Source: Haloarcula litorea
Lineage (GTDB): Archaea > Halobacteriota > Halobacteria > Halobacteriales > Haloarculaceae
Assembly (NCBI RefSeq): GCF_029338195.1
Contig: NZ_CP119781.1
Span: 62,001 to 126,000 of the forward strand
Length of the DNA stretch: 64,000 bases
Direction of reading: 5' to 3'
The position numbers were made by a program, and so were the translations under genes. A model generated the notes under the pieces. It saw only the letters and a list, made by a program, of their open reading frames with translations. It did not search any database and was not told where the DNA came from. The first letter of the stretch is position 1, and the number at the start of each line of letters is the position of its first letter. This document shows positions 1-64,000 of the stretch, in pieces.

Positions 1-393
1 GTGGATGGCCACGAACTCGTCGGGTTTATCGACGCCGTCTATCGGACCCCGGACGGTGAGTTGGTCGTCATCGACTACAAAGCCACCGAGCGTCACCGAG
101 ACATTGACGAGAACAAGCAGCTGCCACTGTACCTGCTCGCCTGTCGTGACCTCTACGAGGAACCGATTACCCGCGCGGGATACGCCTATGTCGGCGATAT
201 CGGTCCGAAAGTCGAGACCCGTTCGTTCGGTGAGGGTGAACTAGATTCAGTACGAGCAGCGGTGTCGACGACGATGGATCGAATCAAGGAGACATCGTTC
301 AGCGGGTACGAAACTGGGGAGCACTGTCGGTGGTGCCAGCACAGTTCCCTTCCCTGCGGGGAAGAGTGGCGTCAAGAAGACGGAGGCCGCTAG
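1..393 (+). CDS. RecB-type PD-(D/E)XK nuclease domain, C-terminal part (partial)
   Basis: The reading frame is open at the left window edge, so this is most likely the C-terminal end of a larger helicase-nuclease (AddB/RecB or UvrD-associated type). The nuclease core is visible: GFIDAV, then VVIDYKA (the D and the ExK-like DYK motif), then QLPLYLLAC, which matches the RecB QhxxY motif. Near the end, C-x2-C followed by another Cys (CRWCQHSSLPC) resembles the iron-sulfur or zinc cluster of Cas4/AddB-type nucleases. The role is DNA end processing. The gene converges on the exonuclease on the opposite strand and their stop codons overlap at 390-393. The GTG at base 1 need not be a true start. Cas4 itself is less likely because there are no cas genes nearby. 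Confidence 0.75.
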   Translation: MDGHELVGFIDAVYRTPDGELVVIDYKATERHRDIDENKQLPLYLLACRDLYEEPITRAGYAYVGDIGPKVETRSFGEGELDSVRAAVSTTMDRIKETSFSGYETGEHCRWCQHSSLPCGEEWRQEDGGR

Positions 394-1517
394 TAGGTCA
401 TCGGGAATGACGGTTGACCGGTCGACCGCTCATCGTCAGCTATAGCGAACAAGGGATGGATGTCTGCGAGCGTATAGGTTTCGAGACACGCATACAGGTT
501 CGAGGCTCGGTTGTCCTCTCCTGCTGCGCTAGCCGTTAGCCACGCCTCGCCGAAGTACGGAACGTCGCTGTTGAATACGGTGGGATCCGCAAGATCGTCA
601 GACGGAGGGTCGCGGTCTTCCTCTCGCATGATCTCCCACTGGCTCTCGCGCCACGTCTGCGGTTCAAGCCCAGTTTCGTAATCTGTCCAGAGCGTCTTCG
701 GTGCGGGCGATCCAACATGTTCAGCCATATCCTCGAGTGAACCCTCCCCAAGCACCCGATTCTTTGCCGACGAAAGGTCGGCATGGTAGTACGACTCGAG
801 TGCTGTACGTACATTCTCTGCTCGTCCAGGCTCACCGATTTCCGCAGCGGCCCGTTCCGCACGACCCACCAAGACTGGAAGGTCGAACCACGCGCCCCCG
901 AAGGTGATGAGAACATCGACATCCCTCGCATCGATCCAGTTCACAACCGCCTCAATAGCGTCGAGTTCTGCAGAAGCCGTCTCGTCTTCACGGAAGAGGA
1001 CCTCAGCCTCAATCTCCTCGCTCGGACTGCCTCGGTATCCAACGCCGGTACAGAGTAGTTCCTGATGGTCTGGGTTCGGTGGTTCGAGCTCTCGCTCGGA
1101 AACAGTCGTAATCGTCTCGATGTCGAGTGCTGCAATGGCATCGGCTGCACCGAGTCGACGAACAATATCAGTCGTATCTGAAGGCGGCATCTCTGGGCGG
1201 CCAGAGAGCTGGCGGACCTGCCGATCCCACTTCGCTTTGATACCGATGGTTCCCTGGTACACGTCTGGGTTGACGTCGTCGAACTCATACCAGGTCCCTT
1301 CTTCAAAGGAGTAGTCAACGAGATCGCAGTCGTCATCGTCGAAAACTGTGAGCTTCACGTGCGTCCCCAGCACATCTGAACAATGGACCAGCTGCGCCCA
1401 CCAGTCGTGGTCTGGGGTTCGTTCGACCTTGTCGATCCGCAACGGGACTGTAAGACCGTACTCGCCATCTCGTTCCGCTGCGACGAGATTACTCGCGGTC
1501 AGGGTGTCTGTTGCCAT
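390..1517 (-). CDS. DEDD (PolB/DnaQ-like) 3'-5' exonuclease with N-terminal OB-like region
   Basis: A 375-residue protein. Residues 15-105 are rich in beta-strand and aromatic residues and look like an OB-type nucleic-acid-binding domain. The exonuclease core follows: ALDIETIT (the D-x-E of ExoI), LITFGGAWFDLPVL (ExoII with the middle Asp), and TYTLADIHPLF near the C-terminus (ExoIII Asp). This arrangement is that of the RNase H-fold exonuclease domain of family B DNA polymerases, but no polymerase domain is attached. Its neighbours are a RecB-type nuclease and, divergently, the PLD-ATPase gene, so a DNA-processing role in the island is likely (inference). The ATG at 1517 is supported by a TATA-like element about 25 bases upstream. 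Confidence 0.7.
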   Translation of the reverse strand: MATDTLTASNLVAAERDGEYGLTVPLRIDKVERTPDHDWWAQLVHCSDVLGTHVKLTVFDDDDCDLVDYSFEEGTWYEFDDVNPDVYQGTIGIKAKWDRQVRQLSGRPEMPPSDTTDIVRRLGAADAIAALDIETITTVSERELEPPNPDHQELLCTGVGYRGSPSEEIEAEVLFREDETASAELDAIEAVVNWIDARDVDVLITFGGAWFDLPVLVGRAERAAAEIGEPGRAENVRTALESYYHADLSSAKNRVLGEGSLEDMAEHVGSPAPKTLWTDYETGLEPQTWRESQWEIMREEDRDPPSDDLADPTVFNSDVPYFGEAWLTASAAGEDNRASNLYACLETYTLADIHPLFAIADDERSTGQPSFPMTY

Positions 1518-1536
1518 AATAGTCCCACCAGACTAG

Positions 1537-1546
1537 AAGTATAACT
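1537..1546 (-). promoter_or_regulatory. TATA-like promoter element for the DEDD exonuclease
   Basis: On the minus strand this reads AGTTATACTT, centred about 25 bases upstream of the ATG at 1517. That is the spacing expected for a leaderless haloarchaeal transcript. Confidence 0.5.
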
Positions 1547-1558
1547 ACTTTTTGATGG

Positions 1559-1577
1559 CAGTATTTCCATAATACTG
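1559..1577. repeat. Perfect 7-bp inverted repeat in the divergent intergenic region
   Basis: CAGTATT, a 5-base spacer (TCCAT), then AATACTG. It lies just upstream of the TATA-like element of the minus-strand exonuclease and in the region shared with the divergent PLD-ATPase gene, so it could be an operator for either gene. The rest of 1518-1791 shows no gene. Confidence 0.45.
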
Positions 1578-1791
1578 TGTTTGGGATGATTCTAGTCGGA
1601 ACGCTTATTTCCTGACAGAGTATTGGTGGCCTCAAAGAGGATGGCATATGAACACACAAGCGGCATTCATCCGACAAACGAGCCGGGATTACAGCTAGAT
1701 GGATCGAACCTACAAATTGTCGTACGGAAAGTGGCCCTAACGAACCTCGGCCGGATTACACCTAAATGATGAAGGACCAATTTCGAATCCA

Positions 1792-3939
1792 ATGAAGTTC
1801 GACGTTCCACTCGATACCGGAAGTAGTGATCACAGCCACGTCGAGATTTTCAAGAGCTGGCGGTCATTCTCCGACGTATTCGATGGCGCAAAACGAATGC
1901 GTGTCGTCACCTACTGTGACTCTCCCGAGTTTATTCTGGATCTCTTCGAAGACCTCGACGACTTGGAGTCCTTAGAGGTGGTCGTCGGGGACGTCTCCGA
2001 CTACCGCGAGCGCCTCATCGACAAGCCCGACCTCGCAGATCGGCTTGAACAGCTCAGGAGTGAAGGCAAGCTCGTAATCTACCTCTGTGAGAACAAGGAA
2101 GTTCACTCTAAGCTGTATCTCGTCGAGTACAACGACTCTGTCTTAGAAGAAGCGGATGAGGACGGCGATGAGGATCAGATGACCCTTGGCGGAGAGGCTC
2201 CGGTTGAAACCGAACCCGAGGACACCGATGACGGTACACCGGCGAAGGTCATCGTTGGCTCCCCGAATCTCTCTCGAAATGCATGGTCGAATCAGACGAA
2301 CATAGGCGTCGTCTACGATACGAAGACGGACAGTGAGCTCTACGGGGAGTTTGAGGAGCTTTATCGCGATCACCGGGACTCGTACAACAGTGGTGGACCC
2401 TTCCTGGAAGATCTCTCCGAACAACTCGAACTCTCTGACGATGACCGAGAAGAAGTAATCAAACTGTACACCGAAGGGCGTGTGGGTACACAAGACGAAC
2501 TAGGGGAGGTTCACGGTCGTCTCGCGGACCATATCGATGCAGAAGTTGAGGCGGTAGATCTCGCGCTCGATGGAGGCACGGATACCGTCGCAGAGCAGGA
2601 GTCAGAGGAGCCAGAGCTCGATACAGAAGACGAACCTGTCGAGAATGATCCTGATTTGGAAGATGCGCCACAGGACCGCATCACCTTGTCTCTACGCGGG
2701 TACGAAGAGTCAACAGTTGATACGTTGTCGCAGATGACTGACTTCGATGCGACAGTGTCGAATGATACGTTGACGACGACCCCAGATGCGTTCCAGCGGT
2801 ATGCCCAACAGGTGTTCGATGTCCCGACAATGCACCTGAACGAGTCCAAGGACGAGCTGAAGTTCCATTACGACGGCACGGTCTATCGTGTCACGCAGCC
2901 ACCGTCTAATCCAGAACGTGTCGACGAAGCGCTGGCCGAGATTGAGGACTACTTTGCGACGGTGGACAACTATGGGAATTCCAACAACCCAACAGCGGTC
3001 AAAGCCCACATGTATGAAGCACTACTCTGGTTCTTCTGGGCGCCGTTCGCCAATCGACAGGCTCAGTTCTATCGTGAGCACGGGATTAACCTCGACAAGG
3101 CTCTCCCGTACCTCTACGTCTTTGGCGAGTCAAACGGAGGAAAAGGGACATTCTGTCGATTTGCCCTGTCACTGATCAGTGGAAACCGTGTCGAAGCACC
3201 CGTCGACGCAGACGAAATTGGGAAGCGAAAAGTCCGGAATCTGCGTTCAGCACACACGTCGTTCCCCGTCGTCGTCGACGACATCACCAAGCAGAAGGTG
3301 AACTCGCTGGATACCCTTCGAAACTATTGGAGTGGATGGACCGGCGAAACGGCCTATCCGATGTTCGCCTTCATCTCGAACGATAAGCGCCCTGGAGAGT
3401 GGTTCCGTAACCGTGCTAAGATCCTCCGATTCGACGTGAATTTCATGACCTCACATCAGGGGGAAGCTGAAGTAAACCGTCTAATCGACACGGAGAACCC
3501 GATTTTCCAGTGGTTTGGGTACGAGTATCTCAACCGCGATCTCGAACTGGGAACTGACTCTGACGCACTTCGGGAAGTGAGAGCGGCCATGCAGGACCTC
3601 TATGAGCATGCCGACCGTCCACTGCCAGACTACTTCCCAACCGAACCGGCTGAGCAAGCATATGACACTGGCAGAGAGCGCTGGCGAAACCTCATCGACC
3701 GAGAGGACGTCGAAATTGCTAAAGACAGTGATACGCTACAGGTGACCTTCCCAGAGTCGATGAACTTCGAACTCCACGAGTACAAGCGCGACCCTCCGAT
3801 GACGGTTCGAATTGAAAAGCGGGGGCTCGATTTGATCATTAAGACGCCGGACGAGTTCTTCGACTGGCTTGGGGAGACGACTACCGGCGATCCGCGAGAA
3901 GGATTCCTCTCACGCGCTCGTAGCCTTCTGAAGCGGTAA
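1792..3939 (+). CDS. Phospholipase-D-like nuclease fused to an SF3-like P-loop ATPase
   Basis: A 715-residue two-part protein. In residues 1-200, VHSKLYLVEY (H105, K107) and VGSPNLSRNAW (155-165) form one HKD half-site of the PLD nuclease superfamily, with an acidic insert between them at about 116-150. Residues 200-300 form an acidic linker. In residues 385-560, a Walker A motif FGESNGGKGTF (about 444-454), a Walker B VVVDD (493-497) and a sensor-like FISND (528-531) resemble superfamily 3 helicase/primase ATPases. One HKD half implies dimerisation to form the active site (known for the family). It begins the plus-strand island and lies 240 bases upstream of the ubiquitin-like cassette. The fusion suggests ATP-controlled DNA cleavage (inference). 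DISARM DrmC is also a PLD protein but is not known to carry this ATPase. Confidence 0.72.
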   Translation: MKFDVPLDTGSSDHSHVEIFKSWRSFSDVFDGAKRMRVVTYCDSPEFILDLFEDLDDLESLEVVVGDVSDYRERLIDKPDLADRLEQLRSEGKLVIYLCENKEVHSKLYLVEYNDSVLEEADEDGDEDQMTLGGEAPVETEPEDTDDGTPAKVIVGSPNLSRNAWSNQTNIGVVYDTKTDSELYGEFEELYRDHRDSYNSGGPFLEDLSEQLELSDDDREEVIKLYTEGRVGTQDELGEVHGRLADHIDAEVEAVDLALDGGTDTVAEQESEEPELDTEDEPVENDPDLEDAPQDRITLSLRGYEESTVDTLSQMTDFDATVSNDTLTTTPDAFQRYAQQVFDVPTMHLNESKDELKFHYDGTVYRVTQPPSNPERVDEALAEIEDYFATVDNYGNSNNPTAVKAHMYEALLWFFWAPFANRQAQFYREHGINLDKALPYLYVFGESNGGKGTFCRFALSLISGNRVEAPVDADEIGKRKVRNLRSAHTSFPVVVDDITKQKVNSLDTLRNYWSGWTGETAYPMFAFISNDKRPGEWFRNRAKILRFDVNFMTSHQGEAEVNRLIDTENPIFQWFGYEYLNRDLELGTDSDALREVRAAMQDLYEHADRPLPDYFPTEPAEQAYDTGRERWRNLIDREDVEIAKDSDTLQVTFPESMNFELHEYKRDPPMTVRIEKRGLDLIIKTPDEFFDWLGETTTGDPREGFLSRARSLLKR

Positions 3940-4148
3940 CCAGGAAGCTTGTGTAGATCGGCGGACGCGATGTGACCTTCTCGTGGAACTCAACATTGCT
4001 GAATACACTCCATAGATTGTCGTTTGGCCCTCGAGCTGGCGGATTTCGTACACTGGGGAGTCAAATTTGATTGATCTACACCATAGCATCCCCCAACGTA
4101 GAGATGTATTTTCCAATTTAGCGTGTTTCGAATGTTGCTAGTGGCAAG

Positions 4149-4156
4149 ATATAAGT
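4149..4156 (+). promoter_or_regulatory. TATA-like promoter of the ubiquitin-like cassette
   Basis: ATATAAGT lies 24-31 bases upstream of the ATG at 4180, the spacing for a leaderless transcript. It supports 4180 over an in-frame ATG at 4123. It also suggests the cassette has its own promoter, separate from the PLD-ATPase gene. Confidence 0.55.
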
Positions 4157-4179
4157 CATCCCAGAATAGATGTAGTGGT

Positions 4180-4452
4180 ATGGGAGCTGAAGACCAAGGG
4201 GAGGAGAACCGGACGTACCCGATCCACATCGGGAATACGACGATTCGGTTCGACGACCCCGTTCAGACCGCAGAGACGATTATGATCGACGCAGGAACAG
4301 ACGAGGATAAGACCGACCAGAAGTGGCTCTACGCTCTGGAAGGAAAGAACAAGCCCAAAGACACTCAGTTCGAGGACTCCGACACCGTCGACCTCAGTGA
4401 CGAGAATCGGAAGTTCTTCCGAATTGTCCCGAAGGGGAGCGGTCGGTCGTGA
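4180..4452 (+). CDS. Ubiquitin-like protein, single multiubiquitin-type domain
   Basis: A 90-residue protein whose pattern fits the prokaryotic multiubiquitin domain: a beta-rich start (TYPIHIGNTTIRFDDP), then an Ala-rich helix (VQTAETIMIDAG) and a final strand (RKFFRIVPKGSGRS). Family members are substrates of nearby E1/E2/JAB proteins. Here there is one domain rather than several. The tail ends GSGRS, so a di-glycine is not exposed; JAB trimming to leave a C-terminal Gly is possible (inference). There are no cysteines. The stop codon overlaps the GTG start of the E2-like gene, so the two are probably translationally coupled. Identification is by pattern and by neighbouring E2 and JAB-E1 genes. 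Confidence 0.68.
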   Translation: MGAEDQGEENRTYPIHIGNTTIRFDDPVQTAETIMIDAGTDEDKTDQKWLYALEGKNKPKDTQFEDSDTVDLSDENRKFFRIVPKGSGRS

Positions 4453-4940
4453 GTGAAGGCGAAACGTCGACGGGCGAGATGGATGGGCCTTCCCCACCAG
4501 CCAGGCTCGCAGAAGAGAATCTGAAACCTTCGTTTCAGAAGGCGCTTTCGGCCCTCCGAGAAAGACACACACCAGCAATCCCGGTCGGAAGACACGACGG
4601 GGAAATTGCAGTCTGGCTTGGTGAGTTCGACTTCTCCAAGTACTCACCCCCGTACAAACCGGAACGGGCGGAAGTATACACATTCCTGCCCGAAAATTTC
4701 GTGAACAGTGATCCACACTGGGTCGTTACCGTTCCACCAGTCGAGCGTTCCGACCGCACTGGATGGCAAGACAATAACCCTGACCGACGAGATCCAGACC
4801 GTCACCTCCAGAATGAGTTAGGTACTGATTCGGGTATCACATTCAGTCTAAGATGGTCGAAGCTGAATTTTAAGCCGGACAAGCCAGAGCACGCTGTGCG
4901 TGCAATCGAAGTGATCAACGCCGGCTTCGAAACAGGATAA
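4449..4940 (+). CDS. Prokaryotic E2-like (UBC-fold) protein without cysteine
   Basis: A 163-residue protein between a Ubl gene and a JAB-E1 gene. The centre (AEVYTFLPENFVNSDPHWVV) resembles the proline-rich YP..P strand-loop of E2 folds. The C-terminus (LRWSKLNFKPDKPEHAVRAI) matches the W-S-x-x-x-W/F pattern plus helix of the prokaryotic E2 family E. There is no cysteine anywhere in the protein, so a canonical thioester with Ubl cannot form on it. It may be a scaffold, act through another nucleophile, or belong to a family that works without Cys. The start is the GTG overlapping the Ubl stop; the stop lies one base before the next ATG. Assignment rests heavily on gene order. Confidence 0.6.
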   Translation: MSEGETSTGEMDGPSPPARLAEENLKPSFQKALSALRERHTPAIPVGRHDGEIAVWLGEFDFSKYSPPYKPERAEVYTFLPENFVNSDPHWVVTVPPVERSDRTGWQDNNPDRRDPDRHLQNELGTDSGITFSLRWSKLNFKPDKPEHAVRAIEVINAGFETG

Positions 4941-4941
4941 C

Positions 4942-6708
4942 ATGACAGGAGCGTACCGTGCCCGTGCAGTCGGTGAGAAGTCGCCACCCAGTCAGGCGGC
5001 AGAATTCCAGTTTGCGCTCAGTGAGGAGGCATGGGACACACTTGATGGATTCCTGAAGCCGCCCGAAGGCCACCATCTGCATGGTTTACCCGAGCGAGGA
5101 GCCATCGGAATCATCACCCCCAGCACGGGAGACAGAAGGACGACGTACCTGTTACAGAAGGTCGTCGAACCGGGCCCGGGAGACGTCTACTTCGACGGCC
5201 AGCTAAAGTTCCACCCAGACTATACGCTGCGAGCAATCAACGAGGCTGCAGAAGTGCCAGGAGCGGGTCTAATCTTCATCCACACCCATCCGGGAAGCGG
5301 TGCGACCCCGTCTGGCCCCGACAAAATAGCTGATAAAGAAGAACTGTACGACATCGGTCTGAATCTCGGCTCGGAGGTCCCGCTCGCAGCGGGTATCGTG
5401 ACAGATCGACCTAACCCCGAGACTGGCCAACGCGAATGGTCGGTTCGGGCGTATGAGTTCGTCTACCCGAACTCATCAAAGGCTGAAGGGGCAAGCCGTA
5501 CCGGAGAGGAAACAGGTGAGTTCACGCACGCAACAGCGGTCCGAGTTGTAGGTGAACGAATCAAAAAGCTCCCAACGATCAGGGATGCTGCTGGGCCGGC
5601 TGGTACGGGCGGAGCGATCGACTCGGAAGCTCAGGATTCAACGGTAGAGCTCTGGGGGGAACGCGGTCAACAGACGCTTGCTGGCTTCCGCGTTGGAGTC
5701 GTAGGTCTCGGAGGCGTCGGTTCGCTCCTCGCCGAACAGTTAGCGCGTCTCGGCGTTGAAGAAACGGTCTTCGTCGACTTCGACTACCTCGAACGTGCGA
5801 ACCTCAATCGGTCTTACGGCGCTACAGCTGATGATGTCGGTAAGCCGAAAGTCGAGGTGGCAAAGAAAGTCGCGGAGCGGTCGGCGACGAACCCGCGATT
5901 CACCGCACAGGCAGAGTACGGAAGCGTAGTCGAGGAAGACGAGGAGCACGCTTGCCTTCCACAACTACTCAACTGCGATGTCATCATCAACGCCGCTGAC
6001 ACGCACTGGGTTCGATTCCTCCTTGACGAGGTTTCGCATGCTCACCTCATTCCCGTTCTTGACGGAGGAACCGAGCTCATCCCGAATGACGAAAAAGATG
6101 AACTCGACATCGGGTCTAGATCGCTCATCTCCGCTACGGGACCAGGACATCCCTGTCTCGAGTGTACTGGCCACTGGTTCCACGGAGATGAGGAAGAGGG
6201 CGTGATTCACGACAGAGAGCCAGATGCCGCCCGTGGGGCGGGATACGTCCAAGGCCTGGATGACGGTGAAGAGCTGGCAGATGATGGCGAAGGTGATGAG
6301 CGGGCGCCCTCCGTGGCCACGAACAACGGGCTCGTGGCATCACTCTTGGCCCTTCGTTTCCAAGCGCTTGCAGTCGGCATCACCTCACAAGCTCTCGTTG
6401 GCAGTCAGGAGTACGATGCTCTCTTTGGTACGGTTGGCTGGCAAGAAGATAGCAATAATGAAAAACGGATCTCGTGCAAGGAGGACTGCGCCCGGAAAGA
6501 AGCACTCGCACGGGGTGACCACTACGAGTTGCCGACTGAGCCCGATCCGACATTCCGGAAGGTCCTTGAAGAACACAGAGAGGGCGATCAGCAACGAGAG
6601 ACCGCCGAACCGGATGATGAAGAGCAAACAGAGAGGGGCGTCTTTCAGCGCATTACTGCGTATGTCGCTCGTCTCGTGAACCGAAGCTCGAAGGAATCGT
6701 CTCAGTAG
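4942..6708 (+). CDS. JAB/JAMM peptidase-E1 (ThiF-like) fusion
   Basis: A 588-residue fusion. Residues 20-175 form the JAB metallopeptidase: E51 (ERGAIGI), H114-T-H116 and S124/D127 in HTHPGSGATPSGPD, the full JAMM signature. Residues 240-525 form the E1 adenylating domain: nucleotide loop VVGLGGVGS (253-261), VDFD (278-281), NLNRSYG with R290, and K301/K303. Cys pairs C405/C408 (PCLEC) and C512/C516 (CKEDC) look like the E1 zinc site. The loop between these pairs, where many E1s carry the catalytic Cys, has none. The C-terminal about 60 residues are charged. The protein should both process and adenylate the neighbouring Ubl (known for such fusions, inferred here). It follows the E2-like gene by one base. 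Confidence 0.85.
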   Translation: MTGAYRARAVGEKSPPSQAAEFQFALSEEAWDTLDGFLKPPEGHHLHGLPERGAIGIITPSTGDRRTTYLLQKVVEPGPGDVYFDGQLKFHPDYTLRAINEAAEVPGAGLIFIHTHPGSGATPSGPDKIADKEELYDIGLNLGSEVPLAAGIVTDRPNPETGQREWSVRAYEFVYPNSSKAEGASRTGEETGEFTHATAVRVVGERIKKLPTIRDAAGPAGTGGAIDSEAQDSTVELWGERGQQTLAGFRVGVVGLGGVGSLLAEQLARLGVEETVFVDFDYLERANLNRSYGATADDVGKPKVEVAKKVAERSATNPRFTAQAEYGSVVEEDEEHACLPQLLNCDVIINAADTHWVRFLLDEVSHAHLIPVLDGGTELIPNDEKDELDIGSRSLISATGPGHPCLECTGHWFHGDEEEGVIHDREPDAARGAGYVQGLDDGEELADDGEGDERAPSVATNNGLVASLLALRFQALAVGITSQALVGSQEYDALFGTVGWQEDSNNEKRISCKEDCARKEALARGDHYELPTEPDPTFRKVLEEHREGDQQRETAEPDDEEQTERGVFQRITAYVARLVNRSSKESSQ

Positions 6709-6741
6709 AGCGAAAAATAGACAATCACAACATACGATCAC

Positions 6742-9219
6742 GTGAATCGAGAATCGTCCGTGGAGAAGACAATCGAGTGGCTTAGAAACCGGCCCTACTA
6801 CGAGGGGCAAATCACCCATCAGGAGCGAACGCCAGGGGCCTCGGCCGAAACCTCACCAATCGATCTTGATCACCGGTTAGCGAGCGCACTCTCTCGTCAC
6901 GATATCAACGAACTCTTCCAACACCAAGCGGACGCAATCGAAGTCGTCCGAGACGGAGACAATGTCGTACTCGCTACTCCGACGGCTAGCGGTAAGAGTC
7001 TCGCCTATACGGTGCCAGCACTCGAGCGCGCTCTTGATCACCACGGTAAGACGCTCTATATCGCACCGATGAACGCTCTGATTAACGATCAAAGAGATAC
7101 TATTTCCAAGATTGCTGCAGGTCTTGAGGGGAGTCGGAGCGTCGACGTTGCGACATATACAGGACTACTGACGGACTCCGAGAAACGTGAAGTCTGGGCC
7201 CGCCAACCAGATGTTCTCTTGACCACCCCCGATATGATCCATAAAAGTTTGCTCCCATATTCTAAATCACCAAAACACTGGAAGTGGCTCTTCCAACAGC
7301 TCGAGACGGTCGTCGTCGACGAAGTACACGAGTTCCGAGGGATATTCGGAAGCCACGTCTCACTAATTTTCCGTCGTCTCTCGCGTTTGGCAGAGTACTA
7401 CGATTCTACTCCCCAGTACATCTGCTGCTCTGCAACTATCGGGAATCCAATCGAACACGCAGCAGCAGTCACTGGACAGCAACCCAGCCAGTTCTCACTA
7501 ATCAACGACGATGCTAGTGCGACAGGCCCTCGCCAGTGGGTATTCTGGAATCCACCGCTAAGAGAAGACGAGGAACTGGAGGCAGAATCGGCGACAGCCG
7601 ACGGACCACCTTCAAATGCGGAAGGCAGTTCTGAAGCGAGTCCACCACCATCAAGCCCGGTTGAAGTACCCCACCACAACGAGATTATAGGCGGAGAGCG
7701 CCGTTCCCATCACCCAGAAACGGTGCGGTTGTTCTGCGATCTTGTTCAACGAGGGTATCAGACGCTCGTCTTCACACGGGCCAGACAGGGAACCGAGCAG
7801 TACGCAAACTGGTGCGATAGCAAGCTTCGAAAGCGTGGTGAACACGAGCTAGCCGACCAGGTTACTGCATACCACTCAGCACTCCAGGACGAACGTCGGA
7901 CCACCATCGAGGCGGGGCTTCGCGATGGATCCATTCGAGGTGTCTGGAGTACGAACGCACTCGAACTCGGCATCGACGTCGGCAGTCTTGACGTCGTCCT
8001 TCTCGACGGACATCCAGGAACAAGCATGAGCACATTCCAGCGCGCGGGGCGGGCAGGACGTGGAGAAAATCCGAGTCTCGTTGTCCTCGTAGCAAGTCCG
8101 AATCCGTTAGACCAGTACTGTATGGCGAATCCGGATCTCCTGTTCGACGGCGACCCTGAACAAGCAGCAGTCAACCCCGCAAACACCCAGATACTAGATG
8201 ACCACGTCTGCTGTGCGGCTCAAGAGCTGTTCCTGCGCACCAGTGATGACACCTACTTTGGCGCTGAATATCCGGCGACTGTTGCGTCTCTTGATGACGC
8301 AGACCAACTAGAGCGATTTAGCTCTCGAACCGGTCCCCGGTGGAAGTACATGGGAGAGGACAGCCCGCAACACACGATGGACATCCGCTCTATCGATGAT
8401 CGGCAAATCGAACTGTATGATCGACTGCGTGATAGGACACTTACCTCGCTGCCGTTTGGCGATGCGCTTCGTGATGCACACCCCGGTGCAATCTATCATC
8501 ATCAAAAGGAGTCGTATCGTGTGACGGAGGCAGAATTCGATGCTGACCGTGTGCTCCTGAAGTCAGTGAACACGATGGGGTATACCCGTCCACTCACTGA
8601 GAAACGAATTACTATCGAAGAGGAGCTCAAGACGGGCGGTCTCGCCTCACAGGAGACTGTCTCTGTTGGATTTGCGGATCTCACCGTCGCCGAAGAAGTG
8701 ACGGGATACATGCTCTATGACCACCCATCAGATGAGGACGGCGTCGAGCGGGCTTTCGACGAGCCGCTTCCTGAACGGACAATTCGCACCCGTGGGCTCT
8801 ATTTCACAATTCCGCCGCAGATCGAGCAGGACATCAAAGCTGCGAGTGAGGAAGAGGACGGATTTCTCGCGAGTATTCACGCTCTGGAGCACGCACTGAT
8901 CTCTTTGTTCCCACTCGAGATTCTCTGTGCTCGTCGCGACGTCGGTGGGCTCTCGACCGAGTATCATTCACACACTGGATGGAGCACGATTTTCGTCCAC
9001 GATGGTCATCCAGGTGGAGTAGGACTTACTCGAGAAGCGTTCGGGAAGCTGGAGACAATGCTTGAGCGCACGCTGGAAATGCTCTCTAGCTGTCCCTGTG
9101 AAGACGGGTGTCCATCGTGCGTTCACTCGCCGCAATGTGGGAATGCGAATCGGACGCTAAACAAGCGGCTCGCAATCCGTCTTCTGAAGCAACTGTTAGA
9201 GGTTCCTGTTCAGCCATAG
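6742..9219 (+). CDS. DEAD/DEAH helicase with C-terminal DUF1998 (MrfA/YprA-like), copy 1
   Basis: An 825-residue SF2 helicase with a GTG start. Motif I is TPTASGKSLAY (K85), motif II is VVVDEVHEF (about 190), and motif VI is QRAGRAGRG (about 434). The C-terminal third carries the DUF1998 zinc cluster CPCEDGCPSCVHSPQCGN (about 780-797). The DUF1998 helicase family includes MrfA, which works with the exonuclease MrfB in mitomycin-damage repair, and DISARM/Druantia subunits. A Ser/Glu-rich insert lies at about 280-315. It starts 33 bases after the JAB-E1 gene on the same strand, so it is plausibly co-transcribed with the ubiquitin-like cassette. A paralogue follows the exonuclease gene downstream. 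Confidence 0.85.
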   Translation: MNRESSVEKTIEWLRNRPYYEGQITHQERTPGASAETSPIDLDHRLASALSRHDINELFQHQADAIEVVRDGDNVVLATPTASGKSLAYTVPALERALDHHGKTLYIAPMNALINDQRDTISKIAAGLEGSRSVDVATYTGLLTDSEKREVWARQPDVLLTTPDMIHKSLLPYSKSPKHWKWLFQQLETVVVDEVHEFRGIFGSHVSLIFRRLSRLAEYYDSTPQYICCSATIGNPIEHAAAVTGQQPSQFSLINDDASATGPRQWVFWNPPLREDEELEAESATADGPPSNAEGSSEASPPPSSPVEVPHHNEIIGGERRSHHPETVRLFCDLVQRGYQTLVFTRARQGTEQYANWCDSKLRKRGEHELADQVTAYHSALQDERRTTIEAGLRDGSIRGVWSTNALELGIDVGSLDVVLLDGHPGTSMSTFQRAGRAGRGENPSLVVLVASPNPLDQYCMANPDLLFDGDPEQAAVNPANTQILDDHVCCAAQELFLRTSDDTYFGAEYPATVASLDDADQLERFSSRTGPRWKYMGEDSPQHTMDIRSIDDRQIELYDRLRDRTLTSLPFGDALRDAHPGAIYHHQKESYRVTEAEFDADRVLLKSVNTMGYTRPLTEKRITIEEELKTGGLASQETVSVGFADLTVAEEVTGYMLYDHPSDEDGVERAFDEPLPERTIRTRGLYFTIPPQIEQDIKAASEEEDGFLASIHALEHALISLFPLEILCARRDVGGLSTEYHSHTGWSTIFVHDGHPGGVGLTREAFGKLETMLERTLEMLSSCPCEDGCPSCVHSPQCGNANRTLNKRLAIRLLKQLLEVPVQP

Positions 9220-9367
9220 GGAAGACTATACTCAGTTATTTCAGTACTCTAAAGATTCACTGGCTGGTGAGAGCATAGTGATTGATAGCTACCACGGATC
9301 CCCGCAGATCCACTTTTGAATTCGTCTAACTACTAAGATAGGGACATCGCAGAGTTGCTAGTCAGAA

Positions 9368-9377
9368 AGTATAAGCC
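9368..9377 (+). promoter_or_regulatory. TATA-like promoter ahead of the MrfB-like gene
   Basis: AGTATAAGCC is centred about 28 bases upstream of the ATG at 9400, not of the ATG at 9472. A leaderless transcript would therefore begin with the 22-codon reading frame. The sequence context resembles the TATA element at 4149. Confidence 0.5.
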
Positions 9378-9399
9378 AGAGGGTTACGATAGTGAGTGT

Positions 9400-9468
9400 A
9401 TGACCAACACGCGAAACGAGGGACAACCTGCTGATAGCCAACCGGGACAGGGGACAACCACCCACTGA
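9400..9468 (+). CDS. 22-codon leader frame, in frame with the MrfB-like gene
   Basis: It encodes a polar peptide of 22 residues (begins MTNTRNEGQPADSQ, ends TTTH) and stops with TGA at 9466-9468. It is in the same frame as the ATG at 9472, with only one codon (GAC) between. Because the TATA element predicts transcription starting at 9400, it could be an upstream ORF controlling reinitiation. Alternatively it is the original N-terminus, cut off by one nonsense change. Both readings are inference. Confidence 0.35.
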   Translation: MTNTRNEGQPADSQPGQGTTTH

Positions 9469-9471
9469 GAC

Positions 9472-10929
9472 ATGGCGGGCGACCTTGGAGTACGTCTGCT
9501 TGCTCTCCGGTGTGACGCGCTAGTCGACGCTACGACGACCGCCATCGAAGATCTCGTCGATTACTTCGATGCGGATCTCATCTACATTGTCGAAGAAAAG
9601 TTGGATATGCGAACCGTAAGCACTGTCGAGCGTACCGCCTCGTGCCCGGTAATTTACACTCGGGGGAGCGCGGTTCACACTGAGACTGTTGACGGGATTA
9701 CTGTATCCATCGTCAGGTCGCTCGACTTCATTGGTGGAGCCTCTACCGCCAGCGGGCAAGAGATTCCAGACGACGTCGACTACGTCATTTGTGATGAGAT
9801 ACAGACGAGCGTCGACTCGGTCTCTTTAGATGTCTCGCTCGATGGCCTCGAACACCTCGCTCGCTTCCAACACCGAACCGACCGAGAAGCGACGTTCCTC
9901 ACCGGAGCCATGGAGGCTAGTTACGATTTCGTGTGGAAGGCCGACGTCGACGACGAGAGCGTTCGCCTTCCCGTCCGCGGGCTTGCTCCAACCCGTCGGC
10001 AAGGGGCACCCGAACTCGCCTGCCTTTCGCTTGATTCGGGTGGCCGCATCGCTTTGTCCACGACACCGGCGGATAAATTCGGCCTCCGAGCGCTCTCGGG
10101 TGTGGGCAAGGGAACCGCCCCGAAGCTCTCTCGGAATGGGTATGAGACGCGTGACGACGTCGCAGCCGCGACGGAACACGATCTTCGTGAGGTTCGAGGT
10201 ATCGGTGAGTCGAAAGCGCAGAGCATCCGCCAGAGCGCCCACGCATTGTCCGAAGGATGCGTGCTCCGTCTTACAGACGAAGCTGTCCCCGCAGCAGACT
10301 ACAGTCCGCTATTCATTGATATCGAGACTGACGGCCTCAACCCGAGTATCATCTGGCTCATCGGGGTTTACGACCCTGAAACCGACGAGTACGTGGACTT
10401 CATCGATACGGAACCGTCACGAGACAACCCAGGGAAAGCCACTCGAGAGTTTGTTGCGTGGCTAGCCAGCGAGTACGATCGCACGTCCCTCATCGCGTGG
10501 AACGGCCACAACTTCGACTTCAAACACCTCAGCCGATTCATCCGAGGACACGCACCGGAGTACGCAGACTACTGGTCGGACTCCGTGTTCGAGTACGACC
10601 TGTTCGATTGGGCCGTGCGAAAAGACAACGCCATCCTCCCCGGTCGGACGAATCGGGTCGAAGACGTCGCTGAGGCTCTCGGGCATGGGCGCGACTCGGC
10701 TGCTGCCGCTGTGGATGGGAAATCACTGGCGAAGACCATCCAGCGGCTTCTCGTATCTCCAGACCGCGCTCGTGACGTAGACTGGGACACTGCTCGGGCA
10801 TACTGTGAGGCAGATGTCCGTGAGCTGGCTGGAGTCTACGAATCGATTGCTGAGGCGACACCTGGACACAAGCATGCCCGCGTTTCTGCTGATGAAAACA
10901 CCACGCAGACCGGACTCATGGACTTCTAA
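9472..10929 (+). CDS. MrfB/YprB-like RNase H-fold exonuclease with helix-hairpin-helix motifs
   Basis: A 485-residue protein. The N-terminal half (1-190) is unrecognised. Residues 205-265 hold two helix-hairpin-helix motifs (LSGVGKGTAPKL and VRGIGESKAQSI) for DNA binding. Residues 280-465 form a DEDD-type exonuclease: FIDIETDGL (D-x-E), AWNGHNFDFKHL (middle Asp) and YCEADVREL (last Asp). This is the YprB/MrfB family, in which the exonuclease partners an MrfA-type DUF1998 helicase. Here helicase genes lie on both sides; the downstream one starts 2 bases after this stop, so they are probably co-expressed. Start choice is complicated by the in-frame leader peptide immediately upstream. Confidence 0.78.
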   Translation: MAGDLGVRLLALRCDALVDATTTAIEDLVDYFDADLIYIVEEKLDMRTVSTVERTASCPVIYTRGSAVHTETVDGITVSIVRSLDFIGGASTASGQEIPDDVDYVICDEIQTSVDSVSLDVSLDGLEHLARFQHRTDREATFLTGAMEASYDFVWKADVDDESVRLPVRGLAPTRRQGAPELACLSLDSGGRIALSTTPADKFGLRALSGVGKGTAPKLSRNGYETRDDVAAATEHDLREVRGIGESKAQSIRQSAHALSEGCVLRLTDEAVPAADYSPLFIDIETDGLNPSIIWLIGVYDPETDEYVDFIDTEPSRDNPGKATREFVAWLASEYDRTSLIAWNGHNFDFKHLSRFIRGHAPEYADYWSDSVFEYDLFDWAVRKDNAILPGRTNRVEDVAEALGHGRDSAAAAVDGKSLAKTIQRLLVSPDRARDVDWDTARAYCEADVRELAGVYESIAEATPGHKHARVSADENTTQTGLMDF

Positions 10930-10931
10930 CA

Positions 10932-13499
10932 ATGCACGACGACCACGATACTGACCACAGCCAGACAGACCTCACGACCAACCCAAAGGACAACACCAAC
11001 AACGGTGACATCGATATCGAGACGGACATCCTCCAACTCACCGGCGAGGAGCTCGAGAGTACATACCCGAATAACCGCTACTTCGGGCAGGTTCACGAGA
11101 ACTTCGAGATTCCCGCTCGTGAGGAGCAGACTGTTCCAGCAGGAGACGTGCTTCCGCCCAAGATCGCTCGAAACCTCGAATTCGACCCGTGGAGCCACCA
11201 AGCAGATGCTCTCCAAGTGCTCGAGCGCGGTGACAACGTGTGTGTGGCGACTAGTACATCCTCGGGGAAGACGCTGGTCTACGGTCTCCACATCGCTCGT
11301 CAATACCTTGAGGATCCAGAGACGCGGTCGCTTATCGTCTATCCAACGAAGGCGCTCAGTCGCGATCAGGAGCAAGAACTCAACGAGTTCCTTCGTGACA
11401 CACTTGGACTCGATATCAGTGTCGGCGTCTACGATGGTGACACGAAGAGCGAGGAAAAGTCTCGAATCCGCGATGAGTGCAACGTCGTAATCACGAACTT
11501 TGTCGGGCTGAATCAGTATCTGGAGAGCCACCATCTGTGGGCAGACTTCCACTCCAACTGCTCGCTAGTCGTTATCGACGAAGCCCACATGTGGACTGGC
11601 CTCGGCGGGATGCACGTCGCTTGGATCCTCCGACGCGCCCAACGGATCATCGATTACTACGGCGGCGATCCTCAGTATGTCCTCACGACGGCGACGATCG
11701 GCAATCCTGCCGAACACGCTCTCGCACTCACGGGAGAGCCCGCGGCAGTCGTCGACGAAGATGGATCACCGCGAGGCATCCGTCACCTCGTCTTCTGGGA
11801 TCCTCCGATGAGTGGTGATGACGGTCTCACCGACGATATTGACTCTCCGGCGCTGTCGAAGCGTCCGGCCACGGTCGAAGCCCCGGAAGTGTGGGCGCAC
11901 ATGTGCCAGAAGAACGTTCAGTCGCTCTTGTTCTGTGACTCGCGAAAGCTCACCGAACTGTCCGTCAATCGCGCGAAGAGGTTCATCAGCGATCCAGAGA
12001 ACCGGTATCAGGGAAGACCGGACTTCGCATCCTACCACGCCGGACACGGTAAACAGTCCCGTCGGGGGACGGAGTACCAGCTCAAAGACGGACAGCTCGA
12101 CGGCGTCTCGACGACAAGTGCCCTGGAGGTCGGCATCAATATCGGCGGCGTTGATGGGACCGTCCTCATGGGCTATCCGGGGTCGCGCCAGTCGTTCTGG
12201 CAACGAATCGGTCGATCGGGCAGAGGAACGCGAGATGCGCTCTCAGTGTTCGTTCCGAGCCACTCCACGCTCGACCAGTACATTCTCCAGCACCCGGAGT
12301 ACGTCCTCGAAGAAGACCACGAGAGCGCCGTCGTCGACCTCGACAACAATCCCGTGTACCTCCAGCAACTCAACTGTGCCGCGCAGGAACTTCCCCTCAC
12401 GCGCGATGATGCGGAGAATTTCGGAGGCGAGGAACGACTGGAGCGTGCAGTCGAGTACGGCCGACGGAAGGGCGACCTCGAAGGATCTCTCGAAGGCGGC
12501 GTGATGTATGCTCATCGCGACCGCCCGCAGGACGAGATCAGTCTGTACTCCTCTGGAGGGAACACCTTCGACGTGCGGCTAGCTGGTGATGGATCGATTG
12601 ACCATCAACCAATCGGTCGTGACCGGGCCTACAGAGACTACCACGAGGGCGCAACTGTTCTCCACCAGGGCGAGCAGTATCAGGTCGTTGAGCTTCGGGA
12701 AGACATCCCTCAGCCGTACATCTCACTTGAGAAAGCGAACGTGAGCTACTACACTCAGTCCCAGGGCCAGGTCAACATCTACGACACGGTTGTCGAGGAC
12801 TCGCGCGAGGTCGGACCGTTCACGCTCAACTGGGGGTACGGAACGGTATCTGTCCACTATAGCACGTACCTCAAGCGAGAGATCGGAAGTGGGGACGTGC
12901 TCGAACTGGGCAATGAAACTGGGGTCCCGCCGCTAGAGATGCGAACCCAGCTGTGTTGGGCGGAGACCCCCAACAAAATTGAACGGGCGATGCTCAACAA
13001 GCACTCGGAATACCACAACCCGGAATGTATCAACCTTCCACCACGGCTTCACGGGTATCTCGGTGGGATTCACGCCGTGGAACACGCTATGATCGCTGTC
13101 TCGCCACTTGAGCTGAAAGTTGATGGTGGTGACATCGGGGGTCTCGCGACCAATCGGCTTCCTGGTAATCCCGACAAAAGTGGATGGTTCATTTACGACG
13201 GTATCGAGGGGGGTCTCGGATTCTCGCGGTCGATTTACGAACACTTTGAGGACGTAGCCCAACGCGCCCACGACCTCATCGTCGACTGTTCGTGTGGTCG
13301 TGATGAAGGTTGTCCGGCCTGTACAATGGACGACCGTTGTGGTAACGATAATCGTCCACTGTACTCACCAGCAGCTGCGGATGTTCTTGAGCATCTGCTG
13401 GCCGATCAGGATGTAGATGACCTCGAGGAACACCTACCGGAGACGGATAGCGAAGTGCATCCTGTCGATGACCAGCGACCACCTGCTTCGATCTCCTAA
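10932..13499 (+). CDS. DEAD/DEAH helicase with C-terminal DUF1998 (MrfA/YprA-like), copy 2
   Basis: An 855-residue SF2 helicase. Motif I is TSTSSGKTLVYG (about 107-118), motif II is VVIDEAHMW (about 214), and motif VI is RIGRSGRGTRD (about 425). The C-terminal zinc cluster is CSCGRDEGCPACTMDDRCGN (about 784-803). Domain order matches the first helicase, but the two differ clearly in N-terminus and motif sequence, so they are old paralogues rather than a recent duplication. It immediately follows the MrfB-like exonuclease, the same gene pair as bacterial mrfA-mrfB, so this copy is the better candidate for the true MrfA partner. It is the last gene of the plus-strand island before the partition locus. 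Confidence 0.85.
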   Translation: MHDDHDTDHSQTDLTTNPKDNTNNGDIDIETDILQLTGEELESTYPNNRYFGQVHENFEIPAREEQTVPAGDVLPPKIARNLEFDPWSHQADALQVLERGDNVCVATSTSSGKTLVYGLHIARQYLEDPETRSLIVYPTKALSRDQEQELNEFLRDTLGLDISVGVYDGDTKSEEKSRIRDECNVVITNFVGLNQYLESHHLWADFHSNCSLVVIDEAHMWTGLGGMHVAWILRRAQRIIDYYGGDPQYVLTTATIGNPAEHALALTGEPAAVVDEDGSPRGIRHLVFWDPPMSGDDGLTDDIDSPALSKRPATVEAPEVWAHMCQKNVQSLLFCDSRKLTELSVNRAKRFISDPENRYQGRPDFASYHAGHGKQSRRGTEYQLKDGQLDGVSTTSALEVGINIGGVDGTVLMGYPGSRQSFWQRIGRSGRGTRDALSVFVPSHSTLDQYILQHPEYVLEEDHESAVVDLDNNPVYLQQLNCAAQELPLTRDDAENFGGEERLERAVEYGRRKGDLEGSLEGGVMYAHRDRPQDEISLYSSGGNTFDVRLAGDGSIDHQPIGRDRAYRDYHEGATVLHQGEQYQVVELREDIPQPYISLEKANVSYYTQSQGQVNIYDTVVEDSREVGPFTLNWGYGTVSVHYSTYLKREIGSGDVLELGNETGVPPLEMRTQLCWAETPNKIERAMLNKHSEYHNPECINLPPRLHGYLGGIHAVEHAMIAVSPLELKVDGGDIGGLATNRLPGNPDKSGWFIYDGIEGGLGFSRSIYEHFEDVAQRAHDLIVDCSCGRDEGCPACTMDDRCGNDNRPLYSPAAADVLEHLLADQDVDDLEEHLPETDSEVHPVDDQRPPASIS

Positions 13500-13616
13500 T
13501 CGATAGAATCTCTCAGCTTAAGATAGGCTATTCTTGAATCACCTACTCTGAGTGCCGGATCACTTTCCATCGACGACATTACTGGGGTCCGTGAAGGAAC
13601 TGGTAAAAATGAGTAT

Positions 13617-13905
13617 AACGAACTAAACGAACAAAACGAGTGAAACGAACGTAATGAAGGAAGTCTTAAGAACGAACTGGTTGAGACTGACCTTGCCCCC
13701 CGGGCGCAATGAACAAAACGATGGAAACGAACGTAACGAATAGAACGAATAGGTTGATAGCAACGAGTGTGTTTACTTCCACGAACGAAACGAACAGTTG
13801 GTTTTAACATCGTAGTAATCCTCACACCGAGTGAAACCCCCTCACCGAACGCACCGAACTAAACGACCAAAACGAACGAAACGAACACAACGAGAGAAAC
13901 GAAGA
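13617..13905. repeat. 9-bp-period iteron arrays upstream of parA (candidate centromere)
   Basis: Units of consensus AAACGAACN recur with a strict 9-base period. Clear units run 13617-13661 and at 13671, then 13708-13752, 13762 and 13780-13797 (all spaced by multiples of 9), then nine units from 13825 to 13905, ending two bases before the ParA start. Degenerate units fill some spaces. Such phased short repeats next to a ParA gene are typical of plasmid centromeres or autoregulatory operators for the DNA-binding partner (known in general, inferred here). This array occupies most of the gene-free stretch 13500-13907. Confidence 0.75.
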
Positions 13906-13907
13906 TA

Positions 13908-14726
13908 ATGACCGACACCAATACTGCACGAATCACGGTGGCGAATCAGAAGGGCGGCGCAGGGAAGACTACCGACGTCATTCATACTGGCGGCGCACTC
14001 GCCGCCCGAGGCCACGACGTCCTCCTGGTCGATATCGACTATCACGGAGGGCTCACCTGCTCGCTTGGCTACAACGATCTGTACTACGATACCGACCGTA
14101 CGACGCTGTTCGACGTCCTCGACTTCGACCAGATGGAGTCGGTGAACAACATCATCGTCAAGCACGAGGAATTCGACATCCTTCCCGCCAGCGAGAAGCT
14201 CGCGAACAACAAGAACATCCAGACCCTGCTAGAGGCGCCGAAGAGTCGCGAGCGGCTGGAGATGACACTCGACGAGCTCGACAAGGACTATGACTACATC
14301 ATCGTCGACACGCCGCCATCCCTGAACGTTCTCACCGACAACGCCCTGGTCGCGACCGGCAACGTCGTCATCCCCGTCATTCCCGAGAAGCTCAACGCCA
14401 ACAGCCTCCAGATTTTCGCAAAGCAGCTGAGTTCCCTCGAACAGGCATACGGAGACATCAATCGGCTCGCGATTGTCTGTAACCGCGTCGAGCAGAACGC
14501 TGAACACCGCGACACCATCGAGGAGATCAAGTCGGCGTACTCCCTCCCGGTGTTCGAAATCCCGAAGCGGACCGACCTCTCCCAGTCGATCGGCGAGGGG
14601 GTGTCCGTCTTTGGCTTCGGCAAGGAGAACCAGCGCGTCGAGGATGCACGTGACCTGTTCAACGAGATTGCCGACCTGTTCGACGAGACGTTTGAGAAGA
14701 CTGCCCCTGAGGAGGTGGAAGCATGA
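13908..14726 (+). CDS. ParA/Soj-type partition ATPase
   Basis: A 272-residue protein of typical size for ParA. The deviant Walker A motif NQKGGAGKTT (13-22) and YIIVDTPPS (Walker B region) are clear. The A' motif is DIDYHGGLT instead of the usual D-x-D-P-Q-G-N; from memory this variant occurs in haloarchaeal SojC proteins. It should drive plasmid or replicon segregation together with a DNA-binding partner. That partner is probably the next gene, whose ATG overlaps this gene's end by 4 bases. The start codon lies directly after the phased iterons, which points to autoregulation by the partner protein. Confidence 0.88.
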   Translation: MTDTNTARITVANQKGGAGKTTDVIHTGGALAARGHDVLLVDIDYHGGLTCSLGYNDLYYDTDRTTLFDVLDFDQMESVNNIIVKHEEFDILPASEKLANNKNIQTLLEAPKSRERLEMTLDELDKDYDYIIVDTPPSLNVLTDNALVATGNVVIPVIPEKLNANSLQIFAKQLSSLEQAYGDINRLAIVCNRVEQNAEHRDTIEEIKSAYSLPVFEIPKRTDLSQSIGEGVSVFGFGKENQRVEDARDLFNEIADLFDETFEKTAPEEVEA

Positions 14727-15130
14727 GCGACGGCTGGGGTGATGCTTCCGGCATCGAGGGCAACTACGAAGAGGAGGACGACGAGGCTGATTCCAGCGAA
14801 ACGAGTGAGGTGAGTGAAACGGTGGAAACCAGTTCATCGACCGAAACGACCGAATCGACTTCAACGAGTGAAACGAACGAAACGAGCAAAACGAAGACGA
14901 ATATCAAGGACGAATGGAACGGGCGGACGATCTACATACCCGACGATGTCCTCGACGAGATGGAAGATACCTACCTCGAGTCCCAGCTAAAGCTCCGCAA
15001 GGCGGGCCAGGACGAGTTCAAGAAGAACCGCCACTTCTACCCGCTACTCGTCCAGTTCGGTGTTGAGGCGCTCTCTGAGGCGGATGCCGAGGAAATCCAG
15101 GATCGGCTTTCGGAACTCGGCGACGAATGA
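14723..15130 (+). CDS. Small partition partner protein (ParB-like role)
   Basis: A 135-residue protein. The first 60 residues are acidic and low complexity, with E-T-S/E-T-T triplets. Residues 65-135 look folded and helical (TIYIPDDVLDEMEDTY, then QLKLRKAGQDEFKKNRHFYP) and could be a ribbon-helix-helix or similar DNA-binding domain. No classical ParB motifs are seen. It overlaps parA by 4 bases, the normal position of the centromere-binding partner. Its own N-terminal coding sequence contains eleven 9-bp iteron-like units, so it may bind its own gene (inference). Confidence 0.65.
   Translation: MSDGWGDASGIEGNYEEEDDEADSSETSEVSETVETSSSTETTESTSTSETNETSKTKTNIKDEWNGRTIYIPDDVLDEMEDTYLESQLKLRKAGQDEFKKNRHFYPLLVQFGVEALSEADAEEIQDRLSELGDE
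14798..14896. repeat. 9-bp iteron-like units inside the partition partner gene
   Basis: Eleven consecutive 9-base units related to GAAACGAGT/GAAACGAAC encode the E-T-S-type triplets of the partner protein. They share the consensus and period of the array upstream of parA, so the repeat is both DNA site and coding sequence. Confidence 0.65.
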
Positions 15131-15491
15131 CCTCTCGGAGAACGAGGCCTGAGATTTTGTATAGCGGTATACGATATATAATTTCCCATAGTGCGGTTTT
15201 TCGGTGCTAAGGGGCTCCAGATACTCGATTTCTCTCGATGGGGCGAATACAGCGAGTGGTCCTGATTATGCTGGTAATCACGACCACTTTGAAGTACCCC
15301 GACGCCGTCCGGTAAGCACGAATAATGCAATCAGCTCAGAACGGCGCTTCCCCCAGGGTAGAGCCGCCGAGACCCGGCTTCGAGTTTGCTGAGGTTCCAG
15401 TCAGCTACGTCGAAGAACGAGCGGAATCTGGCAGTTCGATATAGAACGAATGCCCTCAACCTATATGGAGATAGAGTGTGAACGGTACCGT
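15131..15491. other. Intergenic region between partition and integrase modules
   Basis: No convincing gene is visible. It contains a short inverted repeat GTATA-GCGG-TATAC at 15159-15172, followed by an AT-rich stretch ending about 15186, and the TATA element of the next gene near 15461. Confidence 0.5.
15461..15468 (+). promoter_or_regulatory. TATA-like promoter for the winged-helix regulator
   Basis: CTATATGG is centred about 28 bases before the ATG at 15492. This fits a leaderless transcript and favours 15492 over an in-frame ATG at 15450. Confidence 0.45.
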
Positions 15492-16031
15492 ATGACCGAA
15501 GACGAATCGAACTCCAAGGGGCTGATGGAGCGCCAGACCACGGGTGAAGATCGAGTGAGGATGGCCGCCCGGCAGCTGTCGGAGCCGCGGACGGCCAACT
15601 GGATCGCCTCCGAAGCGGGCTGGTCACACGAGCCGACCAAGCGGGTCCTCGAACGTCTCGTCGACGATGGTATCCTCCACCGTGATGAGAGCGGGACGCA
15701 CACGACGTACTACCCCGATTACCGCCGCCAGGCGATGCAGGAAGCGATGCGCCTCCGGGATAGCGGGCACACTGTCGAGGAACTCACGGACCGGCTCGCC
15801 GATATGAAGGCGCAGATCCGCGACTGGGAGGACGAATTCGACGTCGAGTCGCCGAATCAGCTTCGCGGAACGCTCGCCGAGGAGGGTCTCGACGCCGACG
15901 AAGAAGACCGCCGGCGTGAGATTGCCCGCGAGTGGGAACATCTCCAGCGGCGCATCGACATCGTCGGCTTCGCCATCCGCGAATGGGACTTCCTTACACC
16001 AACGAACGAGCCTGCCGAGGCCAGTAGCTGA
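15492..16031 (+). CDS. Winged-helix DNA-binding protein (haloarchaeal DUF7342-like)
   Basis: A 179-residue protein. Residues 20-75 form a winged helix: ARQLSEPRTANWIASEAGWS, then PTKRVLERLVDDGIL and a wing ending THTTYYPDY. The C-terminal half is charged and helical, perhaps a dimerising coiled coil (EELTDRLADMKAQIRDWEDE). Haloarchaeal proteins of this kind are often seen beside integrases; the DUF number is from memory. It heads a three-gene set (regulator, unknown protein, integrase), with the next gene 3 bases downstream, so it may regulate integration or excision of the element. Confidence 0.6.
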   Translation: MTEDESNSKGLMERQTTGEDRVRMAARQLSEPRTANWIASEAGWSHEPTKRVLERLVDDGILHRDESGTHTTYYPDYRRQAMQEAMRLRDSGHTVEELTDRLADMKAQIRDWEDEFDVESPNQLRGTLAEEGLDADEEDRRREIAREWEHLQRRIDIVGFAIREWDFLTPTNEPAEASS

Positions 16032-16034
16032 CGG

Positions 16035-16493
16035 ATGTCGGTCCCGCATCCCGGTGGCGACCCGAACGCAAACCTCTACGCCCAGCTGAAGCGGGACGTC
16101 CTCGATCGTGTACCACAGATCACGACGGTCGAGTTCGTTCCTGATGATATCGAGGCCAAGCAGCTGCGGGCCCGTTTTGATCCGGCCCGCCTTTCTCCTT
16201 CGATAGGGCCTGAGTCGCCAGAACTGTCCATCAAGTGGTATCGACAGGACCCCCACGATTGGTTCCGTATCAACTACACCGACCCGAACACGGGCTTTCA
16301 CGCTGGCTGGCACCAGGACGAAGACCATCCAGATCTCGGACGAACGCATTTCCAGTACGCAGCCGACGATGAGGAAGATCGCTGGGGAATCACGTTCGAC
16401 CACGAGACCCCCTCGCTAATCCTCTGGGAGATCATCGAAGCGCTCCTCGAGGATGTCCGTCCAACCTACCAGTACGGGAACGAGGACTCATGA
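16035..16493 (+). CDS. Unrecognised haloarchaeal protein, integrase operon
   Basis: A 152-residue soluble protein, acidic and rich in aromatic residues, with no signal peptide or membrane helix. The first part (NLYAQLKRDVLDRVPQITTV) looks helical and the rest strand-rich (WYRQDPHDWFRINYTDP, HFQYAADDEEDRWGITFDH). I do not recognise a family motif. It sits between the winged-helix regulator (3 bases away) and the integrase, whose start codon overlaps its stop, so it is very likely translated with them and may assist recombination (inference). Confidence 0.6.
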   Translation: MSVPHPGGDPNANLYAQLKRDVLDRVPQITTVEFVPDDIEAKQLRARFDPARLSPSIGPESPELSIKWYRQDPHDWFRINYTDPNTGFHAGWHQDEDHPDLGRTHFQYAADDEEDRWGITFDHETPSLILWEIIEALLEDVRPTYQYGNEDS

Positions 16494-17728
16494 CACCACG
16501 AGAACGCGCCGACCGGTCGCTTGCGAGCTCTTTCGAACGGTATCTCCAGGACAAGGGGAAGGGTCGTGGTGGCGACGGCGGGAACTATCGACGGAACGCA
16601 GCGCGTGAGCTGGAGCGGTTTGCCGAGTGGGCCGCCGGCGACCGTGGTGACGACGACTGGACCGGGATCGTTCCCGACGACGTCGACCGGGAGCCGACCT
16701 TCGACGATCTCGACGAACGCGTCTTCCGGGAGTACGCCCGGCATCTCAGTGGAGATCGCGGACTCAAGCAGAACACGGTACAAACCTATTATCGCTATAT
16801 CTCCGCGTGGTGTGGCTGGTGTGTCAACGAGGGGTACCTCGAAGCGCATTACGCGCAGCGAGCGAGTGCGATGGCGCCGTTGCCGGAGGACGACGGTCGC
16901 AAGCCCGGCGACCAGCAGGCCTGGACGTCCGAGCAGCGCCACGCACTCACCCGCCACGTCGACGAACGGGCCCGCGACGCCATCGAGACGTACACGACAC
17001 TCCCGGAGGACACTGACTCCCTAGACAAGCAGCGAGCGCGCTACGCGGCGCTGAAGGCGGCTCGTGACCGGGCTCTGGTGTTCGTCCTCGCGTACACCGC
17101 CGTTCGCGTCGGGGAACTCCTCCGGGATCCGAACGACCCACGCCGGCGCGGTGTCCGCTGGGAGGATCTCTCCCTCGACGACGGGAGTATGGACGTCTAC
17201 CGGAAGAAACAGCAGTGGGACGCCGCGAGTCTCCCCGACCCGGTGATTTCGCCGCTGCGGAGCTACCGGAAACTGATGGATCCGCCAGCGGACCGATGGC
17301 CAGTGTTCCCAACGTTCGATCAGCGGACACTCGCGACGCACGTCCGAGAGGAGCTCGCTGACCGAGGGCTACAACCGGACGCCATCGACGAGTACCGTGA
17401 TGAGTTCGCTCGCGACCTTTTACTTACGCTTGAGGAGGATATCCGACCTCCTTCTATCACGACTGATGGCGCGCGGTCGATTCTCAAACGACTCTCCGAG
17501 GAAGGAGAGGTTGACATTGATCACCCGAAACACGACTATCTCGCTCCTCACGGCGGTCGGCGAGGTATGGGAGAGGTCCTCGTCAGAGCGTTTGGCTATA
17601 CAGTCGCAGCCCGATATCTCGACAATTCGGAGGAGATGGTTCGCGAGCGCTATTCCCACATCGAAGCGGGCGAGCTTGGAGACGTGGCGACTGAAGCTCT
17701 CGACGAGGTTGACCACATAGGGACGTGA
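16490..17728 (+). CDS. Tyrosine recombinase / integrase
   Basis: A 412-residue site-specific recombinase. The N-terminal SAM-like core-binding domain spans about 10-110 (LASSFERYLQDKGKG, HLSGDRGLKQNTVQTYYRY). The catalytic domain has AVRVGELL (first Arg, about 206), HGGRRGM (H-x-x-R, about 354-357) and the nucleophile in VRERYSHIE (Tyr about 387). The length is full and no frameshift is seen. It should integrate or excise a mobile element or resolve replicon multimers. No tRNA gene or obvious attachment-site duplication was found in the flanking sequence, so multimer resolution of the replicon remains an alternative. Confidence 0.85.
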   Translation: MTPRERADRSLASSFERYLQDKGKGRGGDGGNYRRNAARELERFAEWAAGDRGDDDWTGIVPDDVDREPTFDDLDERVFREYARHLSGDRGLKQNTVQTYYRYISAWCGWCVNEGYLEAHYAQRASAMAPLPEDDGRKPGDQQAWTSEQRHALTRHVDERARDAIETYTTLPEDTDSLDKQRARYAALKAARDRALVFVLAYTAVRVGELLRDPNDPRRRGVRWEDLSLDDGSMDVYRKKQQWDAASLPDPVISPLRSYRKLMDPPADRWPVFPTFDQRTLATHVREELADRGLQPDAIDEYRDEFARDLLLTLEEDIRPPSITTDGARSILKRLSEEGEVDIDHPKHDYLAPHGGRRGMGEVLVRAFGYTVAARYLDNSEEMVRERYSHIEAGELGDVATEALDEVDHIGT

Positions 17729-17870
17729 CCCACCCTCTACAGTTGCTCCCGGTTGATGCTGTGAGCGACACGTACGTTGATAGTGAGTGACTACGTTACT
17801 CTCTAGCAGACCGACTGAACGATTCCGACCCCGAACTCGACCGTGAACAAGCCATCAATTCAGTGTACCC

Positions 17871-18509
17871 ATGCCAGTCGATCCCGTCTGTGGGATGGAA
17901 ATCCCACCCGAATCTGCCGAAGCGACTACCGAGTACGAAGGCGAGTCGTTCCACTTCTGCTCGAACGACTGCCAAGCGTTGTTCGATAGCGCTCCCGAGA
18001 AGTACGTCGAGACGCCACACCCTCACCTCATCGAGACAGGCGGTGCCATCATCCCTCGTCTGCCATACGGCCGTGCGAAAGGTGAATTTGACATCGATAT
18101 TGCAGACCCCACGTCGCTCCAAGAGGGCGACAGTGTCCGTTTCTCGAAGGAGATTACGGACGACGACGTCCGGAAATTCGCCGAAGCGACCAGCGACACG
18201 AACGCCCTCCACCTCAACGATGCGTTCGCGGAGAAGACCCGGTTCGGCCACCGGATCGTCCACGGGACACTCGTCTCGGGACTGATCAGCGCGGCACTGG
18301 CGTGCTTTCCCGGGCTCACGATCTACATCTCGCAAAACCTAGAGTTCCAACAGCCCGTGGACATCGGCGAGACACTGACGGCTCGATGTAAAATCGTCGA
18401 TGACCTCGACGGTGCCCGGTATCGCCTCACAACTCGAATCGAGAACGACGCCGACGAAATCGTGTTGGACGGAACAGCGACGGTTTTGATCGATCCGATG
18501 CCGGAGTGA
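17871..18509 (+). CDS. YHS-MaoC fusion, (R)-enoyl-CoA hydratase-like
   Basis: A 212-residue fusion. Residues 1-45 form a YHS metal-binding domain (VDPVCGMEI, FHFCSNDC). Residues 75-210 form a MaoC/hot-dog hydratase domain: FAEATSDTNALHLND and FGHRIVHGTLVSGL carry the catalytic Asp/His type residues of PhaJ-like hydratases. PhaJ converts enoyl-CoA from beta-oxidation to (R)-3-hydroxyacyl-CoA, the substrate of PHA synthase. The PHA synthase gene starts 24 bases downstream, which supports this role. The YHS addition is unusual and fits a region full of YHS/TRASH domains. Confidence 0.78.
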   Translation: MPVDPVCGMEIPPESAEATTEYEGESFHFCSNDCQALFDSAPEKYVETPHPHLIETGGAIIPRLPYGRAKGEFDIDIADPTSLQEGDSVRFSKEITDDDVRKFAEATSDTNALHLNDAFAEKTRFGHRIVHGTLVSGLISAALACFPGLTIYISQNLEFQQPVDIGETLTARCKIVDDLDGARYRLTTRIENDADEIVLDGTATVLIDPMPE

Positions 18510-18533
18510 TCACCAGCACGTTCGACACCAGTA

Positions 18534-19862
18534 ATGGCCATGCACCCATTTACAGCGCCTCTCGAATTGCAGCGTCGAACGCTCGAAAGAAGCGCAGATG
18601 CCGTCGAGACGATACGTTTCCTTCCGGAACGCCTCGACGACCTCGCCTCTGTCGAGGTCGGGCAGACGCCAAGTGAGGTCATCTATTCGGAGAACAAACT
18701 CGACCTTTTGCACTACGAACCCCTGACCGACGACCGGCACGACGCGCCCCTACTCGTCGTCTACGCGCTGATCAATCGCCCCTATATCCTCGATCTCCAG
18801 CCCGACAAGAGCGTCGTACGACGCTTCCTCGAGGATGGCTTCGACGTCTATCTCATCGATTGGGGGGAACCGTCCCGACTCGACGCGTCGCTAACGCTGG
18901 GCGACTACGTGAATCGATACATCGACAACTGCGTCGACGTCGTCCGAGAGCGAACTGGAACTGACGAGATCAACGTCCTCGGCTACTGCATGGGCGGGAC
19001 ACTGAGCACGATATACGCGGCGCTCCATCCCGAGAAGGTTAGCAATCTCGGCCTCATGGCGACGGGGCTGTGTTTCGACGATACAGGTGGTATTCTCGAA
19101 CAGTGGGGGAGCGAGGAGTACTTCGACCCGGGAGCGATCACCGAGACCTACGGGAACGTGCCGGCGGAGTTTCTCGCGGCTGGTTTCGCCCAGATAAATC
19201 CCGTCGATACCTACTTCGGGAAGTACACGATCCTGTTCGACAATCTCGACGACAAGACGGCCGTCGAGAACTTCGGCCGGATGGAACGCTGGGTGCGTGA
19301 CGGGGTCGACGTCGCGGGCGAGGCCTACCGCCAGTTCATCGAGGACATCTACCAGGCGAATGCTCTCTACCGGAACGAACTGGTACTGGATGGCGACCCC
19401 GTCGACATCGAGAACCTCACGATACCGGTCTTACAGATCATCGGCTCGTTCGATCACCTCATCCCACCGGGGGCCAGCAAACCATTCACGGACGTGATCC
19501 CGAGCGAGGACACCGACATCTACGAGTTCCCGACTGGGCACGTCGGAATGGCCGTCTCGGGCAAGGCCCACGCGGAACTGTGGCCCCGCGTGGCGACGTG
19601 GTTCCGGGAACGGTCGGTGACTTCGACCCACGGATCAGATACGACCGGCGCGAGCGAGGTTCCAGAGAGACCCGACCAGGAACAGTCGTTACAGAAGCTC
19701 GACGGCATCGGGCCGGCGTACGAGGAGCGTCTCCACGACGCCGGAATTTCTACGGTGAGTATGCTCGCAGGCTCGGATCCGGCCGCGCTCGCCGAGCGAC
19801 TGGGTATCAGTGGTTCACGAGTGTCGTCGTGGGTCGAGCAAGCCCAACAGCTCTCCAGCTAG
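18534..19862 (+). CDS. phaC: Poly(3-hydroxyalkanoate) synthase subunit PhaC with C-terminal HhH domain
   Basis: A 442-residue class III-type PHA synthase. It has the alpha/beta-hydrolase fold with lipase-like box GYCMGG (C152), Asp in GSFDHLIPP (D307) and His in PTGHVGMA (H336), the Cys-Asp-His triad. Residues 385-442 form a helix-hairpin-helix-like tail (LDGIGPAYEERLHDAGIS), an add-on seen in some haloarchaeal proteins. It polymerises (R)-3-hydroxyacyl-CoA into storage granules. Class III enzymes need PhaE, which is not in this window; it may be encoded elsewhere. The gene follows the YHS-MaoC hydratase and is probably in one operon with it. Confidence 0.9.
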   Translation: MAMHPFTAPLELQRRTLERSADAVETIRFLPERLDDLASVEVGQTPSEVIYSENKLDLLHYEPLTDDRHDAPLLVVYALINRPYILDLQPDKSVVRRFLEDGFDVYLIDWGEPSRLDASLTLGDYVNRYIDNCVDVVRERTGTDEINVLGYCMGGTLSTIYAALHPEKVSNLGLMATGLCFDDTGGILEQWGSEEYFDPGAITETYGNVPAEFLAAGFAQINPVDTYFGKYTILFDNLDDKTAVENFGRMERWVRDGVDVAGEAYRQFIEDIYQANALYRNELVLDGDPVDIENLTIPVLQIIGSFDHLIPPGASKPFTDVIPSEDTDIYEFPTGHVGMAVSGKAHAELWPRVATWFRERSVTSTHGSDTTGASEVPERPDQEQSLQKLDGIGPAYEERLHDAGISTVSMLAGSDPAALAERLGISGSRVSSWVEQAQQLSS

Positions 19863-19918
19863 TTCGCTCATCGCGCTGTTTCCCGGACAGTTACCTCGGT
19901 GATATCTCCGACGGATCC

Positions 19919-20509
19919 CTATGTGACGACGATTCCACCGTCGATTTCCATGTATGGGTGTCCATAGCCACAGTAGGTCAGGCAGCTCAGCGTGTAATCG
20001 CCCCGTTGCGTCGCTCCTAACTGTCGCACGATGGGTCTGGTGGCATTTTGGGGGAGTGAGACAGGGTGCATCATCATCCCGCCGCCCATGTGGACCTGTC
20101 CGGAGGGCATGATCGCGAGGCTATGATCTGGGTACTGCTCGTTTGCTTCTTCGAGTAGCTCGTGGAAGTCGCCGTCGGATGGGGCCGGGATTCGTTCCGT
20201 ATTTCGTTCTTCGAGGGCCTCGTGGTCGGGTAGGGTGTCTCGGATCGTCGGCGGAAGGGACTGGACGGCCTGACTCGCGAGCGTGTTGAACGAAACGACA
20301 CGCAGAACATCGTTCCGTTGCAGGCTAATGCGGTCCTGTTCCTCCCCGGATTCGTCGACGATGACGAACCCCCAGTGATACGCGCCGACGTAGATCGTTC
20401 GATCGACGCCGCCGCTGCTTCCCGGGAGATTGCCGACGCAGCCCGAGAGACTTGCGAGGCCGGCTCCGAGCGTCGTGAGGAACTCGCGCCGCTGTACTGT
20501 CGGGGCCAT
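19919..20509 (-). CDS. Exported CuA-type cupredoxin (COX2-like domain)
   Basis: A 196-residue protein with a Tat lipoprotein-like N-terminus (RREFLTTLG, then LSGC). The C-terminal motif CLTYCGYGHPYM is C-x3-C-x3-H-x2-M, the binuclear CuA ligand pattern of cytochrome oxidase subunit II, and an upstream His sits in YHWGF. The middle carries a Met/His-rich loop (VHMGGGMMMHPV). It should be a membrane-anchored electron-transfer protein facing outside. It lacks the two membrane helices of ordinary COX2, and no oxidase subunit I is encoded nearby, so it may serve a different acceptor or store copper (inference). Confidence 0.72.
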   Translation of the reverse strand: MAPTVQRREFLTTLGAGLASLSGCVGNLPGSSGGVDRTIYVGAYHWGFVIVDESGEEQDRISLQRNDVLRVVSFNTLASQAVQSLPPTIRDTLPDHEALEERNTERIPAPSDGDFHELLEEANEQYPDHSLAIMPSGQVHMGGGMMMHPVSLPQNATRPIVRQLGATQRGDYTLSCLTYCGYGHPYMEIDGGIVVT

Positions 20510-20518
20510 GATTACAGA

Positions 20519-20887
20519 CTACTGCGACTCCTCGCTGGTGAGTTTCGCCCGCCGTTCCTCGAACTCCTCGTCGGAGAGATCGCCGCGTGCGTACGCGACG
20601 CGGAGTTCCTCGAGTGCTCTGTCAGTAGTCAGGGACGACCCGACACCACCGACGAGGCCGCGATAGAGGAGATAGCCGATGCCGACGAGGACGACGAGCC
20701 AGACGAGCATCATCCCGATGCCCCACAGCGGCGAGAGGCCACCGGCCGTGCCGCCGCCCCACCACCAGCCCATCATCCCCATCATCGGGGCGGCGAAGAC
20801 CATCATCAGCATCGGGAACAGGACGATCACCGCGAGGACGATCAGGACGATGCGGAGCAGGCCGTCGGAGGAGCGCTCTGTCGACAT
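20519..20887 (-). CDS. SHOCT-domain membrane protein, copy 1
   Basis: A 122-residue protein. There are two membrane helices (about 10-35 and 55-80) separated by a Met/Gly/Trp-rich stretch (MMGMMGWWWGGG), then a C-terminal SHOCT domain (LEELRVAYARGDLSDEEFEE). SHOCT is a short helical oligomerisation module. The start at 20887 (MSTERSS) is preferred to an upstream in-frame ATG. It is one of four such proteins within 3.4 kb, all near copper-linked genes. Function is unknown; metal binding by the Met-rich segment is a guess. Confidence 0.7.
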   Translation of the reverse strand: MSTERSSDGLLRIVLIVLAVIVLFPMLMMVFAAPMMGMMGWWWGGGTAGGLSPLWGIGMMLVWLVVLVGIGYLLYRGLVGGVGSSLTTDRALEELRVAYARGDLSDEEFEERRAKLTSEESQ

Positions 20888-21016
20888 GGTATACCAGTAG
20901 AGACGTTCGTCGACTACGGGCATAAAGTTGGTCGGCTGCCAGTACTGCTCCGGGAATGGCCTGAAAGTGGGAGACAGATACGATGTTGCTCCGCGTCGTT
21001 AGCTAAGCGAAGCCGC

Positions 21017-21238
21017 TCAGCAGCAGTCGTTTTTGTCGGGTGACCACTCGCACGCGTCGCCCGTCGTCAGGTCGTGTTCGTCGATGTACACGGAGAGGCA
21101 CGCGTAGTTACAGAAGTACGCGGGAGAGCCGCAATCATCGGTGCAGTCTCGAACACAGATGGGATCGTGATCGAAGATTCTCGACCCGCAGTACGCACAC
21201 GTCTCGTCGGCGTCGGGGAGTTCGACAGTCGTAGCCAT
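21017..21238 (-). CDS. Small Cys-rich protein, TRASH/MYM-like zinc finger
   Basis: A 73-residue soluble protein with 11 cysteines. CAYCGSRI starts a finger and YFCNYACLSVYIDEH resembles the FC-x2-x-C strand-helix of TRASH/YHS or MYM-type fingers. The central VRDCTDDCGS and the terminal NDCC add further ligands. Such fingers bind zinc or sense metals. It follows the 54-residue finger protein by 7 bases on the same strand, so the pair is probably one operon. Confidence 0.6.
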   Translation of the reverse strand: MATTVELPDADETCAYCGSRIFDHDPICVRDCTDDCGSPAYFCNYACLSVYIDEHDLTTGDACEWSPDKNDCC

Positions 21239-21245
21239 CGTGCTA

Positions 21246-21410
21246 TTAGAATTCGATCGCTCCGATCATCGGCTCACCAACACACTTTGGACAGACGTCG
21301 GTGTCGTATTTCGCCATACAGTGCTGGTGGCAGGTGATTCCACAGTGCTCGCAGACGAACACCTCGTCGTCGCTGGCACACTGTGACTCACAGATGTAGC
21401 ACCGAACCAT
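21246..21410 (-). CDS. 54-residue PHD/RING-like (C4HC3) zinc-finger protein
   Basis: The whole protein is one finger: CYIC, then 12 residues, CEHC, then GITC-H-QH-C, then CPKC. The spacing C-x2-C-x12-C-x2-C-x4-H-x2-C-x8-C-x2-C follows the PHD/RING cross-brace order C4HC3. It begins MVRCYICESQ and ends GAIEF. It is upstream of another Cys-rich protein, 7 bases away. Binuclear treble-clef mini-proteins of this kind are described in archaea, but the function here is unknown. A link to the ubiquitin-like cassette 12 kb away cannot be claimed from the sequence. Confidence 0.6.
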   Translation of the reverse strand: MVRCYICESQCASDDEVFVCEHCGITCHQHCMAKYDTDVCPKCVGEPMIGAIEF

Positions 21411-21480
21411 GGTTCCTAGAACGTAGGGTGGGGACCGGCATAAATCGCCGTGCTCACCACTCTCTTCTGATTATACGTGC

Positions 21481-22251
21481 TCAGTCTGGCTGATCCTCTC
21501 CTAACCGCTCCTGTCGTCGCTGAAACTCCTCCTCGTCGATATCGCCGCGTGCGTATCGTCGCTGGAGGGTTTCCATCGCGGAATCATCTCCCAGTGAAGA
21601 CGCATCTCCCCGACGCAGTGCCCAGTAGAGGAATCCGCCGACTAGTCCGAGCATTCCGAGTGCCCCGCCGACGAACGGCAGTCCGCCGCCCCAGCCGCCG
21701 TTCATCATTCCGGGCCCACGACCCATTCCTGGACCCATCATTCCATCACCAGGAGTCCCATTACTGCCCGCGCTCGACCCGTACGCGACAGCGCCTCGCT
21801 CGACGATCGTGTCGCTGTCCGGCACGTCGCCGTCTGGAATCGGGCTCTCTTCGGCCGGACCGCCAGGGCTGCCAACGACGATGCGACCGACCATCCCTAT
21901 CGACTTGTGCGGGATGCAGTAGTAGTCGTACGTGCCCGGTTCCTCGAAGGTGTGCTCGAATCCCCCAGACGAAATGACCCCACTATCGAATGCAGTGGCG
22001 GCATCAGGAATCCGACTCTCGTAGGCCGTCGCTGAGTGTGCTCCGGCCGCAATCTCGAACCTGACGGTCGTGCCGGGCTTGACGTGGAGTCCAATCGGGT
22101 CGAAGTAGTTGTTCCCCATCCTAACGACGGGCTGCTCCTGGGCAGTGGCTGTCCGGGTGAGTCCCGCTGTCGCGACCGTGCCGGCCCCGAGCGCTCCCAA
22201 AAACTGCCGTCTACTGTAGTTCGTTATCTGTGTCATTTGGTTTTTCGTCAT
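21481..22251 (-). CDS. Exported halocyanin-like blue-copper protein with membrane anchor and SHOCT tail
   Basis: A 256-residue protein with a Tat signal (SRRQFLGALGAG). Residues 35-135 form a plastocyanin/halocyanin domain with a type 1 copper site (His in AGAHSATAY; Cys/His/Met in YYCIPHKSIGM). A Met/Gly-rich segment (GDGMMGPGMGRG) and one membrane helix follow, then a SHOCT domain (METLQRRYARGDIDEEEF). The ATG at 22251 overlaps the thioredoxin-like gene's TGA (ATGA), which fixes the start; the longer open frame upstream lies over that other gene. This is SHOCT copy 2 of the region, here fused to a copper protein. Confidence 0.78.
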   Translation of the reverse strand: MTKNQMTQITNYSRRQFLGALGAGTVATAGLTRTATAQEQPVVRMGNNYFDPIGLHVKPGTTVRFEIAAGAHSATAYESRIPDAATAFDSGVISSGGFEHTFEEPGTYDYYCIPHKSIGMVGRIVVGSPGGPAEESPIPDGDVPDSDTIVERGAVAYGSSAGSNGTPGDGMMGPGMGRGPGMMNGGWGGGLPFVGGALGMLGLVGGFLYWALRRGDASSLGDDSAMETLQRRYARGDIDEEEFQRRQERLGEDQPD

Positions 22252-22556
22252 CTGCGTATGATGCTGGCCAGCCGTTCCGTGAGTCCGGCCGATTGCTGGT
22301 CTGCGTCTTCGATAGCCGCCTCCAGCTCGTCTCGATCGACGATGCCGATGAACTCGGCGGTCCGGTCCCCGTCCGCGTACACCAGCGTCGTCGGCGTCTT
22401 TCGGACGCCGTACTTCTCGGCCGTCTCCAGATCGGTCTGGATATCGATCTCCCGGAAGTCGACGTCCGGGTACGCCGCCTCGATACCCTCGTTTTTCTCC
22501 CGTTGCGTTGCGCACGCCCCGCAGGTTTCCTGCGTGAAGAGGATTACCTCGGTCAT
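22248..22556 (-). CDS. Thioredoxin/glutaredoxin-like protein
   Basis: A 102-residue thioredoxin fold with active site TCGAC near the N-terminus (ILFTQETCGACATQRE) and the cis-proline loop KTPTTLVYADG. It has no signal peptide and should be cytoplasmic. It is translationally coupled to the halocyanin-SHOCT gene by an ATGA overlap, which suggests thiol or copper handling for that protein (inference). Confidence 0.78.
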   Translation of the reverse strand: MTEVILFTQETCGACATQREKNEGIEAAYPDVDFREIDIQTDLETAEKYGVRKTPTTLVYADGDRTAEFIGIVDRDELEAAIEDADQQSAGLTERLASIIRR

Positions 22557-22678
22557 AGTGGTTAGTATGGTTTTGTGCTTTTAGCACATTTCTATTAATC
22601 ATCGAAAGCTGTGTCCGTCTTGGATTTCAGATTCGAAGGATGGGCACGTGGGTGACCAGGCGTTGGTGGTCGACCCGA

Positions 22679-23032
22679 CTACTCCGAGCGTTCGAGCCTG
22701 TCTCGACGCGCCTCGAACTCTTCGTCGGTCAGGTTGCCGCGCGCGTACGCCATCCGCAGTTCTTCCATTGCGGGATTCTGAGCTGACTGCGAGTCCGTCA
22801 CGCGTCGAAAGACGAGGTAGCCCCCGCCCAGAATGACGAGGAGGAAGACCAGCTGGACGAGCATTCCGACGAGCGGCCACCAGCCACTGGTCGTCCCGTA
22901 TCCGCCCATCATTCCGCCGTAGCCCATCATCCCACCGAAGCCCATCCCCATCGTGAGGAGGGGCAGGATGATGATCGCCCCGAGGATGAGGAGGACGATG
23001 GTCGTCGTGTCGAGCTGGTTCGACGAGGACAT
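22679..23032 (-). CDS. SHOCT-domain membrane protein, copy 3
   Basis: A 117-residue protein with a membrane helix (TIVLLILGAIIILPLLTM), a Met/Gly/Tyr-rich segment (GMMGYGGMMGGYG), a second helix (about 53-75) and a SHOCT domain (MEELRMAYARGNLTDEEFEA). It has the same plan as copy 1. It starts 6 bases after the DUF302 gene stop, so the two are probably one transcript. Confidence 0.72.
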   Translation of the reverse strand: MSSSNQLDTTTIVLLILGAIIILPLLTMGMGFGGMMGYGGMMGGYGTTSGWWPLVGMLVQLVFLLVILGGGYLVFRRVTDSQSAQNPAMEELRMAYARGNLTDEEFEARRDRLERSE

Positions 23033-23038
23033 CGGCTC

Positions 23039-23455
23039 TCAGGCCTCCGACGGTGATTCGAGGTCTTCGGCGATGCTCGCGAGGACGCGCTCGAATCTGT
23101 CGTGAACCTCGGTCGCAATCGAGTCGAGCGCCTCGTTGTCGGCCATCCCGACGAGCTGTTGGGGGTCGACGGCGCTCACCATGATTTCGCCATCGTCGGT
23201 TTCGTAGACGATGACGTTACATGGCAGGAGCGCACCGAGTTCGATCTCCTCGGTCAATCCCTCGTGCGCGAGGGGTGGGTTGCATGCCCCCAGGATGCGG
23301 TATTGTCGGAACTCCTCGCCGAGTTTCTCCTCGAGCGTCGCCTGCACGTCGATGTCGCAGAGCACGCCGAAGCCTTCGTCTTTGAGCGCGTCGATGGTCG
23401 TCTCGACGACGTCGTCGAACTCGGCGGACACTGCCGTTTGTATTGTGTACGTCAT
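23039..23455 (-). CDS. DUF302 family protein
   Basis: A 138-residue soluble protein whose layout fits DUF302: a helix-strand start (FDDVVETTIDALKDEGFGVL), then DIDVQATLEEKLGEEF, then YRILGACNPPLAHEGL and LPCNVIVYE. Function of the family is unknown; members are often found near metal or redox genes, as here. It is upstream of SHOCT copy 3 on the same strand. Confidence 0.82.
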   Translation of the reverse strand: MTYTIQTAVSAEFDDVVETTIDALKDEGFGVLCDIDVQATLEEKLGEEFRQYRILGACNPPLAHEGLTEEIELGALLPCNVIVYETDDGEIMVSAVDPQQLVGMADNEALDSIATEVHDRFERVLASIAEDLESPSEA

Positions 23456-23547
23456 GCAATAGGGTACTCCGTTTGTGGACTTAGTAGTGGGGTTCCGATT
23501 CGGTCATCGCAGGGTGGTTCACCATGCCGGAACCGATACCGCATGGC

Positions 23548-23901
23548 TCACCCAGCACGTTCTAACTGTTCGCGCCGCCGTTCGAACTCGTCGTCCGAGA
23601 GTTCGCCACGCGCGTAGCGCTCTCGAAGGACGGACAGCGGTCGTTCGTCGGATCGGTCACCGTCACGTCCCGTGAGCGCGAACACGAGGTAGAGCGGGAC
23701 GGCGATGAGCAATCCCATCCAGAGGAGCCCCCAGAGACCCATCGCGCCACCGAAGAGCCCCCAGCCGCCGCCCATCATGCCACCACCGTAGCTCCCGCCG
23801 CCGTGGGCCGCAGCGGATCCGGTCGTCGCGACCAGTAGCGGGACGGCGAGTATCGCGAGTCGCCGAGCAGTGCGTCCGAGGTTAGTGATGAATTGCGTCA
23901 T
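23548..23901 (-). CDS. SHOCT-domain membrane protein, copy 4
   Basis: A 117-residue protein with an N-terminal signal-like helix ending ATTGSAAAHGGG, a Gly/Met/Tyr-rich segment (SYGGGMMGGGWG), a membrane helix (LWGLLWMGLLIAVPLYLVF) and a SHOCT domain (LSVLRERYARGELSDDEFER). The cleavable-looking signal puts the Gly/Met-rich part outside the cell. Same family plan as the other SHOCT copies. Confidence 0.7.
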   Translation of the reverse strand: MTQFITNLGRTARRLAILAVPLLVATTGSAAAHGGGSYGGGMMGGGWGLFGGAMGLWGLLWMGLLIAVPLYLVFALTGRDGDRSDERPLSVLRERYARGELSDDEFERRREQLERAG

Positions 23902-23963
23902 GATCGTGGGTTGGGTGGTGTGTTTCAGTGTTTATTCGATGCGTTCGGGACGGTCAGGGGCCG

Positions 23964-24260
23964 TCAGCAGTGGCCCTGCCCGTACATTCCGCCGTCGTAG
24001 TCGTCGTCGGCCATGTCCTGGGCCATCTCGTCGACGGTCACACCCATGTGCGACTCCATCCACTCGACGCTACCGGGGCCCATGTGGTCGGTCATGTGCG
24101 CCTCCATCCAGGCCGCCCAGTCGTCGGCGGTCCCATCGTACGGGGGCGCGTCGTCAGCGGTCGTGTCGGTTCCGTGTGCGCTGACCACGGGCGCGACGAA
24201 CGCGAGTCCGACGATAGCGAGCACCACGAGCAGCCAGCCGCCGAGTTTGTAGTTGGTCAT
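23964..24260 (-). CDS. Small exported Met/His/Asp-rich protein
   Basis: A 98-residue protein with a signal peptide or anchor helix (LGGWLLVVLAIVGLAFVAP, then VVSAHG). The mature part is acidic with repeated W-M-E-x-H-M blocks (AAWMEAHMTDHM, VEWMESHMGVTV) and ends MYGQGHC. The Met/His ligands suggest copper binding outside the cell, which fits the neighbouring copper genes, but no family is recognised. Confidence 0.6.
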   Translation of the reverse strand: MTNYKLGGWLLVVLAIVGLAFVAPVVSAHGTDTTADDAPPYDGTADDWAAWMEAHMTDHMGPGSVEWMESHMGVTVDEMAQDMADDDYDGGMYGQGHC

Positions 24261-24585
24261 TGTCTTTCTCCTCGGTTACTCGTAGGACCGGTCGGGAGTT
24301 ATCACGATGGGTGTGAATCCGCGCAGGAGAACGTTCGAGAACGTGTATAGGGCGTTCTAATCGTTTTTCAGGAATGGAATCGTTCATACCCGCTGAAATC
24401 GGTGGGGTGGACTATCCCTCCGTACGCTCAGGTGGCGACCGAAGGGTCGAGAAGGCTGAGACGACGCGCTTTGGAATGTTAACCACAACTGCAGAAAAGG
24501 TCCCTCCCCAACTAGGTCGTGTAACGATTCATCGAATCGCGGCAGCAGCGTACAGCTTCGAATTATCGCAGCAATCTCGTCAACT
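24261..24585. other. Divergent intergenic region
   Basis: It separates a minus-strand exported protein from the plus-strand DUF4396 gene and should hold both promoters. The sequence AGAACGTTCGAGAACGT near 24330 is partly palindromic and could be an operator. No gene is supported. Confidence 0.45.
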
Positions 24586-25329
24586 ATGCTATTTCAGGGA
24601 CTCCTCACACAACTCGAACACGCGCTCGCACCGGTTCGCCACGTCATGAAACCGATCCTTTCGGATCCACTCGTGATGGGTATCTGGGCACTCTTCGTGC
24701 TCGGGTCCGTCGGTACCCTCTGGTGGGACATCCGAGAGCGCAATCAGGCGCTGCCGTCGCTGATGAAAGGGGTGTGGACGCTCGTCGTCCTTTACTCCGG
24801 GCCGTTCGGGCTGGCCGTCTACTGGTACTCCGGGCGGACCCAGATCAGCAACGACTCGCTGTGGCGGCGGGGATTCCGCTCGACCGCCCACTGCTACTCC
24901 GGCTGTGGTGCCGGTGAAGTCCTCGGATTCGTCCTCCTCGCGGGGCTCCTCGCACTCGGGAGTTCGCTCGTCATCACGGCAGGAACGTTCGCGCTCGCAT
25001 ATCTGTTCGGGTACGCGCTCACCGTTGGGCCACTGATGCAAGAGGGGGTCAGCTTCGGGGAGGCGATGCTCGACGCCCTCTACAGCGAGACGCCGAGCAT
25101 CACCATCATGGAGATCGCGGCTATCGGGACGGATCTGCTTATCGCCAGTCAGGCCCACATCTCCGACCTGCTATTCTGGGGTGCACTGGTGTTCTCGCTC
25201 TCGGTCGGGTTCGTGTTCGCGTACCCGGTCAACGCCACACTCGTCTACTTTGGCGTCAAGGAGGGCATGAAGAACCCCGCCGAGATGGGGCAGAGTCAGT
25301 CGAGCGGACAGGTACAGGCCGCCGATTAG
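24586..25329 (+). CDS. DUF4396 family membrane protein
   Basis: A 247-residue protein with about five to six membrane helices. Features of DUF4396 are visible: the HCYSGCGAGEVLGF segment before a membrane helix, and a late TDLLIASQAH followed by the last helices with YPVNATLVYFGVKEGM. These His/Cys positions inside membrane regions suggest metal or redox binding, but no activity is established. It is a single gene facing a divergent promoter region. Confidence 0.75.
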   Translation: MLFQGLLTQLEHALAPVRHVMKPILSDPLVMGIWALFVLGSVGTLWWDIRERNQALPSLMKGVWTLVVLYSGPFGLAVYWYSGRTQISNDSLWRRGFRSTAHCYSGCGAGEVLGFVLLAGLLALGSSLVITAGTFALAYLFGYALTVGPLMQEGVSFGEAMLDALYSETPSITIMEIAAIGTDLLIASQAHISDLLFWGALVFSLSVGFVFAYPVNATLVYFGVKEGMKNPAEMGQSQSSGQVQAAD

Positions 25330-25378
25330 TGACGTTAGGACCGCTCGGCGTCCACATCTAGCCCCCGATACGCCTGTC

Positions 25379-26041
25379 TCAGCTCCGTGCGTGGCGCCGA
25401 TAGGCGTCGTACACAGCTGGGAGACCAAGCGGGAACGCGAGGAGCCCGAACGTCGCGAGCGTGTGTTTCGCGTATGATGACTCTCGATACGCGAGGTACG
25501 TAGCACCCACGCCGACGACTGCCACCGCGTATGCAAGGTTGCTCCAGAGCGGGTCGTACGTCGAGCAGTAGCCCCAGCAGACGAGTGTGTACGAAGGGGC
25601 GTTCCACGTCGGCGGCTGGAGCTTGGGCCAGAAGAACCGACAGTAGGTGGTAAAGGCGAGCATCACCGTCACGGGCAGCGCTGTGAGCCACGTACTCGGC
25701 CGAACCGAGAGTCGTGACTCGTATCGGTGGTAGCCGTGCAACAGCACCAGCGGGAGTGTGAAGACGACCAGCCATAGGCCGACAGTGTAGGTGACCGGCC
25801 AGTGTTCGATCCGGGGTTGCGTGTAGGCGACTCTGAACGAGTCGGGGAGTGTCGCCCACGGAAAGGACGGATCGGGAACCGGATTCGTGAAAAAGGACAG
25901 TCCCATTAGGAGGACGCCGGCGAGGAGTGCGTACGCACCGATCGCCGTTATTCGTGCGAGTGAGGCGGGCAACGGCTGGTGGCCCGAATCTCCACTGTCA
26001 CTGTCATCGAATGGATCGGGATGGAGGGCATCCGCTCTCAT
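25379..26041 (-). CDS. Unrecognised multi-pass membrane protein
   Basis: A 220-residue protein with an acidic cytoplasmic N-terminus (about 1-28) and about five membrane helices. Between them lie a short loop ending PWATLPDSFR and a Cys/Trp-rich loop (TYCRFFWPKLQPPTW, LVCWGYCSTYDP). I recognise no family. It stands alone on the minus strand. Confidence 0.6.
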   Translation of the reverse strand: MRADALHPDPFDDSDSGDSGHQPLPASLARITAIGAYALLAGVLLMGLSFFTNPVPDPSFPWATLPDSFRVAYTQPRIEHWPVTYTVGLWLVVFTLPLVLLHGYHRYESRLSVRPSTWLTALPVTVMLAFTTYCRFFWPKLQPPTWNAPSYTLVCWGYCSTYDPLWSNLAYAVAVVGVGATYLAYRESSYAKHTLATFGLLAFPLGLPAVYDAYRRHARS

Positions 26042-26388
26042 ACACTGAGTTACGTTGGAATGATTGATTGCAGTTGTTCTTTCAAATCAGAAGCGCTGGC
26101 TCTGAGCGGTTAGATTCCCTAACCCAGACATCCCTCTCGACTACGAATGAGGTCGGCTTTGTCAGGTCTGGAGTTATCGAGCGAGGCGACTTCTGAGAGT
26201 TGCCAGCAATCCGGGCTGCGCTCTCGTCGTCTGTTCACCATCACGGGACTCGGATTCTTCGGTCCTCTCCTCCTCTTCGTCGAGCCTCGCCGCTTCGTAG
26301 TCCGCAATTATGTGAGCGACGTGGCGATTGCACATGAGCGTTGATACGACGTCTAGCTACAAAACTGTTCGACAGGCGCTCGCAGGTG
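26042..26388. other. Gene-free intergenic region
   Basis: It should contain the promoter of the minus-strand membrane protein ending at 26041. A 65-codon open frame on the plus strand here lacks homology-like features and a promoter, and I do not support it as a gene. Confidence 0.4.
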
Positions 26389-26997
26389 CTAACTCTGCGT
26401 CTGTTTCAGGTCGTCACTCGGGTAGATCCGGTAGGTCCGTCCCTGGCGCTCACGGTATAGTAAGCCGCGTTTCTCGAGGGCGCTGACCGTCTGGCTCACC
26501 TTGCTCTTCGAGAAGTCCGATCGGTCCCTGAGTTCGATCTGCGTGATGCCTGGCGAGGAGAGAACCGGTTCGAGGATACGCCGTTCGTCGTCGGGTAAGA
26601 GGTCCAGCACGCGGGCCCGAGGCTGGGTTTCTGGATTGATGGTGTCGTTCGAATGGGCGGTGTTGATCGACGGTTCGGAGTCGGACCCGGAGCTAGGGCT
26701 CCCCTGGTCGACATCCTCTGATGCACTACTCCGTTGCCGATCGACTGCCTCCGTGCTGGTGACGTCGTCGCGAATCAGCAGATACCCTCCACCGAGAACA
26801 GCCGACACGAGGATGGTCCCGAGGACGTACCAGAGCGGATTCGTGCCGTGAACTGCTCCCATCGACGTCCCCATCATCGACCCCATCTGCTCGAACGCCT
26901 GCTGTTGCTGGTATGCTTGCCAGCTGAGCACCCCACCGATGACAACGACAGCAGCGACAAGGAGCCCGACGACTGCATCGGCTCGCCGTCGATTCAT
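26389..26997 (-). CDS. Membrane-anchored winged-helix regulator
   Basis: A 202-residue protein. There are two membrane helices at about 8-26 and 52-73, separated by a Gln/Met-rich segment (YQQQQAFEQMGSMMGTSMG). A Ser/Asp-rich linker follows, then a MarR-like winged helix at about 128-200 (ITQIELRDRSDFSKSKVSQT, then EKRGLLYRERQGRTYRIYP). This is a one-component membrane-bound regulator; the Met-rich outer loop could sense copper (inference). The ATG at 26997 is chosen over a GTG three codons upstream. Confidence 0.7.
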   Translation of the reverse strand: MNRRRADAVVGLLVAAVVVIGGVLSWQAYQQQQAFEQMGSMMGTSMGAVHGTNPLWYVLGTILVSAVLGGGYLLIRDDVTSTEAVDRQRSSASEDVDQGSPSSGSDSEPSINTAHSNDTINPETQPRARVLDLLPDDERRILEPVLSSPGITQIELRDRSDFSKSKVSQTVSALEKRGLLYRERQGRTYRIYPSDDLKQTQS

Positions 26998-27126
26998 CCA
27001 TCCCACCTCGATTTCCTGTGATATTCGTTCATGCCGGTGAATTGGCCGGATGGTACTGTACCAGTTGTGATTGGCCTCGAAGGACCCCAGACGCCGCGCA
27101 CGCTCTTCGGAGTCGAGACGCGGTGC

Positions 27127-28530
27127 TCAGTGATGCTCATGGCTCTGTGAAGACCCCGTCCCTCCAACCTCTGGATGCTGGTGGGCGAACTCGTTGGGAT
27201 GGTTCTCGAACGAGCGCTCGCACCGCTTCGAGCAGAAGAAGTACGTTTCACCGTCGTGGGTGAGACTCGGCCCGCTATCGTCAGTTCGCATTCCGCAGAC
27301 CGGGTCCCGGTACTGACCAGGCGCACCGAGTCCGCGTCGGTAGACGTAGAGAAGGAACCCAGAGAGGGCGAACGCGATGATGTTGAGGTAGAACGTGTAG
27401 TTGAGTTCGAAGTACGTCTGTTCGGACGCCGTCTGCCCGCCGGCGAGGTTCGGAACGATGCCGAGGGCGTTGAACAGTTCCTCCATGAGGAAGCCCGTGA
27501 ACGCCATTGTCACGAAGAAGACGCCGAGGATGTACAGCATCACGGTCCAGCCGTAGTACTTCCGGTAGACGTTCAGGACGGGGATGGTGATGAGGTCGGC
27601 GTAGACGAACGCGATGACGCCGGCGAAGCTGATGCCGCCACCCCACAGGGCGACGGCGAACGGTACGTTGCCCATGCTCCCGACGAAGCTGATGACGGCG
27701 ATCGCGACGCCCATGATGGCGTTCTCGGCGCTCACCAGGAGTCCCTCTCCCTGGAGGAAGAGTGCGTTCCACACCCACTGCGGGACAAACACGATGACGA
27801 ACCCCGAGATCAGAAAGCCCGCGATCACGTCCTTCCAGATCATCGACCACTCCTTGCGGTACTGATTGCCCACTTTGTACCAGCCGCCCCACGAGAGGAG
27901 TTCGTCACGCCAGCCGCCGCTGCTGGCGGCCTCCTGTTCGTAGGTTTCCATACACCCGGCCGAACAGAACTTCAGCGTCTCGCCACCGTCGGTCGTCAGC
28001 GAGTACTCGTCTTTCCCTTCCATTCCACAGGTCGGGTCCTCGGTGACACCGTGTTCTTGATCACGTTGATTCAGCTCCTGTCGAACTTCGTCGAAGAGGT
28101 TCTCAGGGAGAGTCAAGTGGACAAGCAGCGCCATCACCGCGATGAGGATAACGCCACCGAGGAGTTCCGCGACGAGGAACTCCCAGCCCAGCAGAATGAG
28201 GATCATCAGGCCGAGTTCGACGATGAGGTTCGTCGAGGCGAACATGAACGCGAGGACGTTTACCGCGTGCGCCCCCTTCTTGAACAGGCCCTTCCCGATG
28301 GCGACCGCGCCGAAGCTACAGCCGCTACTCGCCGCACCGAACACTGTTGCTTTCGTCAGACCGCTCAGGTTCTCCTCTCCGAGGACCTGCGCCATCCGCT
28401 CTTTCGAGACGTAGACCTGGACGAGACTCGTGATCATCAGCCCCATGATGATTGCCCAGGCTGCCGTCCAGAGGAAGCCGACACCGATCCGCAACGACTC
28501 GAGGATTCCATCAAGCAGGGCGGCTTGCAT
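27127..28530 (-). CDS. UPF0718/DUF318-type permease with two YHS domains
   Basis: A 467-residue protein. The permease is split: helices in about 1-140 with the signature FGAASSGCSFGAVA, then a YHS domain (DPTCGMEGKDEY, KFCSAGCMETYE, about 160-195). The second helix block runs about 225-400, with SFVGSMGNVPFAVALW, and a C-terminal YHS domain (RDPVCGMRTDD, YFFCSKRCERSF) ends in a His-rich tail. DUF318 permeases are linked to metal or metalloid efflux. Two YHS domains on the cytoplasmic side would capture metal for export (inference). Confidence 0.8.
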   Translation of the reverse strand: MQAALLDGILESLRIGVGFLWTAAWAIIMGLMITSLVQVYVSKERMAQVLGEENLSGLTKATVFGAASSGCSFGAVAIGKGLFKKGAHAVNVLAFMFASTNLIVELGLMILILLGWEFLVAELLGGVILIAVMALLVHLTLPENLFDEVRQELNQRDQEHGVTEDPTCGMEGKDEYSLTTDGGETLKFCSAGCMETYEQEAASSGGWRDELLSWGGWYKVGNQYRKEWSMIWKDVIAGFLISGFVIVFVPQWVWNALFLQGEGLLVSAENAIMGVAIAVISFVGSMGNVPFAVALWGGGISFAGVIAFVYADLITIPVLNVYRKYYGWTVMLYILGVFFVTMAFTGFLMEELFNALGIVPNLAGGQTASEQTYFELNYTFYLNIIAFALSGFLLYVYRRGLGAPGQYRDPVCGMRTDDSGPSLTHDGETYFFCSKRCERSFENHPNEFAHQHPEVGGTGSSQSHEHH

Positions 28531-28850
28531 ACGTACTCAATCGTAAGCATCTATCTTGTTATTTTTTCTTAAGAATATGGTGCCGTGGCAACTCGAAAAC
28601 TTACATTCGAAAGTAGAATAAGAAGGGAGTTTTGGGTGCCCGCTCTAGTATGGGAGTTCAAGAATCCTAGACCGCGCGCTTTGGTCCTCTGTTCGAAGAT
28701 CGCTGCGCTCTCCATGGATGATCAGAGTTACGGACAGAGCTCCCATCTCCGACTTTTATCATACGGAAATCCGGTGAGGCTCCGACTGAAGTGCTACTCT
28801 TTCGAATTGTAAGAGAAAGTCGATTGAATGAGTCAAGCGTATCTCTACAT
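28531..28850. other. Divergent promoter region
   Basis: It separates the YHS permease (minus) from the small membrane protein operon (plus). It is AT-richer than its surroundings, notably 28556-28625. No gene is supported. Confidence 0.45.
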
Positions 28851-29150
28851 ATGAGCACGACTACCACCTCCCAAGACGCGTACAGTACGGAAGCCCCGGC
28901 TAAAGCGATGCAGCTTGACGCGCTGGCACTCGCGGGCGCTGCCGCAGTTGTCTCCGCTGTCGTCATGCTCTTGCTCGGCGTGTTCGGTGCGATCGGTGTC
29001 TACGAGGGCGCGGTGACGATGATGGAACAGTGGCACCTGTTCTTCGAGCCAACGGTCGTCGGGACCGTGGCCGGCATGGTCGAAGCCGCCGTGGTCAGCT
29101 TCGTCATCGCGTACCCCTTCGCGTGGCTGTACAACGTCTTCGCGCGATAA
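28851..29150 (+). CDS. Small two-helix membrane protein
   Basis: A 99-residue protein with two membrane helices (about 27-50 and 68-92) joined by a short loop (EGAVTMMEQWHLFFEP). No family is recognised. It starts at the ATG at 28851, after which the coding potential begins. It is followed 16 bases later by the SRPBCC gene, so it likely heads a three-gene operon ending in the universal stress protein. Confidence 0.6.
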   Translation: MSTTTTSQDAYSTEAPAKAMQLDALALAGAAAVVSAVVMLLLGVFGAIGVYEGAVTMMEQWHLFFEPTVVGTVAGMVEAAVVSFVIAYPFAWLYNVFAR

Positions 29151-29166
29151 TACGAGGAGACAATCC

Positions 29167-29700
29167 ATGTACGTCACCGACAAAGCCGAAATCATCATCG
29201 ACGCCAACCCCGAGGAGATCTGGGAGTACGTGACCGACCCGGTTCACTGGACGGCGTCGAATCCCGAAGAACACTACGGACTCGAATACGACACGCCCGA
29301 CAACCGCCCCCGTGAAGGGGCGACGTTCCATCAGGCCGAAGAGGTCGCCGGGATGTTCGCCGACCTCCACGGCCGATTCCAGTACATCGACCACCCCAAC
29401 GTGGCGGTCTGGACGGGAACGGCGTACTATCCGCTCCTCCGCGGACTCGTCACCGTTCGGATCCCCGAGGGCGGTACGATACGACTCGTAGAGACGGACG
29501 ACGGAACCCGGATGTCGCACGCCGTCTGGATGGACTTCTCGAACAACCGCCGCGGCCGGCTGCTGAAGTGGTTGTTCACGACCGCTCTCGATCGAAAGGC
29601 CAAGCTCTACGACCACACCAACAAGGAGCTCGTCTTCTTCAAAGACCGCATCGAGTCAGCCGTTCGGGAATCGTCCAAACCGACGGGGGAACGTCCCTAG
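29167..29700 (+). CDS. SRPBCC (START-like) domain protein
   Basis: A 177-residue protein. It starts with the typical first strand and helix of the fold (KAEIIIDANPEEIWEYVTDP), and ends with the long C-terminal helix (TNKELVFFKDRIESAVRE). Such proteins bind hydrophobic ligands; the ligand here is unknown. It lies between a small membrane protein and a universal stress protein on the same strand. Confidence 0.72.
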   Translation: MYVTDKAEIIIDANPEEIWEYVTDPVHWTASNPEEHYGLEYDTPDNRPREGATFHQAEEVAGMFADLHGRFQYIDHPNVAVWTGTAYYPLLRGLVTVRIPEGGTIRLVETDDGTRMSHAVWMDFSNNRRGRLLKWLFTTALDRKAKLYDHTNKELVFFKDRIESAVRESSKPTGERP

Positions 29701-29729
29701 CACAATCAATCGGCCTTACCACTACAACC

Positions 29730-30635
29730 ATGTACACCGACATCCTCATCCCAACCGGTGGAAGTGATCACGTCAAGCCCGCAATTCGGTACGGCCTGAG
29801 TCTCGCTCGACGATACGATGCGACTGTCCACGCCCTCCACGTCATCGATAGTTCCCCCATCGAACGAAAGCTCGAACTGACCGCCATCGAGACGGATCTG
29901 GAGACACTCACGGACACGTGGTACGATGCCGGCGATGCCGCTACCCAGGAAATCGCCACTCAAGCCTCAGAACAGGGACTGGACGCGGTAACGGAAATTC
30001 GGCGTGGCATTCCAGCACGGGAGATTGCGTCCTATATCACTGATGCTGGCATCGACCTCGTCTGCATGGGAACTCGAGGACATACAGGACTCGACCGATT
30101 CCTGTTGGGGAGCGTCACGGCCAGAGTCGTCCGTACTGTTGACGTGCCCGTCCTCAGCGTCAAATCGGGGCCGACTGAAGAGATGTCGGATTCCGAGCTT
30201 CTAGAAGACTTCGAGAATATCCTCGTTCCGACCGATGGGAGCAAACAAGCACAGGAAGCGGTCAAGCATGCGCTCGATTTAGCTCGGACGTATGAGGCAA
30301 CACTCCATGTGCTCTATGTCGTCGATAGAGGTGCGTACGCGTCTCGTCCGGGGTGGACGTGGGACGAACTACAGCAGGTGCTGGAGCAAAGCGGAGAGAA
30401 AATACTCGAAAACGTCCGGTCCCAGGCCGATGCCGACGGAGTTTCAACGGTCACCGAGATTCACCACGGCGTTCCTCATCAATCAATACTGGACTACTGC
30501 GAACAGCACTCCATCGACTTCGTCGTTTTGGGAACGCACGGTCGATCCGGCCTTTCACGACAGCTGGTTGGGAGTGTGACTGAACGGGTTCTCCGGAGTT
30601 CGGATGTGCCGGTTTTGACCGTTCGAGGAGCGTAG
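29730..30635 (+). CDS. Universal stress protein, two tandem UspA domains
   Basis: A 301-residue protein with two UspA domains of about 145 residues. Each starts D-I-L-I/V-P-T-G/D-G-S and ends with the ATP-binding signature: TRGHTGLDRFLLGSVTARV and THGRSGLSRQLVGSVTERV. The G-x2-G-x9-G-S spacing marks the ATP-binding subgroup. It should be a cytoplasmic stress-response protein. The true start is the ATG at 29730, 29 bases after the SRPBCC stop. Confidence 0.9.
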   Translation: MYTDILIPTGGSDHVKPAIRYGLSLARRYDATVHALHVIDSSPIERKLELTAIETDLETLTDTWYDAGDAATQEIATQASEQGLDAVTEIRRGIPAREIASYITDAGIDLVCMGTRGHTGLDRFLLGSVTARVVRTVDVPVLSVKSGPTEEMSDSELLEDFENILVPTDGSKQAQEAVKHALDLARTYEATLHVLYVVDRGAYASRPGWTWDELQQVLEQSGEKILENVRSQADADGVSTVTEIHHGVPHQSILDYCEQHSIDFVVLGTHGRSGLSRQLVGSVTERVLRSSDVPVLTVRGA

Positions 30636-30646
30636 ACACGTCCGAG

Positions 30647-30922
30647 CTACCGGCGGAGAGATATGAGTAGAACCAGAAAGCCGAGCCCGATAGCGACCGA
30701 TTCGATGATGTGGACGACGGCGAGATCGAGGCCTCCGAACTCGAAAAGCACTCCCTCGATGAATACACCGATAGTGATGATACCGAATCCAATTGCGGCA
30801 TTTCGCATATAGTCCGTCCCCGTTCGTCGGTAGGCCTCGAAACTGTAGTACGTGATCAGGACGCCGAGGCCGAGGACGATCAAGCGGACGGCGAGCAGGA
30901 TTGCCGTTGTCGTATCAACCAT
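30647..30922 (-). CDS. Small three-helix membrane protein (DUF7521-like), copy A
   Basis: A 91-residue protein made of three membrane helices with the motif TYYSFEAYRRTG and an EGVLFEFGG turn. It is a paralogue of the next upstream gene, which has the same layout (FQAYRGYRRSN, EGILFDVVG). I recall such pairs next to ArsR-like regulators in haloarchaea as DUF7521. Function is unknown. It is 4 bases downstream of copy B. Confidence 0.65.
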   Translation of the reverse strand: MVDTTTAILLAVRLIVLGLGVLITYYSFEAYRRTGTDYMRNAAIGFGIITIGVFIEGVLFEFGGLDLAVVHIIESVAIGLGFLVLLISLRR

Positions 30923-30926
30923 CTAT

Positions 30927-31214
30927 TCACTCCCCCACCCTCTGTGAATCACGACCGTACAATGCATACAGGATGGTGAGCATGCCGATCGCGACGATCG
31001 CTGTCGCCACTGTCCCTGCATTGTGGAACGTCAGCCCGACCACGTCGAATAAGATACCCTCGATGATCGCTCCGAAACTGATGATGGCGAAGCCGATCGC
31101 GAGATACAGCATCGATTGACTGTTGCTTCGACGGTACCCTCTGTAGGCCTGAAACGCGATGATGAACCCGAGCGCCATCGTGACGAGCTTTGCGATGACG
31201 AGGCCGATGTGCAT
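30927..31214 (-). CDS. Small three-helix membrane protein (DUF7521-like), copy B
   Basis: A 95-residue paralogue of copy A with the same three-helix plan and matching FQAYRGYRRSNSQSMLYLAI and EGILFDVVG segments. It starts 2 bases after the winged-helix regulator stop, so the regulator and both membrane proteins form one operon. Confidence 0.65.
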   Translation of the reverse strand: MHIGLVIAKLVTMALGFIIAFQAYRGYRRSNSQSMLYLAIGFAIISFGAIIEGILFDVVGLTFHNAGTVATAIVAIGMLTILYALYGRDSQRVGE

Positions 31215-31216
31215 GG

Positions 31217-31567
31217 TTAGTCGTTCCTCATTGTGTCCCAGAGACGGGCGAACCGGTCAGGCGCATCTTCTCTGAGTTCGATACGGACGTCGAACCCTGA
31301 TTCCAAGAGTTCGACCTCGACGCGGTCCAGCTGAGCTTCGTATTCACTGTAGTGGTGACCATCGGGATCGATGTGTGTTCGCTCGACGAGTAGATCGTAC
31401 TCCAGTAGCGTATTGACGCGCCTGGAGACTGTCGAAACGGACATGTCGCATTCGTCGCTGAGTTCCTTGGCTGACATCTGGTTTCGGCGAGTCGCCTCGA
31501 GGATCGCGCGTGCATAGTCGTCGTCGAGGATGGCGAGGATCCCCGAGACATCTCGCTCCTCACTCAC
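31217..31567 (-). CDS. ArsR-like winged-helix regulator
   Basis: A 116-residue protein. The winged helix spans about 10-75: ILDDDYARAILEATRRN, then the recognition helix in SVSTVSRRVNTLLEYDLL and a wing with DPDGHHYSEYEA. The first helix-turn resembles haloarchaeal ArsR-type regulators. It heads the operon of two small DUF7521-like membrane proteins, which it probably controls. Confidence 0.75.
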   Translation of the reverse strand: MSEERDVSGILAILDDDYARAILEATRRNQMSAKELSDECDMSVSTVSRRVNTLLEYDLLVERTHIDPDGHHYSEYEAQLDRVEVELLESGFDVRIELREDAPDRFARLWDTMRND

Positions 31568-31683
31568 AGTCGACGTTTCTTCGGAACAGTATATAAAGAA
31601 ACGGCGATTTGCTGACCCAGCAAATCTGCTTGCCGGACTATATCTTCCGGGTGTGTAGGTCCACTTGCAAGGTGACCGATGCT

Positions 31684-32316
31684 ATGACCGACTCACTCAC
31701 GCGACGACGGATGCTCCAGTTGACTGGCGGCGCGGCGGTCGTGGGGCTCGCCGGATGTACCGGAACGCAGAACGGCGACGGTGGAGGAGCGAATGCAACG
31801 CCGACTGAGGCTCCTCACGATGATGCCGGCACCGAGTCGGGACACAGCGACGAAGAAAGCGGTCACGACGAAGCAGTCGGTGCACCAAGCGACGCCGCCG
31901 ACGTTCGGATGATCACCGAAGACGGTGGGTACCACTTCGAACCGCACGTCGTGCGCGTCAACGTCGGCGGGACTGTCACCTGGACGAACGAGAGCGGCAG
32001 TCACTCGACGACCGCCTACCACCCGGACAACGACCAACCCCAACTCGTCCCGGACGGGGCGACGGCTTGGGACAGCGGCATCGTCTCGGACGAGGGCGCG
32101 ACGTTCGAACACACCTTCGAGACTGAGGGCGTCTACCACTACTACTGCACGCCCCACGAATCGCTTGGAATGATCGGCACCGTCATCGTCGGTGAACCGG
32201 ACCCCCACGAACAGGTCGCCCTTGAGGAACCACCCGCCGACAAGCCCGAGCGCGTCCGCGAGAAGCTCACCGAACTGAACGAGATGGTACGGACGGCCCT
32301 CGGCGACGACCACTAA
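31684..32316 (+). CDS. Halocyanin-like exported blue-copper protein
   Basis: A 210-residue protein with a Tat lipoprotein signal (TRRRMLQLTGGAAVVGLAGC). A His/Asp/Glu-rich linker precedes a plastocyanin-type domain at about 75-175, with His in SGSHSTTAYHP and the C-x2-H-x4-M copper ligands in YYCTPHESLGM. A charged helix follows the domain (PERVREKLTELNEMV). It should be an anchored electron carrier outside the membrane. It is alone on the plus strand, divergent from the ArsR-like operon. Confidence 0.85.
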   Translation: MTDSLTRRRMLQLTGGAAVVGLAGCTGTQNGDGGGANATPTEAPHDDAGTESGHSDEESGHDEAVGAPSDAADVRMITEDGGYHFEPHVVRVNVGGTVTWTNESGSHSTTAYHPDNDQPQLVPDGATAWDSGIVSDEGATFEHTFETEGVYHYYCTPHESLGMIGTVIVGEPDPHEQVALEEPPADKPERVREKLTELNEMVRTALGDDH

Positions 32317-32400
32317 CGACCCCATCGGTCAGTTGCCGGGCTGTCTGTCACTGTCCGAAATTTGGGCTGACTAATCCCGGTCGTGATTCTACTCCTCGGG

Positions 32401-32934
32401 TCAGGCAAATACGTTGTACCCGACGTGTGCGAGGGAGAGGACCAGATATCCGAGTATCAGTAGTGCCCCCGTTCGTCGAGAGAGCGACGGGAATCCAATT
32501 GCCGCGGTTCCGTGAATCCGTTCTCCGAGCGCGTAGACGAATCGTCCGGCGAGGAGTGCGAACGGGAGGTGCACAAACACCAACGGCAGGAACAGCGAAT
32601 CGAATCTGACAGTCGTCTCCAATTGTGTCAAGTACTCGAGTTTGAGCAGTATCTCCAGTCCGGCGACAGTGAGTCCTGACGCGATAGTGGCGAACAATCC
32701 TTCAGTCTTCGAGAGGAGTCGTCCTCGCCAGTAACTCCAGGCGTAGAACGTGAGAATCAACGGGAGGAATCGAATGAACGCCTCCTCCACGAACCCAACC
32801 AGTAGTGTCCACGTCGTACTCGTCGTTGCCGGAAGAAGAGCGAGTTCGGCCAGAAAGGCGAGCCAGACGCCTAGCCCCGTCACGACGGCACTTAACACGG
32901 AGATGCCAACGAGTGATGGATAGTGACGCGTCAT
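32401..32934 (-). CDS. Multi-pass membrane protein, possible PrsW/CAAX-type protease
   Basis: A 177-residue protein with about five membrane helices. The segment FVEEAFIRFLPLI has an E-E-x3-R pattern like that of PrsW or CPBP glutamic intramembrane proteases, and later membrane segments carry FVHLPFALLAGR and LVLSLAHVGYN with His residues where these families have catalytic ones. Sequence evidence is partial, so the protease call is tentative. Confidence 0.5.
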   Translation of the reverse strand: MTRHYPSLVGISVLSAVVTGLGVWLAFLAELALLPATTSTTWTLLVGFVEEAFIRFLPLILTFYAWSYWRGRLLSKTEGLFATIASGLTVAGLEILLKLEYLTQLETTVRFDSLFLPLVFVHLPFALLAGRFVYALGERIHGTAAIGFPSLSRRTGALLILGYLVLSLAHVGYNVFA

Positions 32935-33081
32935 AGCTCACTCGGGGACATACCTGATACTTAGAGGCAATCGGGATAGACGTACCCGTTTCGACGCGGG
33001 GCCACACCCGGAGAGCATTTATTGCTGTGTGCCTGGTAGTCAGTAGCACGAAGCTGGATCGTCCCAGTTCGACACAGTACC

Positions 33082-33816
33082 ATGGCTTCCAACGACCGCA
33101 CCGCGACTGGTCTCCCGTCCGATAGGGAGAGCGATGTCGTCGGTCGTATCGAGGACGAACTCCTGTCACGGCGAGGATTCCTGACTGGACTCGGTATCGG
33201 AAGTGTCGGAGGCGCTGGTGCTATTCTTGGCCTCACACGTTCCCGCAGAGGGGTTCAATCGCTGGCGACACTCGCAGGTGGTGCGACGCTTCCTGCGGAG
33301 GTACAGTATTATCTCCCGGCAGTCGATCCGTCTCACGGCGGTCTCATTATTCCTGTCACGTTTTCGTTTTCGACTGGGGATGGAGAGTTGTTCGTCGACC
33401 TCGAGAATCTCGAGGTTCGTCACGACCTCCAGCTCGCGCTCCGTGAGGCAGCCGAAACGGCGACCAGAGTCACAGAGGGGAGCCTCGCAGACACAGCTGT
33501 CCATGTGACGTTCGAGACGCCGTCCAGCGACGTCCTCACACTCCGGGGGAAAAGCTGGGAGGCGGGGCTCACCGTCGCGTTGATTGCGGGTCTCCGTCGG
33601 CAGTCCCTCTCTCGGAAGACACTCATCACGGGCGTCGTCGACGGCGAAGGGACACTGCTGCCAGTCGGGGGAATCGAAGGGAAAGCCCGGGCAGCACGAG
33701 CGTTCGGAGCGACGGAACTGATCGTCCCCGATGGCGGTTCTTCTGACGTGTCGGTTCGGGGGATTCGTGTCGTCACGGCCGCGTCGATCGAGGATGCACT
33801 CGAGCGTATTCTGTGA
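33082..33816 (+). CDS. Exported Lon-like (S16) serine peptidase domain without AAA module
   Basis: A 244-residue protein. A Tat-type signal (SRRGFLTGLGIGSVGGAG) is followed directly by an S16-like domain. The likely dyad is Ser158 in LRGKSWEAGLTVAL and Lys201 in PVGGIEGKARAARAFGA, 43 residues apart, the same spacing as the Lon Ser-Lys dyad (Ser679/Lys722 in E. coli Lon). The VDGEGTLLPVGG strand matches the Lon block. The usual P-S-A-G around Ser is replaced by KSWEAG. There is no ATPase domain, so it would act outside the cell independently of ATP, or be regulatory (inference). Confidence 0.7.
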   Translation: MASNDRTATGLPSDRESDVVGRIEDELLSRRGFLTGLGIGSVGGAGAILGLTRSRRGVQSLATLAGGATLPAEVQYYLPAVDPSHGGLIIPVTFSFSTGDGELFVDLENLEVRHDLQLALREAAETATRVTEGSLADTAVHVTFETPSSDVLTLRGKSWEAGLTVALIAGLRRQSLSRKTLITGVVDGEGTLLPVGGIEGKARAARAFGATELIVPDGGSSDVSVRGIRVVTAASIEDALERIL

Positions 33817-33830
33817 CCGTCGTTATTAGT

Positions 33831-33980
33831 TCAGGGTAACGCAGGCAACGATTCGAGGTACTGTGCGACAGCTTTCGATGAGGCGTCTAACTCGCTGGCG
33901 ATGTCACGAGCACGGAGATACGTCGGCTCGGAGCTGGCCGTCTCGACGAGATACGCGCACACCGTTTGGCGGGAAAACTG
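33831..33980 (-). pseudogene. Winged-helix-like remnant (DUF7123-like) downstream of copA
   Basis: On the minus strand an open frame reads VQFSRQTVCAYLVETASSE, then TYLRARDIASELDASSKAVA and stops at 33831. It looks like a small haloarchaeal winged-helix protein. There is no ATG or GTG in this frame before it runs into the 3' end of copA. It is either a decayed gene or one with an unusual start. Confidence 0.4.
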
Positions 33981-34003
33981 GACATCGGTCGGGGAAGTGG
34001 CGG

Positions 34004-36613
34004 TCAGCGGAGGCGACCGAGGAGCTTGTAGTCGTGGTCGGGGGTGTATCGGCGGAACAGCAGGCTGTTCGACAGCACTGACACGCTGGAGAACGCCATC
34101 GCGCCGGCCGCCAGCACCGGCTGGAGCAGTCCCAGCGAGGCGAGCGGAATCATCGCGGTGTTGTAGCCCAGCGCCCAGACGAGGTTCTGCTTGATCTTCG
34201 CCAGCGTCGCGTCCGAGATGCGGATGGCCTTCACCACGTCGACCGGGTCGTCGCGCATCAGGGTGACGTCCGCGGCCTCGATGGCGACGTCGGTCCCGGA
34301 GCCGATGGCCGTCCCGACGTACGCGACGGCGAGCGCGGGGGCGTCGTTGACCCCGTCGCCCACCATCATCGCCTTCCGGCCCTCGTCCTGAATGGCCTCG
34401 ACGGCGTCGGACTTGTCCTCGGGGAGGACCTCCGCGCGGACGTTCTCCGGGTCGATGCCCACCTGCTCGGCCACCGCACGAGCGGTGCGCTCGTTGTCGC
34501 CCGTGATCATCATCACGTCGACGCCGCGCTCCTGCAGTTGGCTCACGGCGTCCTTCGCGCTCTCCTTGACCGTGTCGGCGTCCGCGACCACCCCCACGAG
34601 TTCACCCTCGTAGGCGACGAGCATCGCCGTCTTCCCCTCCTCTTCGAGGCGTTCCATGGTATCCTGGGCGGGGGTGGGATCGATCCCGTTGTCCCGGAGC
34701 AGCTTCCGGTTGCCGACCAGGACTTCGCTGGTGCCAACCATCGCTTTGATGCCGTGACCGGGAACGTTCTCGAACTCGTCGGGGTCGGCCACGTCGATAC
34801 CGCGGTTCTCCGCACCGTCGACGATGGCGCGGGCGAGCGGGTGCTCGCTCCCGCTCTCGGCGGTGGCTGCGAGGCGCAGCACGTCCTCCTCGCTAAGCCG
34901 GTCACGCGCCGTTAGCTGACCTCCGTCAGCGGCCGGCTCTCCACCGTCCGCGACGGGCTGGCCGTCACCGTCAAAGACGACGACGTCGGTCAGTTCCATT
35001 TCGCCCTTGGTGAGCGTCCCTGTTTTGTCGAAGACGACCGTGTCCACGTCCTTCGCGCGTTCGAGGATGTCACCGCCCTTGAACAGGACGCCGTGCTGCG
35101 CGCCGAGCGTCGTCCCGACCATCGTCGCGGCGGGCGTCGCCAGCCCCAGCGCACAGGGACAGGCGATGAGGACTGCGGAGGCGAATACGATGACGGCGAA
35201 CTCGAAGACCGAGACGCCGCCGCCAGCGACTGCGGGGCCACCAGCGACGAGACCCCACAGCGGGAGCCAGTCGACGAACCCGGCGAGCGCTTCGGGAAAC
35301 AGGAACCAGACGACGCCCCACAGCACGGCGTTCGCGATGACTGCGGGCACGAAGTACGCGCTGATGCGGTCGGCGAGGTTCTGGATGTCGGGCTGGCGGG
35401 ACTGGGCCTCCTTGACCGTCTGGACGATCTGCTGTAGCGCCGTGTCCTTCCCGACCTTCGTCGCTTCAACCACGAGGACGCCGTTCTCGTTGATGGTCGA
35501 ACCGACGACCTCGTCGCCCTCGCTCTTCTCGACGGGAACGGATTCGCCGGTCACCATCGATTCGTCGACCGCGCTCTGACCGTCGACGACGACGCCGTCG
35601 GTCGGAATCTGCTCGCCGGGCCGGACCTTCATCCGGTCGCCCACCTCGACGTCTTCGAGCGGGATCTCCTCCTCGTTGCCCGCCTCGTCGATGATGGTGG
35701 CCGTCTCGGCCTCCATCTCCAGGAGCTTGCGCAGCGCCTCGCCGGCCTGTCCCTTCGAACGGGCTTCGAGGTAGTTCCCGAGCGTGATGAACACGAGGAT
35801 GAGCGCCGCCGTGTCGAAGTACAGCCCGCCGGCAATTGCGCCGAGCAGCACCGCGACAGAGTAGACGTACGCGGTGGTCGAGCCCAACGCGATGAGCACG
35901 TCCATGTTGGCGCGGCCGTTCTTGACGAGTGCCTTGTAGGAGTTCTTGTAGAACGGCCAGCCGAGCACCAGCTGAACCGGCGTCGCCAGCAGGAACTCCA
36001 CCCAGCCGAACTCGATACCGAGAATCGTCTCCGGAAGGACGCCCCCGCCGAGCAGGAACTTCTCGACGAGGAAGAACAGCAACGGTGCCGACAGCGCCGC
36101 GCCGAACAGCGTCAGCCGCAGCTGTCGCCGGATCTCTTCCTGTCGAGCGGCTTCCCTGGCGTCACCACCCGAGCTGTCTTCGCCCTCACTATCCTCTCGC
36201 ACGGGCGAGTAGCCGGCGCCCTCGATGGCGTCGTAGAACTCCGCGAGCTCCGCCTCAGCCGGGTTGAACGTGACCTGTGCCTCGTCAGTGGCGAAGTTCA
36301 CGTCGGCGGTGACGACGCCGGGCGTCCGTTCGAGGGCGTCCTGCACCGTCTCCGAGCAGTTCGCACACGACATGTCGGTGATAGCGATCGTCACCGAGTC
36401 GGTCACGGGTGAATATCCCGCGTTCTCGATGGCGTCGTAGATTTCTCCCAGCGAAACCTCGTCGGGATCGTACTCGACCGAGCCCTCGTCGGTCGCGAAG
36501 TTGATGTTCGCCTCCGAGACGCCGTCGAGCGACCCGAGCGCGTCGGCGATGGTTTGCGAACAGTTCGCGCAACTCATCCCCTGGATATCGATGTGGCTTG
36601 TCCGCTGACTCAT
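34004..36613 (-). CDS. copA: Copper-exporting P1B-1-type ATPase CopA
   Basis: An 869-residue pump. Two N-terminal heavy-metal-associated domains have [10 protein letters not shown] (C15/C18) and [10 protein letters not shown]. The membrane metal site is [12 protein letters not shown], the phosphorylation site [12 protein letters not shown], the hinge [10 protein letters not shown]. Eight membrane helices fit the type. CPC and the C-terminal N/Y/M-S-S motifs mark Cu(+) transport out of the cytoplasm. It lies 106 bases after the Lrp/TRASH regulator on the same strand and close to a CopZ-like chaperone gene, a typical haloarchaeal copper operon. Confidence 0.92.
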
Positions 36614-36719
36614 TGACTAGTACTACGGACCCCTTATTCAATCGATTTGCCCTTTCAGGTGTTCAGCGCGTCCGGTGTGATACCTTCGAATGCAAAGCGA
36701 TCTGGGAGGCAACCTTTGC

Positions 36720-37319
36720 TCAATCCGCGCCCTGTTGCAGTTGATCGTATTTCTCCTCGAATCGAGCCTCGCACGACGGACAACAGAACTGGTATAGCTC
36801 CCCACCGATTCGGGTCGCCGTTCCCTCGCTGTCGACCGTATTTCCACACTGGGCACAGGTGAGTGCGAACTCCGTCCCGCCCAGGTCGGGCGACCAGTCG
36901 GCGGCTGCCAGAAGCGTTACCCCGAAGTCGTCGACCGTTCCCTCCTCGAGGGTGTCGGAGAGCCAGCTCGCGATGTCGTTGTCTGGAACTCTGGCGAAGA
37001 CGACGAGGTCTGCTTCGGCCGTCGTAAACACGTGCTCGACCGCACCCTCCTCCAGAAGGGACTCTTTGCCTGACGGTACCTCTGGACCAGTCGAGGCAAC
37101 CTTGAGCGTAATCAGCACTGGAATCCCGGACCGGAGTTGCGAACGGTCGACGGCGAGTGTGAATCGATTGATGACGCCCATGTCCTGTAATCTCGCGACC
37201 CGATCTGACACGGCCGGTGCCGAGAGGCCGACGACATCTGCGATGTCGCTGTACGGTCGTCGAGCGTTCGCCATCAGTAGCTGCAGGATTTCGAGATCAG
37301 TTTCGTCGAGGTCGCGCAT
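36720..37319 (-). CDS. Lrp/AsnC-type regulator with C-terminal TRASH metal-sensing domain
   Basis: A 199-residue protein. The winged helix is at about 5-60 (ETDLEILQLLMANARRPYSD, then LSAPAVSDRVARLQDMGV). An Lrp-like ligand domain spans about 65-145. The TRASH domain is at about 155-195, with CAQCGNTVD and FCCPSCEARFEEKY. Such regulators control copper ATPases in haloarchaea. Start is the ATG at 37319. It is divergent from the CopZ-like gene and upstream of copA, so it probably controls both. Confidence 0.85.
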   Translation of the reverse strand: MRDLDETDLEILQLLMANARRPYSDIADVVGLSAPAVSDRVARLQDMGVINRFTLAVDRSQLRSGIPVLITLKVASTGPEVPSGKESLLEEGAVEHVFTTAEADLVVFARVPDNDIASWLSDTLEEGTVDDFGVTLLAAADWSPDLGGTEFALTCAQCGNTVDSEGTATRIGGELYQFCCPSCEARFEEKYDQLQQGAD

Positions 37320-37450
37320 GGTGGAACAACACGGGCAGTGGACTAAAGCATCACGGGGAGAAATGCCTTCAATCCCAAAGTTTGACGAACCAATACCCGG
37401 CCATTCAAAGGGATAATTCGCATAAGAGAGGGGTGCGTACATACTACTGT

Positions 37451-37648
37451 ATGACGACAACCATCACTGTTGAGGGAATGACCTGCGGCCACTGTGAACA
37501 GACGGTCGAAGAGGCGCTTCGGGATGTCTCCGGCGTGACTGGCGCCACCGCCGATCGGGACGCCGAGCAGGCGAGCGTCGAGGGCGACGCAGACACCACG
37601 GCGCTCGTGCAGGCCGTCGAGGACGCCGGATACACCGCCCACGCCTGA
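37451..37648 (+). CDS. CopZ-like heavy-metal-associated chaperone
   Basis: A 65-residue single HMA domain with the metal site GMTCGHCEQT and the closing VEDAGYTAHA. It should carry Cu(+) to a P-type ATPase. It lies 131 bases from the divergent regulator and 79 bases before the CopB-type ATPase gene. A CATAAGA element about 30 bases upstream of the ATG may be its TATA box. Confidence 0.88.
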   Translation: MTTTITVEGMTCGHCEQTVEEALRDVSGVTGATADRDAEQASVEGDADTTALVQAVEDAGYTAHA

Positions 37649-37727
37649 GACGTTCACGGACGAGCACCCCGCCGTTCTCTTCCAAGTCTGTTCCCCCACT
37701 CGGTAGTCTCGTGGCCCGGACAGAATA

Positions 37728-40067
37728 ATGGGGGACGGTACCAACATTCAACCCATGAGTAACCATTCAACCCACGACCATTCCGAGGCATCTCCGCCGG
37801 AGGCTCAATCCGAGGAGACCGTCTACTGCTGCCGTATTTGCCAGTTAGAAGCAGACGGCGGACGGCGAGCGACCGCTGACTCATCCGAACATACAGGCCA
37901 CGGTCGGCCCAGCGAGAGCGCCCCAGAGTCTGAACAGACAGACGAACACGCTCACCACGAGCACGAGACCGCGTCCGGGCACAGTCACGCCAAACATGAA
38001 CACGGTCACATTGAGGAGGGCGAGCACGACCACGACACCCACGATCACGGTGGGCACGGCCACGAAGGCGGACACGAGGATCACAAGGCCCACACCGACC
38101 ATTCGGGGCACGAACAGATGTTTCGGCGGCGGTTCTGGGTGTCGCTCGTCCTCTCGATCCCGGTCATCTTCTTCAGCGAATTCATCCAGGGCGTCTTCGG
38201 CTACACGGCACCGACGTTCCCCGGGAGCGTCTGGATCACGCCCGTCCTCTCGGTGATCGTCTTCGCGTACGGTGGTCTGCCGTTCCTCTCGATGGCCCGG
38301 ACGGAACTCCAAAACCGCGAGCCGGGGATGATGATGCTCATCTCGCTGGCGATCACCGTCGCGTTCGTCTACTCGATCGCCAGCCTGTTCCTCGAGGGGA
38401 CGACGCCGTTCTTCTGGGAACTGGTCACGCTGATCGACATCATGCTGCTGGGCCACTGGATGGAGATGCGCTCGGTCCGGCAGGCCTCGGGCGCGCTCGA
38501 CGAACTGGCGAAACTGATGCCTGACACCGCCGAGCGCGTTACCGAGAGTGGGGATACTGAGGAAGTCCCGGTCACCGAACTCTCAGAGGACGACGTGGTG
38601 CTCGTCCGTCCCGGTGCTTCCGTTCCCGCAGACGGCGAAGTTGCCGAGGGCGAGTCCTCGGTCGACGAGTCGATGATTACGGGCGAGTCCCGGCCCGTGG
38701 ACAAAGAGCCTGGATCCGAAGTGGTCGCTGGCACGGTCAACCAGGACGGGAGCCTACGGGTTCGGGTGACGAAGACCGGCGACGAGACGACCCTCGCAGG
38801 CATCATGCGCTTGGTCGACGAGGCCCAGAAGTCGAAGTCCCGCACGCAGTTGCTCGCCGACCGCGCAGCTGGGTGGCTGTTCTACATCGCACTCGGGGTC
38901 GCCGCAATCACGGCCGTCGCGTGGGTCGTCGCGGTCGGATTCAACATCGGCGTCCTCGAACGCGTCGTCACGGTTCTCGTTATTGCCTGTCCCCACGCAC
39001 TCGGCCTCGCGGTCCCGCTCGTCGTCGCTATCAACACCTCCACCGCGGCCCAGAATGGGATGCTCATACGCGACCGCATCGCCATGGAAGAGGCCCGCAA
39101 CCTCGATACGGTGATGTTCGACAAGACCGGGACGCTCACGAAGGGCGAGCAGGGTGTCGTCGGCATCCAGACTGCAGGTGAGTGGGACGAAGAGCGAGCG
39201 CTCGAGATCGCCGCCGGCGTCGAGGGCGACTCCGAGCACATGATCGCTCGTGCCATCCGGACCGCCGCCGAGGAACGCGGTGTCCAGCGAGCGAGCGTCT
39301 CGAACTTCGAGAACCTCCGCGGGCTCGGTGTCCGGGCCGTCGCTGACGGTGACACAGTCCACCTCGGCGGGCCGAACCTGATCGAGAAACTCGGTATCGA
39401 GCGATCCGACGAGATCGTCTCCTTCGCCGAGGACGCTGGGTCGAACGCTCAGACCGTAATTTACCTCATCCGAGACGAGTCCGAGGTCGTGGCGGCGTTC
39501 GCCCTCGCGGACGTGATTCGTGAGGAGAGCCGACAGGCCATCGAGGCCCTCCACGGGATGGGCATCGAGGTGGCGATGCTGACGGGTGACTCCGAAGACG
39601 TCGCCCGCGCGGTCTCCGAAGAACTCGGTATCGACCAGTACTTCGCCGAAGTGCTGCCCGAGGAAAAAGACACCAAAGTGGAGCAGCTCCAGTCGGAGGG
39701 AAAACTCGTCGCGATGGTCGGCGACGGCGTCAACGACGCCCCCGCCCTGACGAGAGCCGATGTCGGTATCGCCATCGGATCGGGTACCGACGTCGCGATC
39801 GAGTCGGGCGACATCATCCTCGTCGACAACAACCCGCTCGATGTCGTTCGCCTCGTCCGTCTGTCGAAGGCGAGCTACCGGAAGATGCAGGAGAACCTCG
39901 TGTGGGCGACCGGCTACAACGTCGTCGCGCTCCCACTCGCCGCCGGGATACTTGCACCCATCGGCATCCTGCTGTCGCCAGCGATTGGTGCGGTGTTCAT
40001 GTCGTTGTCGACGATTATCGTCGCGATCAACGCCCGCCGACTCAGAGGGGTCGATCTCTCTGCATGA
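37728..40067 (+). CDS. CopB-type (CPH motif) heavy-metal P-type ATPase
   Basis: A 779-residue pump. The N-terminus has a Cys cluster ([11 protein letters not shown]) and a long His-rich stretch (about 60-135). The membrane motif is [15 protein letters not shown] rather than CPC, which defines the CopB-like P1B-3 group (Cu2+ or Cu+/Ag+). Other motifs are [12 protein letters not shown] and [11 protein letters not shown]. There is no HMA domain. An ATG at 37755 (MSNHSTH) is an equally plausible start. The stop overlaps the next ATG (ATGA), so it heads a six-gene coupled operon. Confidence 0.88.
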
Positions 40068-41170
40068 CAACCCTGATCGTCGGAGGCTACGGGTCGGTCG
40101 GCCACACGATAGCAGAGGAACTAGCCACCTCATCCGAAGGACCGGATTCTGTGGTCGTCGCTGGCCGTGACGGAACGAAGGCGAAAGCCGTCGCGGCCGA
40201 GTACGGTGAACACGTCTCCGGTGTTGCATTCGACCTCCAAGAGATGGATGCGTACGGCCGTGTCCTCGAAGACGTCGATCAGGTCGTGATGTGTGTGGAC
40301 CAGTCAGGAACGGTGTTCGTCGAGGCCTGTCTGGAGCGAGGCATCGACTACATCGACGTCACGGCCTCCGACGAGTTCTTCCGCAAGGTCGAACAGCTCG
40401 ACGACAACGCCCATGATGGCGGCGCGACAGCGGTACTGAGCGTCGGGCTCGCGCCCGGCGTCACGAACCTGCTTGCGAAACGCATGGCTAACCAGCTGTC
40501 TACTGTTTCGGAGATCCGAATCGGGGTGCTCCTCAGTCTCGGGGAAGCGTTTGGGGCTGCGGCGAGTCGGTGGACGCTCGAGCGAATCGGTCGAGAGTTC
40601 ACGATACCTGCTGGGGCTGGTAGCCGTTCAGTCCGTGGCTTTGCCATACCGGAGGCTATTGAATTTCCACGGTACGGTCGCCGCCGGGCCTACAGCTTCG
40701 ACTTCGCGGACCAGCACGTCCTCCATCGAACGCTCGATGTGCCAGCGAAAACGTTCCTGTGTTTCGACTCGCGGGCGATCACGTCGGCGGCGTACGGCCT
40801 CTCGCGGCTCGGCTTGTACCGCCATGCCGTCGACGCGATCGGACTCGACCGATTGACGGAACTTGTCTCGACGCTCTCGGTCGGCGGGGATGGCTTCGCC
40901 GTGACGGTCGAGGTCGATGGCCAGCAAGATTCGACCGCGAAGACACTGATGACCGCAATCGATGGCCGAGAACAGAGTCGAGTGACCGGCATCGTCGCGG
41001 CAACCGTGGCGATGACCATTCACAATACGACGGTTCCCGACGGGGTTCACCACGTCCACGAGATTCTGGATGCCGAACCGATTCTCGACGTCCTGCGAGA
41101 ACGGGGATACCGTCTCACGAACAGCGAGCGAGTTCGCGGAACGAGCGAGACACTCACTCCAACACTTTGA
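40064..41170 (+). CDS. Saccharopine dehydrogenase-like NAD(P)-binding protein
   Basis: A 368-residue protein. The Rossmann start is [18 protein letters not shown], followed by a saccharopine-dehydrogenase-type core with [13 protein letters not shown] and [13 protein letters not shown]. Members of this family reduce or oxidise diverse carbonyl substrates; the substrate here is unknown. The start ATG overlaps the CopB stop and the next gene begins 10 bases later. Confidence 0.75.
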
Positions 41171-41180
41171 GGCGAGACCG

Positions 41181-42299
41181 ATGATGACACAGCCAGTTTC
41201 CGTGGGTGGACGCACAATCGCGCCGGGGGAGAAGGAGGCATTCCGTTTCGCCTGTAGTGAGACGTATCACGGAGACACGCTCGAGATTCCGGTCACTGTG
41301 ATCAATGGGACGTCGGACGGCCCGTGTGTCTTCCTGACTGCGGCCGTCCACGGCGACGAACTCAACGGCGTCAAGATCATCCAGGAGGTCGCAGCTCGCT
41401 ACGAGCCCGAGGACCTCCACGGGGCGCTCGTCTGCCTTCACGTGTTGAACGTGCCAGGCTTTCTCGCTCAGCAGCGGTACATCCCCATCTACGACGAGGA
41501 CCTTAATCGGTCGTTCCCCGGGAACGCCCGGAGCACGATGGCCAAACGGCTCGCGAACACGATCTACGAAGAGTTCATCTCGAAGTGCGATCTCGGACTC
41601 GACTTCCACACGTCGACGCGCAATCGGACGACGATGTACCACGTCCGCGCCGACATGCGCGACCCGGACGTTGAACGGCTCGCTCGGGCGTTCGGCACGA
41701 GCGTCATCCTCGACGGCGAGGGCTCACGTGGGACGCTCCGGAGTGTGGCCTGTCGGGATGGTATTCCGACGGTCACGGTCGAGATGGGACGCGCCCACCG
41801 GTTCCAGACGGCGCACCTCGACCGGGCACTCCACTGCGTCGCGAGCGTTCTCGCCGAACACGAGGTGCTCCCTGACCACCCAGTCTCCTGGCCCGGGTGG
41901 ACCCGCGTGGTCGCCCGCGACGGTGAGAAGACGTGGCTTCGCGCCGAGACCGGCGGGCTCGTCGAGATGGAGTGGGGTCCGCACCCGCTCGTTGAGGAAG
42001 ACGAGCCGCTGTTCACGATTTCAGACCACTTCAAGAACGACATCGAGACGATTCGAGCACCGTCGACTGGCCTCGTCGTCGGCGTTCTCGAAAATGCAGT
42101 AGCGTACCCGGGCCACCCGCTGTGTCACTTCGTGAGCGTCGACGAGGAAACTGCCGACATCATCCGGGACGACATCGAGCGAGGCGTTTTCGACGTCTAC
42201 CGCGAGGGCGGATTCCTGTGGCCCGAACCGCGCTGGTACGCAGAACACGGCCAACAACCGAACGGTGAACACGGTGGTGATTCTCATGACACGACGTAA
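41181..42299 (+). CDS. Succinylglutamate desuccinylase/aspartoacylase (AstE/AspA)-like zinc hydrolase
   Basis: A 372-residue protein. The zinc motif AAVHGDELNG (H-x2-E), GLDFHTSTRNR (second His), and DEDLNRSFPG match M14-type desuccinylases. The C-terminal beta domain includes TGLVVGVLENAVAYPGHP. It should cleave an N-acyl amino acid or amide substrate, not identified here. It follows the saccharopine-dehydrogenase-like gene by 10 bases and overlaps the next gene by 14. Confidence 0.8.
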   Translation: MMTQPVSVGGRTIAPGEKEAFRFACSETYHGDTLEIPVTVINGTSDGPCVFLTAAVHGDELNGVKIIQEVAARYEPEDLHGALVCLHVLNVPGFLAQQRYIPIYDEDLNRSFPGNARSTMAKRLANTIYEEFISKCDLGLDFHTSTRNRTTMYHVRADMRDPDVERLARAFGTSVILDGEGSRGTLRSVACRDGIPTVTVEMGRAHRFQTAHLDRALHCVASVLAEHEVLPDHPVSWPGWTRVVARDGEKTWLRAETGGLVEMEWGPHPLVEEDEPLFTISDHFKNDIETIRAPSTGLVVGVLENAVAYPGHPLCHFVSVDEETADIIRDDIERGVFDVYREGGFLWPEPRWYAEHGQQPNGEHGGDSHDTT

Positions 42300-43674
42300 A
42301 CTCACAGTCGATAGGCCCGGTGGAAACGAGCAAACAACGACCGAGTTCGATGTGATCGGTGAAAGCCCGGTTGATCCGTCGTTCCTTCGAATCGAGCACG
42401 CGACAGCGAGCATCGAAATTCAATCAGAGCCGCAAGCCTTCTTCGACGCGTTCACCCGGTTTGCGCAGTACGATCAGTGGGCACCCGAGGTACAGGGCTC
42501 TGCTCACTGGCTGACCGTCGAGGAAGCGGGACCGGGGTCGAAGTTCATCGCCTACGACAAGCCGGGGACTACTCACCTCGCACACTACGGCGAAGTCGTC
42601 GATGTAGATCGCCCCACTTACTTCGCGTGGCGAGCACCGTTCAGCGAGTGGCAGCGAGCCTATCTCGGGACGATACTCGATATCGACGAGACGAAACAGG
42701 AGACAACGACGGTCACCGAGACGTTATACTTTGACGTAAGAGAGGAGCACCTCCCCGTTCTCGCCGGCTTCACCGACACGGCGAGTCTCCATCAGGAACG
42801 CATCGAAACGTTCCTCGAGACGCGACTCACGGGCCTCGATGCACTCCTCCAGGAAGACGACATCCCGGAGGACGAACGGTCGTTCCTCTTCACAGAAGAC
42901 CGTATGGTGGCCGCAGATTGGGCCGGCCGGATTTCGGACGGCGAGTGGGTTCGCGTGCTTTACGCTGACGGTGAGGTTGACTTCGACGCCCCCGCAAACG
43001 AGGTGTTCAACGCCTTCTCCCGATTCGCACGCTACGCTGACTGGACGCGCGATATTCACGTCGGCTGCGAGTGGCTCGACGTGAAGGAAGGCGGCGTTGG
43101 CTCTCGATTCCTCATCTGGGAAAAACCCGGTGACCGTCACGTGATGCACTACGGGGTGGTGACCGAATGTGAGCAGAATCGGCGGTTCACCTGGCGGGCA
43201 CCATTCGCTGAATGGGGGAAGGTCTTCCTTGGGACCTCGCTTCAGCTAACGCCACGTGCAGACGGCGGAACGACGGCGTACCACGTCCTCTACGTCGATC
43301 TTCCAGTCGAGTATCTCCCGGTCTTCGGTGGCTTCGGCACGCTTCCGGGATTCGACATCGAGTTCGAGACCTTCCACATCTACGAGGAAGCCGATGGATT
43401 CCAACGGCTCATGGAAAACGACGAGTTCACCGAGGAGGACACCTCGTACCTGTTCGACGAAGATCGCCAGTACGCCCATGACTGGCCCATGCAGGAGGGG
43501 CGTCCGTGGCCCGACCAGGCGCTCACGCTCGAACCGGACCGAACGATCTCCTACGAGGAGCTGCTCGTCGAGCTGTCGGAAGTCTTCGCCGACGCACTCC
43601 CATCGCCGAAGTTCACGCGCGAGTATCGCGACCTGAAGCGGCTCTGGGCCCACGCCGACCAGGAGGACGAATAA
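42286..43674 (+). CDS. Tandem SRPBCC-domain protein
   Basis: A 462-residue protein with two related lipid-binding-like domains. Each begins with a helix-strand unit (FFDAFTRFAQYDQWAPEV; VFNAFSRFARYADWTRDI) and shares FAWRAPFSEW and FTWRAPFAEWGKVFLGTSL. The repeat indicates an internal duplication. It may hold a hydrophobic molecule such as a quinone or lipid for the UbiB-like and methyltransferase partners (inference). The stop TAA overlaps the next ATG. Confidence 0.68.
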   Translation: MTRRKLTVDRPGGNEQTTTEFDVIGESPVDPSFLRIEHATASIEIQSEPQAFFDAFTRFAQYDQWAPEVQGSAHWLTVEEAGPGSKFIAYDKPGTTHLAHYGEVVDVDRPTYFAWRAPFSEWQRAYLGTILDIDETKQETTTVTETLYFDVREEHLPVLAGFTDTASLHQERIETFLETRLTGLDALLQEDDIPEDERSFLFTEDRMVAADWAGRISDGEWVRVLYADGEVDFDAPANEVFNAFSRFARYADWTRDIHVGCEWLDVKEGGVGSRFLIWEKPGDRHVMHYGVVTECEQNRRFTWRAPFAEWGKVFLGTSLQLTPRADGGTTAYHVLYVDLPVEYLPVFGGFGTLPGFDIEFETFHIYEEADGFQRLMENDEFTEEDTSYLFDEDRQYAHDWPMQEGRPWPDQALTLEPDRTISYEELLVELSEVFADALPSPKFTREYRDLKRLWAHADQEDE

Positions 43675-45542
43675 TGATCGGACGGGTTCGTGAGGGAGTG
43701 CGAACGACCACTCGGTTCGTAGAGATCCTTCGATATACGCTCGCAGAAGCGCTTCGCTATAGATTCAGTACGGAACCGTTACCAGAACACGTCCATCGAC
43801 TCGTCGTCCGATTGGGGCCAACGTTCATCAAACTCGGTCAGATCGCTTCGACGCGGCCCGATCTCGTTCCGCCCGATGTCTCAAAGCGACTGGAAGACTT
43901 ACAGGAGAACGTCCCCGCGTTTCCCCACCACGAAGCACGAGCAGTCATCGAATCCGAACTCGACGCGCCACCAGAGGAGCTATTCCAGGAGTTCCCCACC
44001 GACCCCATTGCATCGGCATCGTTGAGTCAGGTGTACTTCGCGACGTTAGATGACGGGACTGATGTCGCCGTGAAGGTCCAGCGGCCAGATATTCGCCCGC
44101 GTATGGAGCGGGACCTCCGCATCGTCCGGACGCTCGCCCGGCTGGGGTCCGTACTCGGAGTGACGCCACGACAGCTTCCCGTGACTCGGATCGTCGACGA
44201 GTTCGCCTCGTGGACGTTGAAAGAACTCGACTTCGAGGTCGAAGGCCACAACCTCGAAGAGTTCAGACGGAATTTCGCAGACTGGGACGATGTGACGTTC
44301 CCGGCGGTCGCCTGGAGTCACACGACGAAGCGCGTCCTGACGATGGAGAAGGTCTCGGGAATGCGACTTGGAGAGGTACCGGATGCCGTGAGCGAGCAAC
44401 GTCGGCATACGCTCGCCCAGCGCCTTTCAGAACTGCTCATCAAGATGTTCGTCTCGGATGGCTTCTTCCACGCCGACCTCCACCCAGGGAACATCTTCTT
44501 CCAGCGGAACGGAAGCATCGCGATCCTCGACGTCGGGATGGTCGGTCGGATGACGACGGCCCAACGAGATCGATTCCTCGCGTACTGGATCGCCATCACA
44601 CGTCGGCAGCGCGACCGAGCCTTCCACCACCTCACCGAGATGGCCGACTCGACCGACCAAGCGGACCTCGACGCCTACCGCGACCAGTACGACGTACTCC
44701 TCGATCGCTTCTACGACAAGGATCTCTCCGAGCGAAGTCTCGCACAGACCTACCTGGAGATCGTCTACGCTGGCGCCGAACACGGGGTTGTCTTCCCTTC
44801 TGAGATGGTGCTACAGGCGAAGGCGGTCGTGACGGCCGAATCGCTGACGCTCGTCCTCGCACCCGACTACCGCTTCAGCGAAGAGATCCGTCCAATCGTC
44901 GCCGAGGAACTCGCCAAGCAGGCGACGCCCCGGGCCACAATGGACCGGGCGTGGGGTGAGCTCGTCGACTGGATCCTTCTCGGGCAGGGGGTCGGTGGAG
45001 AAGCGCCATCGGCAGCCGATCCTGAAGAGGCGGCGTTTCGCAGGGAAGCGATTCAGGCGCTCGCCGACGTCTGGACGGACGACATAGATGCATTGCTGCA
45101 GGACATTCAGGACGACGTGCCAGAGTATACATCCGCAGAGTACTGGCGTGACCACCCGGAGCACTACGTCCTTCTCGAGACGGCACTCGGGTTACTGCGG
45201 ACGTTCGCGACGGAACTCGCGCGCCTCGAAGAACGCAGCGACATCCAGAGCGAAACCGACGCCGTACCCCTGCTCGCGGTCGACGATGCAGATGATATTG
45301 AAGAGAAGCTCCTGACCGGTGAACTCTCCCAGATGATCGATACGTTGCAGGACGACACGGACCAGTACACATCAGCGGAGTTCTGGGACCAGAACCACGA
45401 ATCGCGTGCGGCGCTCATTTCGGGATTGACGGCACTCCGATTGCTCCTCTCACGACTGAACCAGAGCGTCGACACGGCGTACGCCTCGGAATCACGGGAC
45501 AAGAGTACACCTGAGACAACAATGGAGGACATCGATGACTGA
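43674..45542 (+). CDS. ABC1/UbiB-family atypical kinase, copy 1
   Basis: A 622-residue protein with the UbiB signature TFIKLGQIASTRPDLVP (K-x-G-Q), ASLSQVYFA in place of a Gly-rich loop, VAVKVQRPDIRP (catalytic Lys), FFHADLHPGNIF and LDVGMVG. UbiB-like kinases are ATPases linked to quinone lipid metabolism. The C-terminal about 170 residues are an acidic extension with two related blocks (DIQDDVPEYTSAEYWRDH and LQDDTDQYTSAEFWDQN), likely an internal repeat. It overlaps the methyltransferase gene by 8 bases. Confidence 0.85.
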   Translation: MIGRVREGVRTTTRFVEILRYTLAEALRYRFSTEPLPEHVHRLVVRLGPTFIKLGQIASTRPDLVPPDVSKRLEDLQENVPAFPHHEARAVIESELDAPPEELFQEFPTDPIASASLSQVYFATLDDGTDVAVKVQRPDIRPRMERDLRIVRTLARLGSVLGVTPRQLPVTRIVDEFASWTLKELDFEVEGHNLEEFRRNFADWDDVTFPAVAWSHTTKRVLTMEKVSGMRLGEVPDAVSEQRRHTLAQRLSELLIKMFVSDGFFHADLHPGNIFFQRNGSIAILDVGMVGRMTTAQRDRFLAYWIAITRRQRDRAFHHLTEMADSTDQADLDAYRDQYDVLLDRFYDKDLSERSLAQTYLEIVYAGAEHGVVFPSEMVLQAKAVVTAESLTLVLAPDYRFSEEIRPIVAEELAKQATPRATMDRAWGELVDWILLGQGVGGEAPSAADPEEAAFRREAIQALADVWTDDIDALLQDIQDDVPEYTSAEYWRDHPEHYVLLETALGLLRTFATELARLEERSDIQSETDAVPLLAVDDADDIEEKLLTGELSQMIDTLQDDTDQYTSAEFWDQNHESRAALISGLTALRLLLSRLNQSVDTAYASESRDKSTPETTMEDIDD

Positions 45543-46218
45543 GCCCCATCATCCGATATTTGCACGACTGTACGACCCGGTGATGCGACCGGCAGAACGA
45601 ACTGTATTCACCGAGCACCGGCGATATCTCGCGAGTGGAATCTCCGGTGCAATCTTGGACCTCGGTGCGGGGACGGGTGCGATGTTCCCCTATTTCAGCG
45701 AGGCCACGACAGGCGGTACGGAAGTCACGCTTTCCGCGATTGAACCGGATCCGCATATGCGGCGACAGGCGATCGAGCGAGCGCGAGATCTCCAACTCGA
45801 TATCACGGTCGAGGACGCCGGTGCTGAAGCATTGCCGTTCGCAGACGAGTCGTTCGACGTGGTGATTGCATCGCTCGTGTTCTGTACGATTCCCGATGTC
45901 GAGGCCGCGCTCTCAGAGGTCGCACGGGTGCTGAAGCCCGGCGGTGAGTTCCGATTCCTCGAACACGTTCGGGGCGACGGGACGGTTGGGATTGCCCACG
46001 ATGTGCTCGCACCAGCGTGGCACACCGTGGCCGGCGGTTGTCATCTGAATCGAGAGACGGACGAGGTGTTTCGGACTGACGATCGGTTCGAACTCGTCGA
46101 TTACACGAGAGTGGACGACGACTTCATCGGAGTCGTACCGTTGGTCCGAGGGACGCTCCAACGCGACAGTGAGACGTCGTTACTTGCGCGAGTCGTGCAG
46201 CAGTATCGAGACAAGTGA
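45535..46218 (+). CDS. Class I SAM-dependent methyltransferase
   Basis: A 227-residue protein. Motif I is ILDLGAGTGAMFPYF, motif II region AIEPDPHMR, motif IV FDVVIASLVFC and motif VI VLKPGGEFRFLEHVR. The fold resembles UbiE/methyltransferase 11 enzymes. The target is unknown; the neighbouring UbiB-like kinase suggests a quinone or lipid (inference). It ends the six-gene operon and converges with the second UbiB gene. Confidence 0.8.
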   Translation: MTEPHHPIFARLYDPVMRPAERTVFTEHRRYLASGISGAILDLGAGTGAMFPYFSEATTGGTEVTLSAIEPDPHMRRQAIERARDLQLDITVEDAGAEALPFADESFDVVIASLVFCTIPDVEAALSEVARVLKPGGEFRFLEHVRGDGTVGIAHDVLAPAWHTVAGGCHLNRETDEVFRTDDRFELVDYTRVDDDFIGVVPLVRGTLQRDSETSLLARVVQQYRDK

Positions 46219-46221
46219 TGA

Positions 46222-47796
46222 TTATCGGGGCAGCTGATCAGACGAGATCAGGAACAGAATTGCGAAGACGAGAGCGACCCCCATGACTACCAATGAATAG
46301 GTGATATCGACACCGGCAAGCAGCGCTGCTCCGATGAGTGATGCCCCCGCAAGGAGCGCATAGCCGAGCGAGCGGGACTCCTGTTGTTGCGTCCGAGCGA
46401 AGGTTCGTGTCCGTTCCTCGGCTCGTGCATCCAGCTCTCGTTCGAGCTTCGTCGGGAGTCGAAGCAGGGCCCAGAGCGACGCCTCGAGCTCACCTCGCAT
46501 CTCGGCGAGCTTCATCCGGGCCGCTCGTTCCATGAAGCCGTGCTCACGGAGGAACGTCTGTGCAGCAGCGAGGAAGTCGAACTCCGGATCAAGCTGTCTG
46601 AGAACACCCTCGCTAATCGAGCCGACCCGGAGAACGAGCATGATGTCGGGAGGAATGCGAAACGGGAACTCGTGGAGCATCCCGGTCACTTCGCTGATGA
46701 TCCGCTGCCAATCCACAGTTTCGCTGCCCTCCAAATCCTCGATGACTAATTCGAGGACGTGTCCGACGGCAGCCCGATCAGCGTCAGGATCGAGCGCGCC
46801 GAGCGCGATGAGCTCGTCAATGATTCCGTCCACGTCCCGATTGACAGCGGCGAGGTAGAGGTTCACGACGCTGTTCTGCATGGCGGGCGTGAATCTCCCG
46901 CTCATCCCGAAGTCGTAGAAGACGATACGGCCCTCCTCGTCGACAGCGAGGTTGCCGGGATGAGGGTCACCATGATACACGCCGTGTTCGAGGCCCATCG
47001 TGAAGTACGCGTTCGCGACGTCTCGGGCGACCTCGGTGGGATCGTGGCCCTCTGATTCGAGTTCGTCGACGTCGGTGACCTTCGTCCCCTCGACGTAGGC
47101 CATCGTGAGCACACGTTCCGAAGAAACATCCTCGTAGACTCGTGGGATGACGACCGTGTCGTTCCCGTCACTCTCGAAGTTGGCCCGGATCTCGTCCATC
47201 ATCCGGGCTTCCCGCTCGAAGTCGAGTTCCTCCAGAATGATGCGCTCGAAGTCGTCGGCCATGTTTCGGAGGGAAAACTGGAGGCGCTCGGGGGCAAGCA
47301 GCATCACCAGCGGGATGAGTCGGCGGATGATGCGCAGGTCGGTCTCGATGAGGTCTTTGATGCCCGGTCGTCGAACCTTCACGACGACCTGATCGCCTTG
47401 ATACGTCGCCCTATACACCTGCGCCAGTGACCCACCAGCAATCGGTTCCGGATCGAAGTCGTCGTAGGAGTGATAGCCGACATCGTCGGCGAGTGCGGGG
47501 ATCATCTCGCGATATGGGCCCGTCGGAACCGCATCCTGCAGCGTGACGAACTCTTCGGCGTACACCTGAGGGACGACGTCGGGGCGAGTGGAGAGGACCT
47601 GTCCGATTTTCACGAATGTCGGTCCGAGATCCAGCATGGCGTCCCGAAGCCGGCGAGCACGCTGTTCGTGTGTCTCTCGAGAGAGCGAAAGTGAGCGTCC
47701 AAAGAGCAAAAACCGACGCCGGTCGCGAAGGAATAGTATCACAAACGGGAACAACTTCCTCAGAATTCGGAGTAGACGAAGAGAAAATCTGGCCAT
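46222..47796 (-). CDS. ABC1/UbiB-family atypical kinase, copy 2
   Basis: A 524-residue protein with TFVKIGQVLSTRPDVVP, GGSLAQVYRATYQG, VVVKVRRPGIKDL, YHGDPHPGNLAV and VFYDFGMSG. Two C-terminal membrane helices (LGYALLAGASLIGAALLAG; LVVMGVALVFAILFLI) anchor it, as in bacterial UbiB. It differs from copy 1 in sequence and in lacking the acidic tail. The ATG at 47796 is preferred to one four codons upstream. It is alone on the minus strand. Confidence 0.87.
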   Translation of the reverse strand: MARFSLRLLRILRKLFPFVILFLRDRRRFLLFGRSLSLSRETHEQRARRLRDAMLDLGPTFVKIGQVLSTRPDVVPQVYAEEFVTLQDAVPTGPYREMIPALADDVGYHSYDDFDPEPIAGGSLAQVYRATYQGDQVVVKVRRPGIKDLIETDLRIIRRLIPLVMLLAPERLQFSLRNMADDFERIILEELDFEREARMMDEIRANFESDGNDTVVIPRVYEDVSSERVLTMAYVEGTKVTDVDELESEGHDPTEVARDVANAYFTMGLEHGVYHGDPHPGNLAVDEEGRIVFYDFGMSGRFTPAMQNSVVNLYLAAVNRDVDGIIDELIALGALDPDADRAAVGHVLELVIEDLEGSETVDWQRIISEVTGMLHEFPFRIPPDIMLVLRVGSISEGVLRQLDPEFDFLAAAQTFLREHGFMERAARMKLAEMRGELEASLWALLRLPTKLERELDARAEERTRTFARTQQQESRSLGYALLAGASLIGAALLAGVDITYSLVVMGVALVFAILFLISSDQLPR

Positions 47797-47893
47797 CAGA
47801 GACAGCACGAAATTCGCCCGTCATTCCCTAATAGATACGTGTTGGACCGACTCCGAAATGACCATTCGACTGGGGATCTAACCCGAATCTCGA

Positions 47894-48037
47894 ATGCCAA
47901 CCGACCCAGTCTGTGGAATGGAACTCTCATTTAGCGACGCAGTCGCCACTGTCCAGCACGATGGGACGGTGTACTATTTCTGTAGCGACGAGTGTCGACA
48001 GCGATTCGAGGAACAGCCGTCGGTGTATACGGAGTAA
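47894..48037 (+). CDS. 47-residue YHS-domain protein
   Basis: The entire protein is one YHS domain: TDPVCGMELSFSDA then YYFCSDECRQRFEEQPS, ending VYTE. The C-G-M and F-C-x3-C residues are the metal-binding signature. It matches the YHS domains of the permease and the MaoC fusion in this window. It may deliver or sense metal in the cytoplasm. Confidence 0.78.
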   Translation: MPTDPVCGMELSFSDAVATVQHDGTVYYFCSDECRQRFEEQPSVYTE

Positions 48038-48173
48038 TCTTCAGGCTGATCGCCCTATTGGTCGCCGAAATACGATATCTCACAGTCACCCCGGACAGTA
48101 GGGGGGTTTCGTCCTCGTGTATCACTACGACTCTCCGTATCGACTTGAGGGCAGGTTATCTCTCGGGTCCGGA

Positions 48174-48476
48174 TTATCTCTGTAATAAGGACTGTAGTTC
48201 CCCAGTCTCAAGATACTGGTTCTCCCAGTCTCGTCGGGCCTCTATTTCGCGCACCCCCCGCTGTGTGATTGTATAGACGTTGGTTCGTTTATCGAGTTCC
48301 CCTTTCTCCAGTAAGCCTTTGTCGACGAGGTCGTCGAGATTCGGGTAGAGCCGCCCGTGATTGATCTCTTGCTCGTAGTAGTCGTCAAGTTCGTCCTTGA
48401 CTGCGAGCCCGTGTGGTTCCTCGAGCCCGGCAATCACATACAAGATGTCCCGCTGGAACCCGGTTAAATCGTGCAT
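48174..48476 (-). CDS. PadR-family transcriptional regulator
   Basis: A 100-residue winged-helix protein: GFQRDILYVIAGLEEPHG, KDELDDYYEQEINHGRLYPN (the PadR G-R-L-Y-P-N hallmark), LVDKGLLEKGELDKRTNVYT and a C-terminal helix. It stands divergent to the DUF1931 gene, whose promoter contains a palindrome, but PadR target identity is not known. Confidence 0.85.
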   Translation of the reverse strand: MHDLTGFQRDILYVIAGLEEPHGLAVKDELDDYYEQEINHGRLYPNLDDLVDKGLLEKGELDKRTNVYTITQRGVREIEARRDWENQYLETGELQSLLQR

Positions 48477-48567
48477 CCGTCTGTTCCCCTACTTTTGACG
48501 GGTTGCATATGTGCTCTCTGGTGCGCGCAGGCGGATTATCAGCTCCTATTGACCAAATTCTCGCGTG

Positions 48568-48583
48568 AAAAGTTCGAACTTTT
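48568..48583. promoter_or_regulatory. 16-bp perfect palindrome overlapping a TATA box
   Basis: AAAAGTTCGAACTTTT is its own reverse complement and its right arm overlaps the TATA element of the DUF1931 gene. A bound dimeric repressor would block TBP. The PadR regulator next door is one candidate binder. Confidence 0.55.
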
Positions 48584-48588
48584 ATATA
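48581..48588 (+). promoter_or_regulatory. TATA box for the DUF1931 gene
   Basis: TTTATATA is centred about 29 bases before the ATG at 48614, as expected for a leaderless or nearly leaderless transcript. Confidence 0.6.
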
Positions 48589-48613
48589 GTGTACAGGAGA
48601 ACACCGCGATGGA

Positions 48614-48781
48614 ATGTCTGACCTAATCGTCAAAGCAGCCGTGAAGGACGCACTCTCGGACCACAACGTCTCGGCGGATTTCTACGATTCCCTCAACGAA
48701 GAGGTCGCCGAACTGCTCGACGACGCCGCAGAGCGTGCCGAGGCCAACGACCGAAAGACGGTCCAGCCACGCGATCTGTAA
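48614..48781 (+). CDS. DUF1931 family histone-fold mini-protein
   Basis: A 55-residue acidic protein (begins MSDLIVKAAVKDAL, ends DRKTVQPRDL). The helix pattern and the end motif T-V-x-P-R-D-L resemble half of a histone fold as in DUF1931 proteins. It may bind DNA or protect it as a dimer or tetramer (inference). It has its own strong-looking promoter and lies 75 bases upstream of xseA. Confidence 0.68.
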   Translation: MSDLIVKAAVKDALSDHNVSADFYDSLNEEVAELLDDAAERAEANDRKTVQPRDL

Positions 48782-48856
48782 GCCTGCGTAACGCAGCTAA
48801 CCCCGCCCCTCGAACGTAGCTTTTTGAGGTTCCTGATCAGAATGTAGGAAACGGAG

Positions 48857-49909
48857 ATGGCGGACGCACCGGATACCGAACGGCAGGCGGTCGAACCCGA
48901 TGCGAGAGAGGTTCTCAGCGTGTCACAGCTGAACGACCGGATTGCGTCGGTCATCCAGAACACGCCTGCCCTCAACGGCGTCCGCTGCATCGGGGAGGTC
49001 ACTGACCTCCACCAGAACAGTACGGCGCTTTACTTCACGCTCACCGACGGCGACGCCGAACTCCCCTGTATGATCTGGGCCAACCGCTATCGAGAGATGG
49101 ATGCTGGCCTCGAAGACGGCACCGAGGTCATCCTCGAGGGCGATATCGACTACTGGGTCGAAGGTGGGAAAATCGACCTCAAACCGTGGGAGGTGATCGT
49201 CGTCGGCGACGGCGACCAGGCGGCTGCCGTGGAGCGACTGCGAAGCGAACTCGAAGAGCGTGGCTGGTTCGACGACGAGCAGAAACAGCAACCGCCGGCG
49301 TTCCCGGAGCGGGTCGGCGTCGTCACGTCCCTTCGAGGAGACGCCCGGTACGACATCCAGAACGCGATTCACGGACAGGACCCCACCCTCGACATCCTGG
49401 TGAAGGACGCAACCGTCCAGGGGTCGAACGCCCCGACGTCCATCGCGAACGGCATTCACCATCTCGACCGCTCGGAGGACGTCGACGCCATCATCGTCGG
49501 CCGCGGCGGTGGCAGTGATTCGAACCTCCAAGCCTTCAACACCGAACGGGTCGCGGAAGCCATCTTCACCGCCAACACGCCCATCGTCACCGCGATCGGG
49601 CACACTGACGACCGACTCATCGCCGATCAGGTGGCGGATGTCGCAACGATCACGCCGACGGCCGCCGGCGAGTATACCGCGAATTCACGTGAGGAGTTCA
49701 TCGCGAGCGAGATCGAGCCGATGGAGCAACAGCTTGAGACCGCGTACGAAACGTTCCAGCAGGAACACGAACACGAACAGGAACTCGCCGAAGCAGTCGA
49801 CGAAGCGGCCGCTCCCGAGGGTCTTCCGCCGATCTACTACAAAGCCGCCATCGGTATGTTGCTGTTGTTGCTGCTGATCATCACTGCGCTGTGGCTGGGG
49901 GTGCTCTAA
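48857..49909 (+). CDS. xseA: Exonuclease VII large subunit with C-terminal membrane helix
   Basis: A 350-residue protein. The N-terminal OB fold (about 15-105: LSVSQLNDRIASVIQN, GVRCIGEVTDLHQNS) binds single-stranded DNA. The catalytic core has VGRGGGSDSNLQAFN and TAIGHTDDRLIADQVAD. A coiled-coil-like helix follows, then a hydrophobic segment at the very end (IGMLLLLLLIITALWLGVL), which looks like a membrane helix and is unusual for this enzyme. XseA is usually longer (400 or more residues). It removes nucleotides from single-stranded DNA. xseB starts 2 bases after the stop. Confidence 0.88.
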   Translation: MADAPDTERQAVEPDAREVLSVSQLNDRIASVIQNTPALNGVRCIGEVTDLHQNSTALYFTLTDGDAELPCMIWANRYREMDAGLEDGTEVILEGDIDYWVEGGKIDLKPWEVIVVGDGDQAAAVERLRSELEERGWFDDEQKQQPPAFPERVGVVTSLRGDARYDIQNAIHGQDPTLDILVKDATVQGSNAPTSIANGIHHLDRSEDVDAIIVGRGGGSDSNLQAFNTERVAEAIFTANTPIVTAIGHTDDRLIADQVADVATITPTAAGEYTANSREEFIASEIEPMEQQLETAYETFQQEHEHEQELAEAVDEAAAPEGLPPIYYKAAIGMLLLLLLIITALWLGVL

Positions 49910-49911
49910 GC

Positions 49912-50094
49912 GTGGCAAACGATTCAGCGATTCACGACCGCCTGAGCCGCGTCGAGGAGATAATCGAACAACTCGATGCCGATGACTGTGACCTCGAGGA
50001 GGGTACGCGGCTACACGACGAGGGTCAGGAACTCTTGGCCGAGGTGCGGGAAATCCTCGACGAGGGTAGTGGGGACGTCGTCGAAATCGAGTAG
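49912..50094 (+). CDS. xseB: Exonuclease VII small subunit
   Basis: A 60-residue helical protein (GTG start; AIHDRLSRVEEIIEQLDADD, then EEGTRLHDEGQELLAEVREIL). The conserved L-E-E-G-x-x-L-x-x-x-G-x-x-L pattern of XseB is present. It binds the XseA coiled coil; gene order and 2-base spacing agree. The GTG at 49912 is preferred because an upstream start would overlap the xseA end. Confidence 0.85.
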   Translation: MANDSAIHDRLSRVEEIIEQLDADDCDLEEGTRLHDEGQELLAEVREILDEGSGDVVEIE

Positions 50095-50110
50095 AACTTC
50101 GCATCAATCT

Positions 50111-50150
50111 TAACCAACACTCTGTTCGCAACATCCGCTCATGTTGGTTA
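50111..50150. repeat. 9-bp inverted repeat upstream of the conjugation operon
   Basis: TAACCAACA (50111-50119) and TGTTGGTTA (50142-50150) are perfect inverted copies 22 bases apart. A related half-site GTGTTGGCC lies at 50212-50220. It is a probable operator for the small regulator gene at 50298 or for the whole operon. Confidence 0.5.
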
Positions 50151-50256
50151 ACTCTATTATCCGTAGTGAACGAGTCTATCGATTATAATTTACTTTAGAT
50201 TATTGCGCCCGTGTTGGCCAGAAAATATTTACTAGCTTTCCAGCTACCGTGTCAAC

Positions 50257-50301
50257 ATGTACCGGGATTCAGCCGGTGCATACCCATACCCGCACGTATG
50301 A
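50257..50301 (+). CDS. Possible 14-codon upstream ORF
   Basis: ATG at 50257 opens a 14-codon frame (MYRDSAGAYPYPHV) whose TGA overlaps the ATG at 50298. An AT-rich TATA-like stretch (AAAATATTTA, about 50222-50231) lies about 30 bases before it. It could couple translation of the next gene, but it may be chance. Confidence 0.25.
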   Translation: MYRDSAGAYPYPHV

Positions 50302-50576
50302 TTACACGGTCAGTCACCATCGAGGAAATCGATGACCTGTACCTGATGTGGAACGACCACATCAACGCCTCTGCCCTCTATCGTCGCGCCCTCCGCGAGG
50401 AAATGGACGTCCGCGGTGTCGATCCCGATGAACTCCGCGACCTCCTCGACCGGGCCCGCGAACAGGGCTACACGCTCGAAGAGATCGCAGAGGAGACGAA
50501 CCGCTTCGATGATCTCCAGTCGCTCGTTGAGGAGCCACGGGGCTGCTCACCGGCTGGGGAAGCGTCCAACGACTAA
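50298..50576 (+). CDS. Small RHH-like protein, first gene of conjugation-like operon
   Basis: A 92-residue protein. The start ITRSVTIEEIDDLYLMWNDH followed by a helix (LYRRALREEMDVRG) has a short strand and two helices that could be a ribbon-helix-helix DNA-binding domain. The rest is acidic. A 9-bp inverted repeat upstream would be its operator (inference). It begins the long overlapping plus-strand operon; the next gene starts 6 bases later. Confidence 0.5.
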   Translation: MITRSVTIEEIDDLYLMWNDHINASALYRRALREEMDVRGVDPDELRDLLDRAREQGYTLEEIAEETNRFDDLQSLVEEPRGCSPAGEASND

Positions 50577-50582
50577 CCCGCT

Positions 50583-51002
50583 ATGACACAGGATAGTACT
50601 CCCTCCGACCCTGAGCGTAGCTCCGAAACAGAATCGTCGTCTGGAAGCAGGCTTCCCAGGCAAGCTGCAGTTACGATTGTCCTCCTGAGCCTGTTCGCCG
50701 TTCAACCCGCTGCCGCACAGACCAACGCGGTCTGCAGCGCGGATAACCTCCCGAGTATGATTGAGGGATTCTTCCAGCTCACCACCGCGCTGGGGATCGT
50801 CGGCCTCGCCATCGTCTGGCAAGCTGACTCCCTCATCGAGATGTTCACCCTCAATCCCGAACAGAAGAAGGGCCTCAAGCGCCACAAACGCTCCGCGATG
50901 AAGTCCGCGGTCGTCCTTGTGGTGCTCGGCCCGCTGTACACCGTCGCCGGGTCGATGATGGGTCTCCCGCTGGCTCAGTGTGTCGACCTCGTCCCCTGGT
51001 AA
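50583..51002 (+). CDS. Small exported/membrane protein, VirB2/TrbC-pilin-like layout
   Basis: A 139-residue protein. A hydrophobic signal segment (QAAVTIVLLSLFAVQPAAAQ) is followed by a processed-looking start, then two membrane helices (about 68-84 and 112-128) with a basic loop (KKGLKRHKRSAMKSA) between. This is the layout of TrbC/VirB2-type pilins, and it lies at the head of an operon with VirB6-, VirB4- and VirD4-like genes. Sequence similarity itself is not visible, so the pilin call is based on layout and position. Confidence 0.5.
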   Translation: MTQDSTPSDPERSSETESSSGSRLPRQAAVTIVLLSLFAVQPAAAQTNAVCSADNLPSMIEGFFQLTTALGIVGLAIVWQADSLIEMFTLNPEQKKGLKRHKRSAMKSAVVLVVLGPLYTVAGSMMGLPLAQCVDLVPW

Positions 51003-51029
51003 ACCGCTCCCACCCCCGCTGTGAGCCCT

Positions 51030-52766
51030 ATGGAACGTCGAGAGCTCTCCATAATCGTGGCCGCGCTGTGCGTGACGAGTGTAGTCACGGGTATCGTCAC
51101 GGCTACTCCACCACGGCCAGGAACGGAGGACAACGGGCTCACAGAGAACGAATCGGCGACGCTGTGGTCTCGCGACGCGGACGACTACATCAGCCAAGAG
51201 GCGTACCAAGAGCGGTACGGCGAATCTCGGACTGCGATGCAACAGCTCGCGAACGGGACGGACATCACGTTCAAGCGCCCACCAGCGACCGCGGCGACGT
51301 GGACACGGAACGACTTCGAGGATCTGAACGCAGGCGGGTCGGACACCTCCATTCACCCACCACACGCCTCGCTGGAGGACGGCGTCTACATCGAAGATGC
51401 ACACGCCACGATATTCGCCGTCCAACCATCGACGCGAGGCCACCTAGAGTCGGGTGAAACCCCGCTCTACATCGCGCCGAACGGAACGATGCGTGGGTTC
51501 GTCGACTACCGTGTCCGTGTCCCGAATGGGAGTTCGTCCGGCAATCGGACGGTCGAGTGGTCGCTGACGAGCCACGAGGTCGACGAGGTCCGCCTCATCA
51601 ACGATGGGACCACCATCGTCGAACAGGAGGGCTCTCACACCCCTGCGTTGGAGTACAAGATCGAGGACGACTGGAGTACGACACTCACCCTCGAAGCAGA
51701 GATAGACGTTCGGTTGAAGAAGACCGTCCGGATCGACCGAGGTGATGAGACGGATGTCGATGTCACGTACCAGACCGAGTCGCTCAACGTCACGGACTCG
51801 ATCGATGTCGAGATCTACGACCTTGCGGCGTACCCCTACTACGCCGAATACCCGAACGGCGATGCCGGGGTGGCGATCTTCCAGTCCCGTCCCTGGCAGG
51901 GCTACACGCTAACCGAGAACGGAAGTGCTCGCGTTCGCGGTGTCTGGCGGTTCTACACAGCACGGAACACGAACTGGGATACGCTCGTGCAGTCCAGCCG
52001 GACGGGGAGCACGAGCGTCGAGTCTGACGCGATTCCCGTCTACGTCCACGCGTATCCCTCCCGGATCGGGCCCCGTGCTGAGCCAGTCCGTGATGGGCCC
52101 GAGATCATCGATACCTGGGGGACGGACCGTCCGTCGCCGGTCGGAACCCTCGGCGAGAACATCAACATCGAGATCGTCAACCAGTCCTACACGACGACGT
52201 ATGGTCTCGCCGTCCGCGCCGAGACAGTCGACCGTGAGGACCTCCACGTTGCAGGCATCGTCCGCGGTGTGAACGCCTCTATCGTCGCCCCTGACGCCGG
52301 TTCTGAGCGACAGCTCCGGCGCAGTAATCTCACCATCGAGGTCATCCACCAAAACCAGTCACAGGCGACGCTCCGTATCGAGCTTCGAGATAACCAGACG
52401 GGGACCCCGATTGGACTCGGCGGAGGTGGTCGCCGGTATCCGATCGGTGGTGGGGCCCGGAACGGATACATCACCATCGCGGACCAGCGGGTCGAAACGA
52501 ACGCGTCTGGCGTCGCAATCGTGACTGTGGAGCAGCCGGGAATCTACACCGCCCGGTATCACCCTGGGTCGTGGCTTGGCCACAATCCCGCTTACGTGAG
52601 TGATACGGCGACGGCCCGCTGGCATCCACTCGGGACGATCGAGGGCTGGTTTGCCCTCTTCGTCGAGGTCGGATGGCAGCTGCTCCCCTTCTTCGTGATG
52701 TTCTACGCCGGGAAGCGGCTCCTGCGAATGCTCGGCCCCGAAGACATCTTCCAGAACAATCCATGA
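51030..52766 (+). CDS. Large exported beta-rich protein with C-terminal membrane anchor
   Basis: A 578-residue protein (a GTG at 51021 is an alternative start). It has an N-terminal signal helix (LSIIVAALCVTSVVTGIVTA) and a long extracellular beta-rich region with many N-x-S/T sites. A Gly-rich loop (GLGGGGRRYPIGGGARNGY) occurs near 470-490. A C-terminal membrane helix (FVEVGWQLLPFFVMFYAG) anchors it. No family is recognised. It is fixed in the conjugation operon by ATGA overlap with the next gene, so it is likely a surface component of the transfer apparatus. Confidence 0.6.
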   Translation: MERRELSIIVAALCVTSVVTGIVTATPPRPGTEDNGLTENESATLWSRDADDYISQEAYQERYGESRTAMQQLANGTDITFKRPPATAATWTRNDFEDLNAGGSDTSIHPPHASLEDGVYIEDAHATIFAVQPSTRGHLESGETPLYIAPNGTMRGFVDYRVRVPNGSSSGNRTVEWSLTSHEVDEVRLINDGTTIVEQEGSHTPALEYKIEDDWSTTLTLEAEIDVRLKKTVRIDRGDETDVDVTYQTESLNVTDSIDVEIYDLAAYPYYAEYPNGDAGVAIFQSRPWQGYTLTENGSARVRGVWRFYTARNTNWDTLVQSSRTGSTSVESDAIPVYVHAYPSRIGPRAEPVRDGPEIIDTWGTDRPSPVGTLGENINIEIVNQSYTTTYGLAVRAETVDREDLHVAGIVRGVNASIVAPDAGSERQLRRSNLTIEVIHQNQSQATLRIELRDNQTGTPIGLGGGGRRYPIGGGARNGYITIADQRVETNASGVAIVTVEQPGIYTARYHPGSWLGHNPAYVSDTATARWHPLGTIEGWFALFVEVGWQLLPFFVMFYAGKRLLRMLGPEDIFQNNP

Positions 52767-53596
52767 CTCGAGACAACCACCACCTCAGCAGACGGACCGC
52801 CCTCCGAACAGTCGCCGGCGCCGCGCTCGCGAGTGTGGCCGGGTGCCTGGACAGTAACGGAAGCACCACCCCGAATGGGAGCGAGAGCCCCGCAGATGGC
52901 TCGGGTGCGTTTCGGCAGGTGACCGTCGATGGAACAGCACTCGTCGTCGAGTTCGCCGCCGACTCAGAGTTCGACCAGATCAACCTCATTCAGCCGAATG
53001 GGGAGCTGTACGGTCAGCGGGAAGTCGCTACGGGGTCACAACAGGTGTCCTTCGATCTCGGAACGAGCTACGCACCCGGCGAGTACGAGGTTGTCGCACT
53101 GAAAGGCGAAGAGGAAGCGGGGGATGCGACGGTTGCAGTTCAACCAGATCTACAGATCCGAGAGGTCGGACTCTACCGAAACAACCCCGACAAACCCTGG
53201 GATGATGTCTACGGCGATACCGAAACGGACCGGCTAAAGAACGGGGAGGCTTTCGTCACAGTTGAAAATACTGGTAGCGGCCCTGATGCTGCGATTAAAC
53301 TGATCTTCTCGGGAGACGTCCCTAATCCAGTTGATGATCCCCGCGGAAGTGGGATGTACGAGACTGAGCAGGTCCTCATCCCTCCGGGAGAAACAAGGGA
53401 CTTGTTCAGCAATTCGTACCCCTTCGGTTCCGAATCTGACGAAGGGATGGGATGTTCTCCCGAGGGGAACTCGGGACAATTCACCGTAACTGTCGAAACC
53501 CAGATTGGGGGGAATCAGGTCTCCAACTCGTTCGATGTACAGTACTCTGGATCGACTGAGATGAGCGATTGCGAGGTCAGCATTACGGAGGCCTAA
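52763..53596 (+). CDS. Tat-exported lipoprotein of the conjugation-like operon
   Basis: A 277-residue protein. It has a twin-arginine signal (SRRTALRTVAGAALASVAGC) with lipobox Cys, then two beta-sandwich-like parts: about 50-130 (FDQINLIQPNGELYGQ, GEYEVVALKG) and about 135-275 (EAFVTVENTGSGPDAAI). It has no family name I recognise. The start overlaps the preceding stop; the next gene follows by 2 bases. Confidence 0.62.
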   Translation: MTRDNHHLSRRTALRTVAGAALASVAGCLDSNGSTTPNGSESPADGSGAFRQVTVDGTALVVEFAADSEFDQINLIQPNGELYGQREVATGSQQVSFDLGTSYAPGEYEVVALKGEEEAGDATVAVQPDLQIREVGLYRNNPDKPWDDVYGDTETDRLKNGEAFVTVENTGSGPDAAIKLIFSGDVPNPVDDPRGSGMYETEQVLIPPGETRDLFSNSYPFGSESDEGMGCSPEGNSGQFTVTVETQIGGNQVSNSFDVQYSGSTEMSDCEVSITEA

Positions 53597-53598
53597 CG

Positions 53599-54660
53599 AT
53601 GGTAGACCTCATCGACGTCGTCCTCGAAGGGATCAAGGGCGTTGTGGACTGGTTCATCGGCCTGTTCATGGACGGGCTTCGGTCGGGGTATCAGACTCTG
53701 ACTGAAGAGATGTTTGGGACTCCCACTCCCCACACTGATGGAGCGTTCATTTTCGGACAGCCGAGCAATGCACCGTGGCCGGCGATTCAGGAGGGGCTCG
53801 TGGGTGGCGAGATAATGCTAATCGCCCTGTTGTTGCTCGTGATGAGCGTTCAGGGACGCCACACTATCCGAATCTTCAACATCGGGAGCGCATACGAAGC
53901 TCGGAAAACCAAGAAGACCGCGTGGGTGGGTGCGTTCCTAATAATCACTTGGTACTGGATTGGTGCCCTCACCCTCTATCTCGTCGATGGATTCACAATC
54001 GCGTTGATGCCCGAACTGTCCTCCCTCGCAGCAGCGATGCTGCAATTCATCGCTGGTTCAATCACTAATCCTGGGTTGGGTCTTCTCTTTGCTCTGCTTG
54101 GCGGTATCTCCATGTGGGCGCTTGAGGCGCTGTTCTACATTCGACGGATTCTCCTCTACGTATATCTGTATGGGATGCCCATCGCGTTCGCTCTCGCATA
54201 CGGAAACATCCCGGTAATATCAGACGTAGCGATGGGGTTCAGCAAACGGTTCGTTCCGCTTGCTGTTCTCCCATTGCCTGCAGCGATGGTTCTGAAGGGG
54301 TATGATTTGTTGTACTCCGGCGGAACCCTAACACCAGAGACAGCGTTCCTCAAGTACTTAGTCGCGGCTTCGCTCCCGCTGGTTGCGCTGTACGTCACCT
54401 GGAAGACGTTCAAGTACGCGACCCCGGTGACCGCGAAAGTTCTAGGTGGCGCTACGAAGGGAGTTGCTCTCATCGGCGGCGTGGCTGCCGGGGCCTACGT
54501 TGGTGGGGCTGGCGTCGCGACGACCGCAGCCCGATGGGGGCCCAAGGCCGCCGCAGGGCACGCGGTCGCCCAGAAAGCAGCAGCTCGAGGGACGAACGGT
54601 GACGAAGACAACGGGACGCCGTCCTACCGGCGGACCGAGAACGACCCTGGAAGCTACTAA
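53599..54660 (+). CDS. VirB6/TrbL-like polytopic membrane protein
   Basis: A 353-residue protein with about six to seven membrane helices (about 70-250) and a Gly/Ala-rich C-terminal part (GGVAAGAYVGGAGVATTA), the plan of VirB6/TrbL-like channel proteins. Its place directly before PrgI-like and VirB4-like genes supports the role. It would form part of the inner-membrane channel. Assignment is by topology and gene order. Confidence 0.6.
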   Translation: MVDLIDVVLEGIKGVVDWFIGLFMDGLRSGYQTLTEEMFGTPTPHTDGAFIFGQPSNAPWPAIQEGLVGGEIMLIALLLLVMSVQGRHTIRIFNIGSAYEARKTKKTAWVGAFLIITWYWIGALTLYLVDGFTIALMPELSSLAAAMLQFIAGSITNPGLGLLFALLGGISMWALEALFYIRRILLYVYLYGMPIAFALAYGNIPVISDVAMGFSKRFVPLAVLPLPAAMVLKGYDLLYSGGTLTPETAFLKYLVAASLPLVALYVTWKTFKYATPVTAKVLGGATKGVALIGGVAAGAYVGGAGVATTAARWGPKAAAGHAVAQKAAARGTNGDEDNGTPSYRRTENDPGSY

Positions 54661-54666
54661 CAACCC

Positions 54667-55788
54667 ATGTCGATAGATCAAGACGCAGCCGCACGGCGCA
54701 TCATGGACCAGTTCGGTGAGGAGAGTCGTATCCCCTACCTCAACATCGAGGAGGGCGACGTGGGCGTCCTGATCGCCTTCCCGATCGTCGGCCTGTTCAT
54801 CGCCGGCCTCACGGGCATCGAATCACTTGCGCTTCCGTTCGTCGCCGGCGGCTTCGGCTTCGGCGTCGCCATCGTCTACGTCTCTCCCGATCACCTGAAT
54901 GCGTGGACGTGGACCAAGGACGTCTATCGGTACGTCAAGCGGCCGCAAACCACCTTCAGTGCTCCCGAAGACGCCGACGGGAGCACCAACGAAACAGAGC
55001 GCAACGAGGGCGGCCTAGCGAACTACACGCCATTCAAGCCGGACGAGCGAACACAGGACCTCACGAATATCGAGCGGGCGTGGCCGGGCGCAGGAGCCAT
55101 TCAGCGGGACGACGGGACGATGGAGGCGTTCATCGAGATCGACCCCGACAACATGGATTTCGCGATGTCCGACGACTGGGCCCAACTCCAAGACGCTGGC
55201 GAGGACTTCGCCAACAAAGAGCTGGACTCGAAGCTCAAACTCCACGCGACGACCCGCTCGTTCCCGGTCGAACAGATTACGGAGAACATCGAAGACCGCC
55301 TCAACGACGAAGACGTCACGGAGAACCCGATCTTCAAGGAACTCCTCGAGGAGTACCGGGAGACCCGACCGAAGGAGATGCGGGAGCGCGGCATCCAGCA
55401 GGTGCGATACTACATCGGCGTCCAGGTCAGTCCGTTAGAGGTCTACGACCGCTTCCGCGACGAGGGCACGCCCGCCGAGAAGCTGACGCAGTTCCCCGTC
55501 ATCGGCTTCCTGTTCAACCCGTTCGTCACCCGTCGCGAGGACCTCACTGACGTCGAACGTCGCGCTCAGATGTTCGAGAAGCTCGACAGTCGGGTGAACG
55601 ACGTACGATCCGAGTTCATCCAGCAGGCGTCGGGCTGGTCTGCACGCCGGCTCAGCACGGTCGAGTTGTTCGTCCTGAATATGGACTTCTGGAACGGTCG
55701 CGAACACGATTACGACGAGGCAGAGCGTGTCGTTCGCGAACAACCGATCATCGGCCAGTCGCGCCGGGAGGATGCGTTCGATGCGTAG
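54667..55788 (+). CDS. PrgI/VirB3-like membrane protein with extended cytoplasmic region
   Basis: A 373-residue protein. Two close membrane helices at about 32-50 and 55-75 (VGVLIAFPIVGLFIAGLTG; FVAGGFGFGVAIVYVS) follow a short N-terminus, as in PrgI/VirB3. The soluble part (about 130-370) resembles the N-terminal domain of VirB4 proteins (YYIGVQVSPLEVYDRFRDEG). It overlaps the VirB4-like gene by 8-17 bases. The split of VirB3-VirB4 functions suggests this subunit holds the VirB4 N-domain. Confidence 0.6.
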   Translation: MSIDQDAAARRIMDQFGEESRIPYLNIEEGDVGVLIAFPIVGLFIAGLTGIESLALPFVAGGFGFGVAIVYVSPDHLNAWTWTKDVYRYVKRPQTTFSAPEDADGSTNETERNEGGLANYTPFKPDERTQDLTNIERAWPGAGAIQRDDGTMEAFIEIDPDNMDFAMSDDWAQLQDAGEDFANKELDSKLKLHATTRSFPVEQITENIEDRLNDEDVTENPIFKELLEEYRETRPKEMRERGIQQVRYYIGVQVSPLEVYDRFRDEGTPAEKLTQFPVIGFLFNPFVTRREDLTDVERRAQMFEKLDSRVNDVRSEFIQQASGWSARRLSTVELFVLNMDFWNGREHDYDEAERVVREQPIIGQSRREDAFDA

Positions 55789-58006
55789 CGCGGTCCTTCA
55801 AGCAGGGGGCGGCGTGGGCAGCCAGCTCGTCAGATGGCTCTCCAGTCCGACCTCTACGGAGGGCGCAGCGCTCTATCTCCTCATCGTCGTCCTGCTCGGT
55901 ATCGGTGGGAAACTCCTCTGGGACTGGTACACCGAGGACGACACTGAAGAAGTCGAGTTCTCGGATGTCCTCAACGAGGAGACACTCGAACAGGGCGAGG
56001 CCGAACGTCAGCTCCTCGACGACATCGCCGAGTCACACAAGACGGTGACCGCGCCGGCTGCCGCCGAGTGGGAAACGCGAGCCGCACGAGTCGGCGAGCA
56101 GTGGACGACGACGCTGTACATCGCCGACTACCCGGACTACCCCAACGACGGTTACCTCAGCGATCTCTTCGAGATGACCGACGTGCAGTTCGACCTGACG
56201 GCCCACATCACGCCGAAAAACCAAGAGCGGGCCCGGAATGAACTGCAGGACATCGCTGACGACCTCCAAGTCGACGCTGACTTGGAACAGAGCGTCCGGA
56301 GTGCCTACCTCCAAGAGCGGGCCAACGAGGCCGCAGCGACGTACACAGCTGTCGAGAACGGCGCGAGCGTTTTCGACCAGGGGATGTTCATCACCGTTCG
56401 GGCCGACGAGAAAGACGACCTCAGAGACGCCGTCCAGAAGGTCAAGAGTGCGCTTCGTGACGACCCGGCGAACCTCACGCCGAAGACGGCAATCTGTCGG
56501 CAGGACCTCGCCCTTCAGTCCGCCGCGCCCATCGGCGACAACGAGTTCGGCCGCACGTCAATCGCACTCGGCGGCGCCGTCGGCGCATTACTCTCCTCGC
56601 CGCACAACGCGACGATCCTCGAGGAGGGCGGCGTCGAGTTCGGGATTCACAAGGACAACCAGAGCCCTGTGGTCATCGACCCGTTCGCACGAGACAACGG
56701 GTACGCGATGTTCACCGTCGGCGACACGGGCTCGGGGAAATCGTTCAGTTCCAAGCAGAACTTTATCCGGTCCATCGAACAGAGCAAGGACCGTATCGGG
56801 ATCATCCTCGAACCGCTGAACAACTGGGCCGGTGTCTCGGAAGCCCTCGACGCCAAACGGATCACGGTCGGCGGGACGCTCGGTCTGAACCCGCTGGAGA
56901 TCCGGGAGACCCCGGAGCACGTCCAGCGGGCGATGGGTGAGGACGCGAGTCCGTTCAACGAGAAGCTCGACGACGCGATGAGCTTCCTCACGAACTTCTT
57001 CGCGCTCCGCGGTATCTCGCTTGGCGACCGGCGGACGACGCTCGAACTCGGGCTCAAGCGCGCCTACAAGCGCCAGGACATTACTGACGACATCTCCACG
57101 CACAGCAATCCGAGCCCGACCATCCGCGATATGATGGACGTCTTCGAGGACATGATCGACGACCCCGAGGAGTTCGTCGTCCGGTCCGACGAGGAAGCCG
57201 GGAAGATCAAAGAGGACGCAACGTGGCTGCTCGACCAGCTCCGCCCCTTCGAAGACGATGGTCGCCACGCGAATCTCGGCCAAGAATCCGACTTCGACAT
57301 CCGGGACGAGAAGGTCATCTATCTCGATCTCGCCCAGCAGGAGGGGAGCGTGGACAGCAGCACGGCACTAACGATGCAGCTCCTCATCTCGCTGGTGTAC
57401 GAGCGAGCGAAGGTCTCGGACAAGGAGGTCGTGTTCTACATCGACGAGGCCCGCTACATCATGCAGGACGCCGCCAGTCTGGCGTTCCTCGAGACGGTGT
57501 TCCGCCACCACCGCCACCACGACCTCTCGATCCGGCTGGTCACCCAGACCGTCGACGAGTTCTTCGAGCACGCCGAATCCGAGGCGATTCTCGATCAGTG
57601 TGCGGTCAAACAGTTCCACCGTCTCGACGGGATGGACGAGGAGTGGGCCGACGAGTTCGGTCTGAACTACGCACAGATGCGGTTCGTCCAGGATGCGGTG
57701 CCCGGCAACGAGGACGCCGGCTTCTCCGAGGCCTTGGTGGGCGTCGACGGCGAGTGGCGCGGGATCCAGGTCAAAGCGATGCCGAAGGAGAAACAGGTCA
57801 TCGACTTCGACCCGACATCCCAGGTTCGGTCCTCGCTCCCCGGTGCCGGCGACAGCGCTGTCGATAGTGAGATGGAGGAGTTCCAAGCGGAGCTTGAAGA
57901 GCGAGTAACGAACGGAACGAACGAAACGAACACCAGCGAGGATGAATCCGACGCCGTCGCTGCCGAGCCAGACGGCGGGTCAACGGAGGAGACCAACGAT
58001 GGCTGA
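55772..58006 (+). CDS. VirB4/TraC-like conjugation ATPase
   Basis: A 744-residue ATPase (ATG at 55781 also possible). One membrane segment lies at about 40-50 (GAALYLLIVVLLGIGGKL). Walker A is FTVGDTGSGKSFSSK (about 318) and Walker B is VVFYIDEARYIMQD (about 555). It ends in an acidic tail encoding N-x-T-N-E-T-N-T repeats; the corresponding DNA contains three 9-bp iteron units. It powers assembly or transport in a type IV secretion-like system. Confidence 0.83.
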   Translation: MRSMRSAVLQAGGGVGSQLVRWLSSPTSTEGAALYLLIVVLLGIGGKLLWDWYTEDDTEEVEFSDVLNEETLEQGEAERQLLDDIAESHKTVTAPAAAEWETRAARVGEQWTTTLYIADYPDYPNDGYLSDLFEMTDVQFDLTAHITPKNQERARNELQDIADDLQVDADLEQSVRSAYLQERANEAAATYTAVENGASVFDQGMFITVRADEKDDLRDAVQKVKSALRDDPANLTPKTAICRQDLALQSAAPIGDNEFGRTSIALGGAVGALLSSPHNATILEEGGVEFGIHKDNQSPVVIDPFARDNGYAMFTVGDTGSGKSFSSKQNFIRSIEQSKDRIGIILEPLNNWAGVSEALDAKRITVGGTLGLNPLEIRETPEHVQRAMGEDASPFNEKLDDAMSFLTNFFALRGISLGDRRTTLELGLKRAYKRQDITDDISTHSNPSPTIRDMMDVFEDMIDDPEEFVVRSDEEAGKIKEDATWLLDQLRPFEDDGRHANLGQESDFDIRDEKVIYLDLAQQEGSVDSSTALTMQLLISLVYERAKVSDKEVVFYIDEARYIMQDAASLAFLETVFRHHRHHDLSIRLVTQTVDEFFEHAESEAILDQCAVKQFHRLDGMDEEWADEFGLNYAQMRFVQDAVPGNEDAGFSEALVGVDGEWRGIQVKAMPKEKQVIDFDPTSQVRSSLPGAGDSAVDSEMEEFQAELEERVTNGTNETNTSEDESDAVAAEPDGGSTEETNDG
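57906..57932. repeat. Three 9-bp iteron units near the end of the VirB4-like gene
   Basis: TAACGAACG, GAACGAACG and AAACGAACA are consecutive 9-base units of the same consensus as the arrays upstream of parA and inside the partition partner gene. They sit within coding sequence and encode T-N-G-T-N-E-T-N-T. Confidence 0.55.
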
Positions 58007-61000
58007 CTACCTGCGCGTCACTCCGACCTCTGAGCAACTCGATGCCGAGAGCATCCCCCGCGTCCTCGACAGTCTCCACAAACTGACGACGCCAGGGTCG
58101 TCAGGCCTCGGGGCGAAGCTGAACCCGCTCAACAGCGAGACACCGCCTCGGTTCGAGTTCCTCGCGATCAGTGATGGACCGGATGAGCCGGTGGAGTTCT
58201 TCTACGGCGCCGATGCTCACCTCGATACAGTCGAAAAGCGGCTCCGCTCGATCTACCCTTCCACGTTCGATATTGAACGCGTCGACGTCGATGTCGCCGC
58301 CCGGCTCATTCAGCCGGTCGAGTTGACACCTGAGGAATTCGTCGAGCACTATGAAGCCGGGCGGCTTCAGTACGAGTTTGGCCCAGGGGAGCAGTACGAG
58401 CACGTCGACGAAGAGCCGGCTGACCGCGACGCAGCCAATACGGACCCGGTCGTCGACGGCGGCACGGTAGCCGCCACAATTCCCGACCATCACGTTGTCC
58501 TCGGCGACTCTGTTCTCGAACTCGCCCCACCCGAAACACTCCCTGAGGACGAGCAGCGGCCATCGATCGAGAAACCGACGATGACGCCGAGGGGGACAAT
58601 CCTGGCACGGCCAGCCGAGGACGCCGTCTCCCCGCTCGGTGTCCAGTGGTGTGGGTCCGCATCTCGGAAGCAGGATTGGATGACGTCGCTGACGCCGTTC
58701 ACAGCGGACGAGTCAGACGGGAATCTCTCCTCGGTCGACCAACCCGGTGCCGCGCTCGCGACGCTCATCGACCACCTGATGGAGGCGACAGCACCGACTG
58801 CGTTCCAAGTCGTCTTCCAGCGACGCAGCAGCTGGCAGTCCGACGCGGAAGTGCGGAAAGAGGACCTCGTCGACGGCCGAGACACGTTCTTCCAGGAGGT
58901 CGTCGGCTCGTTCCTTGAGGTCGAGGACCATCGGAGCGACCAGGACGAACGACAACTCAGTGAGTCCGTCGAGAAACGGATCGAGTACATCGACGCGAAG
59001 AACGCCAAACGGTCGTTCACAGCCAACATCCGCGCCGTCGGCGTCCCTGCTGATGGCTCTCGCGAGGATCTCGATGCTCGCATGGATTCGCTCCTCCCGG
59101 TGTTCGATACGCTCGATGGGCCGTTCTACGAGGTGGAGGGACAACGGCTCCGGGAGAGTGGTTTTCGTGAGAAAACGAAGGAGAAGAACGCACGGGCCGC
59201 GCTCCAGCGTCTGCTCAATCGCGAGTTGACGACGGGACGGGGGAAGGCCCGGCCTGAGCTGGTCCTCAGCGGGACGGAGCTCGCGAACTTCGTCCTTGTC
59301 CCTTCCTCCGAACAGTTGACCGTTGAGGGAACCCGGGGAACCAGAGCCGAACAGCAGAGCCGCAATCCGCTCCCGTGGCCGAATCCCGACCTGATCCAGC
59401 AGTTCCAGGACGGGATGGAGATCGGGTACGCCCTCGACGATAACGGGGAGCCGCGACCGGATCCGATCCAAATCCCGCCAGATCTGTTGCCCACGCATTA
59501 CGGGCGGTTCGCGTCGACTGGGGGCGGGAAGTCGAAGGCCATCATCAACGACGCCCTCTCCCTGCGCGAGTCGACCGGTGGCCCTGTCGTCCTCGTCGAT
59601 CCGAAGGGTGACGGGATGTGCGAGAACTACCTGCGCTGCCACTACGAGCGGTTCGGTGGCCTGGACGACGTCTACCACTTCCGCGTCCCCGAGACGATTC
59701 CCGCGTTCTCGTTCTTCGACATCCGCCCCGCACTCGAGGCCGGTCGCAACCGGGAGGACGCGATTCAGGACAAGGTCGACCATTTCCACGATATCCTCCG
59801 GATGATTATGGGACGCGAGCAGTACGGGCAGGCGTTCGTCGCGAACGAGATCCTCAGCTACCTCATCAAGGCGCTGTTCGACGAGGAGTACGGAAGCGAC
59901 GTGTTCGGCCTAGACGACCTCTTCGCCGCCTCCCTCCGGATGCAACGCGAGCAGACGATCCCTCCGGTCTCGGCGGACAACCAGAACATCGAGGAGTCGC
60001 TGACGCGCCACTTTGCGAAGGACAACCACCAGTTCCAGGTGTCGCTGGACGCCGTCGGGAACCGCCTCGACAAGCTCAAAGAGGACGCGCATCTCCGGCG
60101 GATCTTCAGCCACGTTCCCGAACAGAACGACGCCGGCGAGTACGTCGACAACCGGTTCGACTTCCGCGAGTTCCTCGATGAAGACGCGACGATCATCTTC
60201 GACTTAGGGGACCTCCGTCCGGAGGCCCAGCGTGCGATTACACTCCTCTTGCTGAGCAATCTCTGGGACGCCGTCCAGGTGCGCCGACGCGACGGCCAGA
60301 CGGACTACGAGAAGCTCACCAACCTCATCATCGAGGAGGCGGCGCCGGTCGCGTCGACGAAGCTCGTCTCCGAACAGTTGCTGCCACAGGGCCGGTCGTT
60401 CGGCCTGAGCATGGGCCTCGTGATGCAGTTCCCCGAGCAGGTCCGGAATCGGAACGAGCGGGCCTACGACGAGGTGCTGAACAACATCAAGACGAAGCTC
60501 ATCGGCAACATCTCGATCGAGCGAGACCTCGCGGAGTCGCTTGCCCACGAGGACCTCAGCCCGACCGAACTCCGCAACCGGATCAACACGCTCCCGAGTG
60601 GGGAGTGGATCGCCCAGCTCCCGAGCCCGTCGTTCGGAGAAACTGGGCCGCCGCCGTTCTCGCTGAAGCCGCTCCCGATTGCGCCGGGGCATCCAGAAAG
60701 CGCCCAGCCGCTCACAGAGCCGCAGGAAGACCATTTCGAGTCCGTCTCCCGGCCACGGATGGTCGAGCGCACAGCAGCCCAGTACGGACTAACAGCGACG
60801 ACTGAATCGAGCCCTGCTCCGGAGGAGACGGGCTGGGGAAGTTCAGGAGCCGACCCGGCGGTCTCGTCGGCTGATGGAGATACGGGGAACGACCCGAACC
60901 AATCCGCGTTTATCAGCCAAGCGACGAGCGAGGACGGGTCGACGTCGACGACTCAACCCGAGACGGACAGCGAGTCCGATGGAGACCACGGGGAGTTCAG

Positions 61001-61820
61001 TTCGTTGTTCGGAGACCCCGCTGCTAGCGACGAGGACCCAGCTGGCAACCAGCCGGAGCAACCGGCGAACGGATCGACGCCCGTTCAGGACAGCGGCGTA
61101 CCCGTTCCCGATGACGAGCTTCGAGAACGCGGGCTTAGTCGCGATGACGTGCGATTCCTGAGCCGAGTCCTCGACGTGATGAACAGAGAGGACGACGAGT
61201 ACACGCTCTTGAAGAGTATGCGCCAGCTGCGGGACGACTACGAGGACCTCAATCTGGAGCGGCTCACGGAACAGGAGCTACTGGACGAGGGATCTGCAGC
61301 GGGGCGCAAGTACTACACCGTGCTTCCGGCCGGACGAGATCTCCTCGGCAAGGAACTGAACGCCGGCCCCGGCGAGGGTGACCTCGGCGAAAAAACCCCG
61401 CACAAGGTCGGCGTCCGGCTCCTCGAGTCGTGGCTCCAGCAGCAGGACGACGTGGTTCGCGTCGAACCGTACTACGAATACGACGATGGAACGGTACTGG
61501 ATGTAGCCGGGGTCGACGATGAGGGCAATCTGGTCTGGGCAGGTGAAGCGGAGCTCGCGAGTAACAACAGGCACGCCCCAGTCGAGGATTACGACAAGCT
61601 CAGCGCCGTGGACGGCGACGCAGTCTGGGCGTTCAACACTCGGGAGACGGCCATCGAGGTGCTTGGCGCGCTGGCTGACGCCGACAGGATCGACGAGCCT
61701 GTCAGTGGGCGGTCGGCGCGGTCGTTCGCGAACATCAGAGACGCCGTCGACGAATTCGATGCTGACGGCCTGACCACCGTTCGAGGTTTCAAAAATCTCA
61801 AAGAGGAACTCGAGTCATGA
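57999..61820 (+). CDS. VirD4/TraG-like coupling ATPase with C-terminal nuclease-like domain
   Basis: A 1273-residue protein. Walker A is FASTGGGKSKAIIND (about 505-519), with a nearby VVLVDPKGDGMCENY and a Walker B-like TIIFDLGDL (about 730). The N-terminal 450 residues are unassigned. A disordered acidic linker occupies about 930-1050. The tail has a winged-helix-like part (LERLTEQELLDEGSAAGRKY), then LDVAGVDDEGNLVWAGEAE (about 1166-1184), a D-x(n)-E-x-E pattern in strands like PD-(D/E)XK nucleases. The fusion would link DNA transport to DNA cleavage or binding (inference). Overlaps its neighbours by 8 and 4 bases. Confidence 0.75.
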   Translation: MADYLRVTPTSEQLDAESIPRVLDSLHKLTTPGSSGLGAKLNPLNSETPPRFEFLAISDGPDEPVEFFYGADAHLDTVEKRLRSIYPSTFDIERVDVDVAARLIQPVELTPEEFVEHYEAGRLQYEFGPGEQYEHVDEEPADRDAANTDPVVDGGTVAATIPDHHVVLGDSVLELAPPETLPEDEQRPSIEKPTMTPRGTILARPAEDAVSPLGVQWCGSASRKQDWMTSLTPFTADESDGNLSSVDQPGAALATLIDHLMEATAPTAFQVVFQRRSSWQSDAEVRKEDLVDGRDTFFQEVVGSFLEVEDHRSDQDERQLSESVEKRIEYIDAKNAKRSFTANIRAVGVPADGSREDLDARMDSLLPVFDTLDGPFYEVEGQRLRESGFREKTKEKNARAALQRLLNRELTTGRGKARPELVLSGTELANFVLVPSSEQLTVEGTRGTRAEQQSRNPLPWPNPDLIQQFQDGMEIGYALDDNGEPRPDPIQIPPDLLPTHYGRFASTGGGKSKAIINDALSLRESTGGPVVLVDPKGDGMCENYLRCHYERFGGLDDVYHFRVPETIPAFSFFDIRPALEAGRNREDAIQDKVDHFHDILRMIMGREQYGQAFVANEILSYLIKALFDEEYGSDVFGLDDLFAASLRMQREQTIPPVSADNQNIEESLTRHFAKDNHQFQVSLDAVGNRLDKLKEDAHLRRIFSHVPEQNDAGEYVDNRFDFREFLDEDATIIFDLGDLRPEAQRAITLLLLSNLWDAVQVRRRDGQTDYEKLTNLIIEEAAPVASTKLVSEQLLPQGRSFGLSMGLVMQFPEQVRNRNERAYDEVLNNIKTKLIGNISIERDLAESLAHEDLSPTELRNRINTLPSGEWIAQLPSPSFGETGPPPFSLKPLPIAPGHPESAQPLTEPQEDHFESVSRPRMVERTAAQYGLTATTESSPAPEETGWGSSGADPAVSSADGDTGNDPNQSAFISQATSEDGSTSTTQPETDSESDGDHGEFSSLFGDPAASDEDPAGNQPEQPANGSTPVQDSGVPVPDDELRERGLSRDDVRFLSRVLDVMNREDDEYTLLKSMRQLRDDYEDLNLERLTEQELLDEGSAAGRKYYTVLPAGRDLLGKELNAGPGEGDLGEKTPHKVGVRLLESWLQQQDDVVRVEPYYEYDDGTVLDVAGVDDEGNLVWAGEAELASNNRHAPVEDYDKLSAVDGDAVWAFNTRETAIEVLGALADADRIDEPVSGRSARSFANIRDAVDEFDADGLTTVRGFKNLKEELES

Positions 61821-62701
61821 CGTGGCGACAGGCAACTCGTGAGGAGATTTACGCCTACTACGCCGAGGAGTTTCCCCGCTATGTCGATGACCTGCCGGAC
61901 TTCATCTCGGCGACGGGCCCGAAGCAGTACGCCGTCGCCTTCCGCGAGGCCCACCCGGTGCGCACCGACGAGGTGCCGGATAAGGACTTCATCCGGCGAG
62001 ATACGTGGCAAACGGATCCATCGGGAGATCGAACGACTGCCGAGTTCAGCAGCTTCGAGGAAGTCGTTGAGTTCATTCGCCATCCCGCACGGAACGACCC
62101 GCTCGGTCGAAGCGAATTCGCACTCGCTGACCCAGAAGTCTTGGAGCAACCGGATCCACGCCCCGACGCTGTCTACTACGCACTCGATCACTGGGAGCGA
62201 CCGTGGGTCCTCCTCGTCGATATCGACGCCAAGGAGATCGCTCGAAAACGAGCCGCGGATGCCGTCTCGGACGACGTCGATGATCGAGATGACGAGGCGC
62301 TTCTTGACGCCGCCGGCATCCTCGACGCCGAGCCAATCGGGTATCCGTACGCCTTCGAAGACGTCGACCAAGCCATCGAGTACGGGTTCGAGGTGCGAGA
62401 CATCTTTGAGGACGATTTCGACGCCGAGGAGACGATGGTCGTGTACAGCGGGCAGGGTGTCCACGTCTACCTCCTCGATACGGACACGGCGCACCGGTAC
62501 GACGAGCAGAGCCGTGAGGTGTTGAACGACCTCCTCCTCGAGACGTACGACATCCCGATCGACCCCGTCGTGACGGCCGACCGCCGGCGCGTCGCCCGCC
62601 TGCCCTACTCGCTGCACGCCGACGTCTGTAGCATCGTCCAGCCCATCGAGAGCCCGGCGTTCGACGTGCGGTCGGCCACACCCGAGGTGATCGACGAATG
62701 A
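61817..62701 (+). CDS. PriS-like archaeo-eukaryotic primase (AEP) protein
   Basis: A 294-residue protein. The primase active-site pattern is visible: LLVDIDAKEI (D-x-D), VVYSGQGVHVYLLD (s-G-x-G-v-H) and DPVVTADRRRVARLPYSLH (the PriS T-x-D-x-x-R-x-x-S-L-H block). The small subunit of archaeal primase has the same layout. It should make primers for the replicon or for the transferred strand after conjugation. It overlaps the coupling ATPase and the next gene by ATGA. Confidence 0.83.
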   Translation: MTWRQATREEIYAYYAEEFPRYVDDLPDFISATGPKQYAVAFREAHPVRTDEVPDKDFIRRDTWQTDPSGDRTTAEFSSFEEVVEFIRHPARNDPLGRSEFALADPEVLEQPDPRPDAVYYALDHWERPWVLLVDIDAKEIARKRAADAVSDDVDDRDDEALLDAAGILDAEPIGYPYAFEDVDQAIEYGFEVRDIFEDDFDAEETMVVYSGQGVHVYLLDTDTAHRYDEQSREVLNDLLLETYDIPIDPVVTADRRRVARLPYSLHADVCSIVQPIESPAFDVRSATPEVIDE

Positions 62702-64000
62702 GCCCCAGTACGCCCACTGACGACGAGGACGCAGCGTATCGGGTCGCAGCACTCCCGTTGGAGTACGGCAACACCCGCATCAATCAGCTGTTTACGCGTG
62801 GCTACAACCGATACGTCGTCGAGGGTGAGGATCAGCCCGAGGACCTCGTGAACGATCTCGAGCGGTTCGGTACGGCGGCGTTCAAAGAGCAGGTTCGTGC
62901 CGACGCCGCGAAGGAGCCGTTCGTCGACGAGCCCGGGACGCTCGCCGTGCTTGCAACGCTGAGTGCGATCTGTGTAAAGGAGCACCCGAAGTTCGAGCAC
63001 GCGTCGCCACGGAACATCCAGGTGCTCTACGACATCCGGGAGCTGTACGTCAACAACCTCGCCTCCCTCATCCGTGCTCGCGGTGATGGGGCGCTCCAGC
63101 AGGACATCGCCGACGTGCTGTACAGCAAGGAACCCGGCGAGGATGGGCCGCATCCCGGCCGGGTCTGTACGGGCATCACAGAGATGCCGGAGTTCGGGGA
63201 AGGCCTCTACCTCGAAATCCCGATGGCCGCAGCGTCACGCAAATGTCTCGTTCGGGAGGACCAGGGGTCGACGGGGAGTGACGATGGCGGGGAGATACTG
63301 ACGCGAGTGAAAGACAACAAGCTGTACGTCCCGGTCGGTGATTTCGACAGCAAGTATCGGGACTACGCCGAGCGGGCGTTCAAGAAGCTCCTGCGGGTGC
63401 AAGAAGACGGGCTCTCCGACGACCAGCTGACGTGGTTGACCACGAACCAGTCGGCGATCACGGAACGGATCGACCGCTTTCTCGAAACCGGTCATCACGA
63501 GCGTATCTGGCGGAACTGGGACCGTGGGGAACGAACGATCCGAGTGCTTCGTCGGGCGCTGAGTGACGCCCCTGACGACGTCGCCCAGAAAGGAGAGTTC
63601 CATTCGGCGAAAGAGCTCTATCGAGCGGTGGAAGCGTACGAGACCGAGGACGACTGGGAATCATCCGTGACGGATTGGATATCGAGTCCGAGCAGTCTCG
63701 CGAAGACGCTAGCCGACCACGAGTCCCACTCGGCCGTCACCATCGACCGCGATGGGCGCGTCAATACGTACCGAATCGGGCGAGCCGGGACTGGTGCCGA
63801 ACAGATCGAGGTGCGGGAGATTGAGGATCTCTTCGAACTCCCCTGTATGGCGAATATGGAGGAGCGGTTACACGAGAAGAAGCCCGTACGGAAGGACCTC
63901 TACAACTTTGCGCGGATGGTGATGTGGCTCCCCCAGTATCAGGACAGCAGCCTCGGCGAGATCGTCGCAGACCTCAAGGATGTCTTCTCTCGGTGGCCGT
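62698..64000 (+). CDS. Primase-associated protein (C-terminus beyond window)
   Basis: At least 434 residues without a stop; the window edge cuts it. The N-terminal 150 residues are helical (EYGNTRINQLFTRGYNRYVV, YDIRELYVNNLASLI). Other notable stretches are LYLEIPMAAASRKCLVRED and KLYVPVGDFDSKYRDYAERA. There are few cysteines, so the Fe-S domain of PriL is not visible. It follows the PriS-like gene with an ATGA overlap, so a primase partner is the best guess; I do not recognise a family with certainty. Confidence 0.6.
   Translation, partial: MSPSTPTDDEDAAYRVAALPLEYGNTRINQLFTRGYNRYVVEGEDQPEDLVNDLERFGTAAFKEQVRADAAKEPFVDEPGTLAVLATLSAICVKEHPKFEHASPRNIQVLYDIRELYVNNLASLIRARGDGALQQDIADVLYSKEPGEDGPHPGRVCTGITEMPEFGEGLYLEIPMAAASRKCLVREDQGSTGSDDGGEILTRVKDNKLYVPVGDFDSKYRDYAERAFKKLLRVQEDGLSDDQLTWLTTNQSAITERIDRFLETGHHERIWRNWDRGERTIRVLRRALSDAPDDVAQKGEFHSAKELYRAVEAYETEDDWESSVTDWISSPSSLAKTLADHESHSAVTIDRDGRVNTYRIGRAGTGAEQIEVREIEDLFELPCMANMEERLHEKKPVRKDLYNFARMVMWLPQYQDSSLGEIVADLKDVFSRWP

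Follow-up and report, generated by a model that had tools for sequence, protein, structure and literature searches.

The window analysed here, i.e. the whole stretch of 64,000 nucleotides, is part of a 200,553-base plasmid contig of Haloarcula litorea. It carries a gene for an S16 (Lon-type) protease domain with an export motif, a divergently transcribed gene for a PrsW-like membrane protein, and four further genes that accompany these two in related loci:

30647-30922, minus strand: second DUF7521 small membrane protein (Pfam; 18/18 loci, 49-90% identity)
30927-31214, minus strand: DUF7521 small membrane protein, directly behind the HTH gene (Pfam; 18/18 loci, 61-92% identity)
31217-31567, minus strand: HTH_20/ArsR-like winged-helix regulator (Pfam; 18/18 loci, 44-94% identity)
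31609-32316, plus strand: halocyanin-like copper-binding lipoprotein (Copper-bind, 55.4 bits; Tat/lipobox N-terminus by eye), with the gene start probably at 31684
32401-32934, minus strand: PrsW-like membrane protein of 177 aa with about 5 TM segments and the residues E50 E51 xxx R55, E94, H122 and H170xxxN174 (profile, hydropathy)
32935-33081, no strand: divergent intergenic region of 147 bp, in which an alignment of 10 intergenic regions shows two conserved blocks, one ATAGRCGTACCCGTT-like and one TTTATTRC-like, that could act as a common promoter or operator
33082-33816, plus strand: S16 (Lon_C) protease of 244 aa with export motif, without ATPase (Pfam, PDB, alignment)
33166-33183, plus strand: twin-arginine motif S29-R30-R31-G-F-L34, with a mildly hydrophobic stretch after it (by eye)
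33553-33555, plus strand: predicted catalytic Ser158 within the invariant GKSWEAG motif (alignment to the Lon Ser; family alignment)
33682-33684, plus strand: predicted catalytic Lys201 (alignment to the Lon Lys; family alignment)

Sequence comparison confirmed the gene at 33082-33816 as encoding a Lon-type S16 protease domain with a conserved, predicted Ser-Lys dyad and without ATPase, in line with three claims of an earlier sequence-only reading of this DNA, namely the S16-like domain, the lack of an ATPase and the Lon-like spacing of Ser158 and Lys201. Pfam Lon_C (PF05362) matched residues 130-223 with 27.8 bits (cut-off 21.1), the sole further Pfam model at E ≤ 1 being ChlI (13.4 bits, below its cut-off), and Lon_C was matched at E ≤ 1 by 16 of the 16 aligned family members. 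NCBIfam Lon models scored far below their cut-offs. No ATPase model was found by Pfam in the 244 residues, that is, the protein lacks the AAA+ ATPase characteristic of the ATP-dependent Lon proteases (LonA/LonB). In a phmmer search of the PDB the protein matched Lon proteolytic domains, among them those of M. jannaschii (1xhk, E 3.1e-7) and A. fulgidus (1z0e, E 7e-5), its Ser158 and Lys201 falling on the Ser and Lys of the Lon dyad; with a 16-sequence profile the match improved to E 1.6e-9. The two residues are 43 positions apart, the same spacing as in the E. coli Lon dyad S679/K722 (PMC2605481). In the alignment of 16 sequences (the window plus 15 relatives sharing 48-76% identity, without the frameshifted L037, the duplicate loci L044 and L047 and the fragmentary L048), R30, R31, S158, T183 and K201 are unvarying, as is the GKSWEAG motif. 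Pairwise dN/dS was about 0.16-0.30 in 18 of the 19 computed pairs, the remaining pair being saturated, which indicates that the gene is under constraint. An AlphaFold model was of low confidence (mean pLDDT 38.2, pTM 0.37), at which the Ser-Lys geometry is not readable; the input alignments for this protein and its PrsW-like partner had no sequences besides the window's own and near-identical ones from Halorubrum. Among the 50 Foldseek matches listed for this model all were Lon chains, which may lend weak support to a Lon fold, weak because the query TM-scores were just 0.24-0.28. The H. litorea genome holds one other Lon_C match, an 805-aa frame on contig C1 that is, by inference, LonB.

By eye, the N-terminus of the S16 protein reads LSRRGFLTG followed by a mildly hydrophobic stretch, and R30, R31, F33 and L34 are unvarying in 16 of 16 aligned sequences. 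Mean hydropathy was 1.11 for residues 32-46 and 1.15 for residues 181-195 within the domain, and Pfam TAT_signal matched one of the 16 members (E 0.0034). Of the Tat signal claimed earlier, what stands is an invariant arginine pair with a hydrophobic stretch behind it, the Tat reading itself being made by eye. Export of the protein is probable; judged from its sequence only, it has a signal or anchor at its N-terminus and S16 as its only domain. The hydrophobic stretch stops a few residues before the conserved domain start (around residue 58), so that without cleavage the protein would remain at the membrane. The motif QSLATLAG was considered as a special cleavage site and rejected, as this is where other exported-type S16 proteins begin to align with the profile. 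The annotated starts of the relatives on two plasmids lie 68 (L061:9205) and 18 codons (L063:9055) within the conserved frame, the former cutting off the twin-arginine motif.

Relatives of the S16 protein were found on eight plasmid records (two each from Salinigranum and Halorubrum, the others from Halorarius, Haloarcula, Halomarina and Haloprofundus), labelled "S16 family serine protease" in five cases and "hypothetical protein" in three. In addition, when 41 phylum genomes were searched with Lon_C, 20 of the 36 outside the order had a second S16 match, weaker than the first. Eighteen of these loci were fetched, one per genome, and in 16 of them a hydrophobic signal or anchor can be seen by eye at the N-terminus (judged from an internal Met in L238); the exceptions are L225 and L240, the latter with a long ATPase-like N-terminal part. 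When the profile of our family was compared with one built from 15 of the 18 (L225, L233 and L240 left out), the match reached E 2.8e-17 over 183 columns, versus E 3.2e-15 over 157 columns for 28 Lon domains, i.e. the family is nearer in profile to the exported-type S16 proteins from outside the order than to Lon domains. These stand-alone proteins with a signal or anchor, which we take to be COG1750, share with ours the S16 Ser-Lys dyad, the N-terminal signal or anchor seen by eye and the lack of an ATPase, but have a DGPSAG-type motif. In the few kb around the 18 loci there was no PrsW-profile match or close homolog of the partner, the PrsW HMM used being one that also failed on known partner genes. 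Literature searches on COG1750, "S16 family serine protease" and extracellular or archaeal Lon-like proteases with a signal peptide found nothing.

A studied precedent is YlbL of B. subtilis, which, like our protein, has a Lon domain without ATPase together with a predicted membrane or export segment. As described in PMC6051672, YlbL has a transmembrane segment and likely acts outside the cytoplasm on the membrane protein YneA; its function depends on the catalytic serine, and protease activity in vitro was not detected. It carries a PDZ domain and a dyad (S234/K279) spaced by 45 residues (PMC6051672), whereas in our protein the spacing is 43 and no PDZ model matched. Archaeal LonB shares a homologous proteolytic domain and the dyad spacing, but is membrane-anchored and carries an AAA+ module (PMC9263693), which our protein lacks. 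A 2008 survey counted 78 of 117 Lon-like proteins with further domains (PMC2605481). Given YlbL, the loci outside the order and the existing "S16 family serine protease" annotations, an ATPase-less S16 protein with a signal or anchor is a known and common kind, so that the sequence-only reading is only partly supported and its interpretation incomplete. It is the twin-arginine motif, GKSWEAG and the partner gene that set this subfamily apart.

The partner gene, which the earlier reading did not mention, adjoins the S16 gene and is divergently transcribed. It encodes a 177-aa membrane protein with five TM segments in a hydropathy scan. Its profile was compared by hhalign with 65 archaeal PrsW sequences (29 of 30 collected by us, L070 being dropped, 16 of 17 hand-picked, L166 being dropped, and 20 more) and scored 41.4 (E 4.3e-6, probability 86.8%, 119 columns), as against 9.7 for the reversed profile, at best 21.5 for 100 block shuffles (none reaching 41.4) and at most 21.2 for nine other control profiles, two of which were built from only 2 sequences each. 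An earlier comparison with 29 haloarchaeal PrsW domains only had given E 0.001 and a probability of 21%. The alignment puts E50/E51, E94, H122 and H170xxxN174 onto the PrsW motifs, described as EExxK, a terminal HxxxD and an extra His (PMC4602095). E50, E51, E94, H170 and N174 are invariant in 17 of 17 rows, and H122 is found in 16, with Tyr in the Halorubrum row. Thus PrsW (PF13367) and the partner share the motif order EE, E, H, HxxxN/D as well as the profile match; the partner differs in being shorter, in having EExxxR where PrsW has EExxK, and in Pfam, where hmmscan of the 17 partner sequences gave no PrsW (PF13367) or Rce1-like match (0/17). Elsewhere in the H. litorea genome, C1 carries two PF13367 matches. 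Assignment to the CPBP/CAAX family (PF02517, Rce1-like), which EExxxR had suggested at first, was rejected, the score of 20.6 lying within the controls. On this comparison, the partner resembles a divergent PrsW-type intramembrane protease. Its AlphaFold model was of low confidence (pLDDT 42.1; shallow alignment), and the best E-value of its profile against the PDB was 0.9. In 392 phylum genomes the profile gave three matches at E ≤ 0.01, two in known carriers and the third with E 0.007 over 39 positions. Mean K+R counts (N-terminus 1.7, loop 1 0.3, loop 2 2.5, loop 3 2.3, loop 4 2.9) mildly favour an N-in orientation, which would place the motif residues mostly near the outer face; this is weakened by loop 3, which would lie outside under the N-in model and is also positive. 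Going by these loop charges, the active sites of the S16 protein and the partner would be on the same side.

In 391 genomes drawn evenly from the class Halobacteria, the S16 gene was present in 20 (E ≤ 1e-10) and the PrsW-like gene in the identical 20 (E ≤ 1e-6), and the two were adjacent and divergent in all 20. In one genome (G196) a contig edge leaves the S16 gene as a fragment, and two others have a second copy. That of G323 (L037:8719-9450) has a frameshift after the Ser158 motif; in G373 the S16/PrsW-like pair occurs twice on the 363,938-base contig C2 (at 114851 and 336798), with identical scores. The Haloprofundus MHR1 plasmid has an S16 match over 54% of the query and is absent from the seven plasmid hits of the partner, and in Halorubrum amylolyticum (L030:4200-5800) an insert with a transposase-like frame, identified by eye, breaks the PrsW-like gene and the S16 frame is open. 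Several of the fetched S16 loci are near-copies of one another, and joint transfer of adjacent, mostly plasmid-borne genes can alone yield such a shared distribution. Searches of viral contigs with both family alignments gave 42 and 53 pattern matches, with no relative among them. No literature on the S16/PrsW-like pairing was found, including by a search combining PrsW, Lon protease and haloarchaea, most candidate papers being judged by their listing.

The pair belongs to a larger core. That is, all 18 fetched loci contain the S16, PrsW-like, halocyanin-like, HTH and two DUF7521 genes, and no other window gene that was scored occurs in more than 10; the 18 include near-copies (L043/L044, L045/L047) and the contig-edge fragment L048, and they reach about 8-9 kb on each side, which gives more distant window genes little chance of scoring, and the counts leave aside window genes that had no match. 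Counts of P-type ATPases across the loci take in cross-matches down to 37% identity. Core gene order is identical in 16 of the 18; in L039 and L046 the rest of the core lies 4-5 kb away and the S16/PrsW-like pair is still together. Homologs of the HTH regulator occur in 386 of the 391 class genomes, which makes the presence of HTH and DUF7521 genes a weak criterion, and in two genomes, G173 and G305, the HTH, DUF7521 and halocyanin-like genes occur without an S16 match. In six of six further HTH loci (L139, L141-L145) a DUF7521 gene adjoins the HTH gene, so that a membrane-protein/regulator pair is plausible. The island around the core (17871-42299) has a metal-resistance look, with a P-type ATPase at 34004-36613 (Pfam) and, by eye, a second P-type ATPase and a permease with YHS-like motifs; relatives' islands hold cupredoxin or SHOCT-type genes. 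Loci L034-L038 have, between the halocyanin-like and PrsW-like genes and about 670-1110 bases upstream of the S16 gene, an extra hydrophobic protein of 141-144 aa that is absent from the window, and behind the S16 gene on the plasmids of Haloprofundus MHR1 and Halomarina BCD28 (L062, L063) lies acnA, an aconitase gene.

With a probability of about 0.5, we propose that the exported S16 protein and the PrsW-like protein work as a two-protease unit outside the cytoplasm, whose substrate belongs to the core. This is suggested by the shared presence in 20 of 391 genomes, the adjacency, the PrsW profile similarity and the six-gene core in 18 of 18 loci. Precedents are YlbL, for a Lon domain that may work outside without ATP, and PrsW, which has been described as the site-1 protease of RsiW; with the latter in mind, an S16 gene adjoining a PrsW-like gene could represent a two-step extracytoplasmic cleavage unit. 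The S16 protein would be a Ser-Lys endopeptidase exported through Tat that stays at the outer face of the membrane or beyond it, where it would need no ATP to cut segments that are accessible or close to the membrane. It would cooperate with the PrsW-like protease, either by both cutting one substrate in turn (a site-1-type cleavage near the membrane and trimming of the ectodomain) or by one protease activating the other. The earlier reading had left a choice between accessible substrates and a processing system, and of these the latter is the better-supported half. It had also looked to the neighbours for likely substrates, and there are now candidates: the substrate would most likely come from the six-gene core, being the halocyanin-like lipoprotein or a DUF7521 membrane protein that may control the neighbouring HTH regulator.

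A simpler view, rather unlikely in our estimate, is that the S16 protein works alone in envelope quality control or peptide trimming and that the PrsW-like gene hitchhikes on the metal-resistance island. In its favour, many S16 proteins in other parts of the phylum bear a signal and have no detected PrsW neighbour, the pair occurs patchily (20 of 391 genomes) and on plasmids (8 records), and H. amylolyticum has an open S16 gene beside a broken partner. Against it, the two genes share all 20 genomes and stay paired in the two loci with a distant core (L039, L046), other scored neighbours reaching 10 of 18 loci at most. The same strict pairing could mean, with lower probability still, that the PrsW-like protein is a dedicated maturation protease that cuts the Tat anchor and so releases or activates the S16 protein, in favour of which the hydrophobic stretch ends close to the domain start (around residue 58) and would keep the protein at the membrane until it is cut. 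Against this, no partner of this kind was detected for the anchored S16 proteins from other parts of the phylum, and the conserved QSLATLAG is where the profile alignment to those proteins starts, so that it need not be a cleavage site.

It is highly improbable that the S16 domain has no catalytic activity and works instead in binding or as a chaperone module. The serine is set in GKS, compared to GPS/GDS in LonA/LonB, and no activity is known, but S158, T183 and K201 are invariant in all 16 aligned sequences.

Returning to the two-protease unit, an unlikely extension of it is that the core is an archaeal system of regulated intramembrane proteolysis leading from copper or redox state, via the halocyanin-like lipoprotein, the proteases and the HTH regulator, to metal resistance. 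Extracellular copper or redox state would be sensed by the lipoprotein and would trigger the S16 and PrsW-like proteases, which would cut a DUF7521 protein restraining the HTH regulator and thereby switch on the plasmid metal-resistance genes. If true, this would give an ATP-free Lon domain and a PrsW-type protease a signalling role in Archaea. The part most worth testing is the strict pairing of the S16 gene with a PrsW-like gene in a six-gene, copper-linked core. The process served by HVO_0408, the H. volcanii PrsW homolog, is listed as unknown in a 2022 review (PMC9263693); a strictly paired cassette with a regulator and a copper protein would make the questions posed by HVO_0408 and YlbL accessible to gene deletion in haloarchaeal laboratory strains, and if the pairing is functional, it would provide a further setting, besides that of YlbL, for a Lon domain without an ATP motor.
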